From a bacterium (GTDB lineage Bacteria > Pseudomonadota > Alphaproteobacteria > Rhodobacterales > Rhodobacteraceae), in contig WGOE01000006.1 in assembly GCA_016124195.1 (NCBI GenBank), forward strand, positions 248,001 through 312,000: 64,000 bases of DNA, given 5' to 3'. Shown here piece after piece: positions 1-64,000 of the stretch (its first letter is position 1; each line of letters starts with the position of its first letter). The notes beneath the pieces were generated by a model. That model was not told the DNA's origin, did no database searches, and worked only from the letters and a program-made list of their open reading frames with translations. Position numbers and translations under genes: made by a program.

Positions 1-843
1 CCGCGCCCCGGGCAGGAAAGAGACCATCGGCACGACCTGACCGAGCGTCAGCAGCGACAGGGCAGGGCCGCCCCCGGGCAGGCCCGCGCGGATCAGGTCT
101 GCCAGAATCGAGACCGCCAGATGTGCGCCAGAGGAATGGCCCACGATCAGAACCTCGTCACATTCGGCCAGCGCCGCGCGGATACGGGCGGCGAAGGCGG
201 CCATCCGCGCTTCAAGCTCGGGCGGATTGGCGCCTTTGCTTTGGGCGGAATAGGCATAATCGTGCATCAGATAATAGGCGAAAAGCCGGTTGTCGTGACG
301 CCGGAACCCCCGCAAGATCAAACGGATGACCGCAAGGCCCGCCAGGATCCCGAGGGCCGGGTGAAACAGGCTGCCCAGCCGGTAGAGGCCGAAGCCGACG
401 AGCAGCGCCAGGGCGAGCTGCACCAGCAACAGGCCGATCGGATAAAGCGCCGCAATCATGGGCCCCTTGCGCAACCGCATCAGCCGGAACAGGGCGCCCG
501 AGCCGATATAGGCCCAGGCCGTGCGGATCAGTTGCAGATAGGTGGCCGGAATCCCCGTAGCCATCGAGGCGCGCACGATGTCGGACCAGACCAGAACCTC
601 GACCTCGGCGACGGTCTTGCGGCACATATCGGTCTCGACACGCCAACCATAGGGGCCGCCGCCCCTGCGCGGCATAAGGCGCAGGTCATAGCCGGTGATG
701 CGGGCCTGATCCGCGCCCTCCTTGCGGTAAAGCTCGCGGTAACGGCGTGGATGAATCGGGTCATAGCCGGGAATATAAAAAACCTTGCGGCGAAACGCGC
801 TGTTCGCCGTCAGGGTCATCTGGGGATCGGGAGCCTGTTCCAT
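1..843 (-). CDS. membrane protein with alpha/beta-hydrolase-like nucleophile motif, 3' end outside window
   Basis: An open frame of 281 codons begins at an ATG (841-843, minus strand) preceded by GGGAGG at good spacing and runs off the left edge, so the C-terminus is missing. The N-terminal third is soluble (FYIPGYDPIHPRRYRELYRKE). Two hydrophobic helices follow around residues 125-170, then a second soluble part with LIVGHSSGAHLA, a GxSxG nucleophile elbow of alpha/beta hydrolases. A membrane-anchored serine hydrolase is inferred. The substrate is unknown and I do not recognise a named family. Confidence 0.75.
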   Translation of the reverse strand, partial: MEQAPDPQMTLTANSAFRRKVFYIPGYDPIHPRRYRELYRKEGADQARITGYDLRLMPRRGGGPYGWRVETDMCRKTVAEVEVLVWSDIVRASMATGIPATYLQLIRTAWAYIGSGALFRLMRLRKGPMIAALYPIGLLLVQLALALLVGFGLYRLGSLFHPALGILAGLAVIRLILRGFRRHDNRLFAYYLMHDYAYSAQSKGANPPELEARMAAFAARIRAALAECDEVLIVGHSSGAHLAVSILADLIRAGLPGGGPALSLLTLGQVVPMVSFLPGAR

Positions 844-904
844 CTGTGCCTCCCGCGCATTCTGCGCAGGAAATGCGGCAAGGGAAAGACTATCCTTGGG
901 CCGC

Positions 905-956
905 GATTTTTCTGCGAAAAATCAGGGATCCGCCTGGGATTATTCGCAGAATAATC
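905..956. repeat. pair of short perfect palindromes between convergent-free gene ends
   Basis: Two near-identical inverted repeats lie between the ccdA stop and the start of the next minus-strand gene: GATTTTTCTGCGAAAAATC (905-923) and GATTATTCGCAGAATAATC (938-956). Each is an 8-bp stem with a 3-nt loop. The same design recurs at 33582-33600. They may act as weak terminators or be a small palindromic repeat family. Confidence 0.6.
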
Positions 957-966
957 GTGGCACCGG

Positions 967-1707
967 TCAGCCCAGGGTGCTGAGCACGGGCACGTGTTCC
1001 AAAAGCCAGTAGGAAAATTGCGAAAACCCGCCGGTGAGCATCAGGAGGCCGATGGTCCAAAGCATCAGGCCCATGATCCGCTCGATCTTCTCCATATGGG
1101 CCTTCATCAGCGACAGGACCGGGGCGAGCCGGGGAAAGAAAGCGGCAACCAGGAGGAACGGCACGCCAAGGCCCAAGGCATAGACCGCCAGCAACAGCGT
1201 GCCGCGCCCGATCGAGCCTTCCTGCGCCGCAATGGTCAGGATGGCGCCCAGTTGTGGCCCGATGCAGGGGGTCCAGCCGAAGGCGAAGGCCAGGCCCAGC
1301 ACATAGGCGCCGAGGGCCGAGCCGCCGCGGTCGCCCGCATCGATCCGGATGTCCTGATCCAGAAACCGGATCCGGTAAATCCCGATGAAATGCGCCCCGA
1401 AGATCATCACCACGATGGCAGCCAGCGTCGCGAAAGTCTGCGAGCGGGCCAGAAAGAACGCGCCAAACGCCGAGGAGGCCGCCCCCATCAGCAAGAACAC
1501 CGTGGACAGGCCCAGCACGAAAAAGCACGCAGCCATCAGGGCCTTGCTGCCCGATTTCAGCTCTCCCATGCTGATGCCGGACATATAGGCCAGATAGGGT
1601 GGCACGATCGGCAGGACACAGGGCGACAGGAACGACAGGATTCCAGCAGCCAGCGCCACGAACAGGGCCGGAAGAAGGCCTGCGTCAAGAATGTTGATGC
1701 CGAACAT
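967..1707 (-). CDS. ccdA: cytochrome c biogenesis protein CcdA (DsbD transmembrane family)
   Basis: 246 residues with about six transmembrane helices. The first helix carries LSFLSPCVLPIVPPYL, the conserved CxxP-type cysteine motif of CcdA, and a second reactive Cys lies in FGWTPCIGPQLGAIL. These cysteines pass reducing equivalents from cytoplasmic thioredoxin to periplasmic thiol proteins for haem attachment to c-type cytochromes. Length and topology are normal for the family. It is divergent from a TusA-like sulfur carrier at 1828. No cyc/ccm genes adjoin it. Confidence 0.93.
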   Translation of the reverse strand: MFGINILDAGLLPALFVALAAGILSFLSPCVLPIVPPYLAYMSGISMGELKSGSKALMAACFFVLGLSTVFLLMGAASSAFGAFFLARSQTFATLAAIVVMIFGAHFIGIYRIRFLDQDIRIDAGDRGGSALGAYVLGLAFAFGWTPCIGPQLGAILTIAAQEGSIGRGTLLLAVYALGLGVPFLLVAAFFPRLAPVLSLMKAHMEKIERIMGLMLWTIGLLMLTGGFSQFSYWLLEHVPVLSTLG

Positions 1708-1827
1708 GGAAACTCCTTTTTCCTTGCCATAGCGGCTTTGCGGGCCGAGGTCACGTGGCGCGGCGACAACTTGGCGTGTGGTCTTTGGCGTCTCTTTTGG
1801 CTAACCCTGCCGCGAGGGAGAATTGCG

Positions 1828-2061
1828 ATGTGGGACGTCGAGCTGGATTGCGAAGGGCTTTTGTGCCCGCTGCCAGTGCTCAAGGCGCGGAAGCGGCTGG
1901 CAAGGATGCTGCCGGGGCAGGTGCTGTGTGTGCGGGCCACCGATGCGATGGCGCGGATCGACCTGCCGCATTTCTGTGCGCAAAGCGGCCATCGCTATAT
2001 CGAGGCGCGTGAGCAGGGTCCGGTCACGCTGCATCTGATCGAGGCCCATCCCCACCCATGA
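1828..2061 (+). CDS. TusA-family sulfurtransferase/sulfur carrier
   Basis: 77 residues. The ATG follows a GAGGGAG ribosome site. It has the family signature LDCEGLLCPLPVLKARKRL, whose CPxP cysteine carries persulfide sulfur. TusA relatives hand sulfur to tRNA thiolation, molybdenum cofactor assembly or sulfur oxidation, and which applies here cannot be told. It is divergent from ccdA, a thiol-relay protein, across 120 bp. It converges on rne with a shared terminator. Family assignment is secure, the exact role is not. Confidence 0.88.
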   Translation: MWDVELDCEGLLCPLPVLKARKRLARMLPGQVLCVRATDAMARIDLPHFCAQSGHRYIEAREQGPVTLHLIEAHPHP

Positions 2062-2064
2062 AAA

Positions 2065-2094
2065 CGCCCGGAGCCTGAGGCTCCGGGCGGATTT
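2065..2094. terminator. bidirectional rho-independent terminator
   Basis: Perfect 11-bp stem with a TGA loop (CGCCCGGAGCC / GGCTCCGGGCG), flanked by AAAA on the left and TTTT on the right, so it can end both the TusA-like gene and rne, which converge on it. Confidence 0.9.
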
Positions 2095-4911
2095 TCAGCG
2101 ACCGAGCGACCACCAGCCCTTGCGCTTGGGTTTGTCCGGATCCTCGGCTTCCGCCGCCGGTTCGGGGGCGGCGTCTGCCGGATCGGGTATCAGCGTCGGC
2201 TGCGCCTGCACTTCGGCGGCGGCGGAAATTGGCGTCTCTGCCTCGCGCGGGTCGGGCTGCAGCGCCGGCTCCGGTGCCGCAGTCGTAACGGGATCGGCAG
2301 CGGCAGGCTCTGTCGATTCGGGCGCTGCCTCTGCCGCCGCCTTGCTGCGGGTGCGCGAAGCGTTGCTGCGCGTCCGCGTGGTCTTGGGCGTCGCCGCGGG
2401 GGCTTCGGCTTCGGAACCAGCCTCGACGGTCGCCGTGGCGGCCTTGCTGCGCGATGCCGTGGTTCTGGGCTTGGCGGCAGTTGCCTTGGGCGTTGCAGCC
2501 TTTGGTGCCGCCGCCTTGGAGGTCGTGCTGCGCGACCGGGTCGCCGGTTTCCGAACGGGCGCGGCTTCGGTCGAGGTCTCGGCACTGACCTCGGCCACAG
2601 CCGGTTCTGGTGCGATGCCGGCTTCGGTCACAGGCTCCGGCGATGCGACCGGCTCCGATGCGGCAGGGACCGGCGGCACCTCAACCTCGGCTTCGACCAC
2701 AGTCTCGACCACAGTCTCAACCACGACCTCGTCCACGGCCTCGACCGCAGCCTCCGCAGGCTCAGCCTCATCGGATTCCGCGCCCGTTGCGGTCCCGGTC
2801 ACGGCAGAGCCCGGCTTCTTCTTGCGCCGACGGCGCCGCTTTTTCTTGCCCGGTGCTGCGGTGCCAGCGGCGTCATTGGCTGCGGTCGGCGCATCGCCGT
2901 CCTCGGCCTCGGTGTCATCGCCGTCCTCCACATCGTCGAGTTCCTCGTCGAGGATCTCGTCTTCCTCCTCCTCGACGACCGGGGCGCCCATCAGGCTGGC
3001 ATTGCCCGAAATCACCGGAGCGCTTTCCGGCACCACGCGCGTGGCGGTCTTGAACTTCTCGATCGAGTAGTCCGGGCTGATCATCATCGGGTCGGCCTCG
3101 ATGCGCACCGACATGCCATAGCGCGCCTCGATGAGGGCCAGATGCTCGCGCTTCTGGTTGAAGAGGAAGTTCACGATGCCGATCGGCGCCTTCAGAAGAA
3201 CCTCTTTCGACCTCTTGCGCGTGCCCTCTTCGTCGAGCGCGCGCAGAACCTGCAGGCCCAGGCTGTCATCCGACCGGATCAAGCCGGTACCATGACAATG
3301 CGCGCAGGGTTGGGTGGTCGATTCCAGCATGCCGGGGCGCAGGCGCTGACGGCTCATCTCCAACAGGCCAAAGCCCGAGATGCGGCCGACCTGAATGCGG
3401 GCGCGATCGGTTTTCAGCTTGTCTTTCAAGCGCTTCTCAACCGTGAGGTTGTTGCGCCGCTCTTCCATGTCGATGAAGTCGATCACGATCAGACCGGCAA
3501 GGTCGCGCAGGCGCAACTGGCGCGCCACCTCTTCGGCGGCCTCGATATTGGTCTTGAGGGCGGTCTCCTCGATCGAGCCTTCCTTGGTCGCCCGGCCCGA
3601 GTTTACGTCGATGGCGACCAGCGCCTCGGTCACGCCGATGACGATGTAGCCGCCCGACTTCAGCTGAACCACCGGGTTGAACATGCCGGCCAGATAGCTT
3701 TCGACCTGAAAGCGGGCAAAAAGCGGCATCTGTTCGGTATAGGGCTGCACGACCTTGGCTTGGGACGGCATGATCATCTTCATGAAGTCCTTGGCGGTGC
3801 GGTAACCGGCGTCGCCCTCCACCAGGATCTCGTCGATCTCGCGGCTGTAAAGGTCGCGGATCGAGCGTTTGATCAGGTCGCCCTCTTCATAGATCGCGGC
3901 CGGTGCGATGGATTTCAGCGTCAGTTCGCGGATCTGTTCCCAAAGCCGCATCAGGTATTCGTAATCGCGCTTGATTTCCGGCTTGGTGCGCTTGGCGCCC
4001 GCGGTGCGGATGATCAGGCCGGCTCCTTCCGGCACTTCGAGTTCGGCCGCGATCTCCTTGAGCTTGGTGCGGTCGGAGGCCATGGTGATCTTGCGGCTGA
4101 TCCCGCCGCCGCGCGCTGTGTTGGGCATCAGCACGCAGTAGCGGCCGGCCAGCGACAGATAGGTGGTCAGCGCAGCACCCTTGTTACCGCGTTCTTCCTT
4201 GACGACCTGGACCAGCATGATCTGCCGGACCTTGACGACTTCCTGGATCTTGTAGCGCCGGGCGCGCGGCTTGCGCGGAGCGCTGATCTCTTCCTGCACG
4301 TCCTCTTCCGCGATGGATTCGATCTCGTCATCCGAATCAGAGGCGTGGTCGATGGCGCGGAACGGCGCGTCGGTGTCCTCGGCATCATGGACATGGGCGT
4401 TGTCGTGGTGGTGGTCGTGCGGTTCGTCGCCGTGGTCATGGCTCTGGGTCTGCACCAGCGCGTCGGCGCCGGTTTCTTCCCCAAGATCAACGACATCCAT
4501 GCTGCCGACCTCAGCAGGAGCCTCTTGAACCGCGTCCTGCACCTCGACCTTGGCGGGCTGGGGGCGGGGGCGCGACGTCGAGCGGCTCGGGCGGCGGTTG
4601 TCCTCGTCATCCTCGGCCCTGGCAAAGGCGCGCTCTTCTTCGAGCAGGGCTTTGCGGTCGGCGACCGGGATCTGGTAGTAATCCGGGTGGATTTCGGCAA
4701 AGGCCAGGAACCCATGCCGGTTTCCGCCGTAATCGACGAAAGCGGCCTGCAGCGAGGGTTCGACCCGCGTGACCTTCGCGAGGTAGATGTTTCCGGCGAT
4801 CTGACGCTTGTTTATCGTTTCGAAGTCGAATTCTTCGACCTTGTTTCCGTCCACCACGACAACGCGAGTTTCCTCGGCGTGGGTGGCGTCGATGAGCATT
4901 TTCTTGGACAT
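2095..4911 (-). CDS. rne: ribonuclease E/G family endoribonuclease (RNase E)
   Basis: 938 residues. The N-terminal catalytic half starts MSKKMLIDATHAEETRVVVV and contains the S1 fold (NIYLAKVTRVEPSLQAAFVDYG). The DNase-I-like catalytic core carries VAIDVNSGRATKE and the metal-binding DFIDM. The zinc-link cysteines are in CAHCHGTG (about residue 534). The C-terminal 380 residues are low-complexity Ala/Glu/Pro/Lys with KKKRRRRRRKKK, the disordered RNA-binding and degradosome scaffold arm. As in other alphaproteobacteria, the S1 domain is split by an acidic insert (about residues 105-215). Here that insert includes a histidine-rich stretch near 157-176. It processes rRNA and tRNA and starts mRNA decay. 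Confidence 0.97.
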   Translation of the reverse strand: MSKKMLIDATHAEETRVVVVDGNKVEEFDFETINKRQIAGNIYLAKVTRVEPSLQAAFVDYGGNRHGFLAFAEIHPDYYQIPVADRKALLEEERAFARAEDDEDNRRPSRSTSRPRPQPAKVEVQDAVQEAPAEVGSMDVVDLGEETGADALVQTQSHDHGDEPHDHHHDNAHVHDAEDTDAPFRAIDHASDSDDEIESIAEEDVQEEISAPRKPRARRYKIQEVVKVRQIMLVQVVKEERGNKGAALTTYLSLAGRYCVLMPNTARGGGISRKITMASDRTKLKEIAAELEVPEGAGLIIRTAGAKRTKPEIKRDYEYLMRLWEQIRELTLKSIAPAAIYEEGDLIKRSIRDLYSREIDEILVEGDAGYRTAKDFMKMIMPSQAKVVQPYTEQMPLFARFQVESYLAGMFNPVVQLKSGGYIVIGVTEALVAIDVNSGRATKEGSIEETALKTNIEAAEEVARQLRLRDLAGLIVIDFIDMEERRNNLTVEKRLKDKLKTDRARIQVGRISGFGLLEMSRQRLRPGMLESTTQPCAHCHGTGLIRSDDSLGLQVLRALDEEGTRKRSKEVLLKAPIGIVNFLFNQKREHLALIEARYGMSVRIEADPMMISPDYSIEKFKTATRVVPESAPVISGNASLMGAPVVEEEEDEILDEELDDVEDGDDTEAEDGDAPTAANDAAGTAAPGKKKRRRRRKKKPGSAVTGTATGAESDEAEPAEAAVEAVDEVVVETVVETVVEAEVEVPPVPAASEPVASPEPVTEAGIAPEPAVAEVSAETSTEAAPVRKPATRSRSTTSKAAAPKAATPKATAAKPRTTASRSKAATATVEAGSEAEAPAATPKTTRTRSNASRTRSKAAAEAAPESTEPAAADPVTTAAPEPALQPDPREAETPISAAAEVQAQPTLIPDPADAAPEPAAEAEDPDKPKRKGWWSLGR

Positions 4912-5363
4912 GTTGTTCCATAGCGCCGTTCTCGCCTTGACCTTGGCGGCGGTGCGCCGGTTGGAAGGTCATGGCGGAGACGGCGACTTGTTCGGGCGAT
5001 GGAAAACGCATGCAAAGGCGGGGCTGTGCCCTTTGGGCAGCCCTCGACCTTCACCGATGTTGACGCGCGCTTCATCGCGGTTCACTTTCGGGTCGCATCG
5101 GACCCCAATTAAAACCCGGAAAATCAGGGACTTGCCGGGCAACTTTCCGGTCTTGCGACCGATCCGACTGACAACCGTTTCGACGCCGATGAGAGGCGCC
5201 AGAGCGGGCGGGCAGAGAATTCTTGCGCGACTGCATCGCGTGGTTCGACCCTAAGGGCAAAGGACGGGCAATGACAATGGGTGATTTGGCACGCAAGCCC
5301 CCTCGTCCGAAAAGGCGGGCCGAAATCTTGCCGTGAGAAGCCTTGTCGGGCGGACCTTCGGCG
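4912..5363 (-). promoter_or_regulatory. long rne leader/spacer without a gene
   Basis: 452 bp between the upstream ribbon-helix-helix gene and the rne start hold no convincing reading frame. RNase E mRNAs in other bacteria have long, self-regulating 5' leaders, so this is a plausible leader and promoter region (inference). I could not fix a promoter. Confidence 0.4.
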
Positions 5364-5594
5364 TCAGCCGCGCTCACGGCGCAGAGCGGTCAGCACATGA
5401 ACGCGGATCGCCGAGGCTAGCCCCGCATCGTCCCGTGCGGCGTCGATCTCGGCCGCAAGATCATTGACTGACCGACCGGCTTCGCTGGCGATCCTGCGAA
5501 ATTCGTCCCAAAATGCCGTCTCCAACGAGACCGAAGTGCGATGCCCGCGCAATGTCAGGCTGTGCTTGACCGGTCGGGCAGAGAAAGTGGGCAT
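5364..5594 (-). CDS. ribbon-helix-helix domain protein
   Basis: 76 residues, matching the short alphaproteobacterial family that reads RPVKHSLTLRGHRTSVSLE followed by a WDEFRRIA helix and a SVNDLAAEID segment. The order strand-helix-helix fits the PF13467-type RHH fold, usually DNA-binding or a toxin-antitoxin-like regulator. It belongs to the minus-strand run after fumC and DUF4169, a neighbourhood often kept in Rhodobacteraceae. The ribosome site is weak, but the start agrees with the family's usual length. Confidence 0.82.
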   Translation of the reverse strand: MPTFSARPVKHSLTLRGHRTSVSLETAFWDEFRRIASEAGRSVNDLAAEIDAARDDAGLASAIRVHVLTALRRERG

Positions 5595-5753
5595 GGCGGG
5601 TCGGACCTGATCTGGAGGGACGGATCAGCGCTATCCGATCTGTCGGCCCTGTGCCACAGGATCCGTCATGCGCCGCAAATCGACCGGCAGAGCGGGGTGA
5701 CGCCAATCCTGCCAGGCCGGGCCGTCAAGGTGGTCAGATCGTTCCATCAAGGC

Positions 5754-6014
5754 TCAGATCATCACCTGCATCTGTTCGCGATTGAGCAGAAGGGTGAACT
5801 GGCCCTGTTCCTCGACCACGCGGTAGCCGCGCAATCTGGCCTCTTGCAAAAGGCGCTCTCGACCGATGTTGGCTTCGACATCCGCCACGTCGCGGCGCAG
5901 GGGACAGCCGGACGCCACGGCGAGCGGCGAGAACAACTGATAAAGCCAGCGATCGGGCGAGAAGGCGGGGACCGCGGCTTGGGGGATCGGGGCTTGTGTG
6001 ATTTGTGTTTGCAT
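5754..6014 (-). CDS. conserved small protein of unknown function
   Basis: 86 residues when started at the ATG at 6012-6014. The segment WLYQLFSPLAVASGCPLRRDVADVE and then ANIGRERLLQEARLRGYRV is alpha-helical, and the end (TLLLNREQMQVMI) looks like a beta strand. I recall similar small Rhodobacteraceae proteins next to fumC, sometimes misnamed as an anthranilate isomerase. No catalytic motif is visible. It sits 37 bp after the DUF4169 gene on the same strand, so co-transcription is likely. Confidence 0.65.
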   Translation of the reverse strand: MQTQITQAPIPQAAVPAFSPDRWLYQLFSPLAVASGCPLRRDVADVEANIGRERLLQEARLRGYRVVEEQGQFTLLLNREQMQVMI

Positions 6015-6051
6015 GATGGACCCACACTCGCGCCGTGCGGTTAAGGGCGGG

Positions 6052-6231
6052 TTAAGTCCCGTCAACTTTCTTGCCGTCAAGCTCGGCCTTCGCGCGGGCA
6101 AGCTCGGCCGCCTCCAAGGCCTTCTGCGCCTTGGTGCGGCCGAATTTCACAGCGTTTTCATCGGCCTGCGCACGAGCCGCCTTGCGGGCGCCGTCCTTGC
6201 GCCGGGTGCGCAGGTTGATGATTTCGGCCAT
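6052..6231 (-). CDS. DUF4169 family protein
   Basis: 59 residues: it begins MAEIINLRTRRKDGARKAAR, continues with an Ala/Lys/Glu-rich helix (GRTKAQKALEAAELARAKAEL) and ends KKVDGT. This pattern, very basic with one long helix, is the DUF4169 family. Its ATG lies 2 bp after the fumC stop codon, so translation is probably coupled to fumC. Function is unknown. Confidence 0.88.
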   Translation of the reverse strand: MAEIINLRTRRKDGARKAARAQADENAVKFGRTKAQKALEAAELARAKAELDGKKVDGT

Positions 6232-6233
6232 TT

Positions 6234-7628
6234 TTAACCTTTTGGTCCGACCATGTCCTCGGGCCGCACGATGCGGTCGAAGGTTTCGCCATCCACAAAG
6301 CCAAGCGCAATCGCCTCTTGCCGCAGCGTCGTGCCGTTCTTGTGCGCGGTCTTGGCGACCTTGGTGGCATTGTCATAGCCGATGGTTGGGGCCAGGGCGG
6401 TCACCAGCATCAGGCTTTCCTTCATCAGCTTGTCGATCCGCGCGATATTGGCTTGGGTTCCCACCACCATGTTGTCGGTGAAGGAGCCCGCCGCGTCGCC
6501 CAGAAGCTGCATGGATTGCAATACGTTATAGGCCATCATCGGGTTATAGACGTTCAACTCGAAATGGCCCTGAGACCCCGCGAACCCCACCGCGGCATCA
6601 TTGCCCATCACATGGGCGCAGACCATGGTCAGCGCCTCGGCCTGGGTCGGGTTGACCTTGCCCGGCATGATCGACGAGCCCGGCTCGTTTTCTGGCAGGA
6701 TCAACTCGCCCAGACCCGACCGCGGACCCGAGCCCAGAAGGCGCAGGTCGTTGGCAATCTTGAACAGGCTCGCCGCCACCGTCTTCAAGGCTCCCGAGAA
6801 CATCACCATCGCATCATGCGCGGCCAGCGCCTCGAACTTGTTCGGCGCGGTGACGAAGGGCAGGCCGGTGATCTCGGCAATCGCCGCAGCCACCCGCACA
6901 TCCCAGCCCACGCGTGTGTTCAGACCGGTGCCGACCGCGGTGCCGCCCTGCGCCAGTTCGTAGATGTCGGGCAGGCAGGCCTTCACGCGCGCGATGCCCT
7001 TGGCGACCTGCGCGGCATAGCCCGAGAATTCCTGGCCCAGCGTGAGCGGTGTCGCATCCTGGGTATGGGTGCGGCCGATCTTGATGATATCCTTGAATTC
7101 CAAAGCCTTGGCGTGCAAGGCGGCGTGCAGTTTCTCTAGCCCGGGCAACAGCACATCGCGCGCCATCATGCCGATGGCCACATGCATCGCCGTCGGAAAG
7201 GTGTCGTTCGAGGATTGCCCCATGTTCACGTGGTCATTGGGATGCACCGGCTTTTTCGAGCCCATCACGCCGCCCAGCATCTCGATGGCGCGGTTGGAAA
7301 TCACCTCGTTGGCGTTCATGTTCGACTGGGTGCCCGACCCGGTCTGCCAGACCACCAGCGGAAAATTGTCGTCGAACTTGCCCTCTATCACCTCTTGCGC
7401 TGCGGCGGCGATGGTTTGTCCAAGGGCCGGGTCAATGTCGCCCTGCGCGATGTTGACCAGGGCGCAGGCCTTCTTGATCACGCCGAGCGCGCGGATGATG
7501 GCCTTGGGCTGGCGTTCCCATCCGATCGGGAAGTTGATGATCGAACGCTGGGTCTGAGCGCCCCAGTACTTGTCGGCGGGCACCTCCAGCGGGCCAAAGC
7601 TGTCGGTTTCAACGCGGATGGCGGTCAT
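6234..7628 (-). CDS. fumC: class II fumarate hydratase
   Basis: 464 residues, the normal length for the iron-independent tetrameric fumarase of the citric acid cycle. The fumarase/aspartase signature [13 protein letters not shown] (flexible catalytic loop with the key Ser) and the [18 protein letters not shown] substrate region are intact, and [14 protein letters not shown] matches the family. I chose the second ATG (7626-7628): it has GGGAG at the right distance and gives the usual start [12 protein letters not shown]. The upstream ATG at 7643 would add five residues. It is followed at once by the DUF4169 gene. Confidence 0.97.
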
Positions 7629-7719
7629 GGCGCAAGCTCCCATTGTTGCGCGCGCCTTTTAGCGCCGCAGCGCGGAAAATTCAATCGGCATACCGTCGCA
7701 TACAAACCTGGCGACCCGC

Positions 7720-8271
7720 TCACCCGCGCCGGAAGGTATGGACCCGCGCCGGCGGCAGGTTCAGCGCGACATAGGCGGTCTGGGTACAGGACAGGCCCAG
7801 ATCGCGGATCTGGTCGTCATCCAGCGCGGGACGCGGGCCGTAGGTGAATTGCACATAGATGCCGTCCGGGGCCAGAATCTCGAAGGCGGCGGCCACGATG
7901 GATTGGCGCAGCGCCATCGGCATCGACAGGAGCGGCAGACCGGAAACCACGGCTCCGACGCCCTTGGGCACAAGCTGCGGCGCGGTCTGCGCCCCGGCCA
8001 GATGCACGGTCACGCCGGCAAAGCGGGCGCGCAGATGGGTGACGAACTCGGCGTTCATCTCGAACAGGGTCAGGTTTTCGGGTGCAACCCCGGCTTGCAG
8101 GATGCCTTGGGTGAGACGGCCGGTGCCGGGGCCGAATTCCACCACGCGCCCGGTCTGCGGGCCAAGGTCCCTGGCCATCGCCCGGGCCAGAAACCGCGAC
8201 GAAGGTGCTATGGCCGACACCTGCAGGGGCCGGCTGATCAGCTGGCGCAGGAAAAGCAGCGTTTCAGCCAT
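7720..8271 (-). CDS. class I SAM-dependent methyltransferase, PmtA-like
   Basis: 183 residues. The SAM-binding motif I is VVEFGPGTGRLTQGIL, with an acidic residue ending the second strand (LTLFEMNAEF). The opening FLRQLISRPLQVSAIAPSSRFLARAM is typical of bacterial phosphatidylethanolamine N-methyltransferases of the Rhodobacter PmtA type and of related rRNA-dimethylase-like enzymes. Phospholipid methylation at the inner membrane is the likeliest role but is not proved by sequence. It starts 6 bp after sspB. Confidence 0.8.
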   Translation of the reverse strand: MAETLLFLRQLISRPLQVSAIAPSSRFLARAMARDLGPQTGRVVEFGPGTGRLTQGILQAGVAPENLTLFEMNAEFVTHLRARFAGVTVHLAGAQTAPQLVPKGVGAVVSGLPLLSMPMALRQSIVAAAFEILAPDGIYVQFTYGPRPALDDDQIRDLGLSCTQTAYVALNLPPARVHTFRRG

Positions 8272-8277
8272 GATGCC

Positions 8278-8739
8278 CTATGACTTGCGGAATTTGTCGA
8301 GCCGGACGATCTGCGCATCCTGATGCGGCGGTGTCGGATCGTCATCCGGCCCGTCATCGTCTTCGTCTTCCTCGTCTTCGTCCTCTTCGTGCGTCTCGAA
8401 GCGCAGGCCGAATTCGACCGAAGGGTCCACGAAGGTGCGCAGGGCGTCGAAGGGAATGGTCAAACGTTCGGGATTGTTGCCGAAATTCAGCGTGATCGCA
8501 AAGCCATCGTCGGTGACCTTGAGGTCATCGAACCAGTGCTGCAGCACCACGGTCATCTCGCCCGGATAGCGGGCGCGCAGCCAGTCGGCCATCTCGACCC
8601 CGTCGACCGTCGTGTCGAAAGTGATGAAGAAATGATGCGCGCCGGGCAGGCCATGTGCGGCCACGTCGTTCAGAACGGTCTGGATCAGACCACGCATGGC
8701 TTTGTGCATCAGGTTGCCGTAGTCGATTGACCTTACCAT
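8278..8739 (-). CDS. sspB: ClpXP adaptor, SspB family (alpha type)
   Basis: 153 residues. The folded domain (IDYGNLMHKAMRGLIQTVLNDV, HHFFITFDTTVDGV, PERLTIPFDALRTFVDPSVEFGLRF) is alpha-type SspB. It is followed by an acidic linker rich in Asp/Glu and a basic end (AQIVRLDKFRKS) at the place of the ClpX-docking tail. SspB tethers ssrA-tagged and other substrates to ClpXP. It is the second gene of the run starting at chrA. The tmRNA gene that makes its substrates lies about 1.5 kb upstream. Confidence 0.93.
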   Translation of the reverse strand: MVRSIDYGNLMHKAMRGLIQTVLNDVAAHGLPGAHHFFITFDTTVDGVEMADWLRARYPGEMTVVLQHWFDDLKVTDDGFAITLNFGNNPERLTIPFDALRTFVDPSVEFGLRFETHEEDEDEEDEDDDGPDDDPTPPHQDAQIVRLDKFRKS

Positions 8740-8802
8740 GCCTACTCCTGCGCTTTCTTGCCCCCACCATAGGCAATTTGGGTCGGAAGGGAAGAGCGGG
8801 TG

Positions 8803-10047
8803 TCAGACGAAGGCGAAGCTCGCCGACGCAATTGCTGCAACTGCGAGAACCACGGGCAAAGGCCAGTGCCAGCGCAGCAACAAAAGGCCGGCCCCCAGCG
8901 CCAGCCCGGCCGGCACCGGCCGGACCGAGGCAAGGTCAGGCAGAATCACGTGCAGCCCGCCTGAATCGATTCGGCCGATCTGTGCAAAGAAGACATGTGC
9001 CGCGAACCACAGGGACAGGTTGGCGATCACCCCCACCACCGCCGCCGTGATCGACCGCAGCGCGGCGGAAAGCTGTGGCGCCGCGATCAGCCGCGCCATC
9101 CAGGGCGCTCCGGCAAAGATCCACAGAAAGCACGGTGCAAAGGTCATCCAGAGAGTAAGCGCCGCCCCGAAAAACCCGCCCGCCCAGCCCGAATGCCGAA
9201 ACCCTGCCAGAAAGCCCACGAACTCCGTCACCAGGATCAGCGGCCCCGGCGTCGTCTCGGCCAGGCCCAGCCCGTCCATCATCTGGGACAGGGTCAACCA
9301 ATGCTTGTCCTCGACCACGGCCTGACTCATCCAGGCCAGCACCGCATAGGCGCCGCCAAAGGTCACGACGGCCAGCTTGGAAAAGAAGATGGCGATCTGC
9401 GCGAAGATCCCGGGCGCCAGCCAGATCACCCCGACCAGCGGAACGAGCCAGACGGCGCCCCAGACCAGAACCGCCCGCCCGCTTTCGGCCCAGGGCGCGG
9501 CGGCGGGCATCACGGAGGCGCCGCGGGCCGTCGAAATATAGCCATAGAGGCCGGCGACGAGGATCACGACGGGAAAGGGCAGCCCGAAGAGGAACAGCGC
9601 CAGAAAGGCCAGCAGCGCGGTCACCCAATGCGCCCGCGACTTCAGCGCCCGGCGCGAGACGCGCAACAGCGCCTCGATCACCACGGCCACCACGGCGGCC
9701 TGTACGCCGGTGAAAAGTGCTGCCACCAGAGGCACCTGCCCAAAGGCCGCATAGATCGCCGACAGGGCCAGCACCACGAAGGCCCCCGGCAGCACGAACA
9801 GCAGGCCGGCCAGCACGCCGCCCGGCACGCCCTTCAGCCGCCAGCCGATCCAGGTGGCCAGTTGCATCGCCTCGGGCCCGGGCAGAAGCATGCAGAACGA
9901 CAGGGCGGACAGGTACTCGGCCTCGCTGACCCACTTGCGGTCCTCGACCATTTCGCGGTGCATGAGGGCGATCTGCGCGGCAGGCCCGCCGAAGGACAAG
10001 AGCCCGACCCGCCCGAAAGCCGTGAACAGCATGCGCCAGTCGGTCAT
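8803..10047 (-). CDS. chrA: chromate transporter, ChrA family (two CHR domains)
   Basis: 414 residues with 10 or more hydrophobic helices. Two similar halves each open with the CHR motif: FGRVGLLSFGGPAAQIALMH and FFSKLAVVTFGGAYAVLAWM. This is the long, fused form of the family that exports chromate at the inner membrane. The ATG at 10045-10047 has GGAGGAG just upstream; longer starts lack this. No chrB regulator is nearby, so chromate resistance is a family-level call. Confidence 0.92.
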   Translation of the reverse strand: MTDWRMLFTAFGRVGLLSFGGPAAQIALMHREMVEDRKWVSEAEYLSALSFCMLLPGPEAMQLATWIGWRLKGVPGGVLAGLLFVLPGAFVVLALSAIYAAFGQVPLVAALFTGVQAAVVAVVIEALLRVSRRALKSRAHWVTALLAFLALFLFGLPFPVVILVAGLYGYISTARGASVMPAAAPWAESGRAVLVWGAVWLVPLVGVIWLAPGIFAQIAIFFSKLAVVTFGGAYAVLAWMSQAVVEDKHWLTLSQMMDGLGLAETTPGPLILVTEFVGFLAGFRHSGWAGGFFGAALTLWMTFAPCFLWIFAGAPWMARLIAAPQLSAALRSITAAVVGVIANLSLWFAAHVFFAQIGRIDSGGLHVILPDLASVRPVPAGLALGAGLLLLRWHWPLPVVLAVAAIASASFAFV

Positions 10048-10249
10048 CCCGCTCCTCCGAAGGGCCACGGCCCCGGTCCAAGTGCTAGGAGGGCGGGCGG
10101 GTCGGGTCAAGCGCCTGCCGGGGCGTTCCGACGGCTGGCGTGCAGGCAGGCCATGCGACCCGAAGCGCCTGATCGCGACTGAGGGGTGGGGAAGGCGCAG
10201 GTTTCTGTTGCCAGGTACCTGCAAACCCCGCCTTACGGTGCTACCCGCA

Positions 10250-10511
10250 AGGACTTAGTTTGGCTTTCTCGAACTGCTCACGCAGCCAGAGCATAAGCCG
10301 GAGCACGGTTGTCATTGGCAACTGTGATCTTGGACCGATAACGGTGGTACCTCACCGAGCGAAAGCTGGCCCCTTTGAACGTCCGTCGATCCTGTTTCGG
10401 CCCCAGATCCTGCAATGAACAGGAGGTTTGGTGGAGCCGCCGGGTACCGCCCCCGGGTCCGATCCGTCTATTATGGGTGCGTTTATCGCCATAGTCCGGA
10501 TTGCTCCGGAC
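10250..10511 (-). ncRNA. ssrA: two-piece (circularly permuted) tmRNA
   Basis: Reading the minus strand, the acceptor piece comes first (10511 to 10429). It has a 5' hairpin GTCCGGA/TCCGGAC and a T-arm CCGGG-GGCGGTA-CCCGG, and ends in GGCTCCACCA with an encoded CCA. After a 24-nt intervening segment, the coding piece starts at 10404 with GGGGCCGAAACAGGATCGACG. GGGGCCG pairs with CGGCTCC to rebuild the 7-bp tRNA-like acceptor stem. The tag frame (10319-10278) encodes ANDNRAPAYALAA and a TGA stop. This is the alphaproteobacterial permuted layout, rescuing stalled ribosomes with SmpB. The 3' limit near 10250 is approximate. Confidence 0.95.
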
Positions 10512-10517
10512 ACTGCC

Positions 10518-10546
10518 AACATAGGGGCGGTGCGGGCCCGGCGCAA
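10518..10546 (-). promoter_or_regulatory. sigma-70-type promoter of ssrA
   Basis: TTGCGC (10546-10541), a 17-bp spacer and TATGTT (10523-10518) on the minus strand place a start site near 10511, exactly at the 5' hairpin of the acceptor RNA. Confidence 0.7.
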
Positions 10547-10621
10547 GTGGTCTGCACAAGTGGACGGTTGCGCTGCCGCCTGTCAGGATGCGGGAAATCC
10601 CGGTTTGCAGGAAGGCCCAGC

Positions 10622-11182
10622 ATGAAGATTCTGACTGTCGTCGCCCACCACCGCCCCGCCTCGCTGACCCATGGCGTGGCGCGGGCCTTTGCCGATGCCG
10701 CCACCCAGGCCGGCCATCAGATCGAATGGGCCGATCTGGCGGCAGAAGGGTTCAATCCGGTGATGACGGCAGAAGACGACCCCGATTGGGACAATCCGGC
10801 CAAGGTCTATTCGCCGCAGGTCCGGGCCGAAATGGCGCGGATCGAACGCAACGAGGCCACGGTCATGGTCTTTCCGGTCTGGTGGTGGTCAATGCCCGCC
10901 CTCATGAAAGGCTGGATCGACCGGGTCTGGAACAATGGCTGGGCTTACGGTGAGGGAAAATATCCGCATGCCAAGGCCGCCATGTTGGCGGTGGCGGGGG
11001 GCGACGCCGGCACCTACGCCAAGCGCGGCTATGACACCGCGATCCGGGTGCAGCTTGAAACCGGCATCCTCGGTTACTGCGGCGTGACTGACATGGCTCT
11101 GCACATGCTCTATGACAGTTTCGAGGCCGAGGGGCGCAGCGCCATCCTGGCCAGGGCCGCCGATCTGGGGCGCGCCTTCTAG
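10622..11182 (+). CDS. NAD(P)H oxidoreductase, flavodoxin-like fold
   Basis: 186 residues of the NQO1/KefF/MdaB group. The N-terminal strand and loop (MKILTVVAHHRPASLTHGVARAFA) and FPVWWWSMPALMKGWIDRVW form the FMN/FAD-binding and quinone-site signatures. PHAKAAMLAVAGGDAGTY is the second flavin loop. It probably reduces quinones or aromatic acceptors in the cytoplasm. Monocistronic: it is divergent from ssrA and ends at a strong terminator. Confidence 0.88.
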   Translation: MKILTVVAHHRPASLTHGVARAFADAATQAGHQIEWADLAAEGFNPVMTAEDDPDWDNPAKVYSPQVRAEMARIERNEATVMVFPVWWWSMPALMKGWIDRVWNNGWAYGEGKYPHAKAAMLAVAGGDAGTYAKRGYDTAIRVQLETGILGYCGVTDMALHMLYDSFEAEGRSAILARAADLGRAF

Positions 11183-11197
11183 CCCGGCGCAAAATAT

Positions 11198-11227
11198 GAA
11201 ATGCCCGGGACCGGCCCGGGCATTTCA
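11198..11227. terminator. bidirectional hairpin terminator
   Basis: Perfect 13-bp stem TGAAATGCCCGGG / CCCGGGCATTTCA with a 4-nt loop, between the convergent oxidoreductase and binding-protein genes. Confidence 0.8.
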
Positions 11228-11242
11228 CGTCAGGTCAGAGGA

Positions 11243-12304
11243 TCAGAAGCCCGATTTGATCTTTTCAAACTCGTTGACCATGCGATCGCGGAGTGCCGGA
11301 TCGATCGGGGTCTGCGACAGAAGCGTGGTCTTGATCGGGTCCACGTCGGCGGCCTTCAGGTCGTCGGGGTTGATCGCGGCCATCGAGACAGTGTTGGTCG
11401 AAGCATAGCCCACATTGGCCAGCAAGGCCTTGGCCGCATCGTGATCGAGCCAGGCGTTGATGAAGTCATAGGCCTTTTCTTCCTTGCCCGGCGCGTTCTT
11501 CAGCTTGACCCAGCCGCAGAACCAGTTGGATGCGCCTTCCTTGGCCTGACGCTGGAAGCCGACCGGGAAGTTCTGCGACTTCAAAAGCGCGATCGTGTCG
11601 TTCCACGACCAGGCCACCTGCACCTCGCCCGAGACCATCAGCTGGCTCAGCTGCGACGGGTCGGCCCAGTAGGCCACCACATTGGGATGCACCTTGCGCA
11701 GCCAGTCGGCGGCGGCCTTGAACTGCGCATCGTCCACCTTGGTCCAGTCGGTCACGCCGGTCGCCAGCAGCGCCAGGGCCCAGACGTCGTCGGCATTGTC
11801 GGGCAGCGAGATGCGCCCGGCATATTTGGGGTTGGTGAAGACATCGAGCGAGGCCACATCCGCAGCCGGCACGTCCTTGGTGTTGTAGGCGATGGCGGTA
11901 TAGGCGTAATCGGTCGGGATGTACCAGACGCCCTTGTCATCCTTGAAGAACTTGGAATTCAGGAAGCGCGGGTCGATCTCCTTGAAGTTCGGGATCTTCG
12001 AGGTGTCCCATGGCACGATCAGATCGGCATCGCGGTATTTCTGGATCATCTGGCTGCAAGGGTGCGCCACGTCGGCCTTGAAGCCCGATGTCAGTTTCTG
12101 GAAAGCCTCGTCATCGTCGGCGAAGATCGAGAAGTTCGGCATGTCGCCGTTCTTCTTGACATATGTCGCCAAAAGGTCCGGCAGCTGAAAGCCCGACCAG
12201 TCGAAGGCCGTAAGGTCCTGGTCCGCCGCACGCGCCAGATTCGCGCCAAGACCGAGGGACAGCGCGAAGGCTGTGCCGGTTATGAGTTTGAGTAGGCCAG
12301 TCAT
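11243..12304 (-). CDS. PotD-like extracellular solute-binding protein (orphan)
   Basis: 353 residues beginning at an ATG with AAGGAGAACTC before it. A signal peptide (TGLLKLITGTAFALSLGLGANLARA) precedes the mature protein. The domain order, with DVAHPCSQMIQKYRDADLI, YIPTDYAYTAIAYNT and a late AWSWNDTIALLK region, resembles spermidine/putrescine-type periplasmic binding proteins. No ATPase or permease gene adjoins it, so it must pair with a transporter elsewhere or act alone. Polyamine specificity is only a family guess. Confidence 0.85.
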   Translation of the reverse strand: MTGLLKLITGTAFALSLGLGANLARAADQDLTAFDWSGFQLPDLLATYVKKNGDMPNFSIFADDDEAFQKLTSGFKADVAHPCSQMIQKYRDADLIVPWDTSKIPNFKEIDPRFLNSKFFKDDKGVWYIPTDYAYTAIAYNTKDVPAADVASLDVFTNPKYAGRISLPDNADDVWALALLATGVTDWTKVDDAQFKAAADWLRKVHPNVVAYWADPSQLSQLMVSGEVQVAWSWNDTIALLKSQNFPVGFQRQAKEGASNWFCGWVKLKNAPGKEEKAYDFINAWLDHDAAKALLANVGYASTNTVSMAAINPDDLKAADVDPIKTTLLSQTPIDPALRDRMVNEFEKIKSGF

Positions 12305-12675
12305 GAGTTCTCCTTGTTGGATCCAACCGGTTCTGTGCCGGAAGCTGATCAAATGTCTGGGGAGGTCAAAAAGACAGCTGCGTCATTCAGCATGCGCGAA
12401 CATTTGCGCCAAAGAAAGTGGCGCGCAAGTCAACTTTTCGCTTTCCGCGGGGTCATGGACCAAAAAAGTTGCGCCCGGACCCGGCCAAGACGGATTTTCC
12501 GGCAGGCGCCTCGGTCCGCTTGCGGCGGGCGGGGCGGATTGCTACGACTTCGGACGGAGCGGGCCTGACGGCGCCCGCGCCTGCCGCAGCCCGCTGCGGC
12601 GCGGCTGGAAGACCTGCCACACCTCATCCCGGGGCTGCGGCTCCATTATACTGTGCATTCTGATGGAGCGGCCTC
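12305..12675. other. divergent intergenic region
   Basis: 371 bp between divergent genes with no credible frame. TATACT at 12647-12652 could be a -10 element for the PLP-enzyme gene, but no matching -35 is seen. Confidence 0.4.
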
Positions 12676-13908
12676 ATGTCCGACCTTGACCTGACCTTCG
12701 TGCGTTCGCAGTTTCCGGCCTTTCAAAGCCCGATCCTGTCGGGCCATGCCTTCTTTGAAAACGCCGGCGGCTCTTTCCCGTGCAAGCCGGTGGTGGACCG
12801 GCTGCACCGCTTTTACACCGACCGCAAGGTGCAGCCCTACGCGCCCTATCCCGGTGCCGAAGAGGGCGGGGCTGAAATGGACGAAGCGCGCGGGCGCCTT
12901 TCGGCCCTGATGGGCTGCGCGCCGGAAGAGCTGTCCTTCGGCCCCTCGACCTCGGCCAATACCTATGTGCTGGCCCAGGCGGTGCGGCTTTGGCTGCGCG
13001 GCAAGGACGCGGCCATCGTCGTGACCAATCAGGACCACGAGGCGAACTCCGGAGTCTGGCGCCGTCTGGCCGACGAGGGGATCGAGGTGCGCGAATGGCA
13101 GATCGACCCGGCCACGGGTCATCTGGATCTGGCCGGGCTGACGCCCCTGCTGGCCGACGGCCGCGTGAAGCTTCTGGCCTTTCCGCATTGCTCCAACGTC
13201 GTGGCCGAAATCAACCCGGTGGCCGAGATCTGCGCCCTGGCACGGGCCCAAGGCGTGCGCACCGTGGTGGATGGGGTCAGCTATGCCCCGCACGGCCTGC
13301 CCGATTTTCCGGGGCTCGGCGCCGATGTCTATCTTTACTCGGCCTACAAGACCTACGGGCCGCATCAGGGCATCATGCTGATCCGCGCCGATTTCGGGGC
13401 CGAACTGCCGGCGCAGGGCCATTGGTTCAACGCGGGCAGCCTTTACAAGCGCTTTACCCCGGCGGGGCCGGACCATGCCCAGATCGCGGCCTGCGCCGGC
13501 ATGGCCGATTACATCGACGCGCTTTACGCCCATCACGGCGGTGCCCCCGCCACCCCGGTCGAGCGCAACCGCGTCGTGCACGACCTGATGCGGGCTCAGG
13601 AAATCCGCGTCATTCAGCCCCTGCTCGACTATCTGGCGGGGCGCAACGACCTGCGCCTGATCGGCCCGCGCGCGGCGGGCGACCGCGCGCCCACCGTCGC
13701 CGTGGCACTGGACCGGGCAGCCGAACCCGTGGCCCAGGCGCTTTCGGCCGAAGGCATCGCCTGCTGGGCCGGCGATTTCTACGCGGTGCGCCCGATCGAG
13801 GCGATGGGGATCGACCGGGCCAGGGGTGTGCTGCGGATGAGCGGCGTGCACTACACAAGTGCGGCGGATGTAACCCGGCTGATCGCCGCGCTCGACCGCG
13901 TGCTTTAG
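12676..13908 (+). CDS. cysteine desulfurase-like PLP-dependent aminotransferase (class V)
   Basis: 410 residues of the fold-type I, class V aminotransferase family. PFFENAGG-type opening (HAFFENAGGSFPCKP), the PLP-phosphate region FGPSTSANTYVLA, the cofactor Asp in TVVDGVSYAPHG and the Schiff-base Lys in LYSAYKTYGPHQG are all visible. It resembles the 'cysteine desulfurase-like' subgroup rather than IscS/SufS: I see no mobile catalytic-cysteine loop and no Fe-S genes nearby. The reaction is therefore open. Confidence 0.88.
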   Translation: MSDLDLTFVRSQFPAFQSPILSGHAFFENAGGSFPCKPVVDRLHRFYTDRKVQPYAPYPGAEEGGAEMDEARGRLSALMGCAPEELSFGPSTSANTYVLAQAVRLWLRGKDAAIVVTNQDHEANSGVWRRLADEGIEVREWQIDPATGHLDLAGLTPLLADGRVKLLAFPHCSNVVAEINPVAEICALARAQGVRTVVDGVSYAPHGLPDFPGLGADVYLYSAYKTYGPHQGIMLIRADFGAELPAQGHWFNAGSLYKRFTPAGPDHAQIAACAGMADYIDALYAHHGGAPATPVERNRVVHDLMRAQEIRVIQPLLDYLAGRNDLRLIGPRAAGDRAPTVAVALDRAAEPVAQALSAEGIACWAGDFYAVRPIEAMGIDRARGVLRMSGVHYTSAADVTRLIAALDRVL

Positions 13909-13934
13909 CCCGAAAACGGCCGCGACCATGCGAA

Positions 13935-13968
13935 ACGGGGGCCCCGGATGGCATCGCCGGGCCCCCGT
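13935..13968. terminator. GC-rich hairpin after the PLP-enzyme gene
   Basis: A long GC stem (ACGGGGGCCC / GGGCCCCCGT) 27 bp after the stop codon at 13908. It lacks a T-run, so it may be a terminator needing Rho or just an mRNA-stabilising stem. Confidence 0.55.
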
Positions 13969-14182
13969 CCGCCCGGGCAGGCGGGCACTTGCCTGACCGG
14001 CAGGCAGGGGCGCGCGTCCTTCTGCTCAAGTCTTCGCGAGTTTGAGTGATTTGACGGTGTTCTGCTTGCGCAAAAGCTTGTACGAGTCTCTTTTGCGTGA
14101 GAAAGGGCGCAGGGATTGGCGAAAGTTGCGATGCTGTGTCCGATGACGCGAAATCGAGGCGCCAGGACAAAGGTGCAGACCC

Positions 14183-15058
14183 ATGGACAAGACCGTTTCA
14201 CACTCAGACCATTCGATTTTCCGTCGCATATTCACTGACCCGCATTTCATCGGCTACCGCTATTGGCACAGCATCGTCATGTTGTTCATCTTCGTGTCCT
14301 GCGTCAGCCTTGCGCTGGAAAGCGTTCAGGATCTGTCCGACCATTATGCCGCCGCCTTTGACTGGTCGGAATGGATCACGGTGGCCTTCTTCACCGTCGA
14401 CGCCGCCGCCAATTTCTATTTCGCCCCCAAACCCTGGCGATACCTGTTCTCGTTCTGGGGCATGATCGACATCATCTCGGTGGCGCCCTCCTATCTGATG
14501 CTCTTGAACATGACTGCGGTGCGCACGACCAAGATGATCCGCCTGCTGCGGGTGGCACGCGCGCTCAGGGTCTTGAAGCTGGCGCGCGCCGCCGCGGACG
14601 AGGCCGAGGGCAACGAAGAGGAACACAAGAACCCGATCCTGGCCAACCTGCGGATCTACATGATCATCTTCTTTTCGGTGTTCATGATTTCCTCGACCTC
14701 GATGTATTACGTCGAAGGGGCGCTTTATTCGGAAAGCGCGATGGAACAGGGCCAGGCGGCGCTGGATGCCACGCTCAAGCCCGGCGATGCGCCGGTGGCC
14801 TTCATGCCGACCGACCCGATCTCGGGCACGCCGATCACCGAGGACAAGCGGTTCTTCACCTCGATCCCTTCGGCGATGTGGTGGTGCATGGTCACGATGA
14901 CCACGACGGGCTATGGTGACATGTATCCGGTGACGGTCGCGGGGCGTCTGGTGGCCTGTTTCACCATGCTGTGCGGCTTGATCCTCTTCGCGATCCTGTT
15001 GAACATCATCAACAAGACCATGATGGTGCTGTTCTTTGGCGAAAAGCTGCCCGACTAG
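14183..15058 (+). CDS. voltage-gated-type potassium channel (ion transporter)
   Basis: 291 residues with six transmembrane helices. The S4 segment has spaced arginines (RTTKMIRLLRVARALRVLK), and the pore loop carries the K+ filter TTTGYGD (about residue 241) followed by MYPVTVAGR. The linker between S5 and the pore is unusually long (about 55 residues, including a Pro/Asp-rich stretch). No C-terminal RCK/TrkA domain is present. Selective K+ flux through the inner membrane is inferred from the filter. Confidence 0.92.
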   Translation: MDKTVSHSDHSIFRRIFTDPHFIGYRYWHSIVMLFIFVSCVSLALESVQDLSDHYAAAFDWSEWITVAFFTVDAAANFYFAPKPWRYLFSFWGMIDIISVAPSYLMLLNMTAVRTTKMIRLLRVARALRVLKLARAAADEAEGNEEEHKNPILANLRIYMIIFFSVFMISSTSMYYVEGALYSESAMEQGQAALDATLKPGDAPVAFMPTDPISGTPITEDKRFFTSIPSAMWWCMVTMTTTGYGDMYPVTVAGRLVACFTMLCGLILFAILLNIINKTMMVLFFGEKLPD

Positions 15059-15169
15059 GCCGCCCGCTGGACCCGCAGGCTGTGACGTCTATATCACCCG
15101 GGTCGGGCTGGCTTTGGCGCTGGGGGCCGGGTAAGCCGCGGGGCCCATGACAAGCGGGTGGACAGAGGG

Positions 15170-15475
15170 ATGAGCGACACCGACCTCAAGGCGAAGCCCC
15201 GTGCGAAAGCCCAGGCCGAGCGGCCCCGGCTTTACAAGGTCATCCTGCTCAACGACGATTTTACTCCGCGCGATTTTGTCGTGACCGTGCTGAAGGCCGT
15301 ATTCCGCATGACCGAAGGCGAGGCGCTGGGCGTCATGCTGACCGCGCATCGCAAGGGTGCCTGCGTCGTCGCGGTCTATACCAAGGAAGTGGCCGAGACC
15401 AAGGCCAACCAGGCCACCGAGTTCGGCCGCAGCCGGGGCTATCCGCTGACCTTCACCACCGAAAGGGAAGAATGA
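15170..15475 (+). CDS. clpS: ATP-dependent Clp protease adaptor ClpS
   Basis: 101 residues, started at the ATG preceded by GACAGAGGG. The ClpS core (LLNDDFTPRDFVVTVLKAVF, HRKGACVVAVYTKEVAETKA) binds N-end-rule residues and docks on ClpA. At the gatekeeper position, where E. coli ClpS has Met (TPMEF), this protein has Arg (TPRDF). That points to a divergent second ClpS type with altered N-degron preference. No clpA gene is adjacent, unlike the usual clpS-clpA pair. Confidence 0.92.
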   Translation: MSDTDLKAKPRAKAQAERPRLYKVILLNDDFTPRDFVVTVLKAVFRMTEGEALGVMLTAHRKGACVVAVYTKEVAETKANQATEFGRSRGYPLTFTTEREE

Positions 15476-15489
15476 CTTTGGCTTGCGGT

Positions 15490-15524
15490 GCGGCGGGCGC
15501 CCTGCCGTATGGGGCGCCCGCCGC
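15490..15524. terminator. hairpin terminator between clpS and the phosphoesterase gene
   Basis: Near-perfect 13-bp GC stem (GCGGCGGGCGCCC / GGGCGCCCGCCGC) between convergent stop codons. Confidence 0.75.
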
Positions 15525-15530
15525 CCGGCC

Positions 15531-17144
15531 TTACTTCGGCAGGCCCGTCGTCTCGTCCAGCGTCAGGGCGGCGGCTTGCGGTGCAGACCAGTCGAACATC
15601 CCGTCGATCGGCCCGGCGATGGCATCGAACGAGCCCTGGCCGATGCGCTGACGGTCCAGCCAGTTGTCCTCGATGAAGCGGGTGATGCTCGACTGGTCGG
15701 TCACGGTGTGGTCGACGTAATTGACCCGCGCATAGGGCGAGATGGCCAGAAGCGGCAACCGCGTGCCGTAGCCGCAGCGACCCTGCACCGGCTGCCCGAA
15801 GACCCCAGCCAGCGGAATGCCAGAGCCGCAGGTCTCGCCGTTCAGCACGTCATAGCCTTTCACGGGAATGTCGGACCCGTTCACGATGGCATGGCCGTGA
15901 TCATACCAGCCGTCCGAATCGTCATAGGCGATCAGGATCGCCGTGTCCTTCCAGAACGGCGAGGCTTGCAGGCTGTTGACCGCCTTGACCACGAACGCCT
16001 GTTCGTCCAGCGGGTCCGAATAGCCGGCGTGGCCGTCCTGATAGGCCGGGGCTTTCAGAAAGCTGACCGCAGGCAGATTGCCCGCCTGCAAGGCCGCGTA
16101 AAAGTCGGTCATGTCATATTGGTGGTTGGCGCCGCCGTCGTCCGAGGTGCCAATCGCCGCGACCGAGGAGGGGCGCGTGTGGCTCGGGTTGGCGGTTGAG
16201 GGATAGTACTGGAACGGCTGGTGATGCGCGATGTAATCGGCCGACTTGACCTTGATCAGCGCCGAGGTCGTCGAGCGCCCGCACCCGGTCGAGCCATCGG
16301 CATTGGTCTGGGTCAGATCGAAGCCGCCCTCGAAGAAGCCCCAGGTCACCCCCTTGTCGTTCAAAAGGTCGCCGATGTTGCGGCCGACCATCAGGGCGGT
16401 GGGATATTTCGGATTGGAACAGACATCGCCCGTCGGGTCGAGGTCCGAGATCATCGTCCAGTTGCCATGGCCATCGGGCACCACGCGCCCGCCGTCATAG
16501 GTGCCGTCCTTTTCCAGCTTGTAGCCGGGCGGCAGTGCCATTCCGTTGGTCTGGCCCGAGATCAGGTTGATCGCTCCGGGCGTAGAAGGCCCGAAGACGG
16601 TCGAGAAACTCGCGTCGTTCATCGCGTAGGCCTGGGCATAGTTCCACAGCGCCGTGACAGTATTGCCGTCGAAATAGCCCATGACCAGGCCCTTGGTGCC
16701 AAGAGGGCCCGCGCCGCCCTTGGTGCCCTTGCCGGTCATCTTGGGGAATTGATCCATCTTGAAATTGTCATAGGCCGCCTGTTCGGCCGTGTAGCCGTGG
16801 TTCTGGTCGGCGGTGCCGGCCTGGCTGCGGTCAAGCCGGAAAGGTCCGGAAGCATCCGCGCCCATCGCGGCGCCGGCATTGGGGTTCTGCGCCATCAGCC
16901 CGGCGCGCGTCAGCGTGTCGATGTCGGTGGGCGTGCCGGGCTTGGCGGTGAAGGCCGGCTCGCCCTCGGGGTTGGTGGCCTTGGGATAGGTCGCGAAATA
17001 GTGGTCGAACGAGACGTTTTCCTGAAAGATCACCACCAAGTGCTGAATGGGCGTCGCGGTGTCGGCCTGAGCGCCTGCCGCCAAGAGCGTCAGCGCGCCG
17101 GCTGCACCAAGGGCGAGGGTCGGGCGATAGGGCTTCTGGTCCAT
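15531..17144 (-). CDS. secreted phosphoesterase (acid phosphatase/phospholipase C family)
   Basis: 537 residues. A signal peptide ending near AAGAQA is followed by IQHLVVIFQENVSFDHYFATYP, the metal-binding ENxSFDHYF signature of the PF04185 phosphoesterases (phospholipase C / AcpA type). Further family motifs include PSTPGAINLISGQ, the metal-binding IAYDDSDGWYDHG and RLPLLAISPYA. It should hydrolyse phosphomonoesters or phospholipids in the periplasm or outside the cell. No pst or pho gene adjoins it. Confidence 0.92.
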   Translation of the reverse strand: MDQKPYRPTLALGAAGALTLLAAGAQADTATPIQHLVVIFQENVSFDHYFATYPKATNPEGEPAFTAKPGTPTDIDTLTRAGLMAQNPNAGAAMGADASGPFRLDRSQAGTADQNHGYTAEQAAYDNFKMDQFPKMTGKGTKGGAGPLGTKGLVMGYFDGNTVTALWNYAQAYAMNDASFSTVFGPSTPGAINLISGQTNGMALPPGYKLEKDGTYDGGRVVPDGHGNWTMISDLDPTGDVCSNPKYPTALMVGRNIGDLLNDKGVTWGFFEGGFDLTQTNADGSTGCGRSTTSALIKVKSADYIAHHQPFQYYPSTANPSHTRPSSVAAIGTSDDGGANHQYDMTDFYAALQAGNLPAVSFLKAPAYQDGHAGYSDPLDEQAFVVKAVNSLQASPFWKDTAILIAYDDSDGWYDHGHAIVNGSDIPVKGYDVLNGETCGSGIPLAGVFGQPVQGRCGYGTRLPLLAISPYARVNYVDHTVTDQSSITRFIEDNWLDRQRIGQGSFDAIAGPIDGMFDWSAPQAAALTLDETTGLPK

Positions 17145-17249
17145 CTGAACCTCCTGTCAAGTGGGTGAGTCGTGCGGTCCGGGATAGCGCGTCAAGCATG
17201 ACACCCTTGCCGTCCCCGGCATTCACGATCGCGTCATGGCAGGCGCGGG

Positions 17250-18299
17250 TCAGACCGAGTTGCGTTCGACCAGCTGACCCTGAACCTTGATCCGCATCGG
17301 CGCGGGCGTGCCGTTGATCAGGTCGATCAGGCACTCGGCCGCCTCGACCCCCATTTCGAAATGCGGCAACAGCACCGTCGTCAGGGGCGGGTGGACATAT
17401 TGGGCGATCTCGCGGCTGTCATAGCCTATGACCGCCACATCGCCCGGGATCGACAGGCCAAGTTCGCGCAGCGCGTCGTAACAGCCCAGAGCCATCAGGT
17501 CGTTGCCGCAAAAGATCGCAGTGGGCGGGTCCGCCAGCCGCATCAGTTCCAGCGTGTATTCATAGCCGGTCGAGGGCTCCCAGTTGCCATTGCGCACCAG
17601 CGCCGCATCGAAGGGAATGTTGGCCGCGCTGAGTTCGCGCTTGTAACCGCGCAGCCGGTCGCGCGAGGCATCCATCCAGGGCTCGCCGTTGATATAGCCG
17701 ATCCGGCGGTGTCCGGCCTCGATCAGGCGGCGCGTGGCGATCTGGCCGCCGATGACTTCGGCCGGCACGACCGAGGGCAGGGCATGATCGGCGGTGTAGC
17801 AGTTCCACAGGACCGTCGGCAGCGGCCGCGCCAGCACCGGCGGATCGACCCTGCGCGTGTTGATCGTGCCATAGATCAGCCCGACGACAGCGCTCGGGCT
17901 GGTCTGGCGCAACAGGGAAAGCTCGACGTCGCTCTTGCTGCGGGTCACCGCGCACCAGACCGCGAAGCCCTGGGCCGAGGCCGCCTCGCAGATGCCGTCC
18001 ATCGCCACGGCCGTCCAGGGGTCCGTCGACATCTCGTCCACCACGAAGGCGATGGTCCCGCGCGAGGCCACCTGCGGGCCGCCGCGACGGTTGGTCTGAT
18101 AGCCAAGCCGGTCGGCGGCTTCGAGCACCCGGCGCCGGGTTGCCGCGGAAAAATGCGCACTGCTGACCTCGTTCAGCACCAGCGACACGGTGGTCTGCGA
18201 CACGCCCGCCTCGAGCGCAACCTCGTTCATCGTGGTCCGGCGCCGGGCCGGGGGGGCGGTGTCCTTGGCCGCTTCGGACGCAGGTTTGCTGGGCGGCAT
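17250..18299 (-). CDS. LacI-family transcriptional regulator of the adjoining sugar ABC operon
   Basis: 349 residues from the ATG at 18297-18299. The HTH (TTMNEVALEAGVSQTTVSLVLN) and hinge helix (RRRVLEAADRLGYQTN) are followed by a periplasmic-binding-protein-type sensor (AIFCGNDLMALGCYDALRELG). It starts 4 bp after the stop of the permease gene, so it is the last gene of the operon and probably controls it. The AT-rich palindromes before the binding-protein gene are candidate sites. Confidence 0.93.
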   Translation of the reverse strand: MPPSKPASEAAKDTAPPARRRTTMNEVALEAGVSQTTVSLVLNEVSSAHFSAATRRRVLEAADRLGYQTNRRGGPQVASRGTIAFVVDEMSTDPWTAVAMDGICEAASAQGFAVWCAVTRSKSDVELSLLRQTSPSAVVGLIYGTINTRRVDPPVLARPLPTVLWNCYTADHALPSVVPAEVIGGQIATRRLIEAGHRRIGYINGEPWMDASRDRLRGYKRELSAANIPFDAALVRNGNWEPSTGYEYTLELMRLADPPTAIFCGNDLMALGCYDALRELGLSIPGDVAVIGYDSREIAQYVHPPLTTVLLPHFEMGVEAAECLIDLINGTPAPMRIKVQGQLVERNSV

Positions 18300-18303
18300 G
18301 GTT

Positions 18304-19302
18304 TTATTCGGCCGGGGTCGGCTTGGGCTGGGCGATCCGGGCGGCCTCGGCCAGACGGCGGCGCGCGCGCAGCCGGGTCCATTGCTGGTCAGCCAGCACG
18401 CCAAGCAGGATGACGCCGCCCATCACCGAGAAATTGAGCGACGAGGGAATGCCAAGCAGGTTCACCAGATTCTGCAATTCCTGCAACAACACGACCCCCA
18501 GAAGCACGCCGACGATGGACCCTTCGCCGCCGCGCAGCGAAAACCCGCCCAGAACCGCCGCGGCAATGGCATAGAGTTCATAGAAATTGCCATGCGAGGC
18601 CGGCGAGATCGACCGCGTGTACATGGCAAAATAGACTGCGGCAAGAATGGTCAGGACCTGGCAGATGACAAAGGCGCCGACGATCACCCGATCCGTCTTG
18701 ATGCCGGAGAACCGCGCGGCCTCTTCGTTCTTGCCCACCGCGTAAAGATAGCGCCCGAAGACCGACCGGTGGACGACAAACCACATGAGCGTCGCCACGA
18801 TCAGGAGGGCAATGAAGGAATTGGGCACCCCGTAGCTGCGCCCGGCCGTGATGAATTCCAGCTCGGGGAAGGTCTGGCCGAACGCAAATCCCGCGGTGGC
18901 GTCCTGCGTGTAGAACCGCGCAATGCCGCGATAGATCAGCAAGCCGCACAGCGTCACGATGAAGGGCTGCAGCTTCAACTTGGTGATCAGCAGCCCATGC
19001 GCCAACCCCACCGCGACCGCCAGCGCCAGCATCAGGCCCAGAGCCGCGGGCCAGGGGATGTTCTGGTTCGCCACGAAATCGACGAACAGGACCCCCACAA
19101 GCGCGATCATCGAGCCGACCGAAAGTTCGATCCCTCCGGTCAGGATGACGATGGCCTGACCCAGCGCCGACAGCCCGAACATGCCGACCAGGTTCGAGGT
19201 GTTGGCGATATTGACCGGCAACAGGAAGCGCGGATTGATCAGCGCAACGACCGCGCCCACCACCAGAATGAGGATGAAAAGACCCAGGTCCTTGCGGTTC
19301 AT
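18304..19302 (-). CDS. ribose/xylose-type ABC transporter permease (RbsC family)
   Basis: 332 residues and about nine helices. The family's LGQAIVILTGGIELSVGSMIALVG and NEEAARFSGIKTDRV cytoplasmic loop are present. The start MNRKDLGLFILIL fits the family. An upstream ATG (19341) overlaps the ATPase gene and has its purine run too close. It forms the membrane pore with the adjoining ATPase and binding protein. Confidence 0.93.
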   Translation of the reverse strand: MNRKDLGLFILILVVGAVVALINPRFLLPVNIANTSNLVGMFGLSALGQAIVILTGGIELSVGSMIALVGVLFVDFVANQNIPWPAALGLMLALAVAVGLAHGLLITKLKLQPFIVTLCGLLIYRGIARFYTQDATAGFAFGQTFPELEFITAGRSYGVPNSFIALLIVATLMWFVVHRSVFGRYLYAVGKNEEAARFSGIKTDRVIVGAFVICQVLTILAAVYFAMYTRSISPASHGNFYELYAIAAAVLGGFSLRGGEGSIVGVLLGVVLLQELQNLVNLLGIPSSLNFSVMGGVILLGVLADQQWTRLRARRRLAEAARIAQPKPTPAE

Positions 19303-19330
19303 CGATCCCGCCCCGCCGCTGGTACATCGA

Positions 19331-20875
19331 TCATCGCCCATTCTCCCTGCCGATCGGTTTTCCGACTGCCAGCATCAAGACATTTTCTTCGTTGAAGTCG
19401 CCGCGGTCAAGAATGCCGGAAATCCGCCCCTCGTGCATGACCGCGATCCGGTCGGACACGCCGATGACCTCTTCCATGTCGCTCGAGATCATCAGGACGG
19501 CCACGCCGCTGGCGGCCAGGTCATGCATCAGCCGGTAGATCTCGGACTTGGCGCCGATGTCGATGCCCCGCGTCGGTTCATCGAAGATCAGCACCCTGGG
19601 CGTCATGGCCAGCCATTTGGCCAGCACGACCTTTTGCTGGTTGCCCCCCGACAGCGACCCGGCGCGCGTGGACAGCCGCGGCGCCTTGATGCCAAGATGG
19701 GTGCTTTGCAGGGCCGCCGTCCGCGTCTCGGAGGCGCGGCTGACCAGAAAGCCCCGGGCATGCCGGCCGAGGTCTGGCAGCGAGATGTTTTCGAGGATCG
19801 GCAAGTCCAGAATCAGCCCGGCCTCCTTGCGATCCTCGGGGACCAGGAAGATGCCCTTCGCCACGGCCTCTGCCGCGTGGCGGGGCCGGAAGGCCGCACC
19901 GTCCAGTTCGAAATGCCCGCCATGGATCGGGTCGATCCCGAACATCGCCCGCGCGAGTTCGGTGCGCCCGGACCCGACCAGACCGGCCAGCCCCAGGATC
20001 TCGCCCCGCCGCAGATCAAGCGTGACGGGCTGCGCGGGATGCGCGGCCGTCTGCACGCCCACCGCCGACAGGACCACGTCGCCCGGCGCGGCAGGCGCAG
20101 TCGGGCGCAGCACCTTGAGGTCGCGCCCGATCATCAGCCTGACCATGCGGTCATGGTCGATCTCGGCCCTGTCCAGCGTGCCGGCAAGCGCCCCGTCGCG
20201 CAGGACGACGACCCGGTCGGCCACCCTCTCGACCTCGTGCAGCCGGTGCGAGACGAAGATCACGCCGATGCCATCCGCCCGCAGGCCTGCGATCACATCC
20301 AGAAGCTTGTCGGTCTCGGACAGGGGCAGGCTCGAGGTCGGCTCGTCGAGGATGACCAGCCGCGCGTTCAGCGACAGGGCCTTGGCGATCTCGACCATCT
20401 GGCGTTGGGCCAGTGACAGATCCTGCACCCGCGCAAAGGAATCGAAATTGGCGCCGACCCGGCGCAACAGGGGATCGACCTTCCGGTGCAGCAGGGGTTC
20501 GTCCACAAAGCGCAGGATGCCGGCCCGGCGCGGCTCGCGCCCGATATAGACATTGGCCGCCACGTCCAGATTGTCGAACAGGTTGAGCTCCTGGTGCACG
20601 AAGGCGATGCCGGCGGCCATGCTTTCGGCCACGCCGAGCGCGGGGCGCGATGTGCCGTCCAGCATGATCGCCCCTTGGTCGGGGGCGATGACGCCGCCCA
20701 GAATCTTCATCAGCGTCGATTTGCCGGCGCCGTTTTCACCCACCAGTCCGATGACCTCTCCGGTCCGGACCTCCATCGAAAAATCCGCGAGAGCGACCAC
20801 GCCGGGATAGGCCTTGCGGATATGGGCCAGGCTCAGGAACGGGCCTGCGGGGGGAGCCGCCGCGGATTGGGTCAT
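19331..20875 (-). CDS. sugar ABC transporter ATP-binding protein (RbsA/XylG/MglA type)
   Basis: 514 residues with two fused nucleotide-binding domains, as in all RbsA-type ATPases. The first has Walker A GENGAGKSTLMK, signature LSLAQRQMVEIAKAL and Walker B LVILDEPTSSL. The second half has a degenerate Walker A (GLVGSGRTELARAM), signature LSGGNQQKVVLAKWL and LIFDEPTRGIDIGAK. This asymmetry is normal for the family. It energises uptake with the neighbouring permease. Confidence 0.95.
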   Translation of the reverse strand: MTQSAAAPPAGPFLSLAHIRKAYPGVVALADFSMEVRTGEVIGLVGENGAGKSTLMKILGGVIAPDQGAIMLDGTSRPALGVAESMAAGIAFVHQELNLFDNLDVAANVYIGREPRRAGILRFVDEPLLHRKVDPLLRRVGANFDSFARVQDLSLAQRQMVEIAKALSLNARLVILDEPTSSLPLSETDKLLDVIAGLRADGIGVIFVSHRLHEVERVADRVVVLRDGALAGTLDRAEIDHDRMVRLMIGRDLKVLRPTAPAAPGDVVLSAVGVQTAAHPAQPVTLDLRRGEILGLAGLVGSGRTELARAMFGIDPIHGGHFELDGAAFRPRHAAEAVAKGIFLVPEDRKEAGLILDLPILENISLPDLGRHARGFLVSRASETRTAALQSTHLGIKAPRLSTRAGSLSGGNQQKVVLAKWLAMTPRVLIFDEPTRGIDIGAKSEIYRLMHDLAASGVAVLMISSDMEEVIGVSDRIAVMHEGRISGILDRGDFNEENVLMLAVGKPIGRENGR

Positions 20876-20926
20876 GACATCTCATGCGTCTGGCGCCGGA
20901 CCGTGGGGCGTCCGGCGTGGGAAGGC

Positions 20927-20960
20927 GGCCGACCCCGCGCCGGATCGACGGGGGTCGGCC
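20927..20960 (-). promoter_or_regulatory. stem-loop in the binding-protein/ATPase gap
   Basis: GGCCGACCCC / GGGGTCGGCC, a 10-bp stem with a 14-nt loop. Such hairpins after ABC binding-protein genes usually protect the upstream message or partly stop transcription, giving an excess of binding protein. Confidence 0.6.
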
Positions 20961-20969
20961 CAGAGCCCG

Positions 20970-21929
20970 TCACTTGCCGGACATCGCCTTGAGTTGCGCG
21001 GCATAGGCGTCGATGTCGGCGGCATAAAGCACCCGGGTCGGGATGATCAGCTGGCCGTCCTTGGGCAATGGCGTCTTGTTGTCCTTGACATAGGCGGCCA
21101 TCAGCTTGAAGCCCTGATAGGCCCATTCGAAGGGCTGCTGCACGACCGTGCCGGCGATGTTGCCTTCCTTGACCCCGCCCAGGGTGATCGGATCATCATC
21201 AAAGCCCACGACGGTGATGGTGCCAAGCTTGCCAGCATCCTTCAAGGCCTCATAGATGCGCGGCGTGTTGTAGGAATAAAAGCCCACCATGCAGGTGATG
21301 TCGGGATTGGCGGCCAGCACGGCCTCGACATTGGCCTTGGCGCGGGTCTGGTCGATGTCGTCGCCGCGGGTGTCGACCAGCGTGATCTTGGTGCCCTTCA
21401 GCCCGTCCACGAAGCCCTGCGCGCGCTCCTTGTAGTTGGCGGCGTCCAGAAGGCCCACAAAGCCCATGCACTTGCCGCCGTCTGGCATCGCCTTCTTGGC
21501 GATCTCGGCCGCCTGACCCCCGGCCAGAACGTTCGAAGATCCGATATAGGCGATCCGCTTGCTGTTGGGCGCGTCGGAATCCGTCGTGAACAACGCCGTC
21601 TCGCCGGCGATCTTGTCAAGAACGTCGGTGGCCTTGGGATCGACGGCCGAAACCATGATGCCCTTGACCCCCGCGGTGACCAGATTGTCCATCAGGGTCT
21701 GCTGGATCGCGACCGAGGATTGTTCGGGATATTTGAACTCCAGCGTGAAGTCGGGAAGTTCGGCCTGGGCCTTTTTCATGCCGGCTTCCGCCGCTTTCCA
21801 GAAGTCCGAAGCCCCGTTGGCGACGAATGCCAGAACGGGTTTGTCGTCGGCCATCGCCGGCGCAAGCGTCGCGGCCCCCATCGCAAGGCCAAGGGCTGTT
21901 GCGGTGGCAAGTTTCAGTGCGTGCTGCAT
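20970..21929 (-). CDS. sugar ABC transporter substrate-binding protein (RbsB-like)
   Basis: 319 residues from the ATG at 21927-21929, with a signal peptide (HALKLATATALGLAMGAATLAPAMA). The mature part is a type I periplasmic binding fold: VLAFVANGASDFWKAAEAGMKKA, the GIMVSAVDPKA hinge, YIGSSNVLAGGQAAEIA and TVVGFDDDPITLGGVKEG. Sugars or sugar alcohols are the usual ligands. It is the first gene of the operon binding protein-ATPase-permease-LacI. Confidence 0.92.
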   Translation of the reverse strand: MQHALKLATATALGLAMGAATLAPAMADDKPVLAFVANGASDFWKAAEAGMKKAQAELPDFTLEFKYPEQSSVAIQQTLMDNLVTAGVKGIMVSAVDPKATDVLDKIAGETALFTTDSDAPNSKRIAYIGSSNVLAGGQAAEIAKKAMPDGGKCMGFVGLLDAANYKERAQGFVDGLKGTKITLVDTRGDDIDQTRAKANVEAVLAANPDITCMVGFYSYNTPRIYEALKDAGKLGTITVVGFDDDPITLGGVKEGNIAGTVVQQPFEWAYQGFKLMAAYVKDNKTPLPKDGQLIIPTRVLYAADIDAYAAQLKAMSGK

Positions 21930-22034
21930 CTCGTCTTCTCCCATGTGGCCGAGGGTCGGCCGAACCAAGTTCCGGTGCGCCTTTTCCAAGAGCGGCCCGG
22001 CACGGGCCTTCGCTCTGTCCTCTTCCCTGCGCAG

Positions 22035-22070
22035 GTAAATTCGTAATACGAGTAATAATATTAGTAAAGT
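22035..22070 (-). promoter_or_regulatory. AT-rich promoter/operator candidate of the sugar ABC operon
   Basis: An AT-rich island in otherwise GC-rich DNA, 100 bp before the binding-protein start. It contains the perfect palindromes TCGTA-A-TACGA (22041-22051) and TAATATTA (22056-22063). A LacI-type site overlapping the promoter is a reasonable inference. Confidence 0.45.
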
Positions 22071-22180
22071 TGAGTCTTGCCCGCGCCCGGCGGCAGGCCG
22101 GATGCGGCGCATTCTTGACCCGTGGCGCAGCGTGACCGGCGGCGCAAAGCCGCGTGGCCAGCCCTGCGGCAGGCGCCACA

Positions 22181-22260
22181 GTCAGTCCTCGTGTCTGTCC
22201 TCGTGTCGGTCCTCGTGTCAGTCCTGGTGCCAGTCCTGTGGTCAGTCCTGTGGTCAGCCC
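22181..22260. repeat. 12-bp tandem repeat, six full copies
   Basis: Units follow GTCNGTCCTNGT (GTCAGTCCTCGT, GTCTGTCCTCGT, GTCGGTCCTCGT and so on). The last partial copy overlaps the stop codon of the LysR gene at 22254-22256. It has no spacers and no palindromic unit, so it is not a CRISPR array. Confidence 0.85.
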
Positions 22261-23120
22261 AGTTCCAGCCGCTGGCGGATCTGTATCACCTGATCCGCGA
22301 TGCAATCGGCCACGGCGCGCACCCGCTGCGAGGCGGCCAGTTCGGCATGGGTCACCAGGAATAGGGGTCGCATCATGCCGCCGCCCTGAGGCAGCTCGCG
22401 CGCGATCAGCCGCAGCCCCGCCGCCTGGGCGAGGAAATGCGGCAGCACTCCGACCCCGATGCCTTCGCGCACCGCAGCGACCAGCGCTTCCAGCGAATTG
22501 ACGGCCAGGCGCGATATGTCATGCGCGCTGAAGGCCCGCGACCAGCCGATCAGCGTCTCGGCCCCAGCGAGGTCGGGCCAGGTCACATGGCGCGCAGGCC
22601 GGGTGCCATCGGCCGGGCCGTAAAGCCCGAAGCCCATGGTCGCCAGCCGCCGAACCAGAAGATTTCCGCCTTCGGGCGCCACCATGCGCAGCGCAAGATC
22701 GGCATCGTGGCGGTGCAGGTTCACCGTGGCGGGGGAATAGAGGATCTCGACATCAAGGCCGGGGTTGGCCCGCAAAAGCGCAGCCAGCGCCGGAACGATG
22801 ACCGGCGTGATCAGGGTCTCGACGCTCGCCACGCGCACCTTGCCGCGGATGTCGACCTGCAACGCGGCCGCGGCCCGCATCTCCTGCGCGGCAAGCTCCA
22901 TCTGCTCGGCTCGCGGCACAAGGGCTGCGCCCTGATCGGTCAGCGCATAGCCCTGCTGGCTGCGCAGGAATAGGGGCAGGCCCATCGCCCGTTCGACCCG
23001 GTCGATCCGGCGCGAGACGGTGGCGACGCCGATGCCCAACACCTGCGCCGCGCCCGACAGCGTGCCCTCGCGCGCCAGAGCAAGGAAAAGGCGGATGTCA
23101 TCCCAGTCGAGCCGGTCCAT
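22254..23120 (-). CDS. LysR-family transcriptional regulator
   Basis: 288 residues: the N-terminal winged HTH (WDDIRLFLALAREGTLSGAAQVLGIGVATVSRRIDRVE) is followed by the effector domain with VRVASVETLITPVIVPALAALL and the NSLEALVAAVREGIGVGVLPHFLA region. Divergent from an EamA exporter gene with only 98 bp between starts, the standard arrangement for a LysR regulator and its target. The effector is unknown. Confidence 0.93.
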   Translation of the reverse strand: MDRLDWDDIRLFLALAREGTLSGAAQVLGIGVATVSRRIDRVERAMGLPLFLRSQQGYALTDQGAALVPRAEQMELAAQEMRAAAALQVDIRGKVRVASVETLITPVIVPALAALLRANPGLDVEILYSPATVNLHRHDADLALRMVAPEGGNLLVRRLATMGFGLYGPADGTRPARHVTWPDLAGAETLIGWSRAFSAHDISRLAVNSLEALVAAVREGIGVGVLPHFLAQAAGLRLIARELPQGGGMMRPLFLVTHAELAASQRVRAVADCIADQVIQIRQRLELG

Positions 23121-23218
23121 GGTCTTCCACTTCTGGAAAATAGCCTCGCTAACTTTGCCATATACCCAGGCGCGGTGGAATGCGATCCCGGCGCAACTTT
23201 CATCGAAGGACTGTAACC

Positions 23219-24172
23219 ATGACCGTAGCCGACATGAGCAGCCTGTCCCGGGCCCCGACGCGCCGCGAAGGCCTGGCCTTTGCGCTGAGCGCGGGGGCGG
23301 CCATCCTCTGGGGTTCGAATTTCGAGGCGACGCGGATCGCCCTGCACGACCTGCCGCCCTGGACGGCGGCCGCCGGGCGTTTCGCGATCGCGGCCCTGGC
23401 CATCCTGATCTGGATGCTGATGGTCGAGCGGGGCGGGCTGCGCGCGCTGCGCCGCAACTTCGCGGCCTTTGCCGGTCTTGGCATCCTGGGGGTGGCCGGG
23501 TTCAACGCCGCGCTGTTCTTGGGCATGCGCACCTCCAGCCCGGTGACGGCGGGGCTGATCATGGGCACGGTGCCCCTGACAACCACCCTGCTGGAGGCGC
23601 TGATCAGCCGCCGCTGGCCCGGCCGGGCCGTTCTGGCCGGCATGGTGATCAGCCTTTTCGGCATAGCCCTGACGGTCGGCGCATTTTCCGGGGCCCATCT
23701 GGCGCCGGGCGATGCGATGATCCTTGCCGGCAGCGTGGCCTGGTCGCTTTACACCATCGGGTGCCGGCGCTGGGTGCATGGGGCAAGCCCGCTTGCCACC
23801 TCGACCTGGACCATGGTGTTTGGCGCGCTGGCGCTGCTGGGCGTGGCCTTCGCGGTCGAAACGCCGATCGCGGCGGTCGCCGCGGCCTCGGCTCGGGCCG
23901 GTGCTGCGGTGCTGTGGATGGCGCTGGCGGGGTCGGTGCTGACCTATCTGTTCTGGCAGGTCGGCATATCGGTCCGCGGGCCGGCTGCGACGTCGGTCCT
24001 GCTGAACCTGGTGCCCGTCGCGGCGCTGGGGATTGCCGCGGCGCTGGGCCGGCACCCGGATCCGGGGCAGGTCGCGGGTGTCGCTTTGGCCATCCTCGGC
24101 GTGCTTCTGGCCAGCGGCAGGATCGGCCCGCTGGTGCGGAATGTCGCGGGTCACCACAGCCCCTGCGGCTGA
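23219..24172 (+). CDS. EamA/DMT-family transporter
   Basis: 317 residues from the ATG after GAAGGACTG. Two EamA repeats make ten helices (first: AAILWGSNFEATRIALHDLPPWTAAAGRF cut across helices 1-2; second begins GDAMILAGSVAWSLYTIGCRRWV). These inner-membrane carriers usually export amino acids or other metabolites. Likely controlled by the divergent LysR protein. Confidence 0.9.
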   Translation: MTVADMSSLSRAPTRREGLAFALSAGAAILWGSNFEATRIALHDLPPWTAAAGRFAIAALAILIWMLMVERGGLRALRRNFAAFAGLGILGVAGFNAALFLGMRTSSPVTAGLIMGTVPLTTTLLEALISRRWPGRAVLAGMVISLFGIALTVGAFSGAHLAPGDAMILAGSVAWSLYTIGCRRWVHGASPLATSTWTMVFGALALLGVAFAVETPIAAVAAASARAGAAVLWMALAGSVLTYLFWQVGISVRGPAATSVLLNLVPVAALGIAAALGRHPDPGQVAGVALAILGVLLASGRIGPLVRNVAGHHSPCG

Positions 24173-24200
24173 GCGGTCGTGGCCGGCGCCACGGCCGGGG

Positions 24201-25322
24201 TCAGGCCAGCCGGGGCGCCAGCGCGGCAAGATCCGCACCCGCGATGACCCGGCCCGTCGCGGCCGAAAGCTGTGCGGCCTTGCCCATCGCCACCGCCCAC
24301 CAGCCGTCTTGCAGCGTCACATCGGGCTTGGTCCCGCGAAGGACGACCTCGGCAAAGCCACGGTGCTGATAGAAGGTCGATCCGTTGTGATCGCCTGCCG
24401 CCAGCAGGGCCGGATCGACCGGCACCTCAAGCACGCGGGGCCCTGCCGGCTGGCGCGGGCTGACGATGACCTGAGGCGTCGGCGCCGGACCCAGATGTGC
24501 CGGCCAGAACCGCCCCGGACCGGGGACCAGACATTCGATCTTGCCTTTCGGCCCCACGGCCGAGATCTCTTCCTGATAGCGCGCGCCTTCGGCGAACATG
24601 CAAAGCTCCAGCATGGCGCGCAGCCCGCTTTCGAAATCGACGATCACATAGGCATTGTCCCAGATGTCCGGGGTCTTTCCGTCATAGACCTCGTCCAGAT
24701 GATTGACCGACTGCCCGCCCGAGGCCATGACCCGCATCGGATCGCAGCCCGCGACCAGACGCATCAGGTCGAAGAAGTGGCAGCATTTCTCCACCAGCGT
24801 GCCGCCGGTATTGGCGTTGAAGCGGTTCCAGTCGCCGACCTTTTCCAGAAAGGGGAAGCGATGCTCGCGGATCGTCAGCATCTTTGCGCCGCCGGTGGCC
24901 GCCTGCACCTCGCGCAAAAGATGGGCGACCGGCGGCATGTAGCGATATTCCATCGCAACCCAGATCGGCGCGGGATAGCTGGCGCGCAGGCGGGCCAGCC
25001 GGTCGACATCGCCCGCATCGGTGAAAAGCGGCTTTTCCACCAGAACCGGCAGGGGGCGCAGGCGCGCGATCTCTTCCAGCTGGCCCAGATGGCGGTGATT
25101 GGGCGAGACGATCAGCAGGCAGTTGACCGCCTCCTCGGCCAGCACCTCGGCCAGCGAGCCCACCATCCGCGCCCCCGGGGCAAGCTCTGCCGCCCGCGCC
25201 CGCATCAGCGCGTCCGGTTCAAAGATCGCCACAACCTCGGCATCGGGCAGCAGGTGGATGTTGCGCAGATGCTCTTGCCCCATCATGCCGCAGCCAATGA
25301 TGCCGTACCGAATGGATTTCAT
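24201..25322 (-). CDS. Gfo/Idh/MocA-family oxidoreductase
   Basis: 373 residues. The Rossmann motif RYGIIGCGMMGQEH, the catalytic-Lys motif VLVEKPLFT and GGTLVEKCCHFFDLMRLVAG, which holds the active-site His, are all intact. The family oxidises or reduces sugars, inositols and their derivatives with NAD(P). It is followed on the 5' side by a GntR regulator 8 bp away and faces the monooxygenase operon. A sugar-type intermediate in that pathway is a fair inference. Confidence 0.93.
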   Translation of the reverse strand: MKSIRYGIIGCGMMGQEHLRNIHLLPDAEVVAIFEPDALMRARAAELAPGARMVGSLAEVLAEEAVNCLLIVSPNHRHLGQLEEIARLRPLPVLVEKPLFTDAGDVDRLARLRASYPAPIWVAMEYRYMPPVAHLLREVQAATGGAKMLTIREHRFPFLEKVGDWNRFNANTGGTLVEKCCHFFDLMRLVAGCDPMRVMASGGQSVNHLDEVYDGKTPDIWDNAYVIVDFESGLRAMLELCMFAEGARYQEEISAVGPKGKIECLVPGPGRFWPAHLGPAPTPQVIVSPRQPAGPRVLEVPVDPALLAAGDHNGSTFYQHRGFAEVVLRGTKPDVTLQDGWWAVAMGKAAQLSAATGRVIAGADLAALAPRLA

Positions 25323-25330
25323 GGGATGTC

Positions 25331-26047
25331 CTATTTCAAGCGTGCCACGTAGCGCACGGTTTCGGGGTCGTACCAGGTCCAGGAGGCTTCGGCGGTGCGG
25401 CCCTCCTGATCCCGGCTTAGCCGGGTGATCTGCGGCAGCGCGGTGCCCGCATCATGCGGAAATTCGGCCGGCGCCCAGGTGGGCAGGGGGCCCTGGCCGA
25501 TGCTGTCCTCGACCCGGGCGATCCAGAGCCCAAGCTGCTGGCGATAGTAAAGATAAAGCGATTCCGACAGATCGCCGATCTCGATCCGCGGGATATAGCT
25601 GCCATCGAGCCAGATCTCTTCGACCGCGGCGGCCTGGCCCGACAGCATGCGCAGGCGGCGGATGCGGTGGCCTTCGGCGCTGGTGCCAAAGGCGGGCAGG
25701 CGCGGGTCCTTCTTCAGGCGGTCCACCGACAGGACGCGCGCCGTGGGCAGCCCGCCGCCACTGGCCAGTTCAAGCCGGAACAGCGCATAGACCGAGTCCG
25801 GATTGGTCTGGGCGCGGACGTAATTGCCCGACCCCTGCACGCGGTCCAGCAGGCCCTTGGCCGTCAGCTCTTTCAGCGCCTGGCGCAGCGTGCCGACCGC
25901 AATGCCCAGAGTTGCCGCCATGTCCCGTTCGGGCGGCAAACGCTCGCCCGGGATCAGCCGGCCCGCGGCGATGTCACGGATCAGCAATTCGCTGATCTGC
26001 AGGTAGAGCGGCAGGGATCCCGGAGCGGCCATCGGCAGCAAATCCAA
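25331..26047 (-). CDS. GntR-family (HutC/UTRA) transcriptional regulator
   Basis: 238 residues. A winged HTH (PLYLQISELLIRDIAAGRLIPGERLPPERDMAATLGIAVGTLRQALKEL, shown only as landmarks: PGERLPPERDMAATLGIAVG) is followed by a UTRA ligand domain (EEIWLDGSYIPRIEIGDLSE). An ATG five codons in (26032) is an alternative start. It lies between its probable targets: the dehydrogenase gene downstream and the divergent monooxygenase operon. UTRA domains bind small molecules such as sugar phosphates, amino acids or phosphonates. Confidence 0.93.
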   Translation of the reverse strand: MDLLPMAAPGSLPLYLQISELLIRDIAAGRLIPGERLPPERDMAATLGIAVGTLRQALKELTAKGLLDRVQGSGNYVRAQTNPDSVYALFRLELASGGGLPTARVLSVDRLKKDPRLPAFGTSAEGHRIRRLRMLSGQAAAVEEIWLDGSYIPRIEIGDLSESLYLYYRQQLGLWIARVEDSIGQGPLPTWAPAEFPHDAGTALPQITRLSRDQEGRTAEASWTWYDPETVRYVARLK

Positions 26048-26051
26048 AAAT

Positions 26052-26076
26052 TGATACAGTATTGATCTACATCAAA
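26052..26076. promoter_or_regulatory. candidate GntR operator in the divergent promoter region
   Basis: TTGATCTACATCAA (26063-26076) is a perfect TTGAT-N4-ATCAA palindrome, and another TTGAT lies 11 bp earlier at 26052. It sits just before the GntR start and 48 bp before the monooxygenase ATG, where a repressor could close both promoters. Confidence 0.5.
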
Positions 26077-26123
26077 GCGGATGCTACGCAAGAGAAAAGT
26101 TGCGACCGGGGGGAAGCGAATCA

Positions 26124-27281
26124 ATGACCATCGTGCCGATCACCTCGCCTGATCTGGCGGCTGCCGAAATCAGCTGGTTTGCGGCGCTCTGCTCGGACGA
26201 CTATGCCTATCTTGGCGTGCCGGACGGGGCGCTGCGGTCCAGCTGGGACCATTGTTCCGACATCGTGAAGCGGGCCGAGGCTTTGGGTTTTCGCAACATC
26301 CTGTGTCCGTCCTCCTATCAGGTCGGCCAGGACACGCTGAGCTTTGTGGCCGGCTGTGCGCCGATCACGCGCGACATCAACTTTCTGGCCGCAATCCGCT
26401 GTGGCGAGATGCAGCCGATCATGCTGGCGCGCACGGTGGCCACGCTGGATCACATGCTCAAGGGGCGGCTGACGCTCAATGTGATCAGCTCCGATTTCCC
26501 GGGCGAGGTGGCCTCATCGGCCCATCGCTACATCCGCAGCCATGAGGTCGTGGAGATCCTGCGGCAAGCCTGGACGCGTGAGAAGATCGACTTTCAGGGC
26601 GAGGTCTATCAGTTCAAGGGCGTGCCGACCGATCCGGCCCGGCCCTATCAGCAGAACGGCGGGCCGCTCTTGTACTTTGGCGGCTATTCGCCCGATGCGC
26701 TGGAACTGTGCGGCGCGCAATGCGATGTCTATCTGATGTGGCCCGAACCGATGGCGCAACTGGCCCAGCGGATGCGCGATGTGCATGCCCGGGCCGAGGC
26801 GCATGGCCGGACGCTCGACTATGGCCTGCGCGTCCACATGATCGTGCGCGACACCGAAGCCGAGGCCAAGGACTATGCCGAACACCTGGTCAGCAAGCTT
26901 GATGACGAATACGGCAAGCTGATCCGCGACCGGGCCCATGACAGCACCAGCCTTGGCGTGGCGCATCAGGCCCGGGCGCGCGAACTGGCCGACCAGTTCG
27001 GCTATGTCGAGCCTGGCATGTGGACGGGCATCGGCCGGGCGCGGTCGGGCTGTGGCGCGGCGCTGGTCGGCTCGGTCGATCAGGTGATGACCAAGATCGA
27101 GGCCTATCAGAAGATGGGCATCCGCGCCTTCATATTCTCGGGCTATCCGCATCTGGACGAGGCGGATCATTTCGGCACCAAGGTGCTGCCGCATCTGAAG
27201 ACCTGCTCTTTGCCGCATGCCTATGGGCGCGTGCCGGCCGAAACCCCCGCCACCCCCCTGGGCAATGGAGTGCGACGTTGA
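26124..27281 (+). CDS. SsuD-type LLM-class FMNH2-dependent monooxygenase
   Basis: 385 residues aligning throughout with alkanesulfonate monooxygenase SsuD: LAAIRCGEMQPIMLARTVATLD, LYFGGYSPDALELCGAQCDVYLMW, GLRVHMIVRDTEAEA (the SsuD Arg226/His228 pair), ARSGCGAALVG (Arg297 region) and FSGYPHLDEAD (Tyr331 region). The SsuD Cys54 position is not kept (SYQVGQDT instead of GRSCED). The enzyme should use reduced flavin and O2 to cleave a C-S or related bond. It overlaps the next gene by ATGA. The flavin reductase two genes on is its likely partner. Confidence 0.93.
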   Translation: MTIVPITSPDLAAAEISWFAALCSDDYAYLGVPDGALRSSWDHCSDIVKRAEALGFRNILCPSSYQVGQDTLSFVAGCAPITRDINFLAAIRCGEMQPIMLARTVATLDHMLKGRLTLNVISSDFPGEVASSAHRYIRSHEVVEILRQAWTREKIDFQGEVYQFKGVPTDPARPYQQNGGPLLYFGGYSPDALELCGAQCDVYLMWPEPMAQLAQRMRDVHARAEAHGRTLDYGLRVHMIVRDTEAEAKDYAEHLVSKLDDEYGKLIRDRAHDSTSLGVAHQARARELADQFGYVEPGMWTGIGRARSGCGAALVGSVDQVMTKIEAYQKMGIRAFIFSGYPHLDEADHFGTKVLPHLKTCSLPHAYGRVPAETPATPLGNGVRR

Positions 27282-28171
27282 TGGAACGGATTTCCCTGGG
27301 CGCTGTCAGCCTGTCTCGGCTGGTCTATGGCATGTGGCGGATCGGCGATGATCCCGACACGAGCCCCGCCCATGTCCAGGCCAAGATCGAGGCCTGCCTT
27401 GCGCAGGGCATCACCTCGTTCGATCAGGCCGACATCTACGGCGGCTATACTGCCGAGGCTATCCTGGGTGCCGCCCTCAAGGCCGCGCCGGGCCTGCGCG
27501 ACCAGATGCAGATCGTGACGAAATGCGACATCGTGGCCCCGGTCGGGCGCCACGCGGCGGCGCGGGTGAAATATTACGACACCTCGGCGGCCCACATCAA
27601 CGCCTCGGTCGAGGCTTCGCTGCGCGAGATGGGCATCGAGACCATCGACCTTCTGCTGATCCACCGCCCCGATCCCCTGATGGACCATGTCGAGACCGGG
27701 GCCGCGCTGGATGGGCTGGTGGCCTCGGGTAAGGTCCGCAGCGTCGGCGTGTCGAACTTCCGGCCCTGGGATGTGAAGCTTCTGCAATCGGCCATGACCA
27801 CGCGGCTTGCGACCAACCAGATCGAATTGAGCCTGATCGCGCACGAGGCTTTCACCAACGGCGACGTGGCCTTCCATCAGGAACAGGCGATGCCCCTGAT
27901 GGCCTGGTCGCCCCTGGCGGGCGGGCGGCTCTTGTCCGAGGCGGATGCCGCCCTGCGCCAGCGCCTGACCGCGATCGGCGCCGCGCATGGTACTGACTGG
28001 ACGGCGGTGGCGGTGGCCTGGCTCTTGCGCCATCCGGCGCGGATCCTGCCGGTGCTGGGCACCAACACCCTGTCGCGCATTGCCGCGATCGGCGATGCGC
28101 ACAAGGTCGAAATCGACCGGCAGACCTGGTTCGAACTTTACACTCTGGCCCTGGGACACGAGGTGGCGTGA
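27281..28171 (+). CDS. aldo/keto reductase, YdhF type
   Basis: 296 residues. The AKR catalytic tetrad is visible: Asp and Tyr in DQADIYGGYT, Lys in IVTKCDI and His in LLLIHRPDPL. The sequence follows E. coli YdhF closely (ATNQIELSLIAHEAF, MAWSPLAGGRL, LPVLGTNTLSRI). It would reduce an aldehyde or ketone with NADPH, for example the carbonyl left after oxygenation by the upstream monooxygenase. It overlaps both neighbours (ATGA, TGATG), so the three enzymes are translationally coupled. Confidence 0.94.
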   Translation: MERISLGAVSLSRLVYGMWRIGDDPDTSPAHVQAKIEACLAQGITSFDQADIYGGYTAEAILGAALKAAPGLRDQMQIVTKCDIVAPVGRHAAARVKYYDTSAAHINASVEASLREMGIETIDLLLIHRPDPLMDHVETGAALDGLVASGKVRSVGVSNFRPWDVKLLQSAMTTRLATNQIELSLIAHEAFTNGDVAFHQEQAMPLMAWSPLAGGRLLSEADAALRQRLTAIGAAHGTDWTAVAVAWLLRHPARILPVLGTNTLSRIAAIGDAHKVEIDRQTWFELYTLALGHEVA

Positions 28172-28689
28172 TGGCGGATGGCGGGTCCATGAACGGCAGC
28201 GATTTCACCCCGAGCGTCGAGAATGCCCGCGCCTTTCGCGACGCTCTGGGCCATTTCACCACCGGCGTCACGGTGATCACCATCCGCGGGCCGGCCGGTC
28301 CGATGGGATTTACCGCCAACAGCTTTTCCAGCCTGTCGATGGACCCGCCGCTGGTCCTGTGGTCGCTGGCAAAATCCGCCGGGCGCTATCCGCATTTCGC
28401 GGCGGCGCAGCACTTTTCCATCCACGTGCTGCGCGCCGAACAGGCCCGCCTGATTGAAAGGTTTCACCGCAGCGGCGCGGGCTTTGACGGGCTGGAGCAT
28501 GATCTGACACCGCAGGACGTGCCGGTGATCCCGGGCGCCCTGGCCCGGTTCGATTGTCAGCAGCACGCGACCTACGAGGGAGGCGATCATCTGATCGTCG
28601 TGGGCCGTGTGCAGCGTGTCGTGGCCAATGACGGGATGCCGCTGGTCTTTTCCAAGGGCCGGATGGGACGGTTCTCGGCGGCGCTCTGA
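28171..28689 (+). CDS. flavin reductase family protein
   Basis: 172 residues of the FMN-binding split-barrel family: FRDALGHFTTGVTVITI, GFTANSFSSLSMDPPLVLWSLAK and HLIVVGRVQRV are its signatures. It supplies FMNH2 to the LLM monooxygenase encoded 1 kb upstream, completing a two-component system. An ATG at 28189 is an alternative start. I prefer 28171, which overlaps the preceding stop codon. Confidence 0.92.
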   Translation: MADGGSMNGSDFTPSVENARAFRDALGHFTTGVTVITIRGPAGPMGFTANSFSSLSMDPPLVLWSLAKSAGRYPHFAAAQHFSIHVLRAEQARLIERFHRSGAGFDGLEHDLTPQDVPVIPGALARFDCQQHATYEGGDHLIVVGRVQRVVANDGMPLVFSKGRMGRFSAAL

Positions 28690-28742
28690 CCGCGGAAGGA
28701 GGGCGCCCGGCCAATCCGGCAGGGCGTGAAGGGAGGAAAAAG

Positions 28743-29330
28743 GTGCAGCTAGTCTTGAGCCTTTCCAACGGCTTGGGGGCAATCAATGCCGCCGTCCTGG
28801 CACTTGGCCGCTGGCTGGGGGCGACCTGCATTGCGGTCATGGTGGTCATCATCATCGTGCAGGTCTTCTTTCGCTATGTGCTGAACGACGCGCTGGCCTG
28901 GCCCGAAGAGGCCTCGCGGTTCCTGATGCTCTGGATGACCGGCCTGATGGCGCCGACGGCGTTCCGGCGCGGCGGCTTCGTGTCGATCGAGATGCTGGTG
29001 CGCTTTCTGCCCCAGCGCCCGGCGGCGCTGTTGACGATCCTGCTTTTGGGGCTGTCGCTTCTGGTCCTGGTGGTGGGCGCGCGGATCGGCTGGTCCGAGG
29101 TGACCGGCCTCGGCGGCCATTTCACCACCGACAGCCTTTCGGTCCCGAGCCTCGATTTCAAGACCTGGAGCAAGGTGCCCAAGTCCTGGATGATGGCGTC
29201 GCTCTTCGTGGGGCTGGTGCTGCTGATCTCGGTCTGTGTCGAACTGATCCTGCGCGCCCTGACCACGCTGGCTGGCGGTGCGGCGCGGCTGATGGAGATT
29301 CCCGAAGCGGCCGTGGGAGGAAGCGAGTGA
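28743..29330 (+). CDS. TRAP transporter small permease (DctQ type)
   Basis: 195 residues with four transmembrane helices, from a GTG start after GGGAGGAAAAAG. The DctQ core YVLNDALAWPEEASRFLMLWMTG is present. The protein links binding protein and large permease in the inner membrane. It follows the flavin reductase by 53 bp and overlaps the dctM-type gene (GTGATG). Confidence 0.92.
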   Translation: MQLVLSLSNGLGAINAAVLALGRWLGATCIAVMVVIIIVQVFFRYVLNDALAWPEEASRFLMLWMTGLMAPTAFRRGGFVSIEMLVRFLPQRPAALLTILLLGLSLLVLVVGARIGWSEVTGLGGHFTTDSLSVPSLDFKTWSKVPKSWMMASLFVGLVLLISVCVELILRALTTLAGGAARLMEIPEAAVGGSE

Positions 29331-30619
29331 TGCTGTCCTTCTTCCTGCCGCTCTTCCTTGTTCTGCTGCTCCTTGGTCTGCCCGTATTCTTCGGCCTGAT
29401 CGCGGCACCGGCGCTCTTGCTGTGGCTGAACGGGCAAGAGCGTGACATCGTCCTGCTTTATCGCAACATCTACAACGGGATGGACAGTTTCCCGCTGATG
29501 GCGATCCCCTTCTTCATGCTGGCCGGCGAGGTGATGAACCGCTCCAACATCACGCTGCGGCTGGTCGAGTTCAGCCAGGCGATGATGGGCCATCTGCGCG
29601 GCGGGCTGGCGCATGTCAACGTGCTGTCCTCGATGCTGTTCGCCGGGCTGTCAGGCTCGGCCGTGGCCGATGTCTCGGCGCTGGGGTCGATGCTGATCCC
29701 GGCGATGGAGAAACAGGGCTACACCCGGACCTTCGCCGCCGCCATCACGGCATCAAGTTCGATCATCGGGCCGATCATCCCGCCGTCCGGCATCATGATC
29801 ATCTATGCCTATGTGATGGGCGAAAGCGTCGCGGCGCTGTTTCTGGCCGGGATCGTGCCGGGCATCATGATCGGCGCCGGATTGATGCTGATGATCCACT
29901 TTCTGGCCGACCGCTACAACCTGCCGGCACGTACCCAGCGCGCCTCGTGGGGCCAGCGCGGGCAGGCGAGCCTCAAGGCGATCTGGCCGCTTCTGACCCC
30001 GGTGATCATCCTTGGCGGCATCCTCGGCGGCGTCTTCACCCCGACCGAAGCCGCGGCGGTGGCGGTGGCCTATTCGACCTTCATCGGCTTTTTCGTGCTG
30101 CGCTCGCTCAAGCTGTCGGACATTCCCGACGTGCTGACCCGGGCCGGCCTGACCTCGGCGGTGGTGCTGCTGCTGGTGGGCGCGGCCATGGCCTTCAAGA
30201 CCGTCGCCAGCCTGAGCCACACGCCCGAGCTTCTGGCCGGCATCATCCTGGGCCTGTCGAAAAATCCGCTGATCCTGTTGTTCCTGATCAACATCCTGTT
30301 GTTCATCGTCGGCATGTTCCTTGATGCCGGCCCCGCGATCATCATCCTCGGGCCGATCCTCGGGCCGATCTTCGTCTCGATGGGGGTGAATTCGGTGCAT
30401 TTCGCCATCATCATGGCGGTGAACCTCACGGTGGGGCTGCTGACCCCGCCCATGGGACTTGTGCTGTTCGTCACCTCTTCCGTCTCGGGCCTGCGGGTCG
30501 AGACGATTGCCCGGGCCACCTTGCCGTTCCTCGCGGTCGAAGTCGTGGTGATCTTCCTGATCACCTATATCCCCGCCCTCAGCCTGACGGTGCCGCGTCT
30601 GTTCGGCTTCGTCCACTAA
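29330..30619 (+). CDS. TRAP transporter large permease (DctM type)
   Basis: 429 residues, twelve or so helices. Typical landmarks: NGMDSFPLMAIPFFMLAGEVMN, LSGSAVADVSALGSMLIPAM, IIPPSGIMIIYAYV and the VFTPTEAAAVAVAYS motif. This is the ion-coupled transport channel of the system and works with the small subunit and the binding protein at 30650. Confidence 0.95.
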   Translation: MLSFFLPLFLVLLLLGLPVFFGLIAAPALLLWLNGQERDIVLLYRNIYNGMDSFPLMAIPFFMLAGEVMNRSNITLRLVEFSQAMMGHLRGGLAHVNVLSSMLFAGLSGSAVADVSALGSMLIPAMEKQGYTRTFAAAITASSSIIGPIIPPSGIMIIYAYVMGESVAALFLAGIVPGIMIGAGLMLMIHFLADRYNLPARTQRASWGQRGQASLKAIWPLLTPVIILGGILGGVFTPTEAAAVAVAYSTFIGFFVLRSLKLSDIPDVLTRAGLTSAVVLLLVGAAMAFKTVASLSHTPELLAGIILGLSKNPLILLFLINILLFIVGMFLDAGPAIIILGPILGPIFVSMGVNSVHFAIIMAVNLTVGLLTPPMGLVLFVTSSVSGLRVETIARATLPFLAVEVVVIFLITYIPALSLTVPRLFGFVH

Positions 30620-30649
30620 ATGCGCGATCAAACCAAAAGGGAGAAGAAG

Positions 30650-31711
30650 ATGATGATGAAAGCTCTGAAATCGGCGGTTTTGGCCGCGCTGCTGGCCGGG
30701 TCGGCCAATCTGGCGCTGGCGCAGGACATCACCCTGCGCGCGACGGCCAATTCCAACGAGAATGACGAGGATTACGACGGTCTGGTCGTCTTCAAGAACT
30801 ATGTCGAGAATGCTTCGAACGGTGCGATCAAGGTTGAATTGTTCATCGGCACCCAGCTTTGCGCCAAGGGCGACGAATGTCTGGCCGGCGTGGCCGATGG
30901 GTCGATCGACATCTATATCTCGACTTCGGGCGGGGCGGCGGGGCTGTTTCCCTATATCCAGGTGCTGGACCTGCCTTACCTGATGTCGGATGACCGGGTG
31001 GCCGAGACCGTGCTGACCCAGACCGATTTCACCAAGACCCTGCGCGAGATGGCGCTGAAGGACAGCGACAACAAGATCCGCCTGATGACGATCGGCAATA
31101 CCGGCGGCTGGCGCAACTTCGCCAATACCAAGCACCGCATCTCGACCCCGGCCGATCTGAAGGGGCTGAAGATGCGGACCGTGCCCGCCGATCTGCCGCA
31201 GTTCCTGGCCACCACGCTTGGCGCCGCGCCGACGCCTATCCCGTGGCCGGAACTGTTCACCTCGCTGCAGACCGGCGTGGTCGATGGCACCGCCAACGGC
31301 ATCACCGACATCATGTCGATGAAGTTCCCCGATGCCGGCCTGAAATATCTAACGCTGGACGGCCATTCCTACATGGGCGCCTTCTGGTGGATGGGGCAGG
31401 ACCGCTTCGCCTCGCTGACAGATGCGCAAAAGCAGGTCATCGTGGATGGGTTTGCGGCGCTGCAGCAGGCCACGTTCGCCAGCCCCAAGCGCAAGGAGAT
31501 CCAGGCCTATGCCGATTTCAAGGCTGCCGGGGGCGAGGTCTATGTGCCTTCGGCTGAAGAGAAGGCCGCCTTCAAGGCTGCCGTGGCCCCGGTGATGGAT
31601 TGGTTCAAGGCCAATGTCAAAGGCGGCCCCGAAGTGCTGGCCAGCTTTGACGGCGCCGTGGCTGAGGCGCAGAAAATCGTGGACGCAGAGCGCGCGGCCG
31701 AACTGCAATAG
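30650..31711 (+). CDS. TRAP transporter substrate-binding protein (DctP type)
   Basis: 353 residues. The ATG at 30650 follows AAAAGGGAGAAGA; an in-frame ATG at 30620 would spoil the signal peptide (LKSAVLAALLAGSANLALAQ). The DctP fold shows ADLKGLKMRTVPADLPQFLA, whose Arg normally clamps a carboxylate (and could clamp a sulfonate), and the LQTGVVDGTANGITDI segment. It should deliver an organic anion to the DctQM pair. Last gene of the six-gene operon. Confidence 0.93.
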   Translation: MMMKALKSAVLAALLAGSANLALAQDITLRATANSNENDEDYDGLVVFKNYVENASNGAIKVELFIGTQLCAKGDECLAGVADGSIDIYISTSGGAAGLFPYIQVLDLPYLMSDDRVAETVLTQTDFTKTLREMALKDSDNKIRLMTIGNTGGWRNFANTKHRISTPADLKGLKMRTVPADLPQFLATTLGAAPTPIPWPELFTSLQTGVVDGTANGITDIMSMKFPDAGLKYLTLDGHSYMGAFWWMGQDRFASLTDAQKQVIVDGFAALQQATFASPKRKEIQAYADFKAAGGEVYVPSAEEKAAFKAAVAPVMDWFKANVKGGPEVLASFDGAVAEAQKIVDAERAAELQ

Positions 31712-31717
31712 CCGGTC

Positions 31718-31760
31718 GTGACGGTGTCGCGGCCTTGTCCCAAGGCTGCGATACTGTCAC
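31718..31760 (+). terminator. long imperfect hairpin ending the TRAP operon
   Basis: A 20-bp stem (GTGACGGTGTCGCGGCCTTG / CAAGGCTGCGATACTGTCAC), whose three non-Watson-Crick positions are G-T wobbles, follows the stop codon by 6 bp. It has no T-run. Confidence 0.65.
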
Positions 31761-32510
31761 GGTGCCACAACCCCGCTGCCCTCGGTCTGCCTGTCGGGCG
31801 GGCACAATCCGGCAGGCGCGCTGGTTCCCGGGGCGCCGCCGCAAATGGAGGGCTGTTTACACGGATACCTGGGCGCATCGCCTGCGCATCGCCTGCGCAT
31901 CGCCTGCGCAATGCGGCCGATCATGGGATCGAGCCGGCCGACCGCGCCGGGGTCCCTTGGAATGGCGTAACCCAGGCATCGATCTCAACACCCAAGCGCC
32001 CGAACGGGCCCGCCGCGCGACCCATCCCGATGCGGTGATCGCCCCGGGCATCCGCCATATGGTGTTGCGATGCCGCAGCGCGCCCCATCCGTGTCAACTG
32101 CCGAGGGTCTCCGTGTCAGCCGCTCCCGGTCCCGGGGCGAGCTCCTCTTCCTTTCGACCGCGCAAGCAACCTGGGGCGATGCGCTGGGCGCCATCCCACG
32201 GGCATGGGCGCCCCGGGGCCTGGCCGAAAAGCATGTCGCCGGCACCACGAGCGAAGCCAGTCCGCCCTCGTCGCGGCCCTTTCGGTCGCGACCGATGCGA
32301 TCATGGCGCCGGAAACCGCGACGCGGCGGGTGCAAGGCGAACCCGCGCCGATCTGCCGCGGAAAATGTCCGGTTCGGATAAACCGGTCGCCCCCGCGCAG
32401 ACGGGCCCGGCGTAGTCTCGCCACCGCAGGATGCGCGCCGGGCCTGGCTTCCGACTTTTCGGCGAATGCGCCCGCAGGCCGCGATCAGGATCAGGATTGG
32501 AGGAGTTGAA
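31761..32510. other. 750-bp stretch with no identifiable gene
   Basis: Frames here are short, Arg/Pro-rich and lack ribosome sites, and none resembles a known family. It contains three direct copies of CATCGCCTGCG (31876-31908). It could be eroded coding DNA or a long 5' region of the next gene. No RNA gene was recognised. Confidence 0.5.
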
Positions 32511-33557
32511 ATGACGTCACAGGGCAGGAGTGGTCCCAGAATAGCCTTCTTGGGTGCCGGGGCGCAGGGTGCATCGATTGCGGCGGACTTTGCGCTGGCC
32601 GGGCTGGACGTGACGATCATCGACCAGTGGCCGGCCCATGTCGAGGCGATCCGGCGTGACGGCATCACGGTGAACCTGCCCAAGCGGACCATCAACGCAC
32701 GGCCACCGGCGCTGCATCTGTGTCAGGTTGCCGAGGTCAAGGTGCCCTTCGACCTCGTTTTCCTGGTGGTCAAGGCCTATGACACGCGCTGGGCCTGCGA
32801 ACTGATCAAACCGGTGCTGGCCGAGGACGGCTTTGTCGTGGGCCTGCAAAACGGCATGACCCATGGCGACATCGCCGCCGCAGTCGGGCCGCAGCGCACC
32901 ATCGGGGCCGTGATCGAGATCGCCTCGAACATGTTCGTGCCGGGCGTGACCAACCGTCAGAACGATCACGACACGTCGTGGTTCGCGCTTGGGGCGCTGG
33001 AGCCTGCCATGCAGCACCGGGTCGAGGCGGTGGCCGACCTCTTGCGCTGCACCGGCACGGTCGAGGTGCGCGACGACATCCATTCGGCCAAATGGATGAA
33101 ACTGGTGGTGAATGCGGCCGAACTGATCCCTTCGGCCATCATCGACACGGCGCTGCGCGCGGCGGCCGATGTGCCGGGCATGCTGAACCTGATGCGCAGG
33201 GCCGGCTATGAGGCGATCGACGCGGCCATGAAGGACGGCGCCGAGATCGTGCCGATCATCGGCATGCCGCCGGTCACCACAAACGATCCTGAACGCTATG
33301 TCGACATGATCTTTGAAGAGGTGCTCAAGACCTTTTCGCAGGGCGACACGCTGACCACCTCGCTGCAGGACTGGCGCAAGGGGCGGCGGGCCGAGGTGCA
33401 GGAGATCAATGGCTGGGTGGTCGAAACGCTTCGAAGGCACGGCAAATCCGCGGCGGTCAATCAGCATGTCGTCGATCTGGCGCTGGAGATCGAGGCCGGC
33501 CGTCTGCCCTTGCAGCAGGCCAATGTCGCAAAGTTGATCGCCGTGCCCGGGGTCTGA
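32511..33557 (+). CDS. ketopantoate reductase (PanE/ApbA)-family dehydrogenase
   Basis: 348 residues. The N-terminal Rossmann motif (IAFLGAGAQGASIAADFALAG) and the C-terminal helical domain with catalytic Lys in SAKWMKLVVNA fit the family. The start follows GGAGG. Members outside pantothenate synthesis reduce or oxidise 2-keto or hydroxy acids. The position after a catabolic operon favours such a role. It is 800 bp from the TRAP genes, so it probably has its own promoter. Confidence 0.88.
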   Translation: MTSQGRSGPRIAFLGAGAQGASIAADFALAGLDVTIIDQWPAHVEAIRRDGITVNLPKRTINARPPALHLCQVAEVKVPFDLVFLVVKAYDTRWACELIKPVLAEDGFVVGLQNGMTHGDIAAAVGPQRTIGAVIEIASNMFVPGVTNRQNDHDTSWFALGALEPAMQHRVEAVADLLRCTGTVEVRDDIHSAKWMKLVVNAAELIPSAIIDTALRAAADVPGMLNLMRRAGYEAIDAAMKDGAEIVPIIGMPPVTTNDPERYVDMIFEEVLKTFSQGDTLTTSLQDWRKGRRAEVQEINGWVVETLRRHGKSAAVNQHVVDLALEIEAGRLPLQQANVAKLIAVPGV

Positions 33558-33580
33558 GCCGGGCCTCGACACGCGGGGCA

Positions 33581-33601
33581 CGAATTTTCTGCGAAAATTC
33601 G
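33581..33601. repeat. short palindrome between convergent genes
   Basis: CGAATTTTCTGCGAAAATTCG, a 9-bp perfect stem with a 3-nt loop, of the same design as the palindromes at 905-956. It lies between two convergent genes and may act as a bidirectional terminator. Confidence 0.6.
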
Positions 33602-33632
33602 CGTCGCGCCCTGCACCGGGCACGAGGCCGCG

Positions 33633-35651
33633 TCAGATCACCAGGAAATCGGCATAGGTCAGCGCCGGGTGTCCGTCCAGAACCGCGAACTGGACGCTGG
33701 CCCCCGTGCCGCTGCCATCGGCATCGAAGAACAGCTGTCCGGTCGCGGTGTCATAGACGATGCGGTCGGTGGCATGGGCGGCCAGCCCCGTCGTGTTGGA
33801 CTCGAAGGCCTGCTGGGGCAGGTTTCCCGCCGAAAGCCCGGCGAAGGCCTGGTGGCCGACCCGGATCCTGTCCACCGTCCCGTCGAAATCGGTGATCGTG
33901 TCCAGATTGCCGGCCCCAAGTGCTGCGGTGAAGACGAAGGCATCGGCCCCGGCCCCGCCGGTCAGCGTGTCAGAGCCCAGCCCGCCGTTCAGCACATTGT
34001 TGCCGGCGTTGCCGATGATGTGGTTGTCCAGCGCATTGCCATTTCCATTGATCGCGGCGCTACCCAGCAGGGTCAGGTTCTCAAGGTTGGCGGCCAGGCT
34101 GTAGCTGGCCGAACTGCGCACCAGGTCGATCCCGGCATTCAGCGCCTCGACGATCTTGTCGCCGCCGTTGGTGATGTAGATGTCATTGCCCAGACCGCCC
34201 GCCAGCGTGTCGATCCCGAGCCCGCCGGACAGCACGTCATTGCCGTTGCCGCCATTCAGGTAATCGTTGCCGGCGCCGCCGTTGATCCTGTCGGCCCCGC
34301 CCGCGGCGTAGATCCGGTCGGCGGCCGTCCCGCCGGTCAGGGTGTCGTTGAAAAGCGTGCCGGCGATCGATTGCCCGGTGCTGGTGGCACTGTCGTTGAT
34401 GGTGACACCGGCAGAGCGGGTGTCATAGATCGCGCTGTGCAGGACATTGGTGGTGGCCGTCAGATCCTCGCGCCAGACCGCCTCGAACCGCCCGTCGCCA
34501 AGCGAGACGAGGTCGGTCAGATCACCGGTCGAGTGCGGCAGCGACAGGGTGGCGCCGACCTGATGTAGCGAGGCATCGAAGATCTTGATGAGCGAGCGCA
34601 GGCCATCGTCATAGCCGACCACGATGTTGCCAAAGCCGATGTGGGTCAGATGAACCGAGGTGGAAGAACCCGAGGCGACCTCGAACTCGGTGGTGTTGAT
34701 CACGGTGCCGGTTGGCCCCAGGGTCTGCAGCGCGATTTCCTCGTGCCGGAGGCCGGTGCTGTCGTGGTAGTGGAAGGTCTCGGTCAGAACGCCGTAGTCG
34801 CCTTTCGGGTCAAGGTCGCTGGGGCGGGAGAAGTTGAAATCGTCGATCCCGTTGGTGTTTTCGCCGTTCGGGCCATGGATGGTCAGGTCATGGGCGAAAT
34901 TGTCGGGCCCGGTCGTGCCATCCACCGCGACGGTCTGTATGTGGACCGCGCTCGTGACCCCCTGCGGCAGGCGGTACATCAGCAGATAGGCGGGGGCAGA
35001 GCCGCTTTGGGCCGTGAAATAGGTGCCGAAGGTGATGCCGTGATGCGAGCCGTCGTTGATCGAGGCGAAGACGCCTGCCGTCAGCGGCGTGCCGGCGTCC
35101 GAGATCGTCTCGAAGCCGATCTGGGTCGCGTGGCTTGACGGATCATAGGTCGAATAGGCGACCATGAAGCTGTTGCCGAAGTCTGCCGCGGCCGAGACGG
35201 TGATGTCATAGACATTGTGCACCGCAATGGTGCCGCCAAAGACCCAGGTGAAGGGCGCGCCGACCTTTGCGCCGCTGGCGTCATAGATCTGTTCATGGCC
35301 TGTCGTCGAGTCGGTCGCGGCATTGGTATAGGCGCCGCCCGTGGTCCAGAACACCGCATGTTCGCTCGCCGAAATCGGCAGGTCCTTGTAGCGGAAGGCA
35401 AAGGTCGCGCCGGTGCTGGGGTCGGTGGCCGGCACGTCGTAACTGGCAACCGTCGTGGCGCCTTGGACCAGATTTCCGAAAAAATCGAATTCCTTGTGGA
35501 AAAGCGTCACCCTGTAGGGCGCCGAGGCGCTGGTGCTCGTGGTGGTGGCATAGGCCATGTAAAGGCCACCCGCACCGTCGCTGACCAGACTGGGTTTGAA
35601 ATAGCGCCCGACCGGGGTCGTGGTTTCGGCGGACCATAGGTAAAATGTCAT
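33633..35651 (-). CDS. RTX-type calcium-binding secreted protein
   Basis: 672 residues from the ATG after AGGGATGAC. The first 430 residues are beta-rich without a known enzyme motif (starting MTFYLWSAETTTPVGRYFKP). Then come RTX nonapeptides GGxGxDxLx: GGADRINGGAGNDYLNGG, GNGNDVLSGG, GLGIDTLAGG, GLGSDTLTGGAGADAF. The C-terminus is a type I secretion-like end (FADFLVI region: HPALTYADFLVI). No N-terminal signal peptide is present, consistent with type I rather than type II export. No hlyB/hlyD genes adjoin it. Confidence 0.9.
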   Translation of the reverse strand: MTFYLWSAETTTPVGRYFKPSLVSDGAGGLYMAYATTTSTSASAPYRVTLFHKEFDFFGNLVQGATTVASYDVPATDPSTGATFAFRYKDLPISASEHAVFWTTGGAYTNAATDSTTGHEQIYDASGAKVGAPFTWVFGGTIAVHNVYDITVSAAADFGNSFMVAYSTYDPSSHATQIGFETISDAGTPLTAGVFASINDGSHHGITFGTYFTAQSGSAPAYLLMYRLPQGVTSAVHIQTVAVDGTTGPDNFAHDLTIHGPNGENTNGIDDFNFSRPSDLDPKGDYGVLTETFHYHDSTGLRHEEIALQTLGPTGTVINTTEFEVASGSSTSVHLTHIGFGNIVVGYDDGLRSLIKIFDASLHQVGATLSLPHSTGDLTDLVSLGDGRFEAVWREDLTATTNVLHSAIYDTRSAGVTINDSATSTGQSIAGTLFNDTLTGGTAADRIYAAGGADRINGGAGNDYLNGGNGNDVLSGGLGIDTLAGGLGNDIYITNGGDKIVEALNAGIDLVRSSASYSLAANLENLTLLGSAAINGNGNALDNHIIGNAGNNVLNGGLGSDTLTGGAGADAFVFTAALGAGNLDTITDFDGTVDRIRVGHQAFAGLSAGNLPQQAFESNTTGLAAHATDRIVYDTATGQLFFDADGSGTGASVQFAVLDGHPALTYADFLVI

Positions 35652-35905
35652 TTTGTCATCCCTGAAATCAACGGAAACAGTGCGAATGTATCGGGGGCGG
35701 GTCAGCTGAAATCGCATCGCCCCGGGCACTATCGCGCAAGCGGCCTGTTGCGAGAAGATGCGGCCGAACCGGCGTCGATCACGTTCCTGTGGGGCCGCCA
35801 TGGGTTCAGCCGCGCTGTCGGGCCGGGAAATACCCCGGGGTCTCGATACCAAATCTTAGCGCCTTGCATGCTATCGGACAGGGCGGCAGAACAAGGACGG
35901 CTTCG

Positions 35906-37147
35906 ATGTCCCAGATCATCGCTCCGGTCGGAGCGGACACTCAAGAAGAAGTCCGGTTCGGGCTGGACGAAATGTTCTATTCGCGCACCGACGCGCGCGG
36001 GGTCATCCTTGCCGGCAACGAGGTGTTTCGCCGGGTCAGTGGCCATGACTGGAACAAGCTGATCGGGGCGCCCCACCGCCTCGTCCGCCACCGCGCCACG
36101 CCCCGGGCGGTGTTCCGCATCTTGTGGACGACCATTCAGGCCGGCGAACCGGCCGTGGCCTATGTCTGCAACCGTGCCGCGGACGGGCGCCCCTATTGGG
36201 TTCTGGCCACGGTGCTGCCCTATGCGCAGGGCTATCTTTCGGTGCGCATCAAGCCGACCTCGCCGCTGTTCGTTGCCGCGAGGGACCTGTACAAGCGCCT
36301 TGCCGCGGCCGAGGCCAACGAGGGCTTTTCGATCGAGGCATCGGTGCGGGATCTTGAGGCTAGCCTGAGGGATCTTGGCTTTGCCGATTATCCCGGTTTC
36401 ATGCGCGCGGCCCTGTCACAGGAATATGCGGCACGCGAGGTAGCGCTGCACCGGGCAGAGCGGTTTCCCCACGAGGCCGTCCGCCTGATCCGTCAGGGCC
36501 TTTTCGACACGCTGGCCGGGCAGGACGCGCTGCAGAACAATTTCGAACGGCTGAAGATTCTGCCGCGCAACCTCAGCATCCTGGCCTCGCGGCTGGAGCC
36601 GTCGGGCGGGCCGCTGGTCGCGGTCGCCAAGATCTATCTTGAGGCCTCGCTGGCGATCCTCAAGCAGATCAACGCCTTCACCGCCGGCAAGGCGAGCCTG
36701 TGCGGGCGGATGTCCGATCTGTTCGAACGCGCCGCCTTTCTGACCATCTGCTCGAACTTGCAGCAAGAGATTGGCCACAGCGTCGTGGATGAGGATTGGT
36801 CGCGCGCCGGCCTTGTCCAGGAGGTCGAGGTTGGCCAGCTCGACCGTTTGGGCGCCCACTACCGCCAGTCCGCCCAGACCGCGATCGACGAGGCTTGTGC
36901 CTTGGCCGAACGGATGCTTGCGGCCGGGGTAGATCTGCGCCGCGCGATGCTCAGCCTCGAAACGGTCACCGTGATGGGCAAGGTCGAAAGCGCCCGGCTT
37001 GGCCCCGAAGGCGACCGGGTTCGCGACACGATGCTGTTGCTGCATGAACTGAATGTCGAGATTTCCAAGGCGCTTGACCGGATCAGCGTTCTGTCCGCCA
37101 CGCTGCATGGCGGGATGCACGGGATCAAATCCAGTTTCGCAACTTAG
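35906..37147 (+). CDS. Aer-like PAS-domain sensor without methyl-accepting domain
   Basis: 413 residues, ATG after AAGGACGG. Residues 20-110 are an Aer-type PAS domain (MFYSRTDARGVILAGNEVFRRVSG, LIGAPHRLVRHRATPRAVF, RPYWVLATVLPYAQGYLSV), which in relatives binds FAD or haem and senses redox state or oxygen. The remaining 300 residues are helical with no transmembrane segment, no HAMP and no chemoreceptor hairpin motif. It appears to be a soluble sensor. The output partner is unknown. Confidence 0.8.
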   Translation: MSQIIAPVGADTQEEVRFGLDEMFYSRTDARGVILAGNEVFRRVSGHDWNKLIGAPHRLVRHRATPRAVFRILWTTIQAGEPAVAYVCNRAADGRPYWVLATVLPYAQGYLSVRIKPTSPLFVAARDLYKRLAAAEANEGFSIEASVRDLEASLRDLGFADYPGFMRAALSQEYAAREVALHRAERFPHEAVRLIRQGLFDTLAGQDALQNNFERLKILPRNLSILASRLEPSGGPLVAVAKIYLEASLAILKQINAFTAGKASLCGRMSDLFERAAFLTICSNLQQEIGHSVVDEDWSRAGLVQEVEVGQLDRLGAHYRQSAQTAIDEACALAERMLAAGVDLRRAMLSLETVTVMGKVESARLGPEGDRVRDTMLLLHELNVEISKALDRISVLSATLHGGMHGIKSSFAT

Positions 37148-37340
37148 CGCGTCGGGGGCAGCGGGGTCGGTCTGGCCTTCTGCCATTTCATTCTGACGGC
37201 GTATGGTGCTGCCGGATGCGCCGGGCCGGGGTCTTCGAAAGCCATTGAGGAGAGCGTCTATACCTTTGGTTTATGAGCGTTTAGCCGCCTGTATAAAGCA
37301 TGCGGAGCCTCTTGGAATGTAATTGACCCGCAGCCCCTTG

Positions 37341-37359
37341 CTCTGATTGCTCATCAGAG
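37341..37359 (+). promoter_or_regulatory. stem-loop in the gspD leader
   Basis: CTCTGAT-TGCTC-ATCAGAG, a perfect 7-bp hairpin 43 bp before the gspD ATG. A TATAAA at 37292-37297 could be the -10 element of the operon promoter, though no good -35 is visible. Confidence 0.4.
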
Positions 37360-37401
37360 GGGCGTGTCGAAACCGGGGCGCAAGGGGCCGAATTGCCGAT
37401 C

Positions 37402-39399
37402 ATGTATTTCAGAACTCCGCTGGCGATGCTGACGCTTTGTGTGGCGATTGGTGCCTTGTCGGCTTGCGTCGAGGGCACGACGAACGGCACGGGGCTCTCC
37501 GGGGACACCGACGCCCTGTCGCGGGTGAACCTTGCGCCGCACAACGGGCGCCCGGGCACCGCCGGCGCCATGACCACAAGCCAGCCGACGCAGGTGGTCT
37601 ATTTCAACGACACGGGCGATGCCACACCCGTGCAACCGGGCGTGCAGCCGGTGGGGCAGGGCTATACCGTCAACCTGCAGGGTGTCACGGTCGATGTCGC
37701 GGCCAAATCCCTGCTGGGCGACATTCTGGGCGTGCCCTATACGCTGGACCCTTCCGCCTCGGGCGCCATCACCATGGCGACCGGCGGGCCGGTGCCGCGG
37801 TCCGAGCTTCTGATGATCTTCGAACAGGCCCTGCAGGCCAACGGGTTGATCCTCGTCAGCGAGGGCGCGGGCTTCCGGATCAAGGCCACCGACGGCAATG
37901 CCGTCACCGCCAGCATGGCGCGCGAGGGTTACGGCTTCACCGCCTTGCCGCTGCGCCATCTGGGCGCCAAGCGGATGCTGGCCCTGCTGGACGGATTTGC
38001 CGCCCCCGAGGGCGCCATCCGCGCCTCGGAGAATGACGACATGATTCTGATCCGGGGCAGTGCCGCCGACCGGCAGAACATCGCCGGCATCGTGCAGTCG
38101 CTGGACGTGGATCTTCTGGCCAAGCCCAATTCGGGCATCGCCTTCCTGCAGAACGCCCCGGCGACGCAGGTCGTGGCCGACCTTGCGACTGTGGCCGCCA
38201 ACGATCCGCGCGCCTCGGGCTGGTCGACCATGGTGCTGCAACGCTCCAACGCCATCCTGGTGCAGACGCATGACCGGGGCGAGTTGCAGCGCGCCATGCA
38301 GTGGATCCGGCAGCTGGACCGCACCGGCGGTGCGGCGGGCGGCGACATCACGGTCTATCAGGTGCAATATGCCAAGGCCTCGGACCTGTCGGGGATCTTG
38401 CAGGCGACCTTGGGCGAGGGCGGCCCGGCGCCGGCTACGCCCAGCACGCCGGCCCCTGCGCCCGCCGCCCCGGCCGGTGCAGACGCCATCGCGGTGCCGA
38501 CGGGCGGGGCAAGCGCCGTCTCGGCCGTGGCCGCGCCCGCGAGCGGTGACACCCGCTTCACGCCCGACGACGGCAACAACACCATCATCATCCGCGGCTC
38601 GACCCCGGTGCGCCAGCAGGCGCTGCAATTGCTGTCCGCCATCGACCGTGCGCCGGTTCAGGTTCTGATCGACGTGCTGTTGATCGAGGTGACTCTGAAC
38701 GATGCCACGGCCATGGGCGTGCAGGCCTATCTGCAGAACCAGGATGCGAGCCTGATCGCCTCGAACGGCACGTCGACGGCGATTGCCACCTCTGCCCCGG
38801 GGTTCAACCTGGTCCTCGGCGCCGGGGTGAACCCCAAGCTGATCATCGACGACCTGAGCCAGGTCACCAAGGTCAAGGTCGTCTCGGCGCCCTCGGTTTC
38901 GGCCTTCGAGAACGAAGAGGCGCAGATCAAGGTCGTCGAACAGGTACCGATCGTCACCCAGCAGGTCATCTCGACCACGGCGGGCAATGCGCCGGTGGTG
39001 AACTCGGTCGAATATCACGACGCGGGGGTGATCCTGAAGGTCACGCCGCGGGTCAGCCAGACCAACCTCGTGAACCTGCAGGTCGATCAGGAACTGTCTG
39101 CGGTGGTGGGCAACAATTCGGGCACGACGACGCTGACCCCGACACTGCGGCAGCGGTCAATCTCGACCCGGGTCGCGGTCTATGACGGGCAGACCGTGGC
39201 GCTGGGTGGGCTGATCTCGGCGCAGGACACCAATGGGCGCAACAAGCTTTTCGGCTTCCTGACCAACCACAAGAACACCGAAAAGAACCGGACCGAGCTT
39301 TTGGTCTTCATCACGCCGCGCGTGGTGCGCAACCAGCAGGATGCTGCCGCGGTCGCCGCCGGATTGCGGGCGCGGATGCCGCCGATGAGCGGGAATTGA
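37402..39399 (+). CDS. gspD: type II secretion secretin GspD
   Basis: 665 residues. A lipoprotein signal (lipobox GALSAC) is followed by N-domains with short repeats (N0: VNLQGVTVDVAAKSLLGDILG) and a Pro/Ala-rich linker near residue 350. The secretin domain carries VKVVSAPSVSAFENEEAQIKV, VPIVTQQVIST and the C-terminal GGLISAQDTNGRNKLFGFL. It forms the outer-membrane pore. The start is uncertain: a TTG nine bases upstream has a better purine run, while the ATG gives the cleaner signal peptide. Confidence 0.94.
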   Translation: MYFRTPLAMLTLCVAIGALSACVEGTTNGTGLSGDTDALSRVNLAPHNGRPGTAGAMTTSQPTQVVYFNDTGDATPVQPGVQPVGQGYTVNLQGVTVDVAAKSLLGDILGVPYTLDPSASGAITMATGGPVPRSELLMIFEQALQANGLILVSEGAGFRIKATDGNAVTASMAREGYGFTALPLRHLGAKRMLALLDGFAAPEGAIRASENDDMILIRGSAADRQNIAGIVQSLDVDLLAKPNSGIAFLQNAPATQVVADLATVAANDPRASGWSTMVLQRSNAILVQTHDRGELQRAMQWIRQLDRTGGAAGGDITVYQVQYAKASDLSGILQATLGEGGPAPATPSTPAPAPAAPAGADAIAVPTGGASAVSAVAAPASGDTRFTPDDGNNTIIIRGSTPVRQQALQLLSAIDRAPVQVLIDVLLIEVTLNDATAMGVQAYLQNQDASLIASNGTSTAIATSAPGFNLVLGAGVNPKLIIDDLSQVTKVKVVSAPSVSAFENEEAQIKVVEQVPIVTQQVISTTAGNAPVVNSVEYHDAGVILKVTPRVSQTNLVNLQVDQELSAVVGNNSGTTTLTPTLRQRSISTRVAVYDGQTVALGGLISAQDTNGRNKLFGFLTNHKNTEKNRTELLVFITPRVVRNQQDAAAVAAGLRARMPPMSGN

Positions 39400-40952
39400 T
39401 GCGCGCCCCGGCCGCCACGGGCAGCGCGCCGGAGGATCCGCTGGCGCTCGCCCGCGCCCGGGCTGCGGCGCATGGCCTGCCCCTGATGACCGAGGCCGAC
39501 TGGCCGCCCAGCCCCGACCTGCCCGAGGGTCTGTCGCGCGCCTTCCTGCGGCGCAGCCTGATGCTGCCCCTGGGGCGCGACGCGTCAGGCCATTGGCGCG
39601 TGGCACTGGCCGATCCGGCCGACACGACCGCCCTGGCCGCCCTGCGCGTGGCGCTTGGCGCGGATCTGGCGCTGCTGGTCGCCTCGCAGCCGGCGCTTCT
39701 GTCGCGGCTGGACGACATGCCTTCGGCCGCACCCGTGCCAGGTGCCGAACCGGCTGAAGGGGACGCACAGGACAGCGCGCTGGATGCGCCGGTGATCGCC
39801 CTTCTGGACCGCGTGCTGGCCCAGGCGGTCGAGGCGCGGGCGACGGATCTGCATTTCGAACCCGGTCCCGCCGAGATGGCGGTGCGCCAAAGGGTGGACG
39901 GCATGCTGCGGCCGGTGGGCGCGCTGCCCGCCGCCACCGGGCGGGCGGTGGTGGCGCGGCTGAAGATCCTCGCCGGGCTGAACATCGCCGAGCGGCGCCT
40001 GGCGCAGGACGGCCCGATCCGCGCGGTGATCGCGGGGCGCACCTTCGATCTGCGGCTGGCCACCTTGCCGATGGTCGATGGCGAGGGGGCGGCCTTGCGC
40101 ATTCTGGCCGGGCGGCAAAGCCTGCCAACCATCGCGAGCCTTGGCCTGCAGCCGCCGGCCGAGGCCGCGCTGACCGCGGCCTTGGCGCAGTCGCACGGGC
40201 TGATCCTGATCACCGGGCCGACCGGCAGTGGCAAGACCACCACCCTGGCCGCCGCGACCGGCCATGTGAACGACCCGCGCCGCAAGATCATCTCGATCGA
40301 GGACCCGGTGGAATACCACATCCCCGGCATCTCGCAGGTCCAGGTCAACCCGGCCATCGGCCTGAGCTTTTCGGCCGGCCTGCGCGCCTTCATGCGGGCC
40401 GATCCCGACATCCTGCTGGTGGGCGAGGTGCGCGACGCCGAAACCGCCGCGGTCACGGTGCAGGCCTCGCTGACCGGGCATCTGGTGCTGACGACCCTGC
40501 ACACCAACTCTGCCGCCGGGGCGGTGGTGCGGCTGGCCGAGATGGGGGTGGAGCCCTATCTTCTGGCGGCCACGCTGCGCCTGTCGGTCGGGCAGCGCCT
40601 CGTGCGGCTTTTGTGCCGGCATTGCCGGACCGAGACGCAGGGCCGCCTGCCCTTTGCCGAAGACATCCAGCGCCTTTGCGGCCATGACCCGGCCCGGCCC
40701 GCCGCGCATTGGACAGCGCAGGGCTGCGATCATTGCGGGCGGACCGGCTATTACGGCCGCCTTGCGATCTTTGAGGTAATGCCCCTGACCGAGGCCCTGC
40801 GCGCCGCAGTGCTGGCCGGGGCGGGCACCGCCTCCCTGCACCGGACCGCCCTTGAGGAGGGCATGCAGCCCTTGATGGCCGATGGCCTGCGCCGCGTGCT
40901 CGAAGGGGTGACCTCGGTCGAAGAGGTTCTGCGGGTGGTGCAGGATGGCTAG
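39399..40952 (+). CDS. gspE: type II secretion ATPase GspE
   Basis: 517 residues; ATG overlaps the gspD stop (TGATG). The N1E region is followed by the ATPase core: Walker A GPTGSGKTTTLAA (about residue 273), Asp box SIEDPVEYHIPG, Walker B ADPDILLVGEVRDAETA, His box LTGHLVLTTLHTN. The tetracysteine zinc motif CRHCRTE...CDHCGRTGYYGR has all four cysteines. It powers pseudopilus assembly from the cytoplasmic side. Confidence 0.96.
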   Translation: MRAPAATGSAPEDPLALARARAAAHGLPLMTEADWPPSPDLPEGLSRAFLRRSLMLPLGRDASGHWRVALADPADTTALAALRVALGADLALLVASQPALLSRLDDMPSAAPVPGAEPAEGDAQDSALDAPVIALLDRVLAQAVEARATDLHFEPGPAEMAVRQRVDGMLRPVGALPAATGRAVVARLKILAGLNIAERRLAQDGPIRAVIAGRTFDLRLATLPMVDGEGAALRILAGRQSLPTIASLGLQPPAEAALTAALAQSHGLILITGPTGSGKTTTLAAATGHVNDPRRKIISIEDPVEYHIPGISQVQVNPAIGLSFSAGLRAFMRADPDILLVGEVRDAETAAVTVQASLTGHLVLTTLHTNSAAGAVVRLAEMGVEPYLLAATLRLSVGQRLVRLLCRHCRTETQGRLPFAEDIQRLCGHDPARPAAHWTAQGCDHCGRTGYYGRLAIFEVMPLTEALRAAVLAGAGTASLHRTALEEGMQPLMADGLRRVLEGVTSVEEVLRVVQDG

Positions 40953-42006
40953 TCTTTTCGCCCAAACCCCCACGCCGGACGACATCACGCTCTTCACCCA
41001 GGAACTGTCGTGGATGATCGGCGCGGGCGTGCCCTTGGGCCGCGCCATCGACCTTCTGGGGCAAGAGGCGGGGCAGGGCCGCCTGCAGCCGGTTCTGCTG
41101 GCCGTGCGCGGCGAATTGCGCGCGGGCGCCAGCTTGGCCGATGCGCTGACCCGGCAGGGCGCAGTCTTTCCCGAGGCCTATCTGCGCCTCGTGGCGCTGG
41201 CCGAGGGCACCGGCACGCTGCCACTGGTTCTGCAACGCCTGCATGCCGGGCGCTCTCAGGCGCAGGCCTTGCGGCGCAAGATCGGTTCGGCCCTGGTCTA
41301 TCCGGCCTTCCTTCTGTTGGTGGCGCTTGCGGCCATGGCGATGATCGCGCTGGCCGTCGTGCCGCAGATGCGGTCGGTCCTGCCGGCCGAGCCGCGCGCC
41401 GATGGGGCCGATGCCGCGATCCGGCGGCTGATCGGCCTGTCGGACTGGCTGACCGGCCATGCCGTGCTGGCCGGCGTCGTGCTTGCACTGCTGCTTGCCG
41501 GGCTGGCGCTGGCCTTGCGCCTGCCGCGGGTCCAGGCCGCCTTGATCGCGGGGGCCACCTATCTGCCCGTAGTCGGCAACCTGATCCTGACGGCGCGGCT
41601 GGCCGAGATGACACGCTCGCTCGCCATGCTGACCGAGGCGGGCCTGCCCCTCGCCGAGGCCCTGCGCCTGACCCGGCGCAGCACCGCATCGGGCGACCTC
41701 GCCCGCCTGCTGGAAGGGATGGAGAACGCCCTGCGCGCCGGTCAGGACGTGACCCAGCCGCTGCGCACCGCTCGGGGTGTGCCGCCCCTTTTGTCCAGCC
41801 TGATCCGGGTCGGCCAGGAGACCGGCAACATGGCCCGCAGCCTGACCCAGGCCGCCCAGGTCTTCGAGGAAAAGACCCGTCTCGCGCTTGACCGGGCGCT
41901 GGTGCTTTTGGAGCCGCTGATCATCCTGACGATCTCGGTCGGGGTGGGCGGGCTGATCTATACCGTGATCGGGGCGTTGATGTCGGTCAACGACCTGTTT
42001 GTCTGA
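40945..42006 (+). CDS. gspF: type II secretion inner-membrane protein GspF
   Basis: 353 residues, overlapping gspE by 8 bp. Two GspF repeats (FTQELSWMIGAGVPLGRAIDLL and RLAEMTRSLAMLTEAGLPLAEAL) alternate with three transmembrane helices, and it ends with the family helix LLEPLIILTISVGVGGLIYTVIGALMS. It is the platform protein that couples the GspE ATPase to the pseudopilus. It is slightly shorter at the N-terminus than most GspF proteins. Confidence 0.95.
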   Translation: MASLFAQTPTPDDITLFTQELSWMIGAGVPLGRAIDLLGQEAGQGRLQPVLLAVRGELRAGASLADALTRQGAVFPEAYLRLVALAEGTGTLPLVLQRLHAGRSQAQALRRKIGSALVYPAFLLLVALAAMAMIALAVVPQMRSVLPAEPRADGADAAIRRLIGLSDWLTGHAVLAGVVLALLLAGLALALRLPRVQAALIAGATYLPVVGNLILTARLAEMTRSLAMLTEAGLPLAEALRLTRRSTASGDLARLLEGMENALRAGQDVTQPLRTARGVPPLLSSLIRVGQETGNMARSLTQAAQVFEEKTRLALDRALVLLEPLIILTISVGVGGLIYTVIGALMSVNDLFV

Positions 42007-42015
42007 GAGGAAGCC

Positions 42016-42429
42016 ATGGACCAAGACGAAAAAGAGGCCGGGTTTACGCTGGTGGAACTGCTGGTGGTGCTGGTCATCCTCGCACTGCTGGCGGCCTTGG
42101 TCGGGCCCAAGGTGATTGGCTACATGTCCTCGTCCCGGGTCAAGACGGCGCATGTCCAGATCGCCTCGTACCAGACGGCGCTGGAGCTTTATCACCTTGA
42201 CCTGGGCCGCTATCCGCAAACCTCTGACGGGCTTGGCGCGCTGGCCAAGGCGCCGGCCGGGGCCACCGGCTGGGCCGGCCCCTATCTGGACAAGGCGGTG
42301 GCCAATGACCCCTGGGGCCATCCCTACGACTATTCGGCCAGCGCCGACGGCAGCAGCTACCAACTGCGCAGCTTCGGGGCCGACGGGCGGGAAGGCGGCG
42401 AGGGCGACAATGCCGACATCTCGCCATGA
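42016..42429 (+). CDS. gspG: major pseudopilin GspG
   Basis: 137 residues. Prepilin leader with cleavage after Gly9 (EAG|FTLVELLVVLVILALLAALVGP) and Glu5 of the mature helix. The C-terminal GspG signature GRYPQTSDGLGAL, the GPYLDKAVANDPWGHPYDY segment and the Asp-rich end GEGDNADI form the Ca2+ loop. It forms the body of the type II pseudopilus. Confidence 0.96.
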   Translation: MDQDEKEAGFTLVELLVVLVILALLAALVGPKVIGYMSSSRVKTAHVQIASYQTALELYHLDLGRYPQTSDGLGALAKAPAGATGWAGPYLDKAVANDPWGHPYDYSASADGSSYQLRSFGADGREGGEGDNADISP

Positions 42430-42850
42430 CCGCGCCTTCGCCCGAACGCCCGCCAACGGCGAGGCCGGCGTCACCCTGGCCGAGATGCTTCTGGTCGTGG
42501 CGATCACGGCCCTGGCGGCGGGGCTGGTCGTCGGGCGCGGCCTGCCCGGCCAGAGCCGGATCGACCGGGCGGCCCTGCAATCCTTCGTGCGCAGCGTGCG
42601 GGCCGAGGCCATGCGCACCGACCGCCGCATCGCGCTTGCGGCCGGTCGCGATGGTCACAGCCTTGCCGCCGGCACCAAGACGCTGGCCCTGGCCCCCGAC
42701 CATCAGGTCTTTACCTCGGCCAGCGGCGGCGGCAGCGCCATCCGCTTTGACCCCGACGGGTCCAGCGACGGCGGGTTGGTGCGGGCGCTGGGGCCGGGCG
42801 GCGAGGACCGGATCGTCATCGCCCCCGTCACCGGCGCCCTGCAACCCTGA
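42410..42850 (+). CDS. gspH: minor pseudopilin GspH
   Basis: 146 residues. The ATG at 42410 lies inside the end of gspG (20-bp overlap) behind GGCGAGGGCGAC. A 20-residue leader ends in GEAG, then VTLAEMLLVVAITALAAGLVVG follows: Glu5 is kept but the first mature residue is Val, not Phe. The remainder (VRAEAMRTDRRIALAAG, SGGGSAIRFDPDGSSDGG) matches the beta-sheet domain of GspH with its FxPxGxSxGG-like loop. Confidence 0.92.
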   Translation: MPTSRHDRAFARTPANGEAGVTLAEMLLVVAITALAAGLVVGRGLPGQSRIDRAALQSFVRSVRAEAMRTDRRIALAAGRDGHSLAAGTKTLALAPDHQVFTSASGGGSAIRFDPDGSSDGGLVRALGPGGEDRIVIAPVTGALQP

Positions 42851-43160
42851 GGCGGGCTTTTCCCTTGTCGAAGTGCTCGCCGCCATGACAATCGCCGCGA
42901 TGACCGTGGTGGCGGCGCTGACGCTTTTCACCCAATCCGCCCGCGTCAACGACCGGATGATCCGCGAAACCGCCGCGCGCGATCTGGCCCGCACGCTGCT
43001 GGCCACCGGGCAGGTCGGGCGCGGGCAGGCCGGCGCACTCTCCTGGGTGGCGAGCCTGACCCCGCCCGATCAGGGCCTCGTGCTGCATCAGGTCGCGGTC
43101 ACCTGGGCCGGCGGCCCGCAGATCGCGCAGGCCCGTCTGGAACCGGAGGCCGCGCAATGA
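42747..43160 (+). CDS. gspI: minor pseudopilin GspI, start codon unclear
   Basis: The pseudopilin core EAG|FSLVEVLAAMTIAAMTVVAALTLF begins at 42849, and the rest (ARDLARTLLATGQVG, HQVAVTWAGGPQIAQARLEPE) fits GspI. Between the gspH region and this core, the frame has no ATG or GTG. The only usual start giving a leader is TTG at 42747, which makes an oversized 36-residue leader wholly inside gspH. Initiation at a rare codon near the gspH stop (42848-42850), or frameshift from gspH, is also possible. The coding frame is certain, the start is not. Confidence 0.8.
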   Translation: MTPTGPATAGWCGRWGRAARTGSSSPPSPAPCNPEAGFSLVEVLAAMTIAAMTVVAALTLFTQSARVNDRMIRETAARDLARTLLATGQVGRGQAGALSWVASLTPPDQGLVLHQVAVTWAGGPQIAQARLEPEAAQ

Positions 43161-43777
43161 CGGACGAGGCCGGGTTCACCCTGATCGAGGCGCTTGTCGC
43201 GCTGACGCTGGGCGTGTCGGTGGTGGCGGTGGTGCTTTCCACGCTGCACATCGCCTCGAGCGGGGCGGCCCGGTCCGTCTCGGTCGCGGCCGAGGCCGAG
43301 GCCTTTGCCCGGGCCGGCGCGGTGCTGGCGGGCGATGCCGGCCATGGGCTCAAGCTGCGCAACGCGCAAGGCGATGTGATCTTTCGCGGCCAGCCCACCG
43401 ATGTCAGCTTCCCCGCGACGCCGCGCCTTGACGCGGCGGCACCGGTCCTGCTGCGGTTTGAATTGCGCGCCACCGCCGATGGCACCGATCTGATGCGCCT
43501 TGAGGCGCCCTTGCTGGCCGAAGGCTCTCCGGGTCCCTTTGGCGCGGGCCAAGTCATCTGGCACGGCGCGGGCGCCTGGGAACTGCGCTATCTGGACGAC
43601 AAGACCGCCTGGCGCCGCGACTGGAGCGGGGCGGACCTGCCACGCGCCTTCGGGCTGGTGGCGCTGAACGCACCGCAGACCGTGGAACTGGTCGCGGCCT
43701 TTCCCCTTCTGGCCGAACCTGATTGCGCGCTCGGTCCCGGGCCGAAGTGCAGCCTGCCGCCCGAGGTCTTTCCATGA
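43157..43777 (+). CDS. gspJ: minor pseudopilin GspJ
   Basis: 206 residues, start overlapping the gspI stop (ATGA). Short leader MTDEAG| followed by FTLIEALVALTLGVSVVAVVL with Glu5. The mature part is the usual beta-rich GspJ domain (LLRFELRATADGTDLMRLE, WELRYLDDKTAWRRDW). With GspI and GspK it caps the pseudopilus tip. Confidence 0.93.
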   Translation: MTDEAGFTLIEALVALTLGVSVVAVVLSTLHIASSGAARSVSVAAEAEAFARAGAVLAGDAGHGLKLRNAQGDVIFRGQPTDVSFPATPRLDAAAPVLLRFELRATADGTDLMRLEAPLLAEGSPGPFGAGQVIWHGAGAWELRYLDDKTAWRRDWSGADLPRAFGLVALNAPQTVELVAAFPLLAEPDCALGPGPKCSLPPEVFP

Positions 43778-43787
43778 GCCCGAACCC

Positions 43788-44555
43788 ATGGCCGTGAATC
43801 GGGAAGCGGGCGCCGTTCTTCTGGTGGTTCTGGTGGCGCTGGCCTTGCTGGCGGCCATGGCCGGGCTGGTCATCCGGGTCAGCGAAAGCGACCTTGCCAC
43901 CCTTGCGGCCGAGCGGGCCGCCTTCCGGCGCGAAGGGCTGATCGCCTCGGCCTTGGCGAGCCTTGGCGCGCGCCTGCCTTCAAGCGACCTGCCAGAGGAT
44001 GGCACGCCGGTCTCGCTGCCCCTGCCCGGAGGTGCCGTGATGGCGCGCATTGCGGCGGCGCCCGGCATGATCAACCCCAATTTCACCCGTCCCACCGTCC
44101 TGATGGCCGCGTTTGCAGCCCTGGGGGCCGCGCCGGAACAGGCGCAAAGGCTGACCCTGGCCATGACCGGGGCGCGCGGTGCCGCCAACCGGATGGCCTT
44201 TCACGATCCGGGCCAGGTCGCGCGCCTCTTCGCCCATGACCCCGACCTCTGGCCCAGGGTGGCGCCCTATGTCACCTTGCTGGGCAAGGCCGAGACGATC
44301 GACATCACCCGCGCCCCCGCAGCCCTGCGCAACGTCGCGGCCCCGACCACGGCCGCGCAGGTCGATTTCTCGGGCGCGGGGGCGGTGTTGGGGCGCGGGT
44401 TTTATGAGATCTGGCTGCATGTCGCGGATGCGAGCCTCGACGCCGCGGACCCGGCGGGGCGGCTCTGGACCCATGTCTCGGCTCTTGCCGGCGCCGATCA
44501 CCGCCTGCACATTCTGTTTCAGGGCTGGCCCGAGCCGATGATGGAGGGCGGTTGA
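43788..44555 (+). CDS. gspK: minor pseudopilin GspK
   Basis: 255 residues. Leader MAVNREAG| and helix AVLLVVLVALALLAAMAGLVIRVSESD; the fifth mature residue is not Glu, as expected for GspK, the tip subunit. The segment GMINPNFTRPTVLMAAFAALG and HDPGQVARLF correspond to its helical domain. It is shorter than the roughly 320-residue enterobacterial proteins. Confidence 0.9.
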   Translation: MAVNREAGAVLLVVLVALALLAAMAGLVIRVSESDLATLAAERAAFRREGLIASALASLGARLPSSDLPEDGTPVSLPLPGGAVMARIAAAPGMINPNFTRPTVLMAAFAALGAAPEQAQRLTLAMTGARGAANRMAFHDPGQVARLFAHDPDLWPRVAPYVTLLGKAETIDITRAPAALRNVAAPTTAAQVDFSGAGAVLGRGFYEIWLHVADASLDAADPAGRLWTHVSALAGADHRLHILFQGWPEPMMEGG

Positions 44556-45422
44556 ATGTTCGCCTGGCTTCTTTCCGCCGCCGAGACCCTGGCCCTGGCC
44601 CTGCAACGGATCGTCCCGCCGGGCCTGCGTGGTCTGGACGTGCTGACGCCCGACACGCTGGCGCGCGTTCAGCCGGGCCGCGCGGTCCGGCTGGTCCTGC
44701 CCGAGTCCGGTCTGCTTCAGCAGCGCCTCGATCTGCCCGCGGCCGAGGCGAGGCCCAGCCCCACCTGGCTTGCCGCCCGGATCGAAGCGCTGTCGCCGTG
44801 GGAGACGCAGGCTTGCCTGTGGGATGCCAGGGCCGGGGGGCGCGTGCTGGATCTGGCCGTGATCCCGCTGCGCCCGGTGCAGGAGGCCGAGGCGGCGCTG
44901 ACCGCGCAGGGCGCCCGGCTGGCCGAAGTCGTGGCCGGGCCGTACCGCTTTCGCGCCGATACGGTCCAACTGCGGCGCTGGCGCGATCGGGTGGCGCTGA
45001 TCTTCGGGTTGGTTCTGCTGGTGGCCTTGGGCCTTGCCGGGCTGGGGGGCGAGATGTCCTTGCAGGCGCAGGACCGCGCCGCCACCGCCGAGGCGGCCCT
45101 GCAGCGCAGCATCGCCCGGTTGAAAGAGGGTGCCGGGCCGGCTCAGGCCGCCCTGGGCCTTTTGCCGCGCAAGACCGCGAGCCTCACCGGCGCCCTGTCG
45201 CATCTTGCCGCCGCCCTGCCGCAAGACAGTTTCCTGACCACCCTGTCCGTCACGCCCGAGGGTTTCGAGATTTCCGGCCGGACGCAGCGGCCGGACGGCA
45301 TCATCCCGGCCCTGTCGGCGGACCCGCTGTTTGCCCAGGTCGATTTCGCCGGCCCCGCGGCGCGCGACCCCGACAGCGGCAGCTATACCTTCACCATCCG
45401 CGGCAAACTGGTGGCGCCATGA
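44556..45422 (+). CDS. gspL: type II secretion protein GspL
   Basis: 288 residues, starting right after the gspK stop. A cytoplasmic N-terminal domain (SGLLQQRLDLPAAEARPSPTWLAARIEALSPW, here quoted in part) is followed by one transmembrane helix (VALIFGLVLLVALGLAGLGG, about residues 147-168). A PilN-like periplasmic domain follows (DSFLTTLSVTPEGFEISGRT). It ties GspE to the membrane platform. Confidence 0.88.
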   Translation: MFAWLLSAAETLALALQRIVPPGLRGLDVLTPDTLARVQPGRAVRLVLPESGLLQQRLDLPAAEARPSPTWLAARIEALSPWETQACLWDARAGGRVLDLAVIPLRPVQEAEAALTAQGARLAEVVAGPYRFRADTVQLRRWRDRVALIFGLVLLVALGLAGLGGEMSLQAQDRAATAEAALQRSIARLKEGAGPAQAALGLLPRKTASLTGALSHLAAALPQDSFLTTLSVTPEGFEISGRTQRPDGIIPALSADPLFAQVDFAGPAARDPDSGSYTFTIRGKLVAP

Positions 45423-45907
45423 CCCTGCGCCGTGCCTTGATTCTGTTGCTGGTGCCGCCGGGTCTGGCAGTTCTGTTGGCTCTGGGGGCTCTGTGGGCGG
45501 CGGCGGTCCTCACCTTTGACGCCGATGCGGCGCAGGCCAGGTTGCAGGCCGCGCTGGATCACCGGCCGGCTGAACCCGTCGTGCAGGCGGCGGCCCTGCT
45601 GGTGCCCGGCGCCACGGCCGGCCTTGCCGCCTCGGCCCTGCAGGCGCGGGTCCTGGCCCTGGTGCAGGGGGCCGAGGTCCAGCAGATCGAATCGCGCGGG
45701 GCCGAGGCCGAGGGCGCGTTGACGCGCCTGCGGGTCAACCTGCGCCTGTCGGGGGACGAGGCCGGCATCATGCAGACCCTCATCGCGCTTGAAGCGGCCG
45801 AGCCCCTGATCTTTGTCGATGCCCTGCGGGCCAGCGGCCCGGGCGATACCGGCCGGCTTGCGGCAGAGATCGACCTGTCGGCCTTTGCCGGAAAGGTGGC
45901 GCCATGA
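45419..45907 (+). CDS. gspM: type II secretion protein GspM
   Basis: 162 residues: one N-terminal helix (ALILLLVPPGLAVLLALGAL) and a small periplasmic ferredoxin-like domain (VLALVQGAEVQQIES, LRVNLRLSGDEAGIMQTL). Start overlaps the gspL stop (ATGA). Sequence is weakly conserved in this family, so the call rests on size, topology and position after gspL. Confidence 0.82.
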   Translation: MTLRRALILLLVPPGLAVLLALGALWAAAVLTFDADAAQARLQAALDHRPAEPVVQAAALLVPGATAGLAASALQARVLALVQGAEVQQIESRGAEAEGALTRLRVNLRLSGDEAGIMQTLIALEAAEPLIFVDALRASGPGDTGRLAAEIDLSAFAGKVAP

Positions 45908-46545
45908 GCCTGCGCCTCTATCTTCTGGGGGCCGTGGCGCTGGCTCTGGCCGGGTTGGTGGCGCTTGACTATTGGCCCTCTGGCCCGCAGGCGCCGCTGG
46001 CCCCTGGTCCCGCCGTCAAACCCGCGGCGATCCCCACGCTGAACCCGCAAGCGGGCAAAACCGAGGCCGATTTCGCGGCGCTGTTCGATCATCCACTCTT
46101 CGATCCGACCCGCAACAGGCCCATGCCCGAGGCGCCGCCCCAGACTGCCCCCGCGCCCGAGGTCGCCGCGGAGCCGACCCCGGCGGCGCCGTCGGGGCCG
46201 GCGCAGCCCGTGCTGATGGGCACGGTGACCAGCCCCTGGCCGGGTGGCGCCTATCTGGGTGACGATGCCGGCGGCCCGGTGGTCTTCCTGCGACCCGGGC
46301 AGGCTGCGCAAGGCCTGCATCTGGAGGTAGTGCAGGCCGACAGCGCGACCTTCATGGGGCCGGTAGGTGAGGTGACGCTGACCCTGCGCAAGTCGGGCGC
46401 ACCGGGCGACAACGCGGCGCCGCATGCCGATCTGCCGCAGAGCCCGCTGCAGAATCCGCCGCAAAGCCCGCCACAGAATTCGCCGCAGACTGCGCCCCAG
46501 TCCATGCCTCAGCCAGGGCCGCAGTCTATGCCCGCCAACCCATGA
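45904..46545 (+). CDS. GspC/GspN-like type II secretion protein with Pro/Gln tail
   Basis: 213 residues, overlapping gspM by ATGA. One N-terminal helix (LYLLGAVALALAGLVALDYW), a short linker with HPLFDPTRNRPMPEAPP and a small beta domain (VLMGTVTSPWPGGAYLGDD, VVFLRPGQAAQGLHLEVV) as in the HR domain of GspC or in GspN/PilP-like proteins. The last 35 residues are repeats of PQS/PQN type (SPLQNPPQSPPQNSPQ), encoded by a roughly 15-bp tandem repeat. It probably links the inner platform to the GspD secretin. Confidence 0.75.
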   Translation: MSLRLYLLGAVALALAGLVALDYWPSGPQAPLAPGPAVKPAAIPTLNPQAGKTEADFAALFDHPLFDPTRNRPMPEAPPQTAPAPEVAAEPTPAAPSGPAQPVLMGTVTSPWPGGAYLGDDAGGPVVFLRPGQAAQGLHLEVVQADSATFMGPVGEVTLTLRKSGAPGDNAAPHADLPQSPLQNPPQSPPQNSPQTAPQSMPQPGPQSMPANP

Positions 46546-47099
46546 GCCCGCGGATCTCGTTTCACCAGATCGCGGGCTGGCTTGGCCCGCGCGACCGGGG
46601 GGCGGTGGCCCTTTGCGGTGGACTGGGTCTGGTGGTCGGCGTCGCGGGGCAGGGCTGGGCTGCGGCACCCGGCCTTGCGCTGTTGAGCGGGGTGGCAGCG
46701 GCCATAACGCTGATCGACCTGCGCCATCACAGGATCCCCGACTGGCTGAGCCTGCCCCTGATACCGCTGGGCCTGATCGAGGCGGCATTGACGGCGCCGC
46801 CCTGGCCGCGGCTGGCCGCGATGGCCGTGGTCTGGCTGGTGCTGACCGGGCTGCAGCGCGGCTTTCTTTGGTTGCGCGGCACCTCTGGCCTCGGTGGTGG
46901 AGATGTCAAGCTGATGACCGCCGCCGCGGCCTGGCTGCCCTTCGAAGCCTTGCCCTTCTACATTCTGGCGGCCTCTGTCACGGCGCTGATCGAGGCTCTG
47001 GTTCGCGGTGCGAATCGCACCGGAGCGATCGCCTTCGGGGTTCATCTTGCGCCCTGGCTCGTGGTCTTCGCGCTCTGCCCCGGTTGCCATTCTATTTGA
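46542..47099 (+). CDS. A24-family prepilin peptidase (GspO-like, short form)
   Basis: 185 residues with about six helices. Both aspartate motifs of the peptidase are present: TLIDLRHHRIPDW and SGLGGGDVKLMTA. The N-terminal methylase domain with its cysteines, found in PilD/GspO, is missing, so this is the short CpaA/TadV-like form. It would cut the leaders of the five pseudopilins upstream. Start overlaps the preceding gene by ATGA. Confidence 0.9.
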   Translation: MSPRISFHQIAGWLGPRDRGAVALCGGLGLVVGVAGQGWAAAPGLALLSGVAAAITLIDLRHHRIPDWLSLPLIPLGLIEAALTAPPWPRLAAMAVVWLVLTGLQRGFLWLRGTSGLGGGDVKLMTAAAAWLPFEALPFYILAASVTALIEALVRGANRTGAIAFGVHLAPWLVVFALCPGCHSI

Positions 47100-47500
47100 G
47101 GCCTATGTCCGCGGAAATATGCCGGGTGCAATTCCGTCGCGGCCATGGCCGATTTTTACCAATTCTTAATCCCGGGTTCGGGGATGCGGCATTGGGCGGC
47201 CGTCTTGCTGTCTTGCGTGCGTCGTTGCGTAAAACCGCCGGGATAGGGGCCATAATCCCTGCACGATGGCCAATAAACTTTAGGAATAAGCCCCATCTGG
47301 CGTTGCATGCTAAACACCGGGATTAGACTTTGACGGTCAAAATTTCGGGACCGCCACGATTTTGCCATGCTAGTTTTATTGCAATCGGAAGAGGTTGGAG
47401 GCCCTGCGGCGAGGCCGGACTCCGCTGAATATCCCATCAGGCAAGTGAAACGGCGCCGCCCCGAGGGTCCGCGTCCTGTGTACAAAACGAGGAGAACTTC
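47100..47500. promoter_or_regulatory. intergenic region before the molybdenum hydroxylase operon, with palindrome
   Basis: 401 bp with no gene. TTTGAC-G-GTCAAA (47329-47341) is a perfect palindrome 160 bp before the next start and may bind a regulator. The region is less GC-rich than its surroundings, as expected of a promoter. Confidence 0.5.
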
Positions 47501-47938
47501 ATGGCAACCTATACATTGAATGTGAATGGTCAGTCGCAAACCGTGACGGTGGCAAACGGCGACATGCCGTTGCTGTGGGTCCTGCGCGACCACCTTGGCC
47601 TGACCGGCACCAAATACGGCTGCGGCATCGAGGTCTGTGGCGCCTGCACGGTGCTGGTGAACGGCCAGCCCGAGAAATCCTGCGACATGAGCGTCAAGGA
47701 GGCGGTCGGCCGCAAGATCCTCACGGTCGAAGGCCTGGCCCAGGATGTCGATGGTGCCAAGGCCCAGGCCGCCTGGGTCGCCCATCAGGTGCCGCAATGC
47801 GGTTTTTGCCAGTCAGGCATGCTGATGTCGACGGTGGGCGAGATGAAAGCCGGAAATCACGGATCCAGCATTCGGCCGAACAATCTTTGCGTCTGCGGCA
47901 CCTATGCCCGGATCAAGGAAGCCACGCAGACGCTTTGA
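47501..47938 (+). CDS. (2Fe-2S) subunit of a molybdenum hydroxylase (IorA-like)
   Basis: 145 residues. A plant-type ferredoxin domain holds the first cluster (KYGCGIEVCGACTVLVNG plus a later SCDMS). The second, four-helix domain carries the other cluster (QCGFCQSGMLMS and NNLCVCGTYARI). This layout is typical of small subunits of isoquinoline 1-oxidoreductase and aldehyde oxidase relatives. It moves electrons from the molybdenum site. It is 46 bp upstream of the catalytic subunit gene. Confidence 0.94.
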   Translation: MATYTLNVNGQSQTVTVANGDMPLLWVLRDHLGLTGTKYGCGIEVCGACTVLVNGQPEKSCDMSVKEAVGRKILTVEGLAQDVDGAKAQAAWVAHQVPQCGFCQSGMLMSTVGEMKAGNHGSSIRPNNLCVCGTYARIKEATQTL

Positions 47939-47984
47939 GCGGCCCTTCGCCAACAGCTTGATCCTCGGGACAGGGACATAAATC

Positions 47985-50174
47985 ATGAAAGACATTCGCG
48001 AGACGGAGACTTCCAGCGGCGACGAAAAGGGCGAGGGGATTTCCCGGCGCGACCTTTTGACGGCCGGGGGCGCGGCACTGGTCGTGCCGTTTGTATTCAC
48101 GCCGGGCGGCGAGGGGGCCAAGGCCGCCATCGTCCCCGGATCGGGGGCGGTGGGCGCCTATATCAAGATCGACACCACCAACACGGTCACTGTGGTGATC
48201 GGCGCCACCGAAATGGGGCAGGGCATCCTGACCGGCCTGTCGCAGCTGGTGGCCGAGGAGTTGAACCTCAACTGGCCGCAGGTGCGCGCCGAACATGCGC
48301 CGGCCTCGACTCTGTGGCCCAACCCCTATGGCAACCCGCTGTTCGGCGCCCAGCTGACCGGGGGCAGCACCTCGACCCGCGGCTGGTATGCGCCGCTGCG
48401 CCAGGCTGCCGCCATCGCCCGCGACACGCTGATTGCGGCGGCGGGCAAGCAGTTCGGCGGCGTCTGGACCCTGGGGCAGGGCGGGGCCTTGCGAAAGGGC
48501 ACCTCGCGCGTCTTGTTCTCCAGCGTCGTGGTGACCGCCTCGGGGCTGACACCGCCCACCACGGCGGCGCTTGCGACCACCACGCGCTTCATCGGCAAGT
48601 CGATGCCGCGGCTGGACGTGCCCTCAAAGACCGACGGATCGGCCGTCTTCGGCATGGATGTCAAAGTGCCCGGCATGAAGTTCGGCTCGACCATCCATGC
48701 CCCGGTGCAGGGCGGCAAGGTCAAGACCATGCCCGCGACCTCGGGCGGCGCCAGGCTTTACAACCTGGGAACGGCCGTGGGGGTTCTGGCCGATGACACC
48801 TGGACGGCCATTCAGCTGGCACGCGGTGCGGCCAGCCAGATCACCTGGGACGTGCCCACCGATCCGAATGCCGCCGACAGCGCCGCGCTGGCCGCCCATG
48901 CCCAACAGCTCATGACCTCGCCCACGGCCTCGGTCTTTGTCGCCGAGGTGGTAGGCTCGCCGCGGATCCCGCCAGCGGCGCGGTCGATCGACGTGACCTA
49001 TTCGCTGCCCTTCATGGCCCATGCCACGATGGAAGTGATGAACTGCACCGCCAATGTCACGCCCACGTCCTGCGAGATCTGGGCGCCGACCCAGGGTCAG
49101 CAGTTCATTCCGGGCCTTGCGGCCTCGATCACCGGCCTGCCGGCCGACGCGGTCACGGTGCATACCACGCTTCTGGGCGGCGGCCTCGGGCGGAAATTCG
49201 AAACCGACTATGTCGCCGAGGCGGTGAACCTGTCCAAACAGGCGGGGGTGCCGGTCAAGCTGATCTGGTCGCGCGAAGAGGATTTCAAGAACGACTACTA
49301 CCGGCCCTCGGCCCTGATCCGGGTGCAGGCGGCGGTCGGGTCCGCGGGGCTCGGGATCACCAACATGATCTACCGCAACGTCTCGCCCTCGATCAACATC
49401 CAGCGTGGCACGCTCTCGGGCAACAACCCCGAGGATACGGGCGCCGTCGCGGGTGCGGTGGGTCTGCCCTACCGGATGGGCGCGCGGCGGATCGAATATG
49501 TGCCGCTGTTGCCCTGTGACGTGCGGCTGGGCTACTGGCGGTCGGTCGGGGAAAGCTACAACACTTTCGCCGTCGAAAGTGCCATCGACGAACTGGCGCT
49601 GGTCGCCGGGCGCGATCCGATGGAGTTCCGCAAGGGGCTGGTCGGCGGGACCGGCGGCAGCCCGCGGTCGCTGCGCGTTCTCAAGGCGCTAGAAACGCTG
49701 ACGAACTGGAGCGTGCCACCGCCGGCCGGGCAGGCGCGCGGCATGGCCTTCCTGTCGGGCTTTGGCAGCTTCATCGCGATGGCGGCCGATGTGGCGCAAT
49801 CGACGGCGGGGCAGATGGTGGTCAAGAAGGTGTATTGCGCCATCGATTGCGGCGTGGCGGTCAATCCAGGCGCGATCGAGACCCAGATACAGGGCGGCAT
49901 TGCCCATGGCATTTCGGCGACGCTGTGGGGCGGCATGAACTTCGTGAAGGGCAAGCCGCAGGTGCAGAACTTCAACCACTACCGCATGCTCAAGCTGAAC
50001 GAGATGCCCCAGGTTGCCGTGACTGTCGTGCCAAGCAGTTTTGCGCCGGGCGGCGTGGGGGAAACCGGGGTGCCCTGCGTGGCGCCGGCCCTTGCCAATG
50101 CCTGGGCCAAGCTGACCGGCACGCGGGTGCGCAACCTGCCCTTCTATCCGGGTGCCACGATGGGCGACGGCTGA
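47985..50174 (+). CDS. Tat-exported molybdopterin-binding subunit (IorB-like)
   Basis: 729 residues. A twin-arginine signal (SRRDLLTAGGAALVVPFVF, Arg21-Arg22) predicts export of the folded enzyme with its small subunit. Moco contacts typical of the xanthine oxidase family appear: EMGQGILTGLSQLVAEEL, GGLGRKFETDYVAEAV and the late GGVGETGVPCVAPA with the catalytic Glu. Together the two subunits should hydroxylate an aldehyde or N-heterocycle in the periplasm. No cytochrome partner or moco-insertion chaperone gene is adjacent. The gene ends at a strong terminator. Confidence 0.93.
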   Translation: MKDIRETETSSGDEKGEGISRRDLLTAGGAALVVPFVFTPGGEGAKAAIVPGSGAVGAYIKIDTTNTVTVVIGATEMGQGILTGLSQLVAEELNLNWPQVRAEHAPASTLWPNPYGNPLFGAQLTGGSTSTRGWYAPLRQAAAIARDTLIAAAGKQFGGVWTLGQGGALRKGTSRVLFSSVVVTASGLTPPTTAALATTTRFIGKSMPRLDVPSKTDGSAVFGMDVKVPGMKFGSTIHAPVQGGKVKTMPATSGGARLYNLGTAVGVLADDTWTAIQLARGAASQITWDVPTDPNAADSAALAAHAQQLMTSPTASVFVAEVVGSPRIPPAARSIDVTYSLPFMAHATMEVMNCTANVTPTSCEIWAPTQGQQFIPGLAASITGLPADAVTVHTTLLGGGLGRKFETDYVAEAVNLSKQAGVPVKLIWSREEDFKNDYYRPSALIRVQAAVGSAGLGITNMIYRNVSPSINIQRGTLSGNNPEDTGAVAGAVGLPYRMGARRIEYVPLLPCDVRLGYWRSVGESYNTFAVESAIDELALVAGRDPMEFRKGLVGGTGGSPRSLRVLKALETLTNWSVPPPAGQARGMAFLSGFGSFIAMAADVAQSTAGQMVVKKVYCAIDCGVAVNPGAIETQIQGGIAHGISATLWGGMNFVKGKPQVQNFNHYRMLKLNEMPQVAVTVVPSSFAPGGVGETGVPCVAPALANAWAKLTGTRVRNLPFYPGATMGDG

Positions 50175-50227
50175 CCTGACGGTCCGATCGGAGGGCGGCC
50201 GCCCTTCGCTGCGACCGGCAGGACGGA

Positions 50228-50266
50228 GTTCCGGCAAAGCCCCCCCCCAATTGGCTTTGCCGGAAC
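50228..50266 (+). terminator. rho-independent terminator of the molybdenum hydroxylase operon
   Basis: Perfect 14-bp stem GTTCCGGCAAAGCC / GGCTTTGCCGGAAC, followed after five bases by ATTTTT. Confidence 0.85.
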
Positions 50267-50720
50267 ACTCATTTTTCGACAGGACCGCCGCAGGGCCGGC
50301 CCTGAGCGCCTCAAATATGCGCAGGCGATTCTGCGGCGCGGCAGATCCGCGGCCTCTGTGCCATGCCGCGCGAAGTGAACCGCGCAGGCGCCATGCGACC
50401 CCTGCGCCATGCCCGCCCAAGGAAGGGTGGGAGCCAGCCAAATCAAGGGATTGTCGGCAAAGCGCCCCGATCGGGGCAGGCGGCTCCGCGCCCACTTGGG
50501 TTGACATGAGCCCCACTTCGGGCCATTTCGCTGGGCAGAACCTCGCGTGGCCATGGTGCAAATGCCGTTGAATGCCCGAAACCCGGCATCCCGTCTTGCC
50601 CGCAGGTGCGGCCTCCGCGTAACTTGGCGCGACAGCACCGTTCATCGGCGCCAGAGGCGAGGTCGCGGCCCGTTCCTCGGGCCATCTGACCGCGACAAGA
50701 ATGATTGAAGGACGCTTTCC
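50267..50720. other. spacer before manC
   Basis: About 450 bp without a credible gene. Short Arg/Pro-rich frames occur on both strands. It should include the manC promoter, which I could not fix. Confidence 0.45.
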
Positions 50721-53482
<2,762 letters not shown>

Positions 53483-53500
53483 GCCCGGTCCATGGCAGCG

Positions 53501-53535
53501 AAACCCCCGGCGTCGTTCTGACGCCGGGGGTTTTT
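53501..53535. terminator. strong bidirectional terminator
   Basis: AAACCCCCGGCGTC / GACGCCGGGGGTTT stem with a 6-nt GTTCT-type loop and a T-run, between the convergent binding-protein and permease genes. Confidence 0.9.
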
Positions 53536-53566
53536 CTTGGCCGATGGATGGCCGGAGGGGGCCGGC

Positions 53567-55327
53567 TCAGGGTTTCGGAGCCGTGGCCCCGCTGCCCAAG
53601 GCCCCGCCGGTGCCCAGACCGCCCCCAAGCCCGCCGCCCAGACCGCCGCCGCCCAATGCCCCGCCGGTGCCAAGGCCGCCCGCGCCCAATCCGCCTCCCA
53701 GACCACCGCCCAAGCCGCCGTTCTGCGGCAGGGTGATGGTGACATGGCTCACGTCGATCGCCGGTCCCTTGTAGCGCATCACGAGGCTGGGGAAGCCCAT
53801 GACGATTCCGATCATCGTGATCTGGATCAGCACGAAGGGCACCGCCCCCCAATAGATCTGGCCGGTCGTGACGGGCTGCATCATCTGGCCGGTCACGCGG
53901 TCCTGATAGGGCAGCTTCGGGGCGACCGACCGCAGGTAGAACAGCGAAAAGCCGAAGGGCGGGTGCATGAACGAGGTCTGCATGTTCACGCCCAGGATCA
54001 CGCCGAACCAGATGAGGTCGATGCCCAGCTTTTCCGCCGCCGGCGCCAGCAAGGGCACCAGGATGAAGGCCAGCTCGAAGAAGTCCAGAAAAAAGGCCAG
54101 CACGAAGACCAGCGCCGAAACCGCGATCAGAAAGCCGATCTGGCCGCCGGGCAGCGAGGTCAAGAGATGTTCGACCCAGAGATGCCCGTTGACCCCGTAA
54201 AAGGTCAGCGAAAAGACCCGGGCGCCGATCAGGATGAACATGACGAAGGACGACAGCCGCGTGGTCGAGGCCAGGGCCTGCCGGATCACGGTCATGTTGA
54301 GCCGCCCCTTCAGCGCCGCCAGCAGAAGCGAGCCGACAGCGCCCATCGCTCCGCCCTCGGTCGGCGTGGCGATGCCCAGAAAAATCGTGCCCAAGACCAG
54401 AAAGATCAGCGCGAGCGGCGGGATCAGCACGATCACCACTTGCCGTGCCAGCCGGCTCATCAGGTTCAGCTTGAGCCCGCGGTCCAAGAGTGCCGCGGCA
54501 TAGATCGCAACCACGGCCAAAGTGGCGCCCAGCACATCGGCATCCACGCCATAGCTGGCAAAGAGGTAATGCGTGGCGCCATACCCCACCGCCAGGGTCG
54601 CGGCCAGCGCCACCAGAAGCGAGGCGACGCCATGGCCCAGCGTACGCGCCTCTTTCGGCAGGGCCGGGGCCCAGCCCGGCCGGATCAGCGTGACCACCAG
54701 CACATAACCAAGGTAGAACCCGGTCAGGATCAGGCCCGGCAACAGCGCGCCCTTGTACATGTCGCCCACCGACCGGCCCAGCTGGTCGGCCAGGATGATC
54801 AGCACCAGCGACGGCGGAATGATCTGCGCCAGGGTTCCAGAGGCCGCGATCACCCCCGAGGCAAGCCTGCGATCATAGCCATAGCGCAGCATGATCGGCA
54901 ACGAGATCAGCCCCATCGCGATGACCGAGGCCGCGACCACGCCGGTCGTGGCGGCCAGAAGGGCGCCGACGATGATCACCGCATAGGCCAGCCCGCCGCG
55001 CACCGGGCCGAAAAGCTGGCCGATGGTCTCCAACAGATCCTCGGCCATGCCGGACCGTTCAAGCACGATGCCCATGAAGGTAAAGAAGGGGATGGCCAGC
55101 AATGTCTCGTTCTGAAGGACCCCCCAGAACCGTTCCGGCAGGGCATAGAGAAGTGGCCAGCCGAGGTTGATCGCCCCCTGCGACGCGGGCGCCAGAAACA
55201 CGCCCACGACAAAGAAGATCAAGCCATTGGCCGCCAGCGAAAAGGCCACCGGATAGCCGATCAGCAGGAACACGACGAGCGAGGCGAACATGATCGGCGC
55301 CATGTTCTGCGCGATGAATTCGATCAC
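53567..55327 (-). CDS. TRAP transporter large permease (DctM type) with glycine-rich tail
   Basis: 586 residues, longer than the usual 430. The transport core has SLAANGLIFFVVGVF, FFTFMGIVLERSGMAEDLLET, LAQIIPPSLVLIILAD and GIATPTEGGAMGAVGSLL. There are extra helices in the centre, as in other large TakM-type permeases. Residues 536-586 are a low-complexity tail of GGLGG/GTGGAL units that ends in ATAPKP. It pairs with the small permease gene, whose stop overlaps its start (ATGA). Confidence 0.93.
   Translation of the reverse strand: MIEFIAQNMAPIMFASLVVFLLIGYPVAFSLAANGLIFFVVGVFLAPASQGAINLGWPLLYALPERFWGVLQNETLLAIPFFTFMGIVLERSGMAEDLLETIGQLFGPVRGGLAYAVIIVGALLAATTGVVAASVIAMGLISLPIMLRYGYDRRLASGVIAASGTLAQIIPPSLVLIILADQLGRSVGDMYKGALLPGLILTGFYLGYVLVVTLIRPGWAPALPKEARTLGHGVASLLVALAATLAVGYGATHYLFASYGVDADVLGATLAVVAIYAAALLDRGLKLNLMSRLARQVVIVLIPPLALIFLVLGTIFLGIATPTEGGAMGAVGSLLLAALKGRLNMTVIRQALASTTRLSSFVMFILIGARVFSLTFYGVNGHLWVEHLLTSLPGGQIGFLIAVSALVFVLAFFLDFFELAFILVPLLAPAAEKLGIDLIWFGVILGVNMQTSFMHPPFGFSLFYLRSVAPKLPYQDRVTGQMMQPVTTGQIYWGAVPFVLIQITMIGIVMGFPSLVMRYKGPAIDVSHVTITLPQNGGLGGGLGGGLGAGGLGTGGALGGGGLGGGLGGGLGTGGALGSGATAPKP
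53585..53720. repeat. in-frame Gly/Leu-rich short repeats at the permease 3' end
   Basis: Two near-copies of a block coding GGLGGGLGGGLG(A/T)GG followed by LGTGGAL/GGAL, built from CCGCCCAAG-type 9-12-bp units. Stops before the ATAPKP end. Confidence 0.75.
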
Positions 55328-55908
55328 TTTTCGATCACCTCGGCCAGTTTTTCGCCTTCAAGCTCGGCCGCCTTGTGGGTCGAGATGAAGGGCGTCGGGT
55401 CCTCCATTGCGCCGCGCATGATGGCGATCTTCTTGATGATCTCGGCCAGGCCCTGCAGCGTCAGCAAGGCAAAGCCCAGCAACAGCAGCAGCTTGGCCGG
55501 CCACAGGATCAGCCCGCCGGCATTGTTCGACATCTCTCCGGACCGGTAGGACGACAGGACATAGGGTACGAGGTAGATGTCCATCAGCACGACGAAGGGC
55601 ATCAGGAACACCAGATGGCCCAGCAGATCGATCCAGTGCTGCCTGCGCCGCGACAGGGCGCCATAGACGATGTCGATGCGGATATGTTCGTTCTGCTTGA
55701 GCGTCTGGGCCGAGGCGAGCAGGAAGGCCGCGCCGTAAAGATACCACTGCAATTCTAGGAAGGAATTCGACGAGACGTTGAAGATCTTGCGCACGACCGC
55801 ATTGACCGCGCTGACCAGTATCGCCACGAGGATGAGCCAGCCGACGGTCTTGCCGATCGCCTCGCTCGCCCGGTCTATGGTCCTGGCAAGGACCAGAAAA
55901 CTGCCCAT
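55324..55908 (-). CDS. TRAP transporter small permease (DctQ type)
   Basis: 194 residues from the ATG at 55906-55908. Four transmembrane helices, with the family segment NSFLELQWYLYGAAFLLASAQTLKQNEHIRIDI. Its C-terminal cytoplasmic tail is Glu/Lys-rich. It forms the TakP-like system with the DctM-type protein downstream (4-bp overlap) and the convergent binding-protein gene. Confidence 0.92.
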   Translation of the reverse strand: MGSFLVLARTIDRASEAIGKTVGWLILVAILVSAVNAVVRKIFNVSSNSFLELQWYLYGAAFLLASAQTLKQNEHIRIDIVYGALSRRRQHWIDLLGHLVFLMPFVVLMDIYLVPYVLSSYRSGEMSNNAGGLILWPAKLLLLLGFALLTLQGLAEIIKKIAIMRGAMEDPTPFISTHKAAELEGEKLAEVIEK

Positions 55909-56033
55909 CCTGTCCTGTCTCCCCTGGCTGTTCCCGTCTCGTGCGGGGTCGCGGCAGCATGGCGCAAGAAATGGTCGGGCGTCAATCTGGCACACGCCCT
56001 TCCGTCAGGGCAGGGCGCGGCAGAGGTTTATTC

Positions 56034-56270
56034 AGGTCTTCTTGGCGTCTTTGATGATGGTCATGCGCGCCATGCGGCTCTGGCCCGCATCGACGACGGC
56101 AAAGGGGCCGCCATGACACATCCGGGCCAGATCGGCGCGCACATGGCGCCCGCGGGGGTATCTCGCGGGGGTATGGCGTGCCGATCCCTTGGGCCAGATC
56201 GGAGGAAGCCAGATCCTCGGTCAGCCGCGACAGGGGCGCGCGCAGACAAGAGCCCAGCCGCCCCTCGGCC
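56034..56270 (-). pseudogene. frameshifted C-terminal gene fragment, family not recognised
   Basis: The minus strand encodes TPLEAWTTVAEGRLGSCLR and goes on to DLAQGIGTPYPR, then loses frame. After skipping one unit of an imperfect 13-bp tandem duplication (56149-56161 and 56162-56174), it continues GRHVRADLARMCHGG and ends FAVVDAGQSRMARM...KDAKKT with a TGA at 56034-56036. The continuity after removal of the duplication suggests a real gene end, broken by slippage. No start is left. It lies just after the aldolase gene on the same strand. Confidence 0.5.
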
Positions 56271-56315
56271 ACGGTCGTCCAGGCCTCAAGCGGGGTCCTT
56301 TGGCATTGCGGCGGA

Positions 56316-57074
56316 TCAGGCCTTCATCGCGGCCAGCAGTGCATCGGCGCCGCGGGCCAGCAGGGCGGTATCGACACCGCAGGCGACGAAGGTGAAGCCC
56401 TCGGCCAGAAGCTTGCGGGCAAAGGCCACATCGGTGACGAGGGTGCCGACCGGCACGCCCTTGGCCATCAGCTTGCGGGCGGCAGGCAGGATCAGGTCCC
56501 AGACATCCTTGTGCATCGTCTGGCCCAGAAGCCCCATGTCGGCCGAAATGTCCGCCGGCCCGAAGAAGACGCCGGAACAGCCATCGACGGCGCCGATCTC
56601 GGAAGCCAGCGCCACGGCGGCGCGGGTTTCGACCTGAAGGAGGACCGCGGTTTCCTCTTCGACCCGCGCGAAATAGTCGGGGATGCGGCCGAACTGGTTG
56701 GCGCGCGTGCTGTTGGACACGCCGCGCACCCCACGCGGCGGATAGCGGGTGGCGGCCACGGCCCTTTCCGCCTCGGCCACCGATTGCACCATGGGAAACA
56801 AGAGCCCCGGCGCGCCGATGTCCAGAAGACGCTTGACCAGCACGGTGTCGTTCCATTCGGGCCGGACCAGCGCCGTGGTGCCGTGGCCGGCAAAGACCTG
56901 CAACTGCCCCAGGATCGAGGTCAGGTCATTGGGCGAATGTTCCAGATCGACCAGCGCCCAGTCAAAGCCCGCGCTCGCCACGACCTCGGCCGCGTAGGGC
57001 GAGGCGAGGGTGACCCAGATGCCCAGTTGCGGCCTGCCGGCGCGCAGGGCGGCCAGAAAGGGGTTCGGCGTCAT
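56316..57074 (-). CDS. HpcH/HpaI aldolase family protein
   Basis: 252 residues of the class II pyruvate-type aldolases: GIWVTLASPYAAEVVASAGFDW, LVDLEHSPND (metal and base region), VRPEWNDTVLVKRLLDIGAPGLLFPMV (partly quoted) and the signature GCSGVFFGPADISADMG with metal-binding Glu/Asp nearby (LQVETRAA). It would split a 2-keto-3-deoxy or hydroxy-keto acid into pyruvate or glyoxylate plus an aldehyde. Its ATG overlaps the stop of the FAD oxidoreductase gene. Confidence 0.93.
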   Translation of the reverse strand: MTPNPFLAALRAGRPQLGIWVTLASPYAAEVVASAGFDWALVDLEHSPNDLTSILGQLQVFAGHGTTALVRPEWNDTVLVKRLLDIGAPGLLFPMVQSVAEAERAVAATRYPPRGVRGVSNSTRANQFGRIPDYFARVEEETAVLLQVETRAAVALASEIGAVDGCSGVFFGPADISADMGLLGQTMHKDVWDLILPAARKLMAKGVPVGTLVTDVAFARKLLAEGFTFVACGVDTALLARGADALLAAMKA

Positions 57075-58273
57075 ATGATGGCTCCTTCGACAAAGGGGCG
57101 GTTGGCGGCGACCCGTTCAAATCCCAGGGGCGACAGGTCCAGCGTGCGATAGGCGCCATAGGTCAGCCATTCCGCCGTGCCGCGCCCCATGGCGGGCGAC
57201 TGTTGCAGCCCGTGACCGGAAAAGCCGTTGAGGAACAGGAAGTTGGTCACCTCCGGATGCGGTCCCACGATCGCGTTCTGATCCAGCGTGTTGTAGTCGT
57301 ATTGGCCGGCCCATTCGCGTTCGACCCGGATCGCCTCGAACTGGGGGATGCGGGTGGCGAGGATCGGCCAGACATGATCCTGCCAGATCGCGTGATCCAT
57401 GGTGAAGTCGTCGAAGGCCACGGCGGGGTCTGCGTCCGAATGGGCGCCGGCCAGATAGGTGGTCCGCCCATCCTGGCGGACATGAACGCCGGTCGGGTCG
57501 ATGGTCAGGGGAAGGTCGCGGTCCAGCGGCGTTTCGGCCGAAAAGATCCAGGAATAGCGCTTGCGCGGCTCGATGGGGATCTCGATCCCGGCCATGGCGG
57601 CGGTCCTTGCGCCGCGCGTGCCCGAGGCGTTCACGACCTGACCGCAGGCGATGACCTCTCCCGAGGCCAGCGTGACGCTTTCGACGCGGTTGGCGCGGCG
57701 GGTGATCGCCACGACCTCGTTGGTCACGTATTCGATGCCATTGGCGCGGGCCTGACGGCGCAGCCAGTCGAACATCGTGTAGCCGTCGAAATAGCCCTCG
57801 TCCTTGCAGTTGATGCTGCCGAGGATCAGATCGTCCACGGCGTAGAAGGGATAGGCCGCCTTGATCTCGGCCGGGGTCATCAGTTGCGTTTCGGCCCCGG
57901 CTGCGAGCTGGATCTTCTGCTGGGCGCGCAGCACGGCGGCGAAACCCTCGTCGGCGGCCAGATACATGTAGCCGAAATTGCGGATCTTCAGCTTGGGCGC
58001 CTCGCCCCCCATGTATTTGGGCAGGTTCTGGCTGAATTCGGCGCCGAACTGCGAGATGCGCACGTTAAGCTCGGTCGAGAACTGCTGCCGGATGCTGGAG
58101 TGCGACAGGGCGGTGGCGGCGAATTCATAGCTCTGGTCGCGTTCCACCACGAGGACCGAGCCGGTGAAGTCCTTGTTCTGGCTCAGAAACCACGCAGTCG
58201 ATGACCCTGTCGCCGCCCCGCCTATGATCAACACGTCATAGGCGGCTTGCTTCGGTGCTTCCGTAGCCTTCAT
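57071..58273 (-). CDS. FAD-dependent oxidoreductase (D-amino acid/sarcosine oxidase family)
   Basis: 400 residues when started at the ATG at 58271-58273 behind GGGGAG. FAD-binding motif YDVLIIGGAATGSSTAWFL, then SSIRQQFSTELNVRISQFG and the C-terminal FLFLNGFSGHGLQQSPAMGR are typical of DAO-fold amine oxidases/dehydrogenases. The frame stays open upstream to 58366, but those residues (LGYISAAAARATCGL) are the end of a broken hyuB, not part of this enzyme. Oxidation of an amino acid or N-methyl compound is inferred. Confidence 0.92.
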   Translation of the reverse strand: MKATEAPKQAAYDVLIIGGAATGSSTAWFLSQNKDFTGSVLVVERDQSYEFAATALSHSSIRQQFSTELNVRISQFGAEFSQNLPKYMGGEAPKLKIRNFGYMYLAADEGFAAVLRAQQKIQLAAGAETQLMTPAEIKAAYPFYAVDDLILGSINCKDEGYFDGYTMFDWLRRQARANGIEYVTNEVVAITRRANRVESVTLASGEVIACGQVVNASGTRGARTAAMAGIEIPIEPRKRYSWIFSAETPLDRDLPLTIDPTGVHVRQDGRTTYLAGAHSDADPAVAFDDFTMDHAIWQDHVWPILATRIPQFEAIRVEREWAGQYDYNTLDQNAIVGPHPEVTNFLFLNGFSGHGLQQSPAMGRGTAEWLTYGAYRTLDLSPLGFERVAANRPFVEGAII

Positions 58274-58860
58274 TCCGTCAGTCTCCCCAAGGCCTGCGGC
58301 CGCCATGACCTCGGCCTCGGTCAGGCCACAGGTGGCGCGGGCGGCGGCCGCGCTGATATATCCCAAAGCCAGATCGCGCCGGATGGCTTGCCGGTCGCGG
58401 TCGGACGGCGCACCCTAGCCAGCCTCACCGAGGAATGCCATCATCACCTTGGCCCCGCGCCGCGCGAATTGCCTGCCCTTGCCGCGCATCGGGGCGCCAT
58501 CGTTGCGGGCGATGCAGGTCCGCGCGCCGTCCAGCCCGCCCGAGGGGCGGAGAACCCGTCGCCCAAACCGCCCTTTGCTCGTGGATCGGGGCCAGCCCGC
58601 CCGCGGGGTGGTGGACCCGGTCGAACATGGCGGAGATGTCAATTCATGGCCCTCGCGCGCACCCAACTCCATGAACACGGGGCTGACGGTGCAGCAGGCA
58701 ACCGATTTATCATGGCCCTCGCGCCGCCCACCGCGATGTATTGGCCCCGACTGCCGCGATACGGGCCGGCGCTGCCCGAATCGAGGCGCAGTTCCTTGCG
58801 CCAGATCCGGATCGGGCCGGTCTGTTCGGTCGCCTCGACCGGCATGGTCATCACGTCCGG
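58274..58860 (-). pseudogene. degraded hydantoinase B/oxoprolinase subunit (hyuB relic)
   Basis: HyuB pieces are scattered over three frames: TGPIRIWRKELRLDSGSAGPYRG, then MFDRVHHPAGGLA, then GAPMRGKGRQFARRGAKVMM and the C-terminal GAPSDRDRQAIRRDLALGYIS. In the last frame a TAG codon (between FLGEAG and GAPSDRD) replaces the usual Tyr/Gly-type residue of GGYG, an apparent nonsense mutation. A 14-bp direct repeat (CATGGCCCTCGCGC at 58645 and 58711) flanks another break. The relic runs in frame into the FAD oxidoreductase gene. Confidence 0.85.
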
Positions 58861-58899
58861 GCGCCACGGACGGTGCACTGTCGACCGGCGCTGCATTCG

Positions 58900-59750
58900 C
58901 GTAAGCGTTGACTGACCAGACGTTGATTTCAGCCGCCATCCCGGCCACGGCGCGGCGCTGGCCGCCCCGGCCATGGCAGGCGGGGCCGGGGTCCGACCCC
59001 GCGCTTTCCGGGCCGATGCGGATCTGGCGCATCGCGGCGACCCACGTCGGCGACCCACGTCGGCGAGCCGCCGTCGGCCCCGCTTTCCACCGTCTCGATC
59101 CCCGGGATCGAGAGCGGCAGGCCCGAACCCCTCGTGAACCGGCAGGTGCGCGCCACGTCAAGGACCCGCCCGGCCTTGGGCATCGGGTTGCGGATCAGAC
59201 GGATCCTCGCGGTGGCGCCGCCCATGTCGAAGCACAGGACTGTCTCCAGCCCAGGCCGCGCCGCGATGTCAGCGCCAAGGGCCACGCTCTGAGACCCGCC
59301 CTCGCAGAGCGTGTCGGCCAGGGTTTCTACCTCGGCCCGGCCAGGCGCGATCCGCACCTGCCCGCGCGCATCCATCCGTTCGGCCACGGTATGCCGGCGG
59401 TAGCGCGGCAACGGGGTTCGGGCGGCGTCTGGTTCAGGTCATAGGGTTCGAACCGGCTTTCGGCGCGTTCCGGTCACGTCGCCAAGGCCCTGCGCGGTGA
59501 TGAGCGCGGGCTTGGCGCCGCGCCGTTCGATCAGGCCATCGCTGGCAAGGGTGGGGCCGTGGAAGATCTGGGTGATGGCGCCGGGTGCCACGCCGGCACA
59601 GACGCAGACGCGGTGCCTGCCCTCGACGATGGTCACGTCGGGCGTGGCACGGGAGGGCAGAACCTTGGCCGAATGGCGGCGCGGGCCGGCCTGCAGCAGC
59701 CATCGGTGAAGGTGCCGCCGGCATCCAGGCCAAGCCTCGTTTGAACCAGT
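58900..59750 (-). pseudogene. degraded hydantoinase A/oxoprolinase subunit (hyuA relic)
   Basis: The N-terminal phosphate-loop motif RLGLDAGGTFTDG, then ITQIFHGPTLASDGLIERRGAKPALIT in another frame, then VLCFDMGGATARIRLI and FTRGSGLPLSIPGIETVESGADGG, and finally IGPESAGSDPGPACHGRGG in a third frame, all in HyuA order. About 60% of the normal 690 residues is gone. A 13-bp tandem duplication at 59036-59061 causes one frameshift. The gene cannot give a working enzyme. Confidence 0.88.
59036..59061. repeat. perfect 13-bp tandem duplication inside the hyuA relic
   Basis: GGCGACCCACGTC occurs twice in a row. Removing one copy restores the HyuA frame from SPTWV through MRQIRIGPESAG, so the duplication is the frameshift mutation itself. 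Confidence 0.9.
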
Positions 59751-59982
59751 CCGAGCCTTTCGATCCGGCGGGCAGGCCGGGTCAGGACCGGGCCCGGGAG
59801 AATGCGTTTCTGCCGGGGTCCGCGCAGAGGCGCGTAGAAGGGCGCGCGCTCGCCCGGAAGTCGGGCCGCGCGGCGGCGCCCGCAAGCGCCGTCCATGCCG
59901 CCCGTGCATGGCGGGTTTCCATCCTTGTCGGGTTACCTGCCCGGCGCCCGCCCTTATGCTTGCGCTATCAACAGGACAGACC

Positions 59983-60921
59983 ATGGCACACGTGATATTT
60001 TCCGACCCCCGCAGCCAGCCGACCCGGGGGGCTGTGCTGATGGCGCTGGCAGTCCTGGTTTTCGCGATGATGGATGTGACGACCAAGCACATGACGCTGA
60101 TCTACGCGGTGCCTCTGGTCGTCTTCATGCGCTATGCGGCCAATCTGGTGCTGATCGTGGCGCTGTTCGGGCCGGGGCAGGGGCGCAGGCTGGTTGCGGT
60201 GCAGCGGCCCGGGCTGGTTCTGGTGCGCGGCGCCTGCCTTGCGACCTCGTCGCTTTGCGCGGCCCTGGCCTTGCACCTGATGCCGATGGCCGAGACGGTG
60301 GCGATCATCTTTCTGGCCCCCTTCGGCGTGATGTTGCTGAGCGGGCCGATCCTGCGCGAAAGGGTCGGCCTGCCGCAGTGGATCGCGGCGCTGGCGGGGC
60401 TGGTCGGGGTCTTGCTGATCGTGCGGCCGGGCAGCGGGCTGGACCCGGTCGGGGTGGTCTGCGCCCTGACCAGCGCCGCGGCGAGCATCGTCTACAACAT
60501 GCTGTCGCGTTCGCTGGCGCGGTCCGAGACGACGCAGGCCATGCTGTTCTGGACCGCCCTTGTGGGCACACTGGCCTTCGGCGCGGCACTGCCCTGGTGC
60601 TGGCCGAGCGTCACACCCAGCCTGACCGACCTTGGCCTGTTCGGGGCGATGGGGGGATTTGCGACGCTGGGACATTACCTCTTCACGCAGGCGAACCGCG
60701 CGGCGCCGGCTGCCATCACGGCGCCGGTCAACTACCTGCAACTGGTCTGGGAAAGCCTCTTGGGCTGGCTGGTCTTTGCCCATCTGCCGGATGGCCTGGC
60801 GCTTCTGGGCATGGGGCTGATCGCGACAGGCGGGGTTTTTGCCGCCCTCTGGCCGGTGCTGGCCCAGCGGCTGTCCGTCAGGTTTGCCGCAAAAGCGGGC
60901 AATTTGGTCGAAGCCGCCTAG
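59983..60921 (+). CDS. EamA/DMT-family transporter
   Basis: 312 residues from the ATG after ACAGGACAG. Ten helices in two EamA repeats ([46 protein letters not shown]) and the ending loop [19 protein letters not shown]. It resembles S-adenosylmethionine/metabolite carriers of the RhaT-EamA superfamily, but the cargo is unknown. It points away from the decayed hyu locus. Confidence 0.9.
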
Positions 60922-61054
60922 GTTCTGCGCACCAGGGGCGGCTGAAGCCGTCCGCTTGTGGCTTCCCCGTACCCCTTGGCAGTGTCATGCTATGCACATC
61001 GCACAGCATCGGGCGACCGGGATCCCCGGGCCGTTCCGCTCTGACGGAGGTTCC

Positions 61055-64000
61055 ATGTCGATCAAGGCGTCCATCTATCACCTGACCCATTACAAATACG
61101 ACCGCCCGGTCATCCTTGGCCCGCAGGTCATCCGGCTGAGGCCCGCGCCGCACAGCCGCACCAAGGTGATATCGCACAGCCTCAAGGTCTCGCCCGACAA
61201 GCATTTCGTCAACCACCAGCAGGACCCGTTCGGCAACTGGCTGGCGCGCTTCGTCTTTCCCGAGCCTGTGACCGAGTTCAAGATCGAGGTCGATCTTGTC
61301 GCCGACATGACGGTCTACAACCCCTTCGATTTCTTCGTCGAGGATTATGCGGAATACTGGCCCTTCACCTATGCCGCGGACCTGACCGAGGATCTGGAGA
61401 TCTACCGCCGCGCCGCGCCTGTCGGCCCCGCGCTGGAGGCCTTCCTCAAGGCCGTGCCGCGCACCAGGACCCGCACCACCGATTTCGTGGTGATGCTGAA
61501 TGCCATGGTGGCGGGCAAGGTCCGCTACACGATCCGGATGGAGCCCGGCGTGCAGACGCCCGAGGAAACCCTGACGGTTGGCAGCGGCTCCTGCCGCGAT
61601 TCCTCGTGGCTTCTGGTGCAGGCGCTGCGCCATTTCGGTTTTGCCGCAAGGTTCGTGTCGGGCTATCTGATCCAGTTGAAACCCGACCTCAAGGCGCTGG
61701 ACGGGCCTTCGGGGACCGAGGTCGATTTCACCGACCTGCATGCCTGGGTCGAGGTCTATATCCCCGGGGCGGGCTGGATCGGGCTTGACCCGACCTCGGG
61801 CCTTCTGGCGGGGGAAAGCCATATCCCGCTCGCCGCCACGCCGCATTACCGTTCGGCCGCGCCGATATCGGGCGTGGCGAGCTTTGCCGAGGTCGATTTC
61901 GCCTTTGACATGAAAGTGACGCGGGTCGCCGAACATCCGCGCATCACCAAGCCGTTTTCGGATGAAAGCTGGGCCGAACTGGATGCGCTGGGCCGCAAGG
62001 TCGACGCGGTCTTGCAGGCCGCCGATGTGCGCCTGACCATGGGGGGCGAGCCGACCTTCGTGTCGATCGACGATTATCAGGGCGAGGAATGGAACACCGG
62101 CGCCGTGGGCCCGACCAAGCGCATCCTGGCCGACCAGCTGATCCGCCGCCTGCGGGCCCGTTTCGCGCCGGGCGGCTTTCTGCATTACGGGCAGGGCAAG
62201 TGGTATCCGGGCGAGACGCTGCCGCGCTGGACCTTCTCGCTTTACTGGCGCACCGATGGCCAGCCGGTCTGGCAGAACCCCGGCCTGATCGCCGAAGAGG
62301 GCGCGCAGACGGGTGTGACGCCGCTGGATGCGCAGGAGCTTTTACGCGAGATCGCAGCCGAACTGGAGGTTGAGGAAGACTGCATCCTGCCCGCCTACGA
62401 GGACACCGCCACCTGGCTCGTCAAGGAGGCGAACCTGCCCGAAAACGTCACCCCTGCCAATTCGCATCTGAAGGACGCCGAGGCGCGTCACAGGCTGGCG
62501 ACCGTCTTCAACCGCGGCCTTGGCAATCCTTCGGGCTTTGTCCTGCCGGTGCAAAGCTGGCAGGGCCGCGCCACTGGCCGGCGCTGGCGGACCGAGCGCT
62601 GGCGTCTGCGGCGCGGTTACATGTTCCTTGTGCCCGGCGACAGCCCGGTGGGCTACCGCCTGCCGCTCGACAGCCTGCCGTGGATCCCGGCCTCGGCCTA
62701 TCCCTATATCAACCCGATGGACCCCACGATCGAGCGCGCGCCCCTGCCGCCGGTGGCCCCGCTTGACCCCGAACGCAAAAGCCAACCCGCGCAGAATCTG
62801 GTGGCGAGCTTCGTGGCTAATGCGCCGCAGGGCGCGCAGGTGCAGCAGGGCAGCCCGGTGGCAGAGGTCGACGGCTATATCCGCACGGCCCTGTCGGTCG
62901 AACCGCGCGACGGGCGGCTTTGCGTCTTCATGCCGCCGGTGGTGAGCCTTGAGGATTACCTCGACCTTCTGCATGCCGCCGAGGCCGCGGCCCACCGGCT
63001 GGGCCTGCCCGTCCACATCGAAGGCTATGCCCCGCCGCAGGACCCCCGCCTGAACGTGATCCGCGTGGCGCCCGATCCCGGCGTGATCGAGGTCAACATC
63101 CACCCCGCCCGCAGCTGGGAGGACTGTGTCGCCATCACCACCGGCGTCTATGAGGATGCCCGCCAGACCCGGCTTGGCGCCGACAAGTTCATGATCGACG
63201 GAAAGCATGCCGGCACCGGCGGCGGCAATCATGTCGTGGTGGGCGGGGCCAGCACCAACGACAGTCCCTTCCTGCGCCGGCCCGACCTTCTGGCCAGCCT
63301 GATCCTGCACTGGAACCGGCATCCGTCGCTGTCTTACCTTTTCTCCGGCCTCTTCATCGGGCCGACTTCGCAGGCGCCGCGCATGGACGAGGCGCGCCAC
63401 GATGCGCTTTACGAGATGGAGATTGCCCTCGCCCAGATCCCCGCGCCGGGGCGTGGCATGGCGCCGCCCCCCTGGCTCGTGGACCGGCTCTTGCGCAACA
63501 TGCTGACCGACAGCACCGGCAACACCCACCGGGCAGAGATCTGCATCGACAAGCTCTATTCCCCTGACGGGCCGACCGGCCGGCTGGGCTTGGTCGAATT
63601 CCGCGGCTTCGAGATGCCGCCCGATGCGCGGATGAGCCTCGCGCAGCAGCTTCTCCTCCGCGCGCTGATCGCACGGTTCTGGACGGCGCCCCTGACCGGC
63701 GACATGGTGCGCTGGGGCACGGCGCTGCATGACCGCTTCATGCTGCCGCATTACGTCTGGGCCGATTTCCAGGACGTTCTGGCCGATCTGCGCGCTCATG
63801 GTTTTGCCATGCAGGAGGACTGGTTCAAGGCGCAGGCCGAATTCCGCTTTCCCTTCTGCGGCGAGGTCACCTGCGAAGGCGTGCATCTGGAACTGAAACA
63901 GGCGCTGGAGCCCTGGCATGTGCTGGGCGAGACCGGCGCCCTGGGTGGCACGGTGCGCTATACCGACAGTTCGACCGAACGGCTTCAGGTCAAGCTGTCG
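61055..64000 (+). CDS. transglutaminase-like protein fused to DUF2126, 3' end outside window
   Basis: 982 codons are visible and the frame is still open at the right edge. The ATG follows GACGGAGG. Residues 1-90 form the bacterial transglutaminase N-terminal domain ([21 protein letters not shown]), then a papain-like core with Cys in [20 protein letters not shown] (about 179), His in [12 protein letters not shown] and Asp in GLDPTSGL. From about residue 320 the DUF2126 region follows: [21 protein letters not shown] and [24 protein letters not shown]. Such proteins are cytoplasmic and usually sit beside alpha-E/circularly permuted ATP-grasp genes. Function is unproven. Confidence 0.93.

What the first reader, a model, noticed from the sequence alone, without database searches (positions are those of the whole stretch)
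24201..33557. Candidate oxidative desulfonation pathway for a sugar-like sulfonate, fed by a TRAP transporter
Seen: an SsuD-type FMNH2 monooxygenase, a YdhF-type aldo/keto reductase and a flavin reductase overlap as one coupled block, followed by a full TRAP transporter; a Gfo/Idh/MocA (sugar-type) dehydrogenase and a UTRA-GntR regulator are divergent. Known: in the sulfo-SMO route of Agrobacterium, the enzymes SmoC (SsuD-like), SmoB (aldo/keto reductase) and SmoA (flavin reductase) remove sulfite from sulfoquinovose and reduce the product. Inference: this cluster does the same chemistry on a free sulfonate imported by TRAP instead of ABC. No sulfoquinovosidase or SmoF-like protein is present, so the substrate may differ (for example a smaller sulfonated sugar, sulfo-acid or another heteroatom compound).
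Basis: partly seen in the sequence, partly recalled or inferred. Interest (0 to 1): 0.78.

Follow-up and report, generated by a model that had tools for sequence, protein, structure and literature searches.

The report
Sulfoquinovose desulfonation cluster with TRAP importer
This stretch of a Rhodobacteraceae-type genome carries the known bacterial route that strips sulfite from the plant and algal sulfosugar sulfoquinovose, but with a different kind of importer (a TRAP transporter), which gene context suggests is a widespread and little noticed way of taking this abundant sugar into cells.

Summary
The observed genes are real and correctly placed. The monooxygenase, aldo/keto reductase and flavin reductase are orthologues of SmoC, SmoB and SmoA of the sulfo-SMO pathway (SmoC 769 bits to PDB 7olf, next family 212; SmoB 457 against 209). 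The substrate is most likely sulfoquinovose (SQ) or its glycosides. The new part is the TRAP. Of 295 family genomes, 123 have SmoC, 102 the TRAP binding protein, 75 both, 71 linked. In 17 of 26 fetched regions from genomes with this TRAP but no SmoC, it sits with a sulfo-EMP-like set: SQ-isomerase-like, PfkB kinase and GH188 in 17 of 17, aldolase in 15. A single clade for those TRAPs is rejected (p-AU 0.00135). One transporter shared by two SQ routes points to SQ or SQ glycoside as cargo. Binding, transport and activity are untested. I found no TRAP importer for SQ in the literature I could search; two key papers were not held.

The parts
24201..25322 (-). sqgA-like: GH188 NAD+-dependent sulfoquinovosidase (Gfo/Idh/MocA fold); no signal peptide seen by inspection, so probably cytosolic
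   Evidence: 527 bits to 8zn9, 378/373 bits to 8qc3/8qc2; 53% identical to ArSqgA; residues matching K107, Y136, R166, L170, K172, E189, H193, H321 all kept
25331..26047 (-). smoD-like GntR/UTRA regulator (open frame from TTG 26047; likely start ATG 26032)
   Evidence: Pfam GntR + UTRA; divergent from smoC in the 63 of 63 TRAP-linked loci fetched
26049..26066 (.). conserved operator-like site AATTGATACAGTATTGAT between gntR and smoC
   Evidence: core invariant in 14 aligned loci; only site in own genome at up to 2 mismatches, reversed-pattern control 0; a site with up to 3 mismatches in 187 of 191 SMO loci against 1 of 17 sulfo-EMP-like TRAP loci and 2 of 13 other loci
26124..27281 (+). smoC: FMNH2-dependent sulfoquinovose monooxygenase
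   Evidence: 769/768 bits to 7olf/7oh2, 212 to 7jv3, 203 to SsuD-type 1nqk/1m41; single match at E<=0.001 in own genome
27281..28171 (+). smoB: aldo/keto reductase, 6-oxo-glucose to glucose (inferred)
   Evidence: 457 bits to 7bbz/7bby, next 209 (4r9o), YdhF 199
28171..28689 (+). smoA: flavin reductase (possible start 28171 or 28189)
   Evidence: Pfam PF01613 117 bits; NCBIfam FerA 216 bits, below its 260 cut-off; found in 61 of 63 linked loci
28743..29330 (+). TRAP small permease DctQ
   Evidence: PF04290 86 bits
29327..30619 (+). TRAP large permease DctM
   Evidence: TIGR00786 428 bits, cut-off 268
30653..31711 (+). TRAP solute-binding protein DctP with signal peptide (inspection); proposed SQ / SQ-glycoside binder
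   Evidence: PF03480 188 bits; no close solved relative, best 117 bits to 4nq8; linked to smoC in 71 family genomes

Best explanation
A sulfolytic sulfoquinovose (SQ) utilisation operon of the sulfo-SMO type. The TRAP transporter (DctPQM) imports SQ and, most likely, SQ glycosides such as sulfoquinovosyl glycerol. The GH188 enzyme SqgA, in the cytosol, releases SQ by transient NAD+ oxidation at C3. SmoA supplies reduced flavin to SmoC, which uses O2 to split SQ into sulfite and 6-oxo-glucose, and SmoB reduces that to glucose for central metabolism. Sulfite is oxidised by sulfite dehydrogenases encoded elsewhere in the genome (SorA; a SoeABC-like set beside a TauE gene) or exported. A GntR/UTRA regulator acts at one operator between the divergent units. 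Shown by sequence: orthology of the enzymes, SqgA site residues, conserved operator-like site, linkage of the TRAP to SQ genes in many genera. Inferred: every activity, the cargo of the TRAP, the place of SqgA, and the mode of regulation.
For: SmoC and SmoB orthology by score gap. GH188 identity and residues, read against the sites in PMC10755693, whose authors report near-universal GH188 in Roseobacter sulfo-SMO clusters. TRAP-SmoC linkage in 71 of 75 genomes that have both; the other 4 have the two on different contigs. Of 26 fetched DctP-only regions, 17 carry an SQ-isomerase-like gene, and of those 17 have PfkB kinase, 17 GH188, 15 the aldolase. The DctP tree mixes SMO and EMP neighbourhoods; one EMP clade rejected, p-AU 0.00135. 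Among 80 named SmoC loci: 24 TRAP (23 GH188, 0 GH31), 25 SmoF-type ABC (24 GH31, 1 GH188), 16 another ABC (16 GH188), 15 none of these. Same operator-like site in TRAP and ABC clusters. SorA over its cut-off, a SoeABC-like set and TauE genes in the own genome; no GH31.
Against: No activity, binding or growth data. DctP has no close solved relative and its model was poor (mean pLDDT 49.3), so the pocket could not be inspected. Of 110 fetched family loci with SmoC, 35 have neither this TRAP nor the ABC binding proteins searched for, so sulfo-SMO does not require it. Nine of 26 DctP-only regions lack the SQ-isomerase-like gene: L121, L137, L160 and L206 show no SQ-specific enzyme that I recognise, L124 only a flavin reductase, and L123, L130, L132 and L242 keep parts of the SMO cluster without SmoC. 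The SQ-isomerase match in the sister clusters is remote (279 bits, cut-off 700), so calling them sulfo-EMP rests on the gene set.
Confidence: 0.87

Rival explanations
1. One reading: the cluster desulfonates a different free sulfonate (smaller sulfosugar, sulfo-acid), and the TRAP brings that in.
For: TRAP transporters often carry small acids (recalled); DctP is far from any solved binder.
Against: SmoC and SmoB are close to their SQ-pathway orthologues; GH188 with the SQ and sulfonate contacts is in the cluster; the same TRAP goes with a second, sulfo-EMP-like SQ set.
Confidence: 0.06
2. The enzymes degrade SQ, but the TRAP carries an unrelated organic acid and is linked by chance or by shared regulation.
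For: Cargo cannot be read from the sequence; 35 of 110 fetched SmoC loci lack both this TRAP and the ABC proteins sought; a few TRAP loci show no SQ enzyme.
Against: Linkage in one direction in 71 genomes of different genera, 24 named loci including Rhizobiales, presence in two different SQ pathways, and TRAP and ABC binding proteins mostly replacing each other.
Confidence: 0.06
3. An ordinary ssu-type alkanesulfonate scavenging system used under sulfur limitation.
For: The best NCBIfam model for the monooxygenase is alkanesulfonate monooxygenase (251 bits).
Against: That score is under half of the model's cut-off of 518; SmoC-type chains score 769 against 203-212 for SsuD-type ones; SmoB and GH188 belong to SQ use.
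Confidence: 0.01

Closest known systems
Sulfo-SMO pathway (SmoABC; also sulfo-ASMO, SquD/SquF) of Agrobacterium, Novosphingobium and Roseobacter-clade bacteria
   Same: Orthologous SmoC, SmoB and SmoA, a divergent GntR regulator and the same operator-like site as in Agrobacterium-type loci
   Different: TRAP DctPQM in place of the SmoF-type ABC set, GH188 in place of GH31
GH188 NAD+-dependent sulfoquinovosidase SqgA (8qc2, 8qc3; PMC10755693)
   Same: 53% identity to ArSqgA; mapped SQ and sulfonate contacts kept; the authors place GH188 in Roseobacter sulfo-SMO clusters
   Different: No difference found at the site; the main text of that paper has no occurrence of TRAP, transporter, permease or uptake
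Sulfo-EMP-like GH188 clusters in family genomes (17 fetched regions, e.g. L119)
   Same: Same TRAP and GH188
   Different: SQ-isomerase-like, PfkB and aldolase genes, usually a DeoR regulator (13 of 17), instead of SmoABC and GntR
TRAP binding proteins for isethionate (8t9t) and other small acids
   Same: DctP family; 100 bits to 8t9t
   Different: Distant; the proposed cargo is a sulfonated hexose or its glycoside

Membership tests
Sulfo-SMO pathway | SmoC-type SQ monooxygenase | tested here: met
   769/768 bits to 7olf/7oh2 against 212 for the next family; that these chains are SmoC is recalled
Sulfo-SMO pathway | SmoB-type 6-oxo-glucose reductase | tested here: met
   457 bits to 7bbz/7bby against 209 next; that these chains are SmoB is recalled
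[quoted passage not shown]
   found in 61 of 63 linked loci
Sulfo-SMO pathway | a sulfoquinovosidase (GH31 or GH188) in the cluster | tested here: met
   GH188; no GH31 match in own genome
Sulfo-SMO pathway | SmoF-type ABC importer (Agrobacterium form; not defining for the chemistry) | tested here: not met
   TRAP instead
Sulfo-SMO pathway | sulfite release from SQ with glucose formed | not testable with these tools
   needs an enzyme assay
GH188 SqgA | catalytic and SQ-contact residues K107, Y136, E189, H193, H321 | tested here: met
   all kept in the window protein and in 161 of 161 copies counted, out of 167 loci with a hit. The paper's E163 did not map: under my offset the position falls on R, with E next to it, so it is not counted
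GH188 SqgA | sulfonate contacts R166, L170, K172 | tested here: met
Alkanesulfonate monooxygenase SsuD (TIGR03565) | score over the curated cut-off | tested here: not met
   250.7 against 518.2
TRAP transporter | DctP, DctQ and DctM encoded together | tested here: met
SQ / SQ-glycoside TRAP importer (proposed) | binding and transport of SQ or sulfoquinovosyl glycerol | not testable with these tools
   supported by gene context alone

The most novel reading that the evidence does not exclude
This DctPQM is a dedicated TRAP importer for sulfoquinovose and its glycosides: a sugar-sulfonate TRAP family that serves both the sulfolytic (SMO) and a sulfo-EMP-like route, has moved between them more than once, goes with GH188 and not GH31, and is the commonest SQ entry route in Rhodobacteraceae.
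Probability: 0.75. Interest if true: 0.55.

Novelty: new variant of a known kind. Interest (0 to 1): 0.42.

Why it matters
SQ is made at about ten billion tons a year (figure from PMC10755693). Knowing the importer used by Roseobacter-type bacteria would give a marker gene for SQ uptake, join the GH188 sulfoquinovosidase (which needs the glycoside inside the cell) to an import route, and make the question of free SQ against SQ-glycerol use in aquatic bacteria testable with one binding protein.

Tried and rejected
Rejected: an ssu-type sulfur-scavenging system (scores too low); the PanE-like gene 32499-33557 as a pathway member. No terminator-like site was found after DctP in 31650-32550. The structure model of DctP from 21 sequences was poor (mean pLDDT 49.3), so no fold search was made. 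The SQ-isomerase-like protein of the sister clusters has no solved relative at E 1e-10. Reading downstream ORFs in nine SmoC-only loci gave no common transporter. L130 and L242, which keep SmoB without SmoC, were read for a replacement oxygenase next to SmoB; none was recognised by eye (no family search). The Glu163 site of SqgA could not be mapped cleanly. Literature: 10 of 10 searches used. SQ + monooxygenase + TRAP transporter gave no paper; SQ + tripartite ATP-independent gave two, on gut taurine degraders, not opened. 'trap' as a whole word with SQ gave 46 papers, 30 listed; of these I opened only PMC12421959, where the passage shown means a chromatography column. The 2022 PNAS sulfo-SMO paper and the 2023 ISME J Roseobacter paper are not held and may mention the TRAP; what I know of them is recalled.
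Full report
What is there. The window (G000:C17:248001-312000 of a 4.26 Mb, 18-contig genome) holds two divergent units. On the minus strand lie a Gfo/Idh/MocA gene (24201-25322) and a GntR/UTRA regulator (25331 to about 26032). On the plus strand lie an LLM monooxygenase (26124-27281), an aldo/keto reductase (27281-28171), a flavin reductase (to 28689) and the TRAP genes DctQ, DctM, DctP (28743-31711). The monooxygenase stop and the reductase start share a base, and so do the reductase stop and an ATG of the flavin reductase. The nearest named relatives of SmoC and DctP are in a Pseudorhodobacter MAG (94%; 91%).

The enzymes. The monooxygenase scores 769 and 768 bits against 7olf and 7oh2, which the PDB labels methanesulfonate sulfonatase and alkanesulfonate monooxygenase; that these are SmoC, and that 7bbz/7bby are SmoB, is recalled. 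The next chain, 7jv3, scores 212 and SsuD-type chains 203. The SsuD and SfnG models of NCBIfam score far under their cut-offs. The reductase scores 457 bits against 7bbz/7bby and 209 against the next. Named Agrobacterium loci with 84-88% identical monooxygenases carry, in order, GH31, ABC genes, GntR, SmoC, SmoB, SmoA, which is the Agrobacterium smo cluster as I recall it. I built no tree of the monooxygenase.

The missed sulfoquinovosidase. The Gfo/Idh/MocA protein scores 527 bits against 8zn9 and 378 and 373 against 8qc3 and 8qc2. The last two are GH188 NAD+-dependent sulfoquinovosidases (PMC10755693; parts 1-3 of 4 read). I mapped nine residues named there. Eight (K107, Y136, R166, L170, K172, E189, H193, H321) are the same in the window protein and in 161 of 161 copies counted; 167 loci had a hit of 40% or more, six being left out for coverage under 85% or a stop. 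The ninth, E163, was off by one under my numbering and is not counted. The protein shows no signal peptide by inspection, so hydrolysis should be inside the cell and glycosides must be imported. The own genome has no GH31 match.

Survey of the TRAP. Of 295 genomes of the family (own included; 294 genera), 123 match SmoC at E<=1e-100 and 102 match DctP at E<=1e-60. Both occur in 75. In 71 they lie on one contig and strand, DctP downstream by 2.1-6.0 kb, 68 of the 71 by 3.3-3.8 kb. In the other four the two lie on different contigs. Counts are by tblastn with identity thresholds set by me. Of 63 linked loci fetched (of 70 besides the own one), DctQ, DctM, DctP, GntR and SmoC are found in 63, SmoB in 62, SmoA in 61, SqgA in 60; 59 have all eight in the window's order and strands. 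Of 43 SmoC-only loci fetched (of 48), SqgA is found in 39 and the SBP1-type ABC binding protein in 12. Over the 110 fetched family loci with SmoC: 63 TRAP (60 with SqgA), 12 ABC, 35 neither; GH31 in none. One linked SmoC (G216) has a stop inside.

Two pathways, one transporter. Of 27 DctP-only genomes 26 regions were fetched. In 17 the TRAP sits with an SQ-isomerase-like gene (NCBIfam sulfoquinovose isomerase SftI at 279 bits in L119, cut-off 700, so remote). Of these 17, all have the PfkB kinase and GH188, 15 the DeoC/LacD aldolase, 13 the DeoR regulator, 10 GalM, 9 the SSADH-type dehydrogenase (families). This is a sulfo-EMP-like set by composition, untested. The other nine: L123, L130 and L242 keep SmoB but not SmoC, L124 only SmoA, L132 SqgA and GntR; L121, L137, L160 and L206 show no SQ-specific enzyme that I recognise. 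Three DctP-only genomes have distant DctPs (38, 47 and 50%; L160, L235, L206), L235 being one of the 17. On a quick tree of 118 DctPs the SMO and EMP neighbourhoods mix: 11 label changes by parsimony, 3 forced by well-supported branches. With the three distant rows left out (115 rows, 16 EMP), one EMP clade is rejected (lnL 173 lower, p-AU 0.00135); 54 of 112 inner branches are weakly supported, and EMP rows are still more clustered than in shuffles. A transporter that moves between two chemically different routes and stays with GH188 is best explained by the shared starting compound.

Beyond the family. TRAP loci occur in Rhizobium, Pannonibacter, Martelella and Agrobacterium albertimagni besides Rhodobacterales.

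Regulation. The gntR-smoC gap holds AATTGATACAGTATTGAT at 26049-26066; its core is invariant in 14 aligned TRAP and ABC loci. A site with up to 3 mismatches occurs in 187 of 191 SMO loci (86 of 88 with TRAP, 101 of 103 without) against 1 of 17 EMP+TRAP and 2 of 13 other loci; whole loci were scanned, and the 14 used for the consensus are included. The two of the 13 are L123 and L132, relics of SMO clusters. The own genome has one site at up to 2 mismatches and none for the reversed pattern. No binding was tested.

Sulfite. The own genome has SorA (654 bits, cut-off 600), a SoeABC-like set beside a TauE and an AckA-like gene at C5:703-709 kb (molybdopterin, Fe-S and DmsC domains, but no model names it SoeA) and 7 TauE matches. 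Any could deal with sulfite; none is linked to the cluster.

Known or new. GH188 in Roseobacter sulfo-SMO clusters is published (PMC10755693). By term search inside the papers, PMC12890257, PMC13372026, PMC9594981, PMC11465081 and PMC10755693 have no 'trap' (passages seen), and PMC12421959 speaks of ABC transporters for SQ uptake (passages). Supplements were not readable. The two primary sulfo-SMO papers most likely to show these genes are not held, so the TRAP may already appear there. I therefore call it a new variant of a known kind. The structure attempt failed, so the case for the cargo rests on gene context alone.

Noticed in passing
L119:9546-11393 and many survey loci near DctP: A MauG-like di-haem peroxidase (about 615 aa, PF03150) lies near the TRAP in 36 of 63 linked SMO loci and 17 of 26 DctP-only regions, but in only 3 of 43 SmoC-only loci. 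It is not in the window locus. Role in SQ clusters unknown.
   Followed up: partly
L123, L132, L130, L242: SmoC (L123, L130, L242) or SmoC, SmoB and SmoA (L132) are missing from clusters that keep the TRAP; in L123 only about 270 bp separate SmoB and GntR.
   Followed up: partly
SmoC loci of the survey: 35 of 110 fetched SmoC loci have neither this TRAP nor the ABC binding proteins sought; their SQ importer is unknown.
   Followed up: partly
window 32499-33557: PanE/ApbA-like reductase next to the cluster, not found in the neighbourhoods of relatives.
   Followed up: yes
window about 31876-31912: Short direct repeat with a gcgcatcgcct unit between DctP and the PanE-like gene (seen).
   Followed up: no
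window 33633-35852 (-): Large protein with glycine/aspartate-rich nonapeptide repeats of the RTX calcium-binding type (inspection).
   Followed up: no
window 19331-22112 (-): Sugar-type ABC ATPase and a periplasmic binding protein next door (inspection).
   Followed up: no
L041, L048, L106: A YeiH-type (PF03601) membrane protein and a gene that looks like a LysR regulator follow SmoA in three Agrobacterium/Rhizobium loci, a possible sulfite or sulfate exporter.
   Followed up: no
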